Under the pieces are notes generated by a model. The model made no database searches. It was not told the origin of the DNA and saw nothing but the letters and a program-made list of their open reading frames with translations. Made by a program: the position numbers and the translations under genes. Shown in pieces: positions 1 to 32,154 of a stretch of 32,154 bases of DNA (positions within the stretch are counted from its first letter, which is position 1; every line of letters starts with the position of its first letter). Origin of the DNA: a bacterium (GTDB lineage: Bacteria; Patescibacteriota; Patescibacteriia; Patescibacteriales; GWC2-42-12); the NCBI GenBank assembly GCA_030649205.1, contig JAUSGE010000009.1:1-32154 (forward strand), written 5' to 3'.

Positions 1-391
1 ATGAAACCTGGCGATAGAAATCAGCGAGACCGGATTCTCTTCCGCCGTCTTCTTTTAAAAAATCGGCGAATTCTTTCTCGAGTTGGGTGCCGGGAAAATT
101 CAATTGGATGTCCCTCTTTAATAATTCTTTTTGCCCTACAATTTGCCAATAGCGGCGTTTGAATGTTAACAATGTCCTTCTGCCCCTGATGGGAAAATCC
201 GTAATCGTTATTTCTTTAAATCCTTTTGATATTATTTTTTTGTCTTTCAATTCCTCCTTAATTGGAGGAATATTTTTTTCTTCCAAAATTATCCTTAAAT
301 CGTTCTCGTCCTTATCGCCTTCGGCGATATCGAACCATTCAAGGATTCCCTCCGGAAGAATTAATTCCAAAATTGATTTTTCAATTGTCAT
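1..391 (-). CDS. Partial transposase N-terminal region (ISAon1/ISL3-like), runs off the left edge
   Basis: Reverse-strand reading from ATG at 391: MTIEKSILELILPEGILEWFDIAEGDKDENDLRIILEEKNIPPIKEELKDKKIISKGFKEITITDFPIRGRRTLLTFKRRYWQIVGQKELLKRDIQLNFPGTQLEKEFADFLKEDGG..., open to the window edge. 'LILPEGIL.WF.. ISKGF..ITI.DFPIRGR' resembles the N-region of ISAon1-type transposases. Not in the ORF track. Confidence 0.68.
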   Translation of the reverse strand, partial: MTIEKSILELILPEGILEWFDIAEGDKDENDLRIILEEKNIPPIKEELKDKKIISKGFKEITITDFPIRGRRTLLTFKRRYWQIVGQKELLKRDIQLNFPGTQLEKEFADFLKEDGGRESGLADFYRQVS

Positions 392-427
392 AATGATAAT
401 CGTTAGCTTAATTATGATTATCATTAT
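390..427. promoter_or_regulatory. 12-bp perfect inverted repeat overlapping the transposase start region
   Basis: ATAATGATAATC (390-401) and GATTATCATTAT (416-427). On the minus strand a TTGACA hexamer lies just upstream, with CATAAT about 16 nt downstream. Confidence 0.5.
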
Positions 428-600
428 ACCCGTGTCAACTTAAATTTTCCAGCTTAGTCCAGCAATATTCTGTATGACCCACGAATACGCCATCATCGTT
501 ATTCACCGCCTCGGCCGGGGCCAGCGCCAGTTTTTATTTTAACGCGGCGGGAATTGTGTTTGAGGATAATCGGTGCAGGTAGACGTTTTACCAACAAACC

Positions 601-685
601 TGAGATTGCTTCGCCCCGACCAGAGCGTCGGGGCTCGCAATGACAATAAGAATTCTGGATCCCTGCCTCCGCAGGGATGACGAAT
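601..685. repeat. Composite of two dispersed palindromic repeats downstream of topA
   Basis: 'tgagattgcttcgcc...ctcgcaatgacaataagaatt' matches the right half of the repeat at 25834-25950. It is fused to 'ctggatccctgcctccgcagggatgacg', as in the repeats at 15941-16074. Confidence 0.7.
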
Positions 686-694
686 AAATAAAAA

Positions 695-730
695 CGCCGG
701 ATGTCCTTTTGGACGTCCGGCGGCTTTTAT
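695..730 (-). terminator. Intrinsic terminator of topA
   Basis: Minus strand: CGCCGGACGTCC-AAAA-GGACATCCGGCG followed by TTTTTATTT; immediately downstream of the topA stop. Confidence 0.8.
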
Positions 731-741
731 ATTAACCCGAT

Positions 742-2997
742 TTACTTTATATACCCGCAATCTTTATTAGAGCATTTGACTTCGCCTTTTTTCGCGTCTT
801 CAACCAGTAAACTGTCGCAGTCCGGGCATTTTTCGCCCGTGGGCTTGCCCCAGTAGGCGGTTTTGCATTTGGGATATTGGTTGCAGGCGTAAAAGAGGCC
901 GCGCTTACTGCGCTTCTGCACAATCTCGCCTTCGCCGCAAACCGGGCACTTGATGCCGGTGCCATTGGCGCCGCCGTTGATGTTCTTTAGATTTTTGCAT
1001 TTGGGATAGCCGGTGCAGGCCAGAAAGGGGCCGAATTTGCCGACTTTTATGGCCATAGGCGAACCGCACTTTTCGCAAATTTCGCCTTTATATTTTTCTT
1101 TTAGCTCTTCCACTTCTTTGGAGTCGGCTTGGCCGTTTTTATTTTTGTCAGCGCCGGGCAAGCCTTTGATGTTTTTACAGTCCGGAAAGCCGCTGCAGGC
1201 TAAAAATTTGCCATAGCGGCCGGTTTTGATGATCATGGGCGCGCCGCATTTGTCGCACACCTCGGTTGATTTTTCTTCAGGCATAATGTCTTGTTTATTT
1301 ATAACTTCATATTTATTTTCCAAATTGGCGTGAAACGGCTCGTAAAATTCCTTGATCACCGGCTGCCATTTTATTTCGCCCTCGGCAATGGCGTCAAACT
1401 GGTTTTCCATTTTGGCCGTGAACTGATAATCCACGATTTTGGGAAAATGCTCGGCTAATAAATCATTGACCACGAAAGCGATGTCGGTGGGCGCCAGGCG
1501 CTTGCCTTCGTCCCGCTGAACATAGTTTCTTTCAACAATCGTGTTAATGGTCGGGGCGTAGGTGGACGGGCGGCCGATGCCGTATTTTTCCAGCTCTTTA
1601 ACCAGTCCGGCATCGCTGTACCGCGCCGGCGGCTTGGTGAAATGCTGTTCCGGTTTTAATTCTTTTAAATCCAGCCGCTCTTTAATTTTTAATTCCGGCA
1701 ATTCAATCTCCTGGCTTTTTTCCGGGTAGATTTTCAGGTAGCCGTCAAATTTTAAAATTTGGCCGTTGGCGCGAAATTGATACGGCGTACCGCTGGCATC
1801 AACATCAACTACGGTGGCGTCCACGATCGCTTCTGCCATCTGCGAGGCAATGGCTCTTTGCCAAATCAATTTATATAATCTGCTTTGCGTCGGGCTTAAA
1901 GTTGCCGCCATTGCTTCGGGGGAGTTGGCGGCTTCAGACGGCCGGATGGCTTCATGCGCTTCCTGCGCGCCCTTGGTCTTGGTTTTAAAGCGGCGCGGCT
2001 GTTTCAGCGCGTAGCCGGCGCCTAAGTTTGTTTTTATATAATCAGCCGCTTGGCTTAAAAAATTTTCCGCTAAATTAAGCGAGTCGGTTCTCATGTAAGT
2101 AATTAGACCTTGCTCATAAAGCTGCTGCGCCAGCATCATGGTCTGCTTGGCCGAGAAGCCCAGCCAGCGGTTGGCAGTCTGCTGGAGGCTGGAAGTGGTG
2201 AATGGCTTGGGCGGCTGTTTTTTAGTCTGCTTTTTTTCCAAATTGGCTACCGAATATCCGGCGCCCGCCAGTTCGCTTAAAATTTTATCCGCCTGCTCCT
2301 GATTGGTTATTTCCAGCTTATCAATCGTTTTATTGGAAATTTTATTCAGCCTGGCCGTGAACGGCAGCTGCTGGCTGTTCTCTCTGGCTTCGCCAGATCT
2401 CGCGCAGCGAGATAACACAGCCGACACGGACCAATATTCCTGCGTAATAAATTTTTGTATCTCGCGTTCGCGCTCAATGATCAGGCGCACGGCTACGGAT
2501 TGCACGCGGCCGGCCGATAAGCCTTTAGCCACTTTTTTCCATAAGAAAGGCGACAGTTCATAGCCGACCAAGCGGTCAAGCACGCGCCTGGCCTGCTGGG
2601 CGTCAACCAGCTTCATGTCGATTTTTCTCGGATGCTCCAGCGCTTGGATAATCGCCGATTTGGTAATTTCATGAAAGACAATGCGTTCAGCTTTTTTTTC
2701 ATTGATTTTAAGCGCTTGCGCCAGATGCCAGGCAATAGCTTCGCCTTCGCGGTCTTCGTCAGTCGCCAGAATTATGTTATCCGATTTTTTAGCTAAATCT
2801 TGAAGCTTTTTAAGATTTTTTTTAGCCTTGGCCGGCACCACGTACTTGGGCTCAAAGTCATGTTCAATATCAATACCCATTTTAGAGACCGGCAAATCAC
2901 GCACATGGCCGAATGACGATTCTATGACAAAATCATCACCTAAAAATTTGGTGATGGTTTTAGCTTTAGTGGGTGATTCAACGATGACTAGTTTCAT
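742..2997 (-). CDS. topA: DNA topoisomerase I with C-terminal zinc-ribbon repeats
   Basis: MKLVIVESPTKAKTI..., TDEDREGEAIAWH, GLITYMRTDS, and several C-terminal CxxC zinc fingers. Confidence 0.97.
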   Translation of the reverse strand: MKLVIVESPTKAKTITKFLGDDFVIESSFGHVRDLPVSKMGIDIEHDFEPKYVVPAKAKKNLKKLQDLAKKSDNIILATDEDREGEAIAWHLAQALKINEKKAERIVFHEITKSAIIQALEHPRKIDMKLVDAQQARRVLDRLVGYELSPFLWKKVAKGLSAGRVQSVAVRLIIEREREIQKFITQEYWSVSAVLSRCARSGEARENSQQLPFTARLNKISNKTIDKLEITNQEQADKILSELAGAGYSVANLEKKQTKKQPPKPFTTSSLQQTANRWLGFSAKQTMMLAQQLYEQGLITYMRTDSLNLAENFLSQAADYIKTNLGAGYALKQPRRFKTKTKGAQEAHEAIRPSEAANSPEAMAATLSPTQSRLYKLIWQRAIASQMAEAIVDATVVDVDASGTPYQFRANGQILKFDGYLKIYPEKSQEIELPELKIKERLDLKELKPEQHFTKPPARYSDAGLVKELEKYGIGRPSTYAPTINTIVERNYVQRDEGKRLAPTDIAFVVNDLLAEHFPKIVDYQFTAKMENQFDAIAEGEIKWQPVIKEFYEPFHANLENKYEVINKQDIMPEEKSTEVCDKCGAPMIIKTGRYGKFLACSGFPDCKNIKGLPGADKNKNGQADSKEVEELKEKYKGEICEKCGSPMAIKVGKFGPFLACTGYPKCKNLKNINGGANGTGIKCPVCGEGEIVQKRSKRGLFYACNQYPKCKTAYWGKPTGEKCPDCDSLLVEDAKKGEVKCSNKDCGYIK

Positions 2998-3013
2998 AAA
3001 TAAATCTTAGAAG

Positions 3014-4105
3014 TTATCTGGCTAAAACATAGTTCATGCCGCCCAGATTTTTTATTTGGCCTTTCATTTCCATAACCGTCAGTGTACTATTTATAAGAGA
3101 GGTGTCAAGTTTTGTCAGCCGCATGAGCTCGTCAACGTGCATCGGCTCGTAAGCCAGTTGCTTAAGGATCAGCTCTTCTTCGGCCGATTCGGCGATGATT
3201 TTTTTGTTTTCAATATAGGCGGCGGCATCGGCTAAATTCAGGGATTCAATTATATCGCGCGCGCCCGAAATTAATTTGGCGCCCATTTTTATTAAATTAT
3301 TGGTACCGGCCGAATATTGCGAATAAATGCTGCCGGGGATGGCAAAGACCTCCCGATTTTGCTCCAGAGCGTGCATCGCCGTGATCAGCGCTCCTGATTT
3401 TTCGCCGGCCTCAATTACCAAGGTGGCTTGAGACAGCCCGGAGATTAAACGATTGCGCTGGGGAAAGTGATGCTTTAGAGGCAGAGTGCCGATCGGGTAT
3501 TCGGATAAAATCAGCCCGCCTTGAGCCGTAATTTTATCGGCCAGATAGCGGTTTTGCGACGGATAAATATTTCGCTGGTCCAGTCCCGAGCCCAGAACCG
3601 CGATGGTTTTGCCGCCGGCTTCCAGGGCGGCCGAGTGAGCCAGGGCATCAGTGCCGATGGCCAGTCCGCTGACAATGGTTAAATTATTCAGCACCAAGTC
3701 CCGCACCAATTTTTCCGTTACCTGCCGGCCGTAGGGGGTGAATTTTCTGGCGCCGACTACGGCCAGGTTAAAGCCGGCCAAAGCGCCAGGATCGCCCCGG
3801 TAGTAAATAATGAAAGGCGGATCGTAGATTTGTTTTAATAATTTTGGATAAGTAATATCCGCGATAGTTAAAACACTCATTTTCTCCTTGTCTAAATCCT
3901 CAAGCAATTTATCCGGATTTATTTGGTGTTTAAAAATTATGAATTCTTCAGCGGTTTTTTCATCTAGGCCGGCCTGAAGTAAATCATTCAGCGGCGCGCG
4001 ATAAGCGCTTTCCATGCTAGGAAAATAATTCGCGAGTTTTTTAAATTTTACGGGTCCGAATTTATAAAACTGGCCCAGCGCCAGCCAATATTTTAGATCA
4101 TCCAT
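3014..4105 (-). CDS. dprA: DNA-processing protein DprA (Smf family)
   Basis: 'AVVGARKFTPYGRQVTEKLVRDL', 'IVSGLAIGTDALAHSAAL', 'FPQRNRLISGLSQATLVIEA' and a winged-helix-like C-terminus. Confidence 0.95.
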   Translation of the reverse strand: MDDLKYWLALGQFYKFGPVKFKKLANYFPSMESAYRAPLNDLLQAGLDEKTAEEFIIFKHQINPDKLLEDLDKEKMSVLTIADITYPKLLKQIYDPPFIIYYRGDPGALAGFNLAVVGARKFTPYGRQVTEKLVRDLVLNNLTIVSGLAIGTDALAHSAALEAGGKTIAVLGSGLDQRNIYPSQNRYLADKITAQGGLILSEYPIGTLPLKHHFPQRNRLISGLSQATLVIEAGEKSGALITAMHALEQNREVFAIPGSIYSQYSAGTNNLIKMGAKLISGARDIIESLNLADAAAYIENKKIIAESAEEELILKQLAYEPMHVDELMRLTKLDTSLINSTLTVMEMKGQIKNLGGMNYVLAR

Positions 4106-4144
4106 GATGGTTAATTATATTTAATTTTAGCTAAAATACGTCGC

Positions 4145-4173
4145 TTGACAGGCAACTATTGATGTGATAATAT
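4145..4173 (+). promoter_or_regulatory. Sigma70-type promoter for the candidate ncRNA
   Basis: TTGACA (4145-4150), 17-nt spacer, TAATAT (4168-4173); alternative extended -10 TGTGATAAT. Confidence 0.7.
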
Positions 4174-4179
4174 ACAATG

Positions 4180-4508
4180 ATAAATAATTTTATTTTTATG
4201 CGATAGCGTCCAGCGTGTTACTTGCTTAAGGGCATAATTTAATAAATAGTTTTCCTCCTTGACTGTTTATGAATCATGAATCCCTTCCAAGCAAGTAGCA
4301 TCTTGGGCGCTATTATTATATAATAACATATTTTACGCGGAGCAGGTAGTATCTGGAATTCTGTCTAGGAGCGGCGGAAGCTAGGCCTCCCTCCTGGTCT
4401 TGCCAACGCCTTAAATCGGGGTTATCCCCGGGCTTCTAGGCAGAATTGCGGATAGTAATTGCCTTTACATAATAAAAAAGGAACGGCGTTTAGGCCGTTT
4501 CTTTTTTT
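4180..4508 (+). ncRNA. Candidate structured non-coding RNA of unknown family
   Basis: Intergenic, bracketed by a promoter (4145-4173) and a terminator (4481-4509). Long stem 4203-4232/4282-4313 with a 9-bp apical stem; second domain closed by a 16-bp stem 4357-4372/4432-4447 with G:U pairs, containing inner hairpins 4373-4376/4407-4410 and 4417-4421/4426-4430. Confidence 0.65.
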
Positions 4509-4509
4509 A
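4481..4509. terminator. Probably bidirectional intrinsic terminator (ncRNA on +, pth on -)
   Basis: AACGGC-GTTTAG-GCCGTT followed by TCTTTTTTTATTT on +, with an AATAAAAAA tract on the other side. It overlaps the pth 3' end. Confidence 0.75.
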
Positions 4510-4996
4510 TTTGAGATATTATGAGGTTGATTATTTCTTTTTCTTCCGCTTTGAATTTTTGCAAGACAAACTTTTCCGCCGGAATTTTTTCCAGCGCCGG
4601 TGTTTTTACGCCGATTCTGACGCGTTTGAAATTTTTAGTTTTTAACCGATCAATGATTGACTGGACGCCTTTATGGCCGGCGCTCCTTGAATCCGCGGAA
4701 ATTTTGTATTTGCCCAGCTCAATATCCAGATCGTCATGAATGACGGTCAGGTTTTCCGGGGCGATTTTAAAATAGGCGAGAGCGGCCGCGGCTGTCTGGC
4801 CCGAATCATTCATGAAGGTTTGCGGTTTTAAAAAAATAATATCAGCGCTCTTGGTGATTTCAGCGTTAAATTTTTTGTTAGTTGACCAGTTTAAGCCAAG
4901 CTGTTCGGCCAGAGCGTCAACGGCCAAAAAACCGGCGTTATGGCGGGTGAATTGGTATTCTTTGCCCGGATTGCCCAGGCCGATGATGATATGCAT
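4490..4996 (-). CDS. pth: Peptidyl-tRNA hydrolase
   Basis: MHIIIGLGNPGKEYQFTRHNAGFLAVD..., 'FLKPQTFMNDSGQ', 'VIHDDLDIELGKYKI', 'SAGHKGVQSII'. Confidence 0.96.
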   Translation of the reverse strand: MHIIIGLGNPGKEYQFTRHNAGFLAVDALAEQLGLNWSTNKKFNAEITKSADIIFLKPQTFMNDSGQTAAAALAYFKIAPENLTVIHDDLDIELGKYKISADSRSAGHKGVQSIIDRLKTKNFKRVRIGVKTPALEKIPAEKFVLQKFKAEEKEIINLIISQIKKETA

Positions 4997-5007
4997 AAAT
5001 TGGCACT

Positions 5008-5126
5008 GTCATTGCGACCCCGGCCTTGAGCCGGGGGAAGCAATCTCACGAATGACAAAATTTGAATTAAGATAGATAGCGCGTGAGATTGCTTTGTCGC
5101 CCGAGTACGGACTCCTCGCAATGACA
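5008..5126. repeat. MITE-like inverted repeat (family A) between der and pth
   Basis: gtcattgcga...gaagcaatctcac-(AT-rich spacer)-gtgagattgctttg...ctcgcaatgacaag; similar elements at 6558-6674 and 25834-25945. Confidence 0.8.
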
Positions 5127-5132
5127 AGCGGA

Positions 5133-6545
5133 TTAGTCTTGATGCGACCCATGCACATTCTTATTTTTTGACACAATAATTGTTAGCGGCGTTCCCAAGA
5201 AGCCGTAAGTTTCGCGCAGGCGGTTTTCCAGAAAGCGGACATAGGAAAAATGCAGGTCTTCCTTGGCCCCGATTTTTAATTCAAACATCGGCGGGTTGGC
5301 GCCGGTTTGCCTGATATCGCGGATGCGGGGATGGCGGACCCCCTTGCCCTTGGCCGGGCGATGGACTTTGACTACGCGCGAGAGAAAGTGAGACAGCTGG
5401 GAATCGCTTAACTCTAATTTTCTTTCTCGGCTGATTTTTATAATTAAGTCGTAAATTTTTTTCACCTTGGCGCCGGTTGAGGCGGAAATAAATTGGATCG
5501 GAGCGAATCTGGCGAAGGGCAGTTTGCCGTAAATCAAATCAGCATATTTTTTAGTGTCGCGTTCGGCGACTTTATCCCATTTATTGGCGACAAAAATAAA
5601 GCTTTTTTTAGCGCTGACAATTTCTTCTATTAGTTTGGCGTCTTGGTGATAAAGGGGCTGGCTGATATCAATTACCAGCAAGGCGATATCGCTTTTTGAT
5701 AAAGCCGACAAGGACTTGGCGATGCCGAATTTTTCCAGTCCGCGCCCGGCGTGCCCATGCTTGGAAATTCCGGCCGTGTCAATCAGCCTGATGGCTTGAT
5801 CCTCGTAAATTATGTCGGTGTGCTGGGGCTCGCGGGTGGTATGCGGTGTCGGACTGACGATTACCCGTTCGTAACCCAGCAAGGAATTAAGCAAACTGGA
5901 TTTGCCCACGTTAGGCTGGCCGATGATGCAGACGCGCAACTCGCCACCCGTAACCCGCGGCTCTTCTTCATCTGTATTTGTATTTGCGCTGCTAGTTGCG
6001 AGCCGGTCAACGATAAGATCCAGCAGGTCGCCGGTGCCGGAGCCGTTAGCCGCGGAAAGCGGCTGGGGTTCGCCGAATGATAATTTGTAAAACTCGGAAA
6101 AATTCAAGCGGTCTTTGGGCGAGTCAACTTTGTTGACAGCCAAAACGACTTTTTCCGGATCAACATTTTTTTTAATTAGGAGCGCCATCTGGCTGTCTTG
6201 GGGCAGTAAGCCGGTTTTATTGTCCACTAAGAAGATAACCAAGTCAGCCGCGGTTAAATATTTTTTCGCCTGCCGCTGAACCTTGTCGTCAATGTCGTTT
6301 TTAGCCGAGGTTTTATTGATTAAATGCTTCAAATCAATGATGCCGCCGGTATCCACCAGCCTGAATTCGCGGCCGCGCCAAAAAACTTTCCCTAAATTGC
6401 TGTCGCGAGTGGTGCCGGCAACAGGCGAAACCAAAGCTTGGCGTTTTTCAGTCAAGCAATTGAACAGGGTTGATTTGCCCGCGTTGGCCCGGCCGAAGAT
6501 GACAACTAAGGGAAGATGGTTTTGTTTTTCTGATGATTCTGGCAT
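5133..6545 (-). CDS. der: GTPase Der (EngA), two tandem G domains
   Basis: 'VVIFGRANAGKSTLFNCL' and 'VCIIGQPNVGKSSLLNSLLGYERVIVSPTPHTTREPQ' plus a KH-like C-terminus. The 510-aa track ORF has a 40-aa N-terminal extension coming from the repeat at 6558-6674, so MPESSEKQ (ATG at 6545) is the likelier start. Confidence 0.93.
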   Translation of the reverse strand: MPESSEKQNHLPLVVIFGRANAGKSTLFNCLTEKRQALVSPVAGTTRDSNLGKVFWRGREFRLVDTGGIIDLKHLINKTSAKNDIDDKVQRQAKKYLTAADLVIFLVDNKTGLLPQDSQMALLIKKNVDPEKVVLAVNKVDSPKDRLNFSEFYKLSFGEPQPLSAANGSGTGDLLDLIVDRLATSSANTNTDEEEPRVTGGELRVCIIGQPNVGKSSLLNSLLGYERVIVSPTPHTTREPQHTDIIYEDQAIRLIDTAGISKHGHAGRGLEKFGIAKSLSALSKSDIALLVIDISQPLYHQDAKLIEEIVSAKKSFIFVANKWDKVAERDTKKYADLIYGKLPFARFAPIQFISASTGAKVKKIYDLIIKISRERKLELSDSQLSHFLSRVVKVHRPAKGKGVRHPRIRDIRQTGANPPMFELKIGAKEDLHFSYVRFLENRLRETYGFLGTPLTIIVSKNKNVHGSHQD

Positions 6546-6557
6546 AAAAAATAGTTT

Positions 6558-6674
6558 GTCATTGCGAGCGACTGAAAGGAGCGAAGCAATCTCACGAATG
6601 ACAAGTTTTGGTAAAAGATTTTTGTCCGTGAGATTGCTTCGCCGCCCCCAAATGCGGGACTCCACGCAATGACA
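6558..6674. repeat. MITE-like inverted repeat (family A) between the LCP gene and der
   Basis: gtcattgcgagcgactgaaaggagcgaagcaatctcacg...cgtgagattgcttcgcc...cgcaatgacag. Confidence 0.8.
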
Positions 6675-6680
6675 GAAATT

Positions 6681-8159
6681 CTACTGTACCGCGTTTTCCA
6701 CGCCTGACCTGGTCGCGTCCGCGTCTTCGCCTAAAAGCAGGATAAAATCAGGCTGGACCGGATTTTTTTCTTTTGCCAGTCCTTTGGCCATATCGTCTAT
6801 CAGCCATTGCGGCATGCCCAGCGACACGTTGGCGTTAGTTTTGTTTTTTAATACCCGCAAGGCTTGGATTTTGGCGCCATAGGTTAGGTCGTAAACAACC
6901 GATTTTTGGAAATTTTGCTGGCTGGAGTTGCCGACGCGGACAATGTCAAAGCCGTATTTTTCCAAATCCAAAGCTACTCGGCTGGCCAGGCCGTTTATCC
7001 AGGTGCCGTTTCTGATTTCAATGGAAGCTTTTTCCCGCGCCACCGTTTCTTTATCATTGGCCGGCGCGTCATTAAAGAGGTTATTGACCAAATATTGAAT
7101 TTCCAAAAAATTACCGCTCCTGGGCGAGAGCAAATAGGCGCCGTCGACGCCGATCGTGTCCACCAGCAAGCCGCTCGGGCTATTGTCTAATACGCGATTA
7201 ACAATATCAGCGCCGTTGATATCTTTGACCAGGCCCCATAATTTAATAATTTCCCAGATTTTTAAATTAGTCTGATAATTGCCGGTTATATGGCCGATGA
7301 TTTTGGAAATCGCGCCCGGATGAAATAGCATGTTTAAAGACATGACTTTTTCTTTAACCGCTTCTAAAACTTTTTGCTGGCGCCGCGAGCGCGCGAAATC
7401 AGAGCCTTCAGCGCCTAAGGCGTGCCTGGAGCGCACGTATTTTAAGGCCAATTCGCCGTTCATTGTCTGTTCGCCCGCGTTTATGCGCAGGTGCTCCCAT
7501 CTTTGATCCCAGGGCGCGTCTTCCGAACCTAGGATAGGGTATTTGTAGTCGTCTAAAGTATTTTCCACGTTGATTTTAATGCCGCCTAAGTCATCAATGA
7601 TTTTTTCAAAGCCGCTGAAGTCAACCGTTAAATAATAGTCAATCGGCGTTTGTAAGATATTGCTGGCCGCCTGGCTGACGGCCAAGCCGCCCGAGCCCGG
7701 CGTTTTCATTTCGGCGAAAGCGTTTATGTTATTGATTTTACGCCAGCCCATATTTTCAATGGGTACTGACAGGTCGCGGGGAATAGAAACCAGCGCGGCT
7801 TTTTTTTCTTTGGGCTGTAAGCTGGCCAGCATAATAGTATCAGTCAAATAAGCCCCGTCATGGCCTTGGCCGCCGATGCCCAGCAGTAGAATATTAATCC
7901 TGTTTCGATCTTCGCCTTTCAGGGTGGTGTTGGCGCTTTCCACCAGATGTTTTACCTGGCCGACGAAAGGCAAATAATCAAGCCAAGACGACGAATTGCC
8001 GCCCGGACCGTAAAATTTGAAAATCAAAAAAATGACAAATAGAAAAATTAAAACATAGGCCAGGGCTTTAAGCGGCTTGTTTTTTGGCGGCCGGCCCGGC
8101 TTAATCAAGGCCGGTTCCTGCTCGGCCGGCGAATCAAGCAAATTTATTTTATCGTTCAT
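6681..8159 (-). CDS. LytR-CpsA-Psr (LCP) family cell-envelope protein with LytR_C-like C-terminus
   Basis: N-terminal TM, 'INILLLGIGGQGHDGAYLTDTIMLASLQPKEKKAALVSIPRDLSV', 'LRINAGEQTMNGELALKYVRSRH', C-terminal 'IEIRNGTWINGLASRVALDLEKYGFDIV'. Confidence 0.93.
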   Translation of the reverse strand: MNDKINLLDSPAEQEPALIKPGRPPKNKPLKALAYVLIFLFVIFLIFKFYGPGGNSSSWLDYLPFVGQVKHLVESANTTLKGEDRNRINILLLGIGGQGHDGAYLTDTIMLASLQPKEKKAALVSIPRDLSVPIENMGWRKINNINAFAEMKTPGSGGLAVSQAASNILQTPIDYYLTVDFSGFEKIIDDLGGIKINVENTLDDYKYPILGSEDAPWDQRWEHLRINAGEQTMNGELALKYVRSRHALGAEGSDFARSRRQQKVLEAVKEKVMSLNMLFHPGAISKIIGHITGNYQTNLKIWEIIKLWGLVKDINGADIVNRVLDNSPSGLLVDTIGVDGAYLLSPRSGNFLEIQYLVNNLFNDAPANDKETVAREKASIEIRNGTWINGLASRVALDLEKYGFDIVRVGNSSQQNFQKSVVYDLTYGAKIQALRVLKNKTNANVSLGMPQWLIDDMAKGLAKEKNPVQPDFILLLGEDADATRSGVENAVQ

Positions 8160-8227
8160 ATTTACAATCTACAACTTATTTTTAAATAAGTCTAATTTTA
8201 TGGCAGATTAGGTCAAAAAGCACGGGG

Positions 8228-8256
8228 TTGCTTTCTGACCGATAAGCTGTTATAAT
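8228..8256 (+). promoter_or_regulatory. Putative lepB promoter
   Basis: TTGCTT (8228-8233), 17-nt spacer, TATAAT (8251-8256), about 70 nt upstream of lepB. Confidence 0.65.
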
Positions 8257-8324
8257 AGCGAGTAGACAAAGAGTTAATTATATTGTAAGATTATTTAATA
8301 AACAGTTTAAGCGGAAGTTTTTTT

Positions 8325-8888
8325 ATGATAAAAAATTTTTTTAGCTATGTCTTTGAATTAATCAAAGTTGTAGCGATTTCTCTAGCCATTATTATTCCTA
8401 TCAGATATTATTTAATCCAGCCGTTTTATGTCAAAGGCGCTTCCATGGAGCCGAATTTTTACGATAAGGAATATTTAATCATTGACGAAATCAGCTACCG
8501 CTTTCACGAGTCGGAGCGCGGGGACATTGTTGTTTTCCGCTATCCGCGCGATCCGGATGAATTTTTCATTAAACGGATTATCGGTTTGCCCGGAGAAAAG
8601 GTGCAGATAAAAGACGGCGGGGTTTATATTTATAACCAAGCGCATCCGGATGGCTTTAAACTGGAAGAAAAATATTTGCCGGCGGACGTTAAGACTTACG
8701 GCATCAATGAAGAAATTATCAGCTTGAGCGATGGCGGGTATTTTGTCTTAGGCGACAATCGCGCCGCTTCAAAAGATTCCAGGAGTTTCGGCGTGCTGGA
8801 CAAAAAATTTATCACCGGCAAGGTATTATTGCGCGGCTGGCCGTTTAACCGCGTTAATGTTTTTTCAGCGCCAGAGTACAGCTATTAA
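8325..8888 (+). CDS. lepB: Signal peptidase I
   Basis: N-terminal TM, 'VKGASMEPNFYDKEYLIID', 'RGDIVVFRYPRDPDEFFIKRIIGLPGEKV', 'LGDNRAASKDSRSFG'. Confidence 0.96.
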   Translation: MIKNFFSYVFELIKVVAISLAIIIPIRYYLIQPFYVKGASMEPNFYDKEYLIIDEISYRFHESERGDIVVFRYPRDPDEFFIKRIIGLPGEKVQIKDGGVYIYNQAHPDGFKLEEKYLPADVKTYGINEEIISLSDGGYFVLGDNRAASKDSRSFGVLDKKFITGKVLLRGWPFNRVNVFSAPEYSY

Positions 8889-8993
8889 AATACAATTTTT
8901 AAATTTTTAATTTTATAAATAATTTTTAACGAATTAATTTTTAAAAATTTAAGCATTATTTAAAAATTAAAAATTCAAAAAATTTAAAAATTT

Positions 8994-10388
8994 TTGTTTA
9001 TGCCAAAAATGTTTAAGAAAAAAGACGCTGAAGAAAAAGCCTTGAAGCCAAGAAGAGGCAAATTCGTTTCCCGCCTGCGCGGCATGAAAGATATTTTGCC
9101 GGATGAATACAAATATTGGAACTTGGTGATTAAGAAAGCCACGGAGCTGTCCAAGGCTTATGGTTTCAGGCGGATTGACACGCCGACGCTGGAAGCGCTG
9201 GAGCTTTACGAGCGCTCCAGCGGCCGCGGCTCGGATATTGTCGCCAAAGAAATGTTTTCATTCGTTGATAAAAACGGCGATAAAATCGCTCTGCGGCCCG
9301 AAGCCACGCCGGGCATTGTCCGCGCTTATATTGAGCACGGCATGTTTAATTTGCCCCAGCCGGTTAAGCTGCTTTGGCTGGGTCCGGTGTTTCGCCACGA
9401 CAAGCCCCAGGCCGGCCGTTTCCGCCAATTCAGCCAGTATAACCTGGAAAATATCGGCGAAGCCAGCCCGGTGGCCGACGCGGAGCTGATCGCCATTGCT
9501 TATTATTTTTTCCGCGAATTACAGCTTGACGTGATGACGCAAATCAATAGCATCGGCTGCGCCAACTGCCGCAAGGACTATTTAGTTAAGCTGGAGGATT
9601 TTTACAAAGAGCGCGGCCGCCGGAGCAAACTGTGCAATGATTGTAAAAAAAGGCTGGCCAAAAATCCGCTGCGCTTATTGGATTGCAAGGAAAAACAATG
9701 CCAGGAGCTAGCCGGCGACGCGCCGCAGATCGTGGATAGCTTATGCGAAGATTGCCGCAACCATTTTATTAAAGTGCTGGAATATTTAGATGAGCTGGAT
9801 ATACCTTACAACTTAAATCCAACCTTGGTCAGAGGCTTGGATTATTATAACCGCACGGTGTTTGAAATTTGGCCGGCTTTCGCGGAAAGCCAGGCGGGCA
9901 AGCCCGCTGACGCCGAGGCGGCCGGCAAAGTTGAACCGCCCAGGCAGAATGCTTTGGGCGGCGGCGGACGCTATGACGGGCTGGTGGAGTACATGGGCGG
10001 ACGGGAAACGCCGGCTTGCGGTTTCGGCATCGGCATTGAAAGAGTGATTTTAAAGATAAAAGAAAAAAATATTCCCTTGCGCGACGAAGAAAAAGGCGAT
10101 GTTTTTTTGGCCCAGCTGGGCGACCAGGCTAAAAGGAAGATTATGAAATTGTTTGAAGAGTTGCGCAAAGCCGGCTTAAACGTGCGCCAGGCTTTTTCCA
10201 AGGATAGCTTAAAAAGCCAGCTGGAGGCGGCCAATAAAATGGGAGTTAAGTACACTCTGATTTTAGGCCAAAAGGAAGTTATGGACGGCACGATTTTAAT
10301 CCGCGACATGGAATCGGGCATTCAGGAAATAGTTGATTATAAGAAAATTATGGGCGAGCTGGAAAAAAGATTGGATAATGGAAAGTAA
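8994..10388 (+). CDS. hisS: Histidyl-tRNA synthetase (TTG at 8994 or ATG at 9000)
   Basis: 'RGMKDILPDEYKYW', 'ALRPEATPGIVRAYIEHGM', 'NPLRLLDCKEKQC', 'LVRGLDYYNRTVFE', 'ALGGGGRYDGLVEYMGG', C-terminal anticodon-binding domain. Confidence 0.96.
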   Translation: MFMPKMFKKKDAEEKALKPRRGKFVSRLRGMKDILPDEYKYWNLVIKKATELSKAYGFRRIDTPTLEALELYERSSGRGSDIVAKEMFSFVDKNGDKIALRPEATPGIVRAYIEHGMFNLPQPVKLLWLGPVFRHDKPQAGRFRQFSQYNLENIGEASPVADAELIAIAYYFFRELQLDVMTQINSIGCANCRKDYLVKLEDFYKERGRRSKLCNDCKKRLAKNPLRLLDCKEKQCQELAGDAPQIVDSLCEDCRNHFIKVLEYLDELDIPYNLNPTLVRGLDYYNRTVFEIWPAFAESQAGKPADAEAAGKVEPPRQNALGGGGRYDGLVEYMGGRETPACGFGIGIERVILKIKEKNIPLRDEEKGDVFLAQLGDQAKRKIMKLFEELRKAGLNVRQAFSKDSLKSQLEAANKMGVKYTLILGQKEVMDGTILIRDMESGIQEIVDYKKIMGELEKRLDNGK

Positions 10389-10418
10389 ATAATATTATAT
10401 AGAAAGGCAGGTGGACTA

Positions 10419-10655
10419 ATGGCAGAATTTAAAAGAAAAAAAGGCGAAAGTTTTGAAAGCTTCTTAAGAAGGTTCAATAAAAAGCTTCAGCAAAGCGGCA
10501 AATTATATCTGGCTCGCCAGGTTCAGCATGTTCAGCCGCGGATAAACAAGACCCAGCAGAAGAAGCGGGCCTTGGTTGGCATGAAATTGAAATCAAAAAG
10601 GGAATATTTAAAGAGAATCGGCAAGTTAAAAGAAGAGCCGAGAAAAAGATGGTAA
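10419..10655 (+). CDS. rpsU: 30S ribosomal protein bS21
   Basis: 78 aa, basic, 'KKGESFESFLRRFNKKLQQSGKLYLAR...', preceded by an AGGTGG ribosome-binding site. Confidence 0.88.
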   Translation: MAEFKRKKGESFESFLRRFNKKLQQSGKLYLARQVQHVQPRINKTQQKKRALVGMKLKSKREYLKRIGKLKEEPRKRW

Positions 10656-10700
10656 TTGAATTGTCATTAATGCTCGGCTGGAGAAATTATTTTTTATTTT

Positions 10701-10724
10701 CTACCCGGCTTCAGCCGGAGTTAA
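10701..10724. repeat. Palindromic repeat 'cccggctTCAGCCGGAGTTAA'
   Basis: Its reverse complement ttaactccggctgaagccggg matches 20 of 21 nt of ttaactccggctaaagccggg near 23690-23710. Confidence 0.75.
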
Positions 10725-10737
10725 AATATGCGGACAG

Positions 10738-10899
10738 GATTAATTTCTGAATTTACTCGCATCCAGGATGATTTTTGCCTCCGGCACGGCTGAATTTGCC
10801 TAAAAATGGCAAACTCGCTCCGCTCAAACATGCCATTTTCTTAACGGCAAATTCAGCCTAAAAATCATATGTCTGCTCGTAAAATTCAGGAATTAATCC
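10738..10899. repeat. Long imperfect hairpin (about 162 nt) between rpsU and yqeY
   Basis: Outer arms 10738-10757/10879-10899; inner perfect arms GGCTGAATTTGCC/GGCAAATTCAGCC and AAAATGGCA/TGCCATTTT; apex aactcgctccgctcaaac. Confidence 0.85.
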
Positions 10900-10929
10900 T
10901 TACCGATTCTGTTAATGTTGCGTTAAAAT

Positions 10930-11379
10930 ATGTCTAAATTAGCAGAAAAAATTAGCAGCGACTTGAAAGCGGCGATGCTGGAAAAGCGCGCCGATGAGCT
11001 ATCAACATTACGCCTGCTGATCGCGGCCGCGCGCAATAAAGAAATTGCTTTAAGAAAAGATGGGCAGGCCGAATTATCCGATGAGCAAATTTTAGAAGTG
11101 GTCGGCTCGGAGGTAAAGAAGCGCCGCGATTCAGTGGAAGCGTACATTCAGGGCGGGCGGCAAGAGCTGGCGGAAAAAGAAAACGCGGAAATAAAAATTT
11201 TGCAGAAGTATTTGCCGGCGCAGATGTCTGACCAAGAGTTAGAAAAAGTTGTTCAGGAAGTAATCGCCTCGGGCGCTGATAATTTTGGCAAAGCTATGGG
11301 TCAAGTCATGGCTCGGGTCAAAGGCAAGACTGACGGCGGGAAGGTCGGAGAAATAGTGAAAAAGATGCTGGCGAAATAA
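10930..11379 (+). CDS. GatB/YqeY domain protein
   Basis: 149 aa: 'LRLLIAAARNKEIALRKDG', 'EVKKRRDSVEAYIQGGRQELAEKENAEIKILQKYLPAQMSDQEL', 'GKAMGQVMARVKGKTDGGKVGEIVKKML'. Confidence 0.94.
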   Translation: MSKLAEKISSDLKAAMLEKRADELSTLRLLIAAARNKEIALRKDGQAELSDEQILEVVGSEVKKRRDSVEAYIQGGRQELAEKENAEIKILQKYLPAQMSDQELEKVVQEVIASGADNFGKAMGQVMARVKGKTDGGKVGEIVKKMLAK

Positions 11380-11395
11380 ATTGAGATGCCAATTG

Positions 11396-11433
11396 ACACT
11401 CGGTGTCCCCGTGGACACCGAGTGTTTTTTTTG
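11396..11433 (+). terminator. Intrinsic terminator of yqeY
   Basis: Perfect 13-bp stem ACACTCGGTGTCC-CCGT-GGACACCGAGTGT followed by a run of eight or more T. Confidence 0.88.
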
Positions 11434-11443
11434 AGGGCGTTTT

Positions 11444-12910
11444 TTATATTTTCGGAATATATCTTTTAAGGCTGTCCAGCACCGAATGCCTTAAGTTCTG
11501 CTTGATTTTATTTCTGGCCGAGGCGGTTTTGACGAATTTGAGCCAGTCGCGGTTCGGGCTTTTGCGTTTTTTATCAGTAATAATTTCCACCAGGTCGCCG
11601 TTTTTCAGTTCTTGATCCAGCTGCGCGATTTTATCATTTATCAGGGCGCTGACCGCTTGGTTGCCGATATCCGTGTGCACGGTGTAGGCGAAATCAATCG
11701 GCGTAGCGCCTTGGGGCAAATCAAAAACATCGCCTTTGGGAGAAAAGACGAAAATTCGGTCATGAAAAACGTCAAATTTAATTTGTTTGATAAAATCGTG
11801 CGTGTCCTCGGTTTCCTTTTGAATTTTTAAAACCTCTTTGACCCAGGCCGGCTGCTGCCTGGCGTCGTCATCGCTTTTGCCTTTTATTTTGTAATACCAG
11901 TGGGCGGCAATGCCGTATTTAGCTTCTTCATCCATCTCTTTGGTTCTGATTTGAAATTCCGCGGGACTGTTTTCCGGACCGAAAACCGTGGTGTGCAAGC
12001 CGCGGTAGCCGTTAGGCTTAGGCACGGCGATATAGTCCTTAAAACGAATCGGATTGGGCCGCCAGAGCGAGTGGATGATGCCCAGAGTTTTATAGCAGTC
12101 GGCGATATTGGGCACGATAATCCTTAAGGCGAAAACGTCATAAATTTCGTCAAATTTTCGGTCTTTTTTCTGCATTTTCAGATAAATGCTGTACAGGTGC
12201 TTAAAACGGCTGGTAATTTGGAAAGGGATTTTCGCTTCTTTGAGCTTGGCGCCCAGGGTATTTTTTACTTTTTGAATGTACTGGTTATGCTCAAGTTTTT
12301 TTTCCACCTCGTATTTATATTCCAGTTTTTTATATTCTTCAGGGTAAAGGTGCTTAAAGCAAATATCTTCCATTTGCCATTTTAGCCGGTAGATGCCTAA
12401 CAGGCCGGCGATGGGGGAATAAATTTCCAAAGTTTCTCTGGCGATGCGCTGGCGTTTTTCCAGAGGCAATGAATCCAGAGTGCGCAGGTTATGCAGGCGG
12501 TCGGCGAATTTTATCAGGATGACTCTTAGATCTTTGGCCATGGCCAAAAACATTTTGCGCAAGCTCTCGCGATAGCGCTCAATGCCGCGATATTTGATTT
12601 TGCTTAATTTAGTAATGCCTTCCACCAGGACAGCGATCTCTTGGCCGAAATTTTTTTCAATCTCCGCCAGCGTGTATTCGGTGTCCTCGGGAATATCATG
12701 CAATAATCCGGCCACCACGGTTTCCAGGTCGCCCTTGATCTGCGTTAACACAAAAGCGGTGTGCAGGCAGTGCTGGATATACGGTTCGCCGCTTTTTCTT
12801 TTCTGGCTGGAGTGGGCTTTAACCGCGAAGTCATAAGCCAGCTGGAGCATGGCAGTGTCGGCTTTGGGATTATTTTCTTTAAATTTGCTGATGACTTGGC
12901 TGATGGTCAT
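11444..12910 (-). CDS. RelA/SpoT family (p)ppGpp synthetase/hydrolase: HD, synthetase and TGS domains, no evident ACT domain
   Basis: 'AGLLHDIPEDTEYTLAEI', 'IKFADRLHNLRTL', 'DVFALRIIVPNIADCYKTLGIIHSLWRPNPIRFKDYIAVPKPNGYRGLHTTV', TGS 'IFVFSPKGDVFDLPQGATPIDFAYTVHTDIG'. Confidence 0.95.
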   Translation of the reverse strand: MTISQVISKFKENNPKADTAMLQLAYDFAVKAHSSQKRKSGEPYIQHCLHTAFVLTQIKGDLETVVAGLLHDIPEDTEYTLAEIEKNFGQEIAVLVEGITKLSKIKYRGIERYRESLRKMFLAMAKDLRVILIKFADRLHNLRTLDSLPLEKRQRIARETLEIYSPIAGLLGIYRLKWQMEDICFKHLYPEEYKKLEYKYEVEKKLEHNQYIQKVKNTLGAKLKEAKIPFQITSRFKHLYSIYLKMQKKDRKFDEIYDVFALRIIVPNIADCYKTLGIIHSLWRPNPIRFKDYIAVPKPNGYRGLHTTVFGPENSPAEFQIRTKEMDEEAKYGIAAHWYYKIKGKSDDDARQQPAWVKEVLKIQKETEDTHDFIKQIKFDVFHDRIFVFSPKGDVFDLPQGATPIDFAYTVHTDIGNQAVSALINDKIAQLDQELKNGDLVEIITDKKRKSPNRDWLKFVKTASARNKIKQNLRHSVLDSLKRYIPKI

Positions 12911-12989
12911 AATTAGTTGCGCTTGGCATTTTAATTATGTTATAATAGTATTATAAAAAAGTGGAAAAGTCAAAAGAGTTTGATTCAAA

Positions 12990-13140
12990 AATCCTAAACT
13001 CTAAACTCTAAATCCTAAACAAATTCTAATGCTCCAAATTCTAAATTCAAAACAAATGCAAATGTAAATGCAAATGCATTTAGTTTGGAATATTTGAATT
13101 TAGGATTTAGGATTTGTTTAGAGTTTAGGATTTAGAATTT
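12990..13140. repeat. Telomere-like CCTAAA/TTTAGG degenerate inverted repeat
   Basis: Left arm aatcctaaactctaaactctaaatcctaaacaaattct...ctaaattcaaa; right arm tttggaatatttgaatttaggatttaggatttgtttagagtttaggatttagaattt. Confidence 0.85.
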
Positions 13141-13149
13141 ATTGTCCCC

Positions 13150-15933
13150 ATGCAAAAATTTAGTAAATACTCTAAAATTTTTTTACTAGCAATCTTTTTA
13201 TTGCTGGCCGCGGTTTTTTTGTCTCATTCCGTTCGCGCGGCCGCGGCTGACGTGGGATTAAACTACGCGGCCGGCACGGGCTTGAGCAATGCCCAGGATA
13301 TCAGGGTCATTATCGCTAAAATTATCAGGATCGCCCTGGGTTTTCTCGGCGTGATCGCGGTCAGCCTGGTTATTTACGCCGGCTGGCTGTGGATGACCAG
13401 CCAAGGCAATGAGGAAAAAATTGAGCAGGCGAAAAAGATCTTGAAGAACGCGGTTATCGGCCTGATAATTATTTTGTCCGCTTTCGCCGTCGTCAGCTTT
13501 ATTTTAAATCAGCTGACCGGCGAGGGCGGTAATTCCAATAAAGCCGGCGGCGGCGGGGGCGTAAAAAATTATGGCTTGTCGGCTTTAGGCAATGGCATAA
13601 TTGAATCGCATTATCCGGCGCGCGATCAAAAAGAAGTGCCAAGAAATGCCAGCATTATTATTACTTTTAGAGAGTTGATGAAGGCTGAAACTTTATGCAA
13701 GCCTAAAGATGCGACGCCAACTATCTGCGATGGCGATGATATTAACACAGATGTAATCAGGATTTTTAAGAAAAGCGATTCAGCCGTTTGCGTTACCGGT
13801 AGCTCGCCTGCGTCTGGCTGTACCTCTTTAGTTGACGCGAAAGTTTATACAACGGCTGACGGCAAGACTTATGTTTTCGCGCCAAAAAATTATTTGGGCT
13901 CGCCTTCGGAATATATTGATTATTCGGTTTATTTAAGCAAAGATTTAAAAAGAAAAACCGGTGATGGGGCATTTTTGGGTAAAACTCCAGAGGAATATGC
14001 CTGGAGTTTTGAAGTCAGCAATAAAATTGATTTGACGCCGCCGCAAGTTATAAAAAACAGCCTGGCGCCGGCGCCGGACAATATAAAAGATACAGTAGCG
14101 CCTGGTGCCGGCGCGTCAGCGACGGGCACGATTACGGTTAATTCAGAGCCGTCAATTTATAGCGAGGCGAAGGTATTGTTGGTAATGAAACCGATGGTGG
14201 ATGATCCCTCAGTAATTCCGCAAACAGATCCGCCGACTAAAATATTAGCTTCCTGGAGCGATGCCACGGCTACGGTTGATAAAAGTTGCGACCAAGGCGG
14301 AGAGTTCAAGGTCAATGTTGATAGCGCTAATAAGAGCATTATTAAATTAACAGATAGTAGCGGCATATCATTGGGCCAGGGCGCGGTTAGCGGTAAAACT
14401 GTTGCTTTTACCCTGTGTAATTTAAAATTAACGCTTAATTCCGGCAATTTCACGGAGGGGAACGAATGGACAGTTAAGATTAAAGCTATGACCGTTGCCG
14501 ATACCATAACCGCGGGAGATATAACCTATATCGCCAGTGATACGGCAGGCGGCGCTAATTTTGTAGTTGGAAATAATAATACAACCGCGAATAATTTAAA
14601 GGACGCAATAAATAACATATCATCTCCCAATCCAGACATTGCCGCTACTGCTTCGGGCAATGTTGTTACGGTGAAAGCCAAAGTCGCCGGTCTAGCCGGC
14701 AATAGCATTAATTTATCAAACAGTAACTCGGCGGCGCTAACGGTAGTCGCTATGAAAGACGGAAAAGATAAAATAGATGAGGTTAATAATACTTGCATAA
14801 AAAATCCTCCACAACTTAATTGTAAAACAGACGAGCCCATGAATTCGGCGATCCAAATTGAATTTAATGAAGCCATTATGCCCCTGGTAGTTTCCGGCGC
14901 GAGCGATGATTTAAAAGATTATATCAGAGTGGTTAATGCTGTCTCTATCCCAGTAGCAAAAGATGGCGCTTGTACGTCTGATGCAGACTGTCTGTCATAT
15001 AAATGCGATAACAATAAATGCGCGGGTAATTATTTGGCCGGAAAATTCGCGGTGTCCAATCAATACAGAACGGTTGATTTTTTATCAGACAAAGAGTGCG
15101 GTTTTAACGCCTGCGGGGAAAAAATTTATTGTTTGCCGCCTAATAGCCATTTGCGCGTTGAACTTTCCGCGGCCAGTTTGATTTCTTGCGCGAAGAATGG
15201 CAAAGCAGACGATAGTCTTTGCCAAGACAAGTCGCCGTTTAATACCTGCGACACAGCCAGAAAGTTTTGCCGTGATAGCGCGAATAAATATTTTCCTCAA
15301 GCCAATAAGGCCGGAACAAAAATCGTGGACGGCATAGTTGACGCGGCTTTTAATTCATTGGACGGCAATCGCAACGACTCGGCTTATGGTCCGGCCAGCT
15401 ATTATAATGAAAACGCGCCGGTTGCCGCAGAAGGCGATAGTTATCAGTGGTCGTTTTTTATCAGCAATAAACTTAATCTAACTCCGCCGAAAATTAAAAC
15501 GCCCACTATTCCGGTCAAGGACGAGTCTGGCGTTGATTTAAATAAAGCGATTACCATCAGTTTTGATAAATTAATGCTGTCATCGCGCTTAACCACCGGC
15601 AGTTTGACAATCAAAAATGGCAATGAAGACGTTCTGCATTATTTGCTTAATCTAAGAAGTTTTCTGGATCAGCCTTTGGGCTATTGGGCGACCAATCAGG
15701 GGAAACAAAGCGTTCCTGGCGCCAGTACCATAGATCAAACCGATGTTTATATTAATCATTCTCCCTTCAGCAATGCCGCCAGCTATAAAGCCCAAGCCGG
15801 GTCCGGCTTAAAAGATATTTATCAAAATTGTTTTAAGCCCTGCGCCGGTCCGGCCTGTTCGGGAGACGCTAATTCGGTTACCGATGGTTTGCCCTGCTGC
15901 TGCAACGGCGCTCGGGGAGAAAGTTGTCCATAA
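13150..15933 (+). CDS. Surface protein: signal peptide plus VirB2/TrbC pilin-like two-TM N-terminus fused to Ig-like ectodomain
   Basis: N-terminus '...AAADVGLNYAAGTGLSNAQDIRVIIAKIIRIALGFLGVIAVSLVIYAGWLWMTSQGNEEKIEQAKKILKNAVIGLIIILSAFAVVSFILNQLTG', then SbsA/Big-type Ig-like segments ('ESHYPARDQKEVPRNASIIITFRELM', 'PVKDESGVDLNKAITISFDKLM') and Cys-rich patches. Confidence 0.8.
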   Translation: MQKFSKYSKIFLLAIFLLLAAVFLSHSVRAAAADVGLNYAAGTGLSNAQDIRVIIAKIIRIALGFLGVIAVSLVIYAGWLWMTSQGNEEKIEQAKKILKNAVIGLIIILSAFAVVSFILNQLTGEGGNSNKAGGGGGVKNYGLSALGNGIIESHYPARDQKEVPRNASIIITFRELMKAETLCKPKDATPTICDGDDINTDVIRIFKKSDSAVCVTGSSPASGCTSLVDAKVYTTADGKTYVFAPKNYLGSPSEYIDYSVYLSKDLKRKTGDGAFLGKTPEEYAWSFEVSNKIDLTPPQVIKNSLAPAPDNIKDTVAPGAGASATGTITVNSEPSIYSEAKVLLVMKPMVDDPSVIPQTDPPTKILASWSDATATVDKSCDQGGEFKVNVDSANKSIIKLTDSSGISLGQGAVSGKTVAFTLCNLKLTLNSGNFTEGNEWTVKIKAMTVADTITAGDITYIASDTAGGANFVVGNNNTTANNLKDAINNISSPNPDIAATASGNVVTVKAKVAGLAGNSINLSNSNSAALTVVAMKDGKDKIDEVNNTCIKNPPQLNCKTDEPMNSAIQIEFNEAIMPLVVSGASDDLKDYIRVVNAVSIPVAKDGACTSDADCLSYKCDNNKCAGNYLAGKFAVSNQYRTVDFLSDKECGFNACGEKIYCLPPNSHLRVELSAASLISCAKNGKADDSLCQDKSPFNTCDTARKFCRDSANKYFPQANKAGTKIVDGIVDAAFNSLDGNRNDSAYGPASYYNENAPVAAEGDSYQWSFFISNKLNLTPPKIKTPTIPVKDESGVDLNKAITISFDKLMLSSRLTTGSLTIKNGNEDVLHYLLNLRSFLDQPLGYWATNQGKQSVPGASTIDQTDVYINHSPFSNAASYKAQAGSGLKDIYQNCFKPCAGPACSGDANSVTDGLPCCCNGARGESCP

Positions 15934-15940
15934 AAGTAAT

Positions 15941-16074
15941 CGTCATTCCCGTGAAAACGGGAATCCAGAAAAAATTCTGTCTGGATCCCTGCTTTCGCAG
16001 GGATGACGAAAAGGGGCAGGCATGACGGATAAGCAAACGTCATTCCCGCGCAGGCGGGAATCCAGAAAAAAATG
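15941..16074. repeat. VIPAKAGIQ-type palindromic repeat cluster, left flank of the GIY-YIG ORF
   Basis: cgtcattcccgtgaaaacgggaatccag...ctggatccctgctttcgcagggatgacg and cgtcattcccgcgcaggcgggaatccag. Confidence 0.9.
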
Positions 16075-16368
16075 TACCAAGAAAAAATATCGTACATCTA
16101 TATCATGGCCAGCGGTAAGAATGGAACTTTGTATATTGGAGTAACTTCAAATCTGCAGGATAGAGTAAATAAACATAAGCAAGGCCTATTTGGCGGATTT
16201 ACCAAAAAGTATAATATTATAGATTTAGTTTATTACGAAATATTTGGCGATATTCAAGAAGCCTTTACCAGAGAAAAGCAGTTAAAAAAATGGAAAAGAA
16301 ACTGGAAGATAAAGTTAATTGAAAAAGATAATCCGGGCTGGAACGATTTATCTGATAAATTATTTTAA
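16072..16368 (+). CDS. GIY-YIG domain protein
   Basis: 'SYIYIMASGKNGTLYIGVTSNLQDRVNKHKQGLFGGFTKKYNIIDLVYYEIFGDIQEAFTREKQLKKWKRNWKIKLIEKDNPGW'; single-domain UPF0213/YhbQ-like form. Confidence 0.93.
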   Translation: MYQEKISYIYIMASGKNGTLYIGVTSNLQDRVNKHKQGLFGGFTKKYNIIDLVYYEIFGDIQEAFTREKQLKKWKRNWKIKLIEKDNPGWNDLSDKLF

Positions 16369-16372
16369 AATC

Positions 16373-16555
16373 GTCATTCGTGGAGTTTCTGGATGCCTGC
16401 CTACGCAGGAATGACGGATAAGCAAACGTCATTCCCGTGAAAACGGGAATCCAGAAAAAATTCTGTCTGGATCCCTGCTTTCGCAGGGATGACGGAGAGG
16501 GGCAAGGGATGACAAAAGAGGCGCGGGAATGACAAAGATAAGCCCGCAATGACAA
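16373..16555. repeat. VIPAKAGIQ-type palindromic repeat cluster, right flank of the GIY-YIG ORF
   Basis: Includes a 68-nt segment (16427-16494) identical to 15941-16008, and atgacggataagcaaacgtcattcccg identical to 16022-16048. Confidence 0.9.
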
Positions 16556-16563
16556 GGTATAAA

Positions 16564-19500
16564 ATGACAAAAAAAATAAAAAAAATATTAATAGTTTTCA
16601 GCCTGTTAGCCGCGGTTTTTGCTGTGGCTCATTTCGCGCTGGCGGCGACCGCTGATGTGGGGCTGAATTACGCGGAAGGTACGGGTTTAAGCGCGGCCAG
16701 CGACCCCAGAGTTATCGCGGCTAACATTATTAGGATCGCGCTGGGCTTTTTAGGCATTATCGCGGTCGGCCTAATTATTTATGCCGGCTATTTATGGATG
16801 ACGGCTAATGGCGAAGCGGAAAAAGTGGAAAAAGCCAAGAAGATTTTAATCGGCGCGGTGATCGGGCTGTTAATTTGTTTAGCGTCATTCGCCATTGCCA
16901 GCTATATTTTATCCAGATTAACTGAAGCTACGGGCGGCGAGAATACTGATCCTTTCGCCTGCAGCGGTCCCGACTGCCCCGGCGGCGGGCCTGACTTTTC
17001 TTTTGGAGTTTCCGGAACCATACCTGGAGATCAGGCAAAAAATGTGATAAGAAATGTAAGAGTTAGAGTTTTTTTGAACGACGCTATGGCTGATAATATT
17101 GACCAAAACGTTTTAAATAATAATTTTAAAGTGGAAAAAATCGCTTTTATTAATTCAGCCGATGAAACGGAAACCAATTTGCCTGAAATACAGCCGGTGG
17201 AGGGTGTGGTGGAATCAGGCGGCGGCCGGCGGGAAATTAATTTTAAAAGCAATGCGAATTGCGGCGATGAAAATAATACGCAGAACTGTCTTGACTCTTG
17301 GAGCAAATATAAAGTTACTGTTAACGGCGGGAGCGGAATAAAATCAATCAACAACCAAAGCCTAAGTTGCGCGGGTAATTCCTGCAAGTTTGTTTTTTCC
17401 ACCAATAATCTAATAGATACCAGCGGTCCGACCGCTGGGATAATATCACAGCAAATTTGCCGCGATGACGGCTCGCTTAAGCTCGGCGCCAATACCGTAA
17501 CCGGCTGGGCGCGGGATGACGCGGGTTTTTCCAGTCTGGGATTTTTAGAACAAAAAGTCGGCGAGTCCAGAATAAAAACGGACATAGTTAAGCCTGGGAA
17601 AAAACAAACTTATCAATCCGAGTCTTATCAATATGATACAAAAGCCATGGCCGTGGGCGATCAATACAATTTTAGTTTTAGCGCTTATGATTTGGCTTAC
17701 CACAAAGCGGATAGCAGTTTTACTACTACGATCAGGCCCGGCCATTGCTGTAATGGCATAAAAGATCCAACTGAAACCGCTATTGATTGCGGCGGAGAGT
17801 GCGGCGCTTGCGACGGCGCGGCCTGCGCTAATGATATAAGCGTACCGGCAACTTGCAGTGATAATTTGTGCGCTTCGCAAACCTGCCGTTCTGAAGGCTC
17901 AACCGCCGCTAAATGCTCTGCCGCCGGTTACGCGGCCGGAACTACAAACTGCTGTCTTTGCCAGAGTCCGCCGGTTATCACCGGCATTTCTCCGGCCGGC
18001 GGATTTTGTAAAAATGAACCTAATGAAGCCTGTTTAGCGGACAGCGATTGCGCCAGCGGCGACAGTTGCGATCAGAGCGCGCCTAACGGCAAGGCTGGTA
18101 ATTTTTTTACAATTTACGGCAGAAATTTTGGCGCCAGCCCGGGCAATGGCGGAGTCTACGCCAGCAGTACATTAGGCTGGGTTAAAGCCAAATTAGCTAA
18201 CGACTCTGCGGCCGGCAATGTTCAATGCACAAATGTTTGGACTGATAATAAAATTACCGCGATTGTTCCGAGCGGCGCGCAAACCGGAGCCATAAAAATT
18301 GTAAAGTCCGACTCGGCGTCCACTACCAGCGTGTTTGATTTTAAAATAAATGATATTGACAGGCCGGGCATTTGTTCATTAGATCCTGATAGCGGAAAAC
18401 AAGATGAAGTTATAAATTATTATGGCATAAAATTATCAGGCGCCAGCCCTTATTTTGGAAACATAAATAATAGAATTGCCGGAGTAGGAGCGAGTTTTAA
18501 TGATAATAAAAAAGGAACTGCCAAGGTGCCAAACATAACAGCCGGTAATACGAGCAGTTTTGCCCTAAAAGATAAAGTCTATAGCAATTATTTGGATTTT
18601 ACTAAAGATAAAGAATTATATAAGGGTCCGTTTATTTCTTCGTTTGATCCTAAGGAAGGTCCGGCCGGACAATATGTAACCATTAACGGCGGCGGCTTCG
18701 GCGCTACAGCCGGAGAGGTTTATTTCGGCGATGCTATTACCGGCAAGCCAGCCAGTTTTGATTTTCCTAAAATCTGCGCGGATTCCATTTGGAGCGACAA
18801 GCAGGTGATTGTAAAAGTTCCAGAAAATTTGCAAAATCGTAGAAATTACAAAATAACCATGAAGATTGGAGCTTGGCCGGCAATTGATACGACTTCAATT
18901 CAGCCGGAGATTGACAGGAATTTTATATTTAACAGCGCCTCGCCCCTAAAGCCGAGTTTATGCAAAATAGACCCCGCAATGGGCAAAATAAATACTCGGG
19001 TAAGTTTGTATGGCGAATATTTTGGCGAGAAGAAAAATCCGGCTGTATTAATTGGCGACAAACCTTATCCTTTAATTAGATTTCAAGCCGATAAAGATCA
19101 AACAGTTTTTGACTATTGGGACAAAGATAATGACCCAAAAATAACCGGAATTAGACCGGACAAAATAATTACTAAAGTGCCTAACCAAGCCGTAACCGGT
19201 CCGGTTAAAGTGGTTCAGACTGTAACGGTCAGTACTCGGGCTGGCCAGGGGGTTAGCCAGGTAATAGGCAACGGCAAAAATTTTAAAGTCGGGATTTGCG
19301 AGACAAAAGATGACTGCGGTTCAGTCAGTCTATGTTGTTCAGCCGGCACGCCTTATGCCGGACAATGCAAAACCGGCACAGTAGAGCAAGATGTTTGTTT
19401 TCCTGAAATAAAGTCCTGCGTTTATGAATGGAACTTCAGCACCGGTGGAAGTTCTTCCGCTTGCGCCAGCGATAAAGATACTGATAATAATCCGGCTACT

Positions 19501-22500
19501 CTGTCAGAATGCGGAGACCCGGAATCATGTTCCGGCTATGGCAGTTCGCTGGCGAGTTGTTATGGCCAGATGTGCCCCAACTCGCCCGGGCAATGCTCGG
19601 GCAATTCCGGATCGGTTGCTACCGGAGTGAAATGCGGCAATGATGTCTGTAAAAAGGCGGCCGGTTGTCTGGATAAAGACGGAGTGACTTTGCTCTGTAC
19701 CTATAGCGCAACTCTTAATAGATGCGTAAAAAATTCCGTGGCCTGTAATTTAACCGATAGTATTACTGACGCGAACGGCGTAAAATTTGCCCTAAAGTGC
19801 GGCACGGTTGATAATAAAAATGTCTGGTATTATGACAGCAACAAAACTTGCGCCTCAAGCGGCTATACCAAGAGCGCTGATAAAAACAAGTGCTTAGGCT
19901 CGGCTTGCGAGACCTGCTCGTCCGGATTTGTCTGTCAAAAAGACGGCGGCGCCGGCGTCTGCGCGGTTAACAATAATATTTGTCCAGCCGGTTCAACTTG
20001 CGATCCAGCTAAAAATGAATGCCTTAAAACAACACCGCAGTCAAGCTGTGAATGCTGCTGCAGTATCAGCCAGAATACGGCCAGCGGCAACCCGGGCTGC
20101 TGTACCGGCCTTAAATGCGGCGACACCTGCGGGTCTGACACCAGTTTAACTGATGGCCCTGATACTAACGATGATGGAATCGGCGACAGCAATGCCGGGC
20201 AGGGCAAATGCACCGGCTGTACGGTTAAAAACGCGAACGGCCAGGTTAATCAGGCCGCGTCCAATGCCAGCTGTAATTGTTCCGGTACTAGCGGAAAATT
20301 CTGCGATACTAGCGGCGCGGGCGGCTTGGGCACTTGCAACGATTGTACGCAATTATCAACCGCCGGACTCTGCTCCGGTTTGGGCGCGGGTAGCTGTTGC
20401 TTGGACGCAACAAAAAGCGATGTTTGCCGCGGCGTTAGCGCGGGCGGAAGCACTGTGAAAGACACGGATTTTCAGGAAGTATATCGCCAGGACTTTAATA
20501 CTCCCGGTGATTTGGCCGGCTGGACACCCTCCGCGGAGTGCGCCGGGCAATACGCGGTTAAAGACGGTTTTCTTGAATTTCAAGGCAACAACGATTGCAA
20601 TTTAGGCGTAGAGTTTAATAAGTTTAATTTTAGGGTCGGATCAGAATATAAAATAAAAATAAAAATAAAAAGAGACGACACTAATGGCGCGATTGCTCTT
20701 GGTTTAGGTACGGCCAGCGGTAATTACACCATTAACCCGAGCTCGGCAAACAACGAAAAAAATTATGAATTTGTGTTTGGACCGGGTTTAATACCAACAA
20801 TTAGCGCGCGCTACAATCATATTAAGTTAAGCATTGATAAAGTTAATGATAGTTACAAAGTTGATGGGTTCTATCAAGTAGATTATATTGCCATTGAAGA
20901 GAAAAGTCCTTATTCTTTCTGCGCCTATTATAGCTGCGGCTCGGGCGCAGATGCCGCTAATTGCCAGGGCGCGCAGAAAACCGGAACTTACCGCACCAAA
21001 GATTGCGGCAACCAATGCCAGCTCTTTCCGCAATTCGGTTTGGAGTGCAACAACAAAACCGCCAAGGCCGATACGTGCGATGCCAATGTTTGTACGAACT
21101 TCAGTTGCTTAGATGAAAACGGCTATGGTGTGGGTAAGCCCAACCCAAGTTACGAGCCTACCGCCAAAAATAATACTTGCGGTACGTGCTGCTGTGATCC
21201 TAAGGCCGGTAGTGATCAGTGTAAGGCTGTCAACAGCAAACTATCATGCGTGGCCGATAAAGGCAGTTGTTCCGGCGCTAATCGCGGCTTATGCTGTGGC
21301 TGCAGCGCGGACAGCGATTGCGGCAGTTCGGCTACGACCGGTTGTGGTACGGATACTTGCTGTAGCAGTCGGCCGACTGTGACGGCCACGGTGCCGGTAG
21401 CCGGGGCAGGCAACAGCGATGACAAAACAAAAGTCTGCCGCAATGCTTTAATTCAAGCTGATTTTAATCGGCCCATGTCGCTTAATACTTTTAGCGGCAA
21501 TGTGATCGTGGCCGGAGAATATGGCGCTGATCAATGTCCGGACAATACCACCTATTTAACCGCCGCCTATAAGCCAACCTTTTTTGCCAAGGTAAAATTT
21601 TGGTTAGCCAAACTGCCGCTGATTGATAAGCTGTTCGCGTCCGCGGCCCGAGCCGACGCGGTGGACGGAAATTTTTGCGCCATCAAGGGCACGGTCAATG
21701 GAGTTAATAATAAAGATACTTCCACTCTGGAATTTGCCCCCTCGCAAATCCTGGAGCCAAAACGTAAATATTATGTTATAATAAAAGGCGATACCAATAC
21801 CTCGGACGCGGTGAAAGAAGGCGTCTTAAGCGTCGGCGGTATTAGCATGAAGCCTGTGCTGGTGGACGAAAAAACTTTTAATGGTATTACTTACAAGGGA
21901 AAAATTTGGTCGTTCACGACCATGTCGGATCAAGGCCCTAATAAGGGAGTTTGCGAAATCAGCAAAGTTATAATTGATCCGGACTCTCATCTGTTTCAGA
22001 CGAATAAAAATGATCCGAACGATGATGATCCGAAAAAAGATACCTTTGATAAGATAGCTGATAGCGATAGGGTGTTTACAGCCACGGCTCTGAATGTTCA
22101 AGGCCAGGCTTTGGCGCCGGTTAAAGAATATGGCTGGAATTGGATTTGGTCTACGGATAATAACAAGGTTGCTGTTGCCCGGCCGGTTGCCAACGGACCA
22201 GGATATTTCGGCAGAGAATTAATCAGGGCTAATGATAATATTACCGAAGGTGAAACTTACGTTAATGCCAAAGCGGAAATTACTATATCGTCAATTGTTT
22301 CATCGCCGATCGGCAAGACAATACCCGGCAAAGCCAAAGTTTATGTTTTAGTCTGTTCTAATCCCTGGCCCACGGTTGAGCCAAACGGAGAATGGCGTCC
22401 ATTTCGGGATTATGGCTTAAAATGCAGTGATCCGAACGGAGATTGTTCCGGGCCGTATTCAACAGAAGGCAGTTCATGCGGTGAGTCCGATAAATGCCAA

Positions 22501-23652
22501 TATAATAACTGCACTACTCAGAGTGCTTATTGCGATAACACAAATTTTGAATTATATTATTGCCGCGACGCGGGCGGGCCGGGCACGGCCGATGATTTGC
22601 CCGCGATTTTAAGTGATTCAGCCGTGATTAGGGGTAGAAGCGCAAATTTGAAATGCGATGATGGAACCGGAAGCTGTGAAGGCAAGGCACAAGACGACGA
22701 CTGCAGTGATGACAGCGGCAAATGTGAAGTTGATATTTTAAAAGAATTTTATTTTTTCCGGGAAGGCAAGCCGTCAGCCGCCGGAGATTTTAAGGTCAGC
22801 GTCTTGCCTCGAGGCGGGGCAGTTTCGGCCAGCTGGGATTCGGTGACTGGCGCTACCGGCTATAAAGTCTATTATGGAACGGCCAGCGGCAAATATACTG
22901 ATTCAGTTGAGGCAGCGGCACAGATTGAAACAACACAAACTAAAGAAATTACCGGTTTAACCAATGGCAAAAAATATTATTTTGCCATGACTTCCTATAA
23001 CGCGCAAAAAGCCGAGAGCGGATATTCGGATCCAATTAGTGTTACGCCAGCCGACAGCCAAGGTCCGGCAGTAGCGCCAACTCTATTTAAGGCAACACCC
23101 GGGAATATGAAAGTAGACTTAGAATGGGCTAATAATTATAGCGAAACGGTAAGCTTCAGGGCATTTTATAAAGCCACAGACGATTGCAACGATCAAGTAA
23201 ATTTTGGCAGTTCAATTCCGGTTGCCACTTCCCTGGCCGCAACTTCCACAGCCGCAATTAATAATCTGGCCAATGGCATAAATTATTGTTTTGGCGCAGT
23301 GGCTTACGATTCGTCCGGCAACAAGAGCGCCACCACTACGGCTTCGGCCAGGCCGTTCGCGCCAGCGGCTAATTTAGCTTTAGCGGGTGTTGGCGATGGG
23401 CTGGTGAAATTGTCATGGAGTTCAGCTTTAGGCGCGGCAAAATATAAAATATATTATAATAGAAGCGGAGATTCAGTTATTGCTTCTGCCGCCACATCCA
23501 CGCCCGGCACAACGGCTAATCCGCAAATTATTTTCGGCTTAACCAATGGCACGGCTTATAATTTTATGATTAGATCAGCGGGTGTTGATTCAGGCGGCGG
23601 CGACATAGAAAGCGCTAATTCCAATAAAATCAGCGCTACGCCGAGTAAATAA
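16564..23652 (+). CDS. Giant surface protein (about 2360 aa): VirB2-like N-terminus, TIG/IPT, Cys-rich, jelly-roll-like, Ig-like and FN3 domains
   Basis: N-terminus 'ATADVGLNYAEGTGLSAASDPRVIAANIIRIALGFLGIIAVGLIIYAGYLWMTANGEAEKVEKAKKILIGAVIGLLICLASFAIASYILSRL', paralogous to 13150..15933. TIG-like 'PPVITGISPAGGF...FTIYGRNFG' and 'GPFISSFDPKEGPAGQYVTINGGGFG'; C-terminal FN3-like repeats 'VSASWDSVTGATGYKVYYGT...ITGLTNGKKYYFAMTSYN'. The track start 16549 lies in repeat sequence; ATG at 16564 (MTKKIKK) is likelier. Confidence 0.82.
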   Translation: MTKKIKKILIVFSLLAAVFAVAHFALAATADVGLNYAEGTGLSAASDPRVIAANIIRIALGFLGIIAVGLIIYAGYLWMTANGEAEKVEKAKKILIGAVIGLLICLASFAIASYILSRLTEATGGENTDPFACSGPDCPGGGPDFSFGVSGTIPGDQAKNVIRNVRVRVFLNDAMADNIDQNVLNNNFKVEKIAFINSADETETNLPEIQPVEGVVESGGGRREINFKSNANCGDENNTQNCLDSWSKYKVTVNGGSGIKSINNQSLSCAGNSCKFVFSTNNLIDTSGPTAGIISQQICRDDGSLKLGANTVTGWARDDAGFSSLGFLEQKVGESRIKTDIVKPGKKQTYQSESYQYDTKAMAVGDQYNFSFSAYDLAYHKADSSFTTTIRPGHCCNGIKDPTETAIDCGGECGACDGAACANDISVPATCSDNLCASQTCRSEGSTAAKCSAAGYAAGTTNCCLCQSPPVITGISPAGGFCKNEPNEACLADSDCASGDSCDQSAPNGKAGNFFTIYGRNFGASPGNGGVYASSTLGWVKAKLANDSAAGNVQCTNVWTDNKITAIVPSGAQTGAIKIVKSDSASTTSVFDFKINDIDRPGICSLDPDSGKQDEVINYYGIKLSGASPYFGNINNRIAGVGASFNDNKKGTAKVPNITAGNTSSFALKDKVYSNYLDFTKDKELYKGPFISSFDPKEGPAGQYVTINGGGFGATAGEVYFGDAITGKPASFDFPKICADSIWSDKQVIVKVPENLQNRRNYKITMKIGAWPAIDTTSIQPEIDRNFIFNSASPLKPSLCKIDPAMGKINTRVSLYGEYFGEKKNPAVLIGDKPYPLIRFQADKDQTVFDYWDKDNDPKITGIRPDKIITKVPNQAVTGPVKVVQTVTVSTRAGQGVSQVIGNGKNFKVGICETKDDCGSVSLCCSAGTPYAGQCKTGTVEQDVCFPEIKSCVYEWNFSTGGSSSACASDKDTDNNPATLSECGDPESCSGYGSSLASCYGQMCPNSPGQCSGNSGSVATGVKCGNDVCKKAAGCLDKDGVTLLCTYSATLNRCVKNSVACNLTDSITDANGVKFALKCGTVDNKNVWYYDSNKTCASSGYTKSADKNKCLGSACETCSSGFVCQKDGGAGVCAVNNNICPAGSTCDPAKNECLKTTPQSSCECCCSISQNTASGNPGCCTGLKCGDTCGSDTSLTDGPDTNDDGIGDSNAGQGKCTGCTVKNANGQVNQAASNASCNCSGTSGKFCDTSGAGGLGTCNDCTQLSTAGLCSGLGAGSCCLDATKSDVCRGVSAGGSTVKDTDFQEVYRQDFNTPGDLAGWTPSAECAGQYAVKDGFLEFQGNNDCNLGVEFNKFNFRVGSEYKIKIKIKRDDTNGAIALGLGTASGNYTINPSSANNEKNYEFVFGPGLIPTISARYNHIKLSIDKVNDSYKVDGFYQVDYIAIEEKSPYSFCAYYSCGSGADAANCQGAQKTGTYRTKDCGNQCQLFPQFGLECNNKTAKADTCDANVCTNFSCLDENGYGVGKPNPSYEPTAKNNTCGTCCCDPKAGSDQCKAVNSKLSCVADKGSCSGANRGLCCGCSADSDCGSSATTGCGTDTCCSSRPTVTATVPVAGAGNSDDKTKVCRNALIQADFNRPMSLNTFSGNVIVAGEYGADQCPDNTTYLTAAYKPTFFAKVKFWLAKLPLIDKLFASAARADAVDGNFCAIKGTVNGVNNKDTSTLEFAPSQILEPKRKYYVIIKGDTNTSDAVKEGVLSVGGISMKPVLVDEKTFNGITYKGKIWSFTTMSDQGPNKGVCEISKVIIDPDSHLFQTNKNDPNDDDPKKDTFDKIADSDRVFTATALNVQGQALAPVKEYGWNWIWSTDNNKVAVARPVANGPGYFGRELIRANDNITEGETYVNAKAEITISSIVSSPIGKTIPGKAKVYVLVCSNPWPTVEPNGEWRPFRDYGLKCSDPNGDCSGPYSTEGSSCGESDKCQYNNCTTQSAYCDNTNFELYYCRDAGGPGTADDLPAILSDSAVIRGRSANLKCDDGTGSCEGKAQDDDCSDDSGKCEVDILKEFYFFREGKPSAAGDFKVSVLPRGGAVSASWDSVTGATGYKVYYGTASGKYTDSVEAAAQIETTQTKEITGLTNGKKYYFAMTSYNAQKAESGYSDPISVTPADSQGPAVAPTLFKATPGNMKVDLEWANNYSETVSFRAFYKATDDCNDQVNFGSSIPVATSLAATSTAAINNLANGINYCFGAVAYDSSGNKSATTTASARPFAPAANLALAGVGDGLVKLSWSSALGAAKYKIYYNRSGDSVIASAATSTPGTTANPQIIFGLTNGTAYNFMIRSAGVDSGGGDIESANSNKISATPSK

Positions 23653-23665
23653 TCTAAAATTAATT

Positions 23666-23714
23666 TTCTGCCTGACTTTAGTCAGCTGTTAACTCCGGCT
23701 AAAGCCGGGCAGAA
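23666..23714. repeat. Nested palindrome, possible terminator, after the giant gene
   Basis: TTCTGCC - TGACTTTAGTCA - ... CCGGCTAAAGCCGG - GGCAGAA; the second inner palindrome is shared with 10701-10724. Confidence 0.7.
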
Positions 23715-23731
23715 AGAAAAGTAATAATTCT

Positions 23732-24418
23732 ATGTTTGACGATTTGGATAAACAAAATGCGCCAGAGTCCTCTGCGAGAGACTCTGGCGGAGAAAGTAAC
23801 CCCCCTACCCCCCTTTTAAAGGGGGGCGCTTCGGCGCCGGTAAAAGTTGAAGACATTTTGGCCGAAGTTGACCGAGGTGGTAAGCCGGAAGCGTTTCGTC
23901 CCAGGCCGGCTAACGTTCCTCCAAGTTACGGCACGGTCATTCCGGCCGATGATAGCTGGTTAAAAAATAAAAAATTGATTTTTGGCTCGCTGGCCGGAAT
24001 TTTTGTTATTTTAGCCGGAGTTTATTTTGGGCTGATGCTGATGAAAAATAAAACACTGCCTGAAAGCGCGAGCGCGCCAGAGCAGCCGGTTAATCAGGTA
24101 AATAATGAAATCAACGCTCCGGCCGCGCCTGAAGACGCGCCTGCTAATCCCCAGACACTCGGTGTCCCGGGGACACCGAGTGTCTCTGCAGACACTGACC
24201 AGGACGGCTTGACCGATGAAGAAGAGTCCGCGCTGGGCGCTAATCCCAATGATCCGGACAGCGATCAGGACGGTTTGACCGACCGCGAGGAAGTTAAAGT
24301 CTATCTGACCGATCTTTTAAAGCCGGATACTGACGGCGACGGTTATCCTGACGGCACCGAAGTTAAAAATGGCTATGATCCCAAAGGGCCGGGTAAATTA
24401 TTGGAAATAAAACCATAG
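23732..24418 (+). CDS. Membrane-anchored protein with thrombospondin type-3-like (DxDxDG) repeats
   Basis: TM 'LIFGSLAGIFVILAGVYFGLMLM', then 'DTDQDGLTDEEESALGANPNDPDSDQDGLTDREE...DTDGDGYPDGTEVKNGYDP'. Confidence 0.82.
   Translation: MFDDLDKQNAPESSARDSGGESNPPTPLLKGGASAPVKVEDILAEVDRGGKPEAFRPRPANVPPSYGTVIPADDSWLKNKKLIFGSLAGIFVILAGVYFGLMLMKNKTLPESASAPEQPVNQVNNEINAPAAPEDAPANPQTLGVPGTPSVSADTDQDGLTDEEESALGANPNDPDSDQDGLTDREEVKVYLTDLLKPDTDGDGYPDGTEVKNGYDPKGPGKLLEIKP
24153..24185. repeat. Perfect 16-1-16 palindrome inside a CDS, same arms as the yqeY terminator
   Basis: AGACACTCGGTGTCCC-G-GGGACACCGAGTGTCT, encoding ..QTLGVPGTPSVS.. Confidence 0.92.
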
Positions 24419-24423
24419 AGCTT

Positions 24424-25440
24424 ATGTTTAACATGCTTAACATAATCAGGAAAAAGCCAGTGGAAAATTCCCAGACGCCGGATGTCCCGGGGACGTCCGG
24501 CGTCTCCGGCGAAAAGCAGATTAATCTTGATAAAATCGCCATCCATGCCATGCCGGAGCATTTTCGCCATCAGACGGCTAAGGTTAAAAGCGCTAAAACC
24601 GCCGGCATTGTCATTATTGCCGGAGGCGGATTTTTACTGATTGCGGCTTCGCTCGGACTGTATTATTATTTATTCAGAACGCCCGCGCCGGCGGTTCAGA
24701 GCCAGCCCGCGGCTTTAAATAGCGCGCCTGATGATCAAAATCAAAACCAGCCGGCGGTTGAACAAAATACAGCCGGCTTGGCTACCACCACCGAGCCCGC
24801 GACTTTGCCCGCGGACAATGATTTAGCCGCTTCCACGGCCAGCACCACTTCGCCGGCCGGCGAGCCGGGCATGAGCGGCGACAGCCTAAAATCAGGATTG
24901 GACAGCGATAATGATAGCTTGACTGACGCGGAAGAAGATTTATTAGGCGCCGCGACCTCCACGCCTGATACGGACGGCGACGGCTATCCTGACGGCACCG
25001 AGCTGATTAATTTATATGATCCGGCGAGCCAAGGAAAATTAACCGATAACCCTCATATCGCGCTTTATGAAAATAAAACCTTTAATTATGGCGCGCTTTA
25101 TCCTAAAGTTTGGGAGCAGAGTTCTAATGGCGGAGACGATTCGGTGATGTTTAAATCCGCCGATAATCAGTTTATTCAAATTGTGGTTCAGCCCAATCCG
25201 GATAAACAGCCGCTAGACCAATGGTACATAGATCAGCTGGGCGTTGCTTCGGTTAGTGAAGCAAACCGCGCCGCCGGCGCGAACTGGCAGGGCATAAAAA
25301 GTTTGGATGGCTTGACTCTCTACTTAACCGACAGCCGGCAAAATTATATTTTCAGCCTGACGTATAATCCAACCGAGAGCAATATTTTAGAGTATATTGA
25401 TATTTTTCAGATGATGATTAAGTCGTTTGCGTTAAAATAA
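24424..25440 (+). CDS. Membrane-anchored protein with TSP3-like repeat, paralogous architecture to 23732..24418
   Basis: TM 'AGIVIIAGGGFLLIAASLGLYYYLF', 'DSDNDSLTDAEEDLLGAATSTPDTDGDGYPDGTELINLYDP', then a globular C-terminal domain. Confidence 0.8.
   Translation: MFNMLNIIRKKPVENSQTPDVPGTSGVSGEKQINLDKIAIHAMPEHFRHQTAKVKSAKTAGIVIIAGGGFLLIAASLGLYYYLFRTPAPAVQSQPAALNSAPDDQNQNQPAVEQNTAGLATTTEPATLPADNDLAASTASTTSPAGEPGMSGDSLKSGLDSDNDSLTDAEEDLLGAATSTPDTDGDGYPDGTELINLYDPASQGKLTDNPHIALYENKTFNYGALYPKVWEQSSNGGDDSVMFKSADNQFIQIVVQPNPDKQPLDQWYIDQLGVASVSEANRAAGANWQGIKSLDGLTLYLTDSRQNYIFSLTYNPTESNILEYIDIFQMMIKSFALK
24473..24505. repeat. 16-1-16 palindrome inside a CDS, same arms as the topA terminator
   Basis: AGACGCCGGATGTCCC-G-GGGACGTCCGGCGTCT, encoding ..QTPDVPGTSGVS.. 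Confidence 0.92.
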
Positions 25441-25877
25441 TGAAATTAGAAATTAATAATCGGACAAAAAGCAAAATTGATTTGGCGGTGGTAAAAAAAA
25501 TTGCGAGCGCGTTCAGCCGGAAATATAAATTGGGCGATCAGGAGCTGTCCTTGGCTTTTATCGGCGACGCGGCCATGAAAAAGCTGAATCGGAAATATCG
25601 CGGACAAGACAGCCGGACGGATATTTTGTCTTTTCGGGGCGAAGCTGACTTTTTTGGAGAACTGATTATTGATTACGCGCAGATAAAGCGGCAGGCCAAA
25701 CAGTTCGGCCAAACCGCCGAGCATGAGCTGGCCTTTATCCTGGTCCACGGCCTCCTGCATTTGATCGGCTATGATGATAAGACGGAGCGGGAGAGGAAGA
25801 AGATGATAAAAATTGGAGAGGAGTTTATAAAGCGTCATTGCGAGCGACTGGAAGGAGCGAAGCAATCTCACGAATAG
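25440..25877 (+). CDS. ybeY: Endoribonuclease YbeY (rRNA maturation factor), C-terminal tail from a repeat
   Basis: 'LSLAFIGDAAMKKLNRKYRGQDSRTDILSF', 'GELIIDYAQIKRQA', 'HELAFILVHGLLHLIGYDD'. Confidence 0.94.
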   Translation: MKLEINNRTKSKIDLAVVKKIASAFSRKYKLGDQELSLAFIGDAAMKKLNRKYRGQDSRTDILSFRGEADFFGELIIDYAQIKRQAKQFGQTAEHELAFILVHGLLHLIGYDDKTERERKKMIKIGEEFIKRHCERLEGAKQSHE

Positions 25878-25945
25878 AGAGTTTAGATAAAAGTTTATAG
25901 TTTGTGAGATTGCTTCGCCCCGCATCCGCGGGGCTCGCAATGACA
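25834..25945. repeat. MITE-like inverted repeat (family A) overlapping the ybeY 3' end
   Basis: gtcattgcgagcgactggaaggagcgaagcaatctcacgaat...tgtgagattgcttcgcc...ctcgcaatgacaa. Confidence 0.85.
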
Positions 25946-25955
25946 ATAAGAATTT

Positions 25956-26336
25956 ATGATTCGCGTTTCCAGATTATTTAAAAGTTTCGGCTATGCCCTT
26001 AAAGGCTTGCTTAAGACTTTTCGCGAGGAGCAAAATTTGCGCCTGCAAACCGCGGCCAGCCTGATAACTGTGGCGCTGGCGGCCTATTTTCGCTTGAGCC
26101 GGACCGAATGGGCGATGCTGGTTTTGGCAATTTGCCTGGTGCTGATCGCGGAAATTATCAACAGCGCCGTGGAAAGAGTTACTGATGTCTTAAAGCCCAG
26201 GATAAACAGCTACGTTAAAGAGATAAAAGATATCATGGCGGCCGCGGTTCTGCTTGCATCCTTAACCGCGATTATCGTCGGGATAATTATTTTTTGGCCG
26301 CACGCGTTTACCCTGTTAAATAATTTTAAATTTTGA
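25956..26336 (+). CDS. Diacylglycerol/undecaprenol kinase (DgkA family)
   Basis: 'SFGYALKGLLKTFREEQNLRLQTAASLITVALAAYFRLSRTEWAMLVLAICLVLIAEIINSAVERVTDVLKPRINSYVKEIKDIMAAAVLLAS'. Confidence 0.92.
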   Translation: MIRVSRLFKSFGYALKGLLKTFREEQNLRLQTAASLITVALAAYFRLSRTEWAMLVLAICLVLIAEIINSAVERVTDVLKPRINSYVKEIKDIMAAAVLLASLTAIIVGIIIFWPHAFTLLNNFKF

Positions 26337-26337
26337 T

Positions 26338-26601
26338 ATGGCAAAGTTTTATTATGTGTATACGCTTAAATCCAAGAAAGACAAGAAAAATTATGTCGGT
26401 TATACGGAAAATTTAAAATTACGATTTGAGCGGCATAATAAAGGGTTGGTTGAATCAACAAAAAATAGAAGGCCATTTGCCATAATATATTATGAAGCCT
26501 GCCTAAGCCGAACAGATGCTACGCGTAGAGAAAAATATTTGAAAACGTATCATGGCAAGATGTTTTTAAAGAAAAGGCTCAAATCGTATTTAACAGGGTG
26601 A
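26338..26601 (+). CDS. Second GIY-YIG domain protein
   Basis: 'FYYVYTLKSKKDKKNYVGYTENLKLRFERHNKGLVESTKNRRPFAIIYYEACLSRTDATRREKYLKTYHGKMFLKKRLKSYL'. Confidence 0.93.
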   Translation: MAKFYYVYTLKSKKDKKNYVGYTENLKLRFERHNKGLVESTKNRRPFAIIYYEACLSRTDATRREKYLKTYHGKMFLKKRLKSYLTG

Positions 26602-26606
26602 ATTAT

Positions 26607-26636
26607 TTGGACAGTTTTAAATTATTTTAGTATAAT
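26607..26636 (+). promoter_or_regulatory. Putative ftsA promoter with a very short or absent leader
   Basis: TTGGAC (26607-26612), 18-nt spacer, TATAAT (26631-26636); ATG at 26646. Confidence 0.6.
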
Positions 26637-26645
26637 GAGCTTATT

Positions 26646-27911
26646 ATGAGAAATAACATTATTGCCGGATTAGACATCGGCTCAACCGCCATTAGATTGG
26701 TAGTCGGCCAGAAAATCGCGAATGAATCGGGTGAACAGCTGCAAATTTTAGGCGCGGTGATCGTGCCGGCTGAAGGCATTAATCGCGGCGCGGTTAATAG
26801 CATTGAAGACGCGACTTCGGCGATTTCGGCTTGTTTGGAAAAAGCCGAAAGGCTGATCGGCGTGCCGGTGCAAAATATCTGGGTCGGCATCAACGGGCCT
26901 AATTTGAAATGCGAAAAAAGCCAGGGCGTGGTCGCGGTGGGCCGGAGCGACAACGAGATAACCGAAGATGACGTCAATCGGGCGATTGAAGCGGCGCAGG
27001 CCTTGTCCGTGCCGCCGAATTATGAAATCCTCCATGTCATTCCGGTTAAATTTACCGTGGATAACCAGGAAGACATTAAAGATCCGATCGGCATGACCGG
27101 GGTAAGATTGGAAGTGGAAACTTTAATAATCCAAGGGCTGTCCAATCAAATAAAAAATTTAACCAAGGCCATTTACCGCACCAGTTTGGAAATTGAGGAT
27201 CTGGTGCTGTCGCCTTTGGCCGCGGCCGAGGTAGTCATTAGCTCCAAGCAAAAAGAGCTGGGCGCCGCGCTGATTAACATCGGTTCGGCCACTACCAGCC
27301 TGGCGGTGTTTGAAGAAGGCGAACTATTGCACGCCGCCGTCATTCCCATCGGTTCCGAGCACATCACGGCTGATGTGGCCATCGGCTTGCGCTGTCCGAT
27401 TAATTTGGCTGAAAGAATTAAATTGGATTTCGGCTCGTCCCGAAGTGAAAAATACAGCAAAAAAGACGAAGTGGATATTTCCGATCTGGCCAAAGAAGAA
27501 AATGTGGGCGAGGAAAGCATGGTGATTTCCAAAAAATACGTGGCGGAAATAATTGAAGCGCGCGTGGAAGAAATTTTTGAGAAGATTGACAACGAACTTA
27601 AAAAGATTGACCGTTCCGGCATGCTGCCGGCCGGAGTTTTTTTGATCGGCGGCGGCGCTAAACTGGCCGATATCGTGGAAACGGCAAAAAATAAATTGCG
27701 CTTGCCGGCTTGCTTGGGCACGAATAAGAATATCTCGCTGGCGCTTGATAAAGTTAATGATATTAATTATTTAACCGCTTTGGGCCTGGTGGCCTGGGGC
27801 AATCAGTTAACCAAAGGCAAAAAAGGCTCAAGGCTGAATTGGCCGGGCGGCGGCGCGGCCGGTAAAACTCTGGACAAAGTCAAAGGCTGGTTCAACTCCT
27901 TGATTCCTTAA
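26646..27911 (+). CDS. ftsA: Cell division protein FtsA
   Basis: 'IIAGLDIGSTAIRLVVGQ', SHS2-like 'VPAEGINRGAVNSIEDATSAIS', 'HVIPVKFTVDNQEDIKDPIGMTGVRLE', 'GVFLIGGGAKLADI'. Confidence 0.96.
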   Translation: MRNNIIAGLDIGSTAIRLVVGQKIANESGEQLQILGAVIVPAEGINRGAVNSIEDATSAISACLEKAERLIGVPVQNIWVGINGPNLKCEKSQGVVAVGRSDNEITEDDVNRAIEAAQALSVPPNYEILHVIPVKFTVDNQEDIKDPIGMTGVRLEVETLIIQGLSNQIKNLTKAIYRTSLEIEDLVLSPLAAAEVVISSKQKELGAALINIGSATTSLAVFEEGELLHAAVIPIGSEHITADVAIGLRCPINLAERIKLDFGSSRSEKYSKKDEVDISDLAKEENVGEESMVISKKYVAEIIEARVEEIFEKIDNELKKIDRSGMLPAGVFLIGGGAKLADIVETAKNKLRLPACLGTNKNISLALDKVNDINYLTALGLVAWGNQLTKGKKGSRLNWPGGGAAGKTLDKVKGWFNSLIP

Positions 27912-27930
27912 GATAGGCGGCGCATGAAGG

Positions 27931-28029
27931 CTTGGGTAAAATTTATTAAATTTTCTACTGCGGAACTCGGCCGCCTGCTGGCGGCCTCAAACAGTCCTCG
28001 CACGAAAATTTAACAAAATTTTACCCAAG
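27931..28029. repeat. Long hairpin in the ftsA-ftsZ intergenic region
   Basis: Outer arms cttgggtaaaatttattaaattttc / gaaaatttaacaaaattttacccaag; inner arms GGCCGCC-tgct-GGCGGCC; apex flanks aactcg...ctcaaac. Confidence 0.88.
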
Positions 28030-28084
28030 ACATAGGTGTATAAAAGTTTTATACAGTCTGATTTTTAAGCGATTGGACAAGTAC

Positions 28085-28113
28085 TTGATAAAATTTTAAG
28101 AATAAGTTAAGAT
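28085..28113 (+). promoter_or_regulatory. Putative ftsZ promoter
   Basis: TTGATA (28085-28090), 17-nt spacer, TAAGAT (28108-28113). Confidence 0.45.
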
Positions 28114-28154
28114 GCAAATAGATAGCAAGGGCTTCATAATTTGAAAATATTAAT

Positions 28155-29342
28155 ATGGCTGAAGTAAAACCCATCGTGGAAACGTTCGCCAAAATAAAAG
28201 TCATCGGCGTGGGCGGCTCGGGCGGCTCGGCCGTTAACCGCATGATTGATTGCGGCATCAGAGGCGTGGAATTCATCGCGGTTAACACCGATGTGCAGGC
28301 TTTGCATTACAACAAAGCCAGCAAAAAAATTCATATCGGCAAGACTATTACCCGCGGCTTGGGCGCGGGCATGAATCCTGATTTAGGCAAGCGTTCGGCC
28401 GAAGAAGCGCAAAATGAAATTCGCGATATGCTGAAAGACGCGGATATGATATTTGTTACTTGCGGCCTGGGCGGCGGCACCGGCACCGGCGCTTCGCCTT
28501 CCATCGCCGAGATCGCCCGCGACCTGGGAGCCTTGACCGTGGCCGTGGTAACCAAGCCGTTTTCGTTTGAAGGCGCGCAGAGAAAAAATATCGCCGAGCG
28601 CGGTTTGGCTGATTTGACCGATAAGGTTGATACGATTATTACCATTCCCAATGATAAATTACTGCAAGTGATTGATAAAAAAACTTCGCTGTTAGACGCC
28701 TTTATGGTAGTGGACGAGGTTTTGCGCCAGGGCGTGCAGGGCATTTCGGAGTTAATCACCATTCCGGGCTTGATTAACGTTGATTTTGCCGATGTTAAGG
28801 CCGTGATGGCCAATGCCGGCTCGGCCTTAATGGGCATCGGCCAGGCGTCGGGCGAAAACAAAGCCATTGAAGCGGCCAAAATGGCCATCAGCTCGCCGCT
28901 GTTGGAAATGTCCATTGAAGGCGCGCGCGGCATTCTCTTTACCGTGGTTGGCGGGCCCAACTTATCCATGCATGAAGTCAATGAAGCGGCCAAAGTGGTA
29001 ACCAGCTCGGCCGACGAGGACGCGAAGATCATTTTTGGCGCCGTAATTGATGAAAAATATAAAGATGAAATTAAGATTACGGTGGTGGCGACCGGCTTTG
29101 ACGGCCGCCGCGTCGGCATCAGCGAGTCAATGCAGGCGGAAAGAAGCTACACCCCTAATCCCTATATCATGGCCGAAGAAGAAAAAGAGAAGAAAGAGGC
29201 CATGAGCCTGAATTTGAAAAAGAAAAGCAAGATCTCTCCTTTAAAGCAGGCCCAGGCCGAACCGGCGCAAAAGAAAGGCGCGGAAGTTGACGAAGACGAC
29301 GAGTTAGGCATCCCGGCCTTTATCCGGAAGAAGATGATGTAA
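28155..29342 (+). CDS. ftsZ: Cell division protein FtsZ
   Basis: '[19 protein letters not shown]', '[16 protein letters not shown]', '[14 protein letters not shown]', C-terminal '[10 protein letters not shown]'. Confidence 0.97.
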
Positions 29343-29350
29343 AAGGCAGC

Positions 29351-29391
29351 CGTCATTCCGGCCGTAGCGGAGCGGAGAGCCGGAATCCAGA
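29351..29391. repeat. Palindromic repeat, variant of the cattcc/ggaatccag family
   Basis: gtcattccggccgtagcggagcggagagccggaatccag directly after ftsZ. Confidence 0.75.
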
Positions 29392-29421
29392 AAGCTTGCA
29401 TTTAATTCTTAACCATAGTTT

Positions 29422-32154
29422 ATGAAGAGGAGGACTTCATTATTAATCATGCCAATTTTATTATTGGTCTGGTTTTTTGTTTTGGGCGCGGCGGCTAAAG
29501 CCGCGGTCCAACCCGATCATCTCTGGCATTTTGACGAATGTGGAGGCAGTGTGTTAAAGGACAGCGTCGGCGCGGAAGACCTGCCGCAAAATTCGCTCTG
29601 GATTGTGGGCAAATCACAGTGCGCCATCAGCCAGCCCTGGCAAGCGCAGTATAGTATAGACAAAATTTTCAGTTCCCCTTTGCCGGCTGGCGAACTGACA
29701 CTGTCTTTTTATTGGCGCAACAGCGCATACCCCAATGAAGGCAGAAACCACTTATATTTAAAAAAGGCCGACGGCGCGATTATGGCCGGCGTGAGAACGT
29801 CCATTTACACCAGAAATTTATTCTTTGACGGCGGCGCCACCAGCACTATCGCTACCATGCCGGGCGACAGCGATTGGCATTTAATCACCATAACTTACGG
29901 CCGCGGCAGTCTGGCCTTTTATCTTGACGGTTTAGCCAAGGCGTTTTATCCCGGCGATTTTACTATGCACGGCCTGGTCAGCCGGCTGGAGATCGGGGGT
30001 GAAAATTGGCCGGTGGATATGGACGAACTGGCCATCTGGCCAAAGGCATTAAGCGCCGCCGAGGCGGCAGAAATTTATCAAGCCGCCGCGCCGCTGGAGC
30101 CATACACGCCCAGGCCGGCCCAGGAGAAAGCGCGCTTGGTCCATTCGTGGCATTTTGACGAAGGAGCCGGCGCCATCGCGGCCGATAGCGCCGGCGCTAC
30201 CGCGCTGAACCCGATTGTGAAATGGACCGCGGGCAAATTCGGCGTCGGCATTGAACATACCTGGGAGAACGGCTATTTAATCAGCCAGGAGTTGGATCAG
30301 CCGATTGACAGCAAGGACTTGTCAATTGATTTTTGGTGGAAGAACAATGCGTATCCTAACGAAGGCCGGGTTAGCTTGAAGCTGCAAAACAGCGCCGGAG
30401 TGGAAGTTTTCGGCATCAGGCCGAGCATGTTTGGCGGCGGTTATTATTTTGACGGTGCCGCCGCGTTCATTAGCAATCTTATTCCCGGAGACGGCGCGTG
30501 GCATCATCTGGCGCTGGTCTATAATTCACATAATTTTTACCTGGCCTTTTATGTTGACGGCGTGGAAAAAATCAGAGCGCCCAAAGTTTGGTTCAGGCAG
30601 CCGATTACTAAATTGGTGATTAGCGGGGAAAATTGGTTTTACGGCATTGATGAGCTGGCGATCTGGCAGGGCGCGCTAAGCCAGCAGGAAATTGCCGATT
30701 ACTATAACTCCGGCCAGCCGCATGGTTTGGCCGCTCCCGCGCCCGACCCGGTGATCATCGTGCCCGGTATTTTAGGCAGTTGGAATATTTCCGGCCGCTG
30801 GCAGATTGATCCGATTTTTCATACCTATGATAACTTGATGGAAGCGCTGATCGCGGCCGGGTATAAAGAAGACAGTCTGGGAGAAGCTAAACCAATGTTA
30901 TTCACTTTTCCCTATGACTGGCGGCAGGACAATAATCTGACGGCGAATTTGCTTAAAGAAAAAATTCAGCAGGTTAAGGAGATCACCGGCGCCAGCCAGG
31001 TGGACATCGTGGCGCATTCAATGGGCGGGCTGGTTGCCCGTTCGTACGCGCAAGGCAGTGATTATCAAAATGATATTGATCAGGTAATTTTTTTAGGCAC
31101 GCCGCATCGAGGAGCGGTGGATACATATTTAAAATATGAGGGAGCAGCCTTTACTGGACAATGGGTATGGCCACAAAAATTTTTATTTCAAATAGAAGCC
31201 GCGCTGAACGGTTATTTTGACTTAGTTGATTACATTAGAGTTAAAGTGCCAACCGTAGAACAATTATTGCCGGTGTATGATTATTTAAAAGACCAACAGC
31301 CGGATAATTCCTATCAACTACGGCCATATCCGTTAAACTATCCGCAGAATATTTATTTGGAAGATTTAAACAGCCAAGCAGGCGTTGATCTGCTAAAACA
31401 AAGAGTAAAAATTACTAACATTGTAAGCGATTTAGGCGCGTCCAGCACTTTAAATTATCTGCGCGTCATAGCCGACCCTGATCCAAGCGATAATAAATGG
31501 CAGTCCGGTTACCCGGAAAATTTGGACAACAATTTATATAGTCTGGAAATGGGCAATGGTGATGATACTGTGCCGCTTAAAAGCGCGAATAGCCTGACCG
31601 GCGTGGAGACAATAGAAAGTGTCAGCGCAGACCACACTAATCTGCCCACGATCATGCAAAAAGAAATTATTAAAACTTTGACCGGAACAGCGCCGGATAA
31701 TTATTTTAACAGTAAAATCACTTCTACTATTAAACGCTGGGCGTTTTTCCGCGTCTATTCGCCGGTTGATTTCGCGGTCATAGCGCCGGATGGAAAGAAG
31801 ATTGGCAAAGATTTTTTAAACAACGTGGAGATTAACCAAATCCCGGATGCGTTTTACAGCGGTTTTAATTCTGAAGCCGAATTCGTTTTAATTCCTAATC
31901 CTTTAGACGGGGAATACAAAGTAGAGTTGCAAGGCGTGGCTAAGGGCGGCGAATATACTCTGGTCAATAGCCTGATTGACGGGGATAAAGAAATCAGTAA
32001 AGAATTTACCGGTACTATCGCGCCGGAGCAGGAAAGAGAATTTACCGTTGACTATACTGCCGCGGCCGATAATCCAATCAGTGATTTAGCTCCGGTAGAT
32101 ACTGTGCCGCCGGTCATCACTATAACTTCACCCCTGGAAAACTCCCAGTATCCG
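29422..32154 (+). CDS. Secreted LCAT-like alpha/beta-hydrolase lipase with two N-terminal LamG/ConA-like domains; incomplete at the right edge
   Basis: Read codon by codon with no stop. Signal peptide MKRRTSLLIMPILLLVWFFVLGAAAKA; LamG-like 'HLWHFDECGGSVLKDSVG...DELAIWPKALSAAEAAEIY' and 'HSWHFDEGAGAIAADSAG...DELAIWQGALSQQEIADYY'; 'VIIVPGILGSW', nucleophile 'DIVAHSMGGLVAR', 'GDDTVPLKSA' Asp and 'SADHTNLP' His. Not in the ORF track. Confidence 0.87.
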   Translation, partial: MKRRTSLLIMPILLLVWFFVLGAAAKAAVQPDHLWHFDECGGSVLKDSVGAEDLPQNSLWIVGKSQCAISQPWQAQYSIDKIFSSPLPAGELTLSFYWRNSAYPNEGRNHLYLKKADGAIMAGVRTSIYTRNLFFDGGATSTIATMPGDSDWHLITITYGRGSLAFYLDGLAKAFYPGDFTMHGLVSRLEIGGENWPVDMDELAIWPKALSAAEAAEIYQAAAPLEPYTPRPAQEKARLVHSWHFDEGAGAIAADSAGATALNPIVKWTAGKFGVGIEHTWENGYLISQELDQPIDSKDLSIDFWWKNNAYPNEGRVSLKLQNSAGVEVFGIRPSMFGGGYYFDGAAAFISNLIPGDGAWHHLALVYNSHNFYLAFYVDGVEKIRAPKVWFRQPITKLVISGENWFYGIDELAIWQGALSQQEIADYYNSGQPHGLAAPAPDPVIIVPGILGSWNISGRWQIDPIFHTYDNLMEALIAAGYKEDSLGEAKPMLFTFPYDWRQDNNLTANLLKEKIQQVKEITGASQVDIVAHSMGGLVARSYAQGSDYQNDIDQVIFLGTPHRGAVDTYLKYEGAAFTGQWVWPQKFLFQIEAALNGYFDLVDYIRVKVPTVEQLLPVYDYLKDQQPDNSYQLRPYPLNYPQNIYLEDLNSQAGVDLLKQRVKITNIVSDLGASSTLNYLRVIADPDPSDNKWQSGYPENLDNNLYSLEMGNGDDTVPLKSANSLTGVETIESVSADHTNLPTIMQKEIIKTLTGTAPDNYFNSKITSTIKRWAFFRVYSPVDFAVIAPDGKKIGKDFLNNVEINQIPDAFYSGFNSEAEFVLIPNPLDGEYKVELQGVAKGGEYTLVNSLIDGDKEISKEFTGTIAPEQEREFTVDYTAAADNPISDLAPVDTVPPVITITSPLENSQYP

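Follow-up and report, generated by a model that had tools for sequence, protein, structure and literature searches.

Results

A hairpin between ftsA and ftsZ is one copy of a repeated palindrome

We analyzed a window of 32,154 nucleotides from a Patescibacteriota genome and conclude, with a probability of roughly 0.75, that the hairpin between its ftsA and ftsZ genes belongs to a MITE/REP-like family of mobile, non-autonomous palindromes with dispersed copies, one of which has inserted right behind the ftsA stop codon. As far as the tools used here show, the family is best filed as a new superfamily of such palindromes, and it appears to be unnamed.

The hairpin at 27931-28029 had been proposed from the sequence alone and is present as described. 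Its arms are 83% complementary over 24 nt (Table 1), and the segment folds with z = -4.7 relative to shuffled sequences, none of 200 shuffles doing as well. A second copy, at 10737-10899, is longer (about 163 nt against 99 nt) and folds better still (z = -9.1). The similarity of the two apices is no coincidence: ACTCG..CTCAAA occurs twice in the window, against 0.09 occurrences expected in shuffles. Across copies, the apical stem takes either a short form, GCTNCGC, or that of a stem of ~7 bp, with both sides changing together in a compensatory manner.

Table 1. Coordinates of the ftsA-ftsZ hairpin, its surroundings and the second copy in the window
Feature	Position	Strand	Remarks
Subfamily B copy	10737..10899		Only the AACTC..TCAAAC apex in common with the ftsA-ftsZ hairpin; nine copies in the genome, with similar arms
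ftsA	26646..27911	+	Pfam SHS2_FTSA and FtsA
Inserted segment, about 115 bp	27921..28035		Relative to the empty ftsA-ftsZ spacer of G009 (...TAGGCGG/GTGTATAA..., slash at the insertion point)
Left arm CTTGGGTAAAATTTATTAAATTTTC	27931..27955		Class alpha; homology and covariation with 19 further dispersed copies
Conserved core TGCGGAACTC-(apex)-TCAAACAGTCCTCGCA	27959..28002	-	Reverse strand folds: TGCGAGGACTGTTTGA(apex)GAGTTCCGCA
Apical hairpin GGCCGCC-TGCT-GGCGGCC	27969..27986		From comparison of copies
Right arm GAAAATTTAACAAAATTTTACCCAAG	28004..28029		Pairs with left arm
Conserved palindrome GTGTATAAAAGTTTTATACAG	28036..28056		Found between ftsA and ftsZ in many relatives; lies immediately 3' of the insertion
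Promoter-like TTGATA-17-TAAGAT	28085..28113	+	Conserved in relatives; insertion upstream, ftsZ downstream
ftsZ	28155..29342	+	Pfam Tubulin and FtsZ_C

We searched the source genome (1.22 Mb in 50 contigs, 97.7% complete) for further copies. The pattern AACTCGN{2,22}CTCAAAC matched 19 times, compared to 7 for its reversed control, and the full core, TGCGG-AACTC-(apical stem)-TCAAACAG-TCCTCGCA, matched seven times, compared to none. The seven full cores, the ftsA-ftsZ hairpin among them, make up family A; the remaining AACTC..TCAAAC apices fall into family B, with nine long copies, and a few others. The sequence-only reading had noted that the arms of the hairpin are unlike those at 10738-10899. 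This is so, but the latter copy belongs to subfamily B, whose nine members have arms similar to each other.

The window contains other repeats as well. At 12989-13141, several inverted pairs are formed by AAACTCTAAATCCTAAA-type repeats. Two near-perfect small hairpins, AGACACTCGGTGTCCC and AGACGCCGGATGTCCC, lie at 24153-24185 and 24473-24505, within or close to the ORFs at 23732-24418 and 24424-25440.

The hairpin is absent from orthologous sites

The proposed insertion is borne out by comparison of the ftsA-ftsZ spacer with those of 26 relatives, among which empty spacers lack the whole hairpin. The empty spacers of G003, G004, G009 and G011 contain neither arm. A few bases past the ftsA stop codon, relatives carry a palindrome, GTGTATAAA..TTTATACAG, with TTGATA-17-TAAGAT next; the insert lies between the stop and this conserved operator- or promoter-like region of ftsZ. 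The palindrome and promoter-like sequence at 28036-28113 form a possible operator of ftsZ. An independent copy with different arms sits elsewhere within the same spacer in G007, and other relatives have unrelated palindromes or nothing there.

A copy in the dnaA region likewise has an empty counterpart: the site is filled in G012 and empty in G008, the insert being bounded by AGGACTTACG and CGTAAGTCCT. Together with locus L373, these sites show a small, dispersed, non-autonomous insert that is missing at orthologous positions, as in a MITE.

The ends of the element differ between lineages. In class beta the termini are (C)AGGACTTACGC..GCGTAAGTCCT(G), with AGGACTTACGC as the terminal inverted repeat, and we saw no transposase between such ends (families tested directly: Y1 and GIY-YIG). 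Core-free minimal palindromes of 40-60 nt with the same ends, along with mosaic nested palindromes, occur in G007, G010 and G012 (L330-L359). One core copy encloses a second small palindrome. At a site occupied by a family A core in G368, G229 has a sister core, TGCGG-GGCTCG..CTCGAACACA-TCCTCG, and this sister core is repeated in both genomes (L395, L398, L362, L370). No general or consistent target-site duplication was found among the copies. Direct repeats of at least 6 nt flank 15% of them, compared to 6.5% in controls, and are clear only in some lineages. In one Myxococcota genome (L053, L080, L105, L115, L120), copies judged by eye have apparent 8-bp CTAnnTAG direct repeats and TIR-like ends.

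The core is dispersed across about eleven phyla

The exact family A core occurs 83 times in 10 of 61 related genomes, and its reversed control not once. Some genera carry 7-20 copies per genome and sister genera none, a patchy presence within one family; in the class, 25 of 381 genomes contain the core. A scan of genome contigs returned at least 120 stretches with the core, spanning about eleven phyla among the matches listed: Patescibacteria, Pseudomonadota, Bacillota, Bacteroidota, Actinomycetota (Coriobacteriia), Myxococcota, Chloroflexota, Nitrospirota, Campylobacterota, Desulfobacterota and Gastranaerophilales. Because cultured isolates contain several exact copies (26 in Niveibacterium sp. 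24ML and 6 in Dechloromonas hankyongensis), the core is no assembly artefact. Novimethylophilus is a further cultured carrier. It was not found in collections of viral contigs, phages, plasmids and E. coli genomes.

The genes flanking the copies are housekeeping genes with no recurrent partner; a Pfam scan of 239 flanking ORFs gave no recurrent neighbor or mobility gene among the most frequent families listed. Rfam yielded no credible match for the hairpin family at gathering or relaxed thresholds, and a search of open papers for the core strings returned nothing relevant.

Arms are shared between copies or drawn from the host site

The sequence-only reading held that a conserved apex is combined with arms specific to each locus. 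The apex does recur, but the arms of the window copy are shared. At least 12 of the outer 16 positions of its left arm are matched in 12 other copies, where about 0.04 would be expected, and 20 alpha-class copies from several genomes (the window copy and 19 dispersed others) can be aligned. In this alignment, 94.7% of cells are paired, double changes affect 26 of 40 pairs, and covariation reaches 0.458, compared to 0.149 after shuffling and no more than 0.09 after sliding. Classes beta, gamma and delta each have their own shared arms. Homology of arms among copies had been named in advance as the observation that would speak against the proposal, and it is what we find for the window copy. Because the empty sites contain neither arm and the arms are homologous to those of 19 copies, we reject the suggestion that this copy arose with an inverted duplication of local DNA.

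Comparing arms with flanking or empty-site sequence, as had also been proposed, gave both outcomes. At ftsA-ftsZ and L373 the empty site lacks both arms, and at L373 the arms therefore came with the insert. At pgm in two species, G229 and G266, in contrast, the left arm is the native 3' end of the gene (MTGKPLI-stop), conserved in element-free orthologues. The right arm reverse-complements these local codons and tracks the synonymous differences between the two genomes (TTATTTGA versus TCAAATAA in G229; TTAATCTGA versus TCAGATTAA in G266). The inverted-duplication idea thus holds for some members of the superfamily. Taken together, pgm and L373 show that arms can arrive with the element or be copied from the site. 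The pgm copies come from another Patescibacteria family, f41, in which the outer arms of copies are locus-specific.

Could such copying be the rule, with insertion of the core accompanied or followed by local inverted duplication and each copy taking its arms from its own site? We consider this possible but unlikely. Beyond pgm, where synonymous codons that differ between genomes are mirrored in the right arm, a similar pattern occurs at rnhA (L379) and L363, where pairing extends into the coding ends, and template switching can create, perfect and maintain paired stems (PMC8794818). The same explanation has to contend with window arms that match 12-19 other loci, with the absence of both arms from the empty ftsA-ftsZ and L373 sites and with the pgm copy of G368, in which arm pairing has decayed.

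A further reading, which we hold to be doubtful, makes the hairpin core an independent module, spread over about eleven phyla, whose arms are template-switched from neighboring DNA at each site. If it were true, the core alone would be inherited and the arms rebuilt from the host, so that the module grows its own ends and nests, as a mobile unit, inside other palindromes.

Copies fold better on the strand antisense to the upstream gene

We place more weight on the mobile palindrome than on a functional RNA, although several features invite the latter reading. Most copies sit 3' of a gene, their forward core running in the sense direction (48 in ++ context, 20 in --, 29 convergent and 7 divergent). 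The upstream gene is co-oriented with the copy in 77 of 104 cases; the associated p of about 1e-6 comes from simple ORF calls on copies that are not fully independent and is to be read accordingly. With helices that covary and loops that do not vary, the hairpins might be structured RNAs acting in 3' untranslated regions, for example in mRNA stability or processing. We judge this improbable. The reverse strand has the lower RNA folding energy in 115 of 129 copies, and in 9 of 20 alpha copies one pair is a G-U on that strand; wobble-type mismatches and predicted folding energies point to the reverse strand as the one that folds. Since the forward core is sense to the upstream gene, the better-folding strand is antisense to it. 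The failure of Rfam to match the family, its patchy presence and the empty sites in relatives also fit poorly with such a role, and a position downstream of genes is shared by ordinary REPs (PMC3733652). Covariation alone is no proof of RNA function, because template switching also makes and keeps paired stems. The orientation bias could nevertheless fit a transcribed element as well.

On megabase contigs, exact cores (L360-L374) all lie on one strand, 7 of 7 in G368:C1 and 8 of 8 in G229:C3. This uniformity is partly explained by shared ancestral, orthologous sites.

Neither Y1 transposases nor GIY-YIG nucleases consistently accompany the core

Small nuclease genes and palindromes of REP type are present in the window. 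A small GIY-YIG nuclease gene at 16072-16368 is flanked on each side by CGTC-1/dRS3-type palindromes, CGTCATTCC..GGAAT (15939-16500), an arrangement reminiscent of Ssn nuclease and the NTS repeats in Neisseria. Another small GIY-YIG gene, at 26338-26601, lies directly upstream of ftsA and about 400 bp from a palindrome, GTCATTGCGAG..GAAGCAATCTC, at about 25836-25945.

Such genes and CGTC-type REPs, found in the window and in relatives, would suit an ordinary REP family mobilized by a RAYT/IS200-like Y1 transposase or served by an Ssn-like GIY-YIG nuclease, and REPs are described as mobile hairpins (PMC3116915). This account is very unlikely given where the two mobilizer families that we tested directly occur. 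Y1 transposases are absent from G012, G064 and G073, despite 14, 6 and 10 copies of the core. GIY-YIG nucleases show neither adjacency nor consistent co-occurrence with the core; the only match in G007, which carries 7 copies, is weak and probably UvrC. Around the Y1 and GIY-YIG genes examined, no core is present within about 1.5 kb. The hairpins themselves also depart from REPs: no unpaired GTAG or CGTC tetranucleotide is conserved at the palindrome end in 20 aligned copies, lengths of 99 nt and about 163 nt exceed the 20-40 bp REP unit, and no RAYT (Y1_Tnp) gene flanked by the repeats was found in G012, G064, G073 or the Y1 loci fetched.

We also considered a split transposon. In 1.35 Mb there were no lone half-cores flanking a gene, and apparent cases were intact copies with sequence variants such as TCAGAC.

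The hairpin lacks the features of a terminator

The position of this stable 99-nt hairpin between ftsA and ftsZ had suggested an intrinsic terminator or attenuator tuning read-through from one gene to the other, which we regard as highly improbable: no T-tract or terminator-like site (a GC-rich stem followed by a T-tract) was found at the hairpin, the conserved promoter-like site and palindrome of ftsZ lie downstream of the insertion and are also present in hairpin-free relatives, and other relatives carry unrelated palindromes or nothing at this position. With no terminator and an ftsZ promoter-like site downstream, control of read-through is therefore unsupported. Most likely, the hairpin has little regulatory effect here and is a passenger rather than an ftsZ switch.

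Discussion

The center of the family is almost invariant. By predicted folding it forms best on the reverse strand and comprises an apical stem, an unpaired GTTTGA/G loop and a helix that contains a bulged A and a G-T/U wobble. Arms around it differ between subclasses and yet stay paired. We infer that the folded single strand may be what a trans-acting enzyme recognizes. Template switching in the course of replication, selection for pairing or both would keep the arms complementary and at times lengthen the paired region into host DNA. Several observations count against a mobile palindrome: neither a transposase nor a nuclease is tied to the family (Y1 and GIY-YIG were examined), target-site duplications are not consistent, conservation of the center rather than the ends is unusual for a transposon, and the orientation bias could also suit a transcribed element.

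If the family is indeed real and mobile, very distant bacteria, tiny Patescibacteria and cultured betaproteobacteria among them, share a conserved, folding-dependent sequence that has spread with no known enzyme and without appearing in phage or plasmid collections. The family also offers a natural system for asking how palindromes keep their pairing, by selection or by template switching, since a synonymous change in a coding arm reappears in the non-coding one. It cautions, too, against reading covariation as proof of RNA function.

Among known repeats, the GTAG and CGTC REP super-families are hairpin palindromes dispersed across phyla, most of them 3' of genes and in spacers of the convergent or unidirectional kind. 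Each unit spans 20-40 bp, one of its ends carrying an unpaired GTAG or CGTC tag, and the CGTC group has no known transposase (Di Nocera et al. 2013, PMC3733652). Our hairpins share the cross-phylum dispersal, the location mostly 3' of genes and in such spacers and, with CGTC REPs, the want of a known transposase. Unlike REPs, they measure about 70 to 160 nt or more and lack conserved ends; what stays invariant is a central core that contains internal loops. Like prokaryotic MITEs, they are short non-autonomous inserts with inverted ends, as in class beta; unlike MITEs, they have ends that vary by lineage around a common center, and we found no transposase flanked by half-cores. ERIC, RPE and similar repeats are also long intergenic imperfect palindromes with no known mobilizer, but their sequences differ from those described here, and they are not known to span about eleven phyla with a single invariant core. 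An invariant center with replaceable arms sets the family apart from the known kinds, as far as these tools show.
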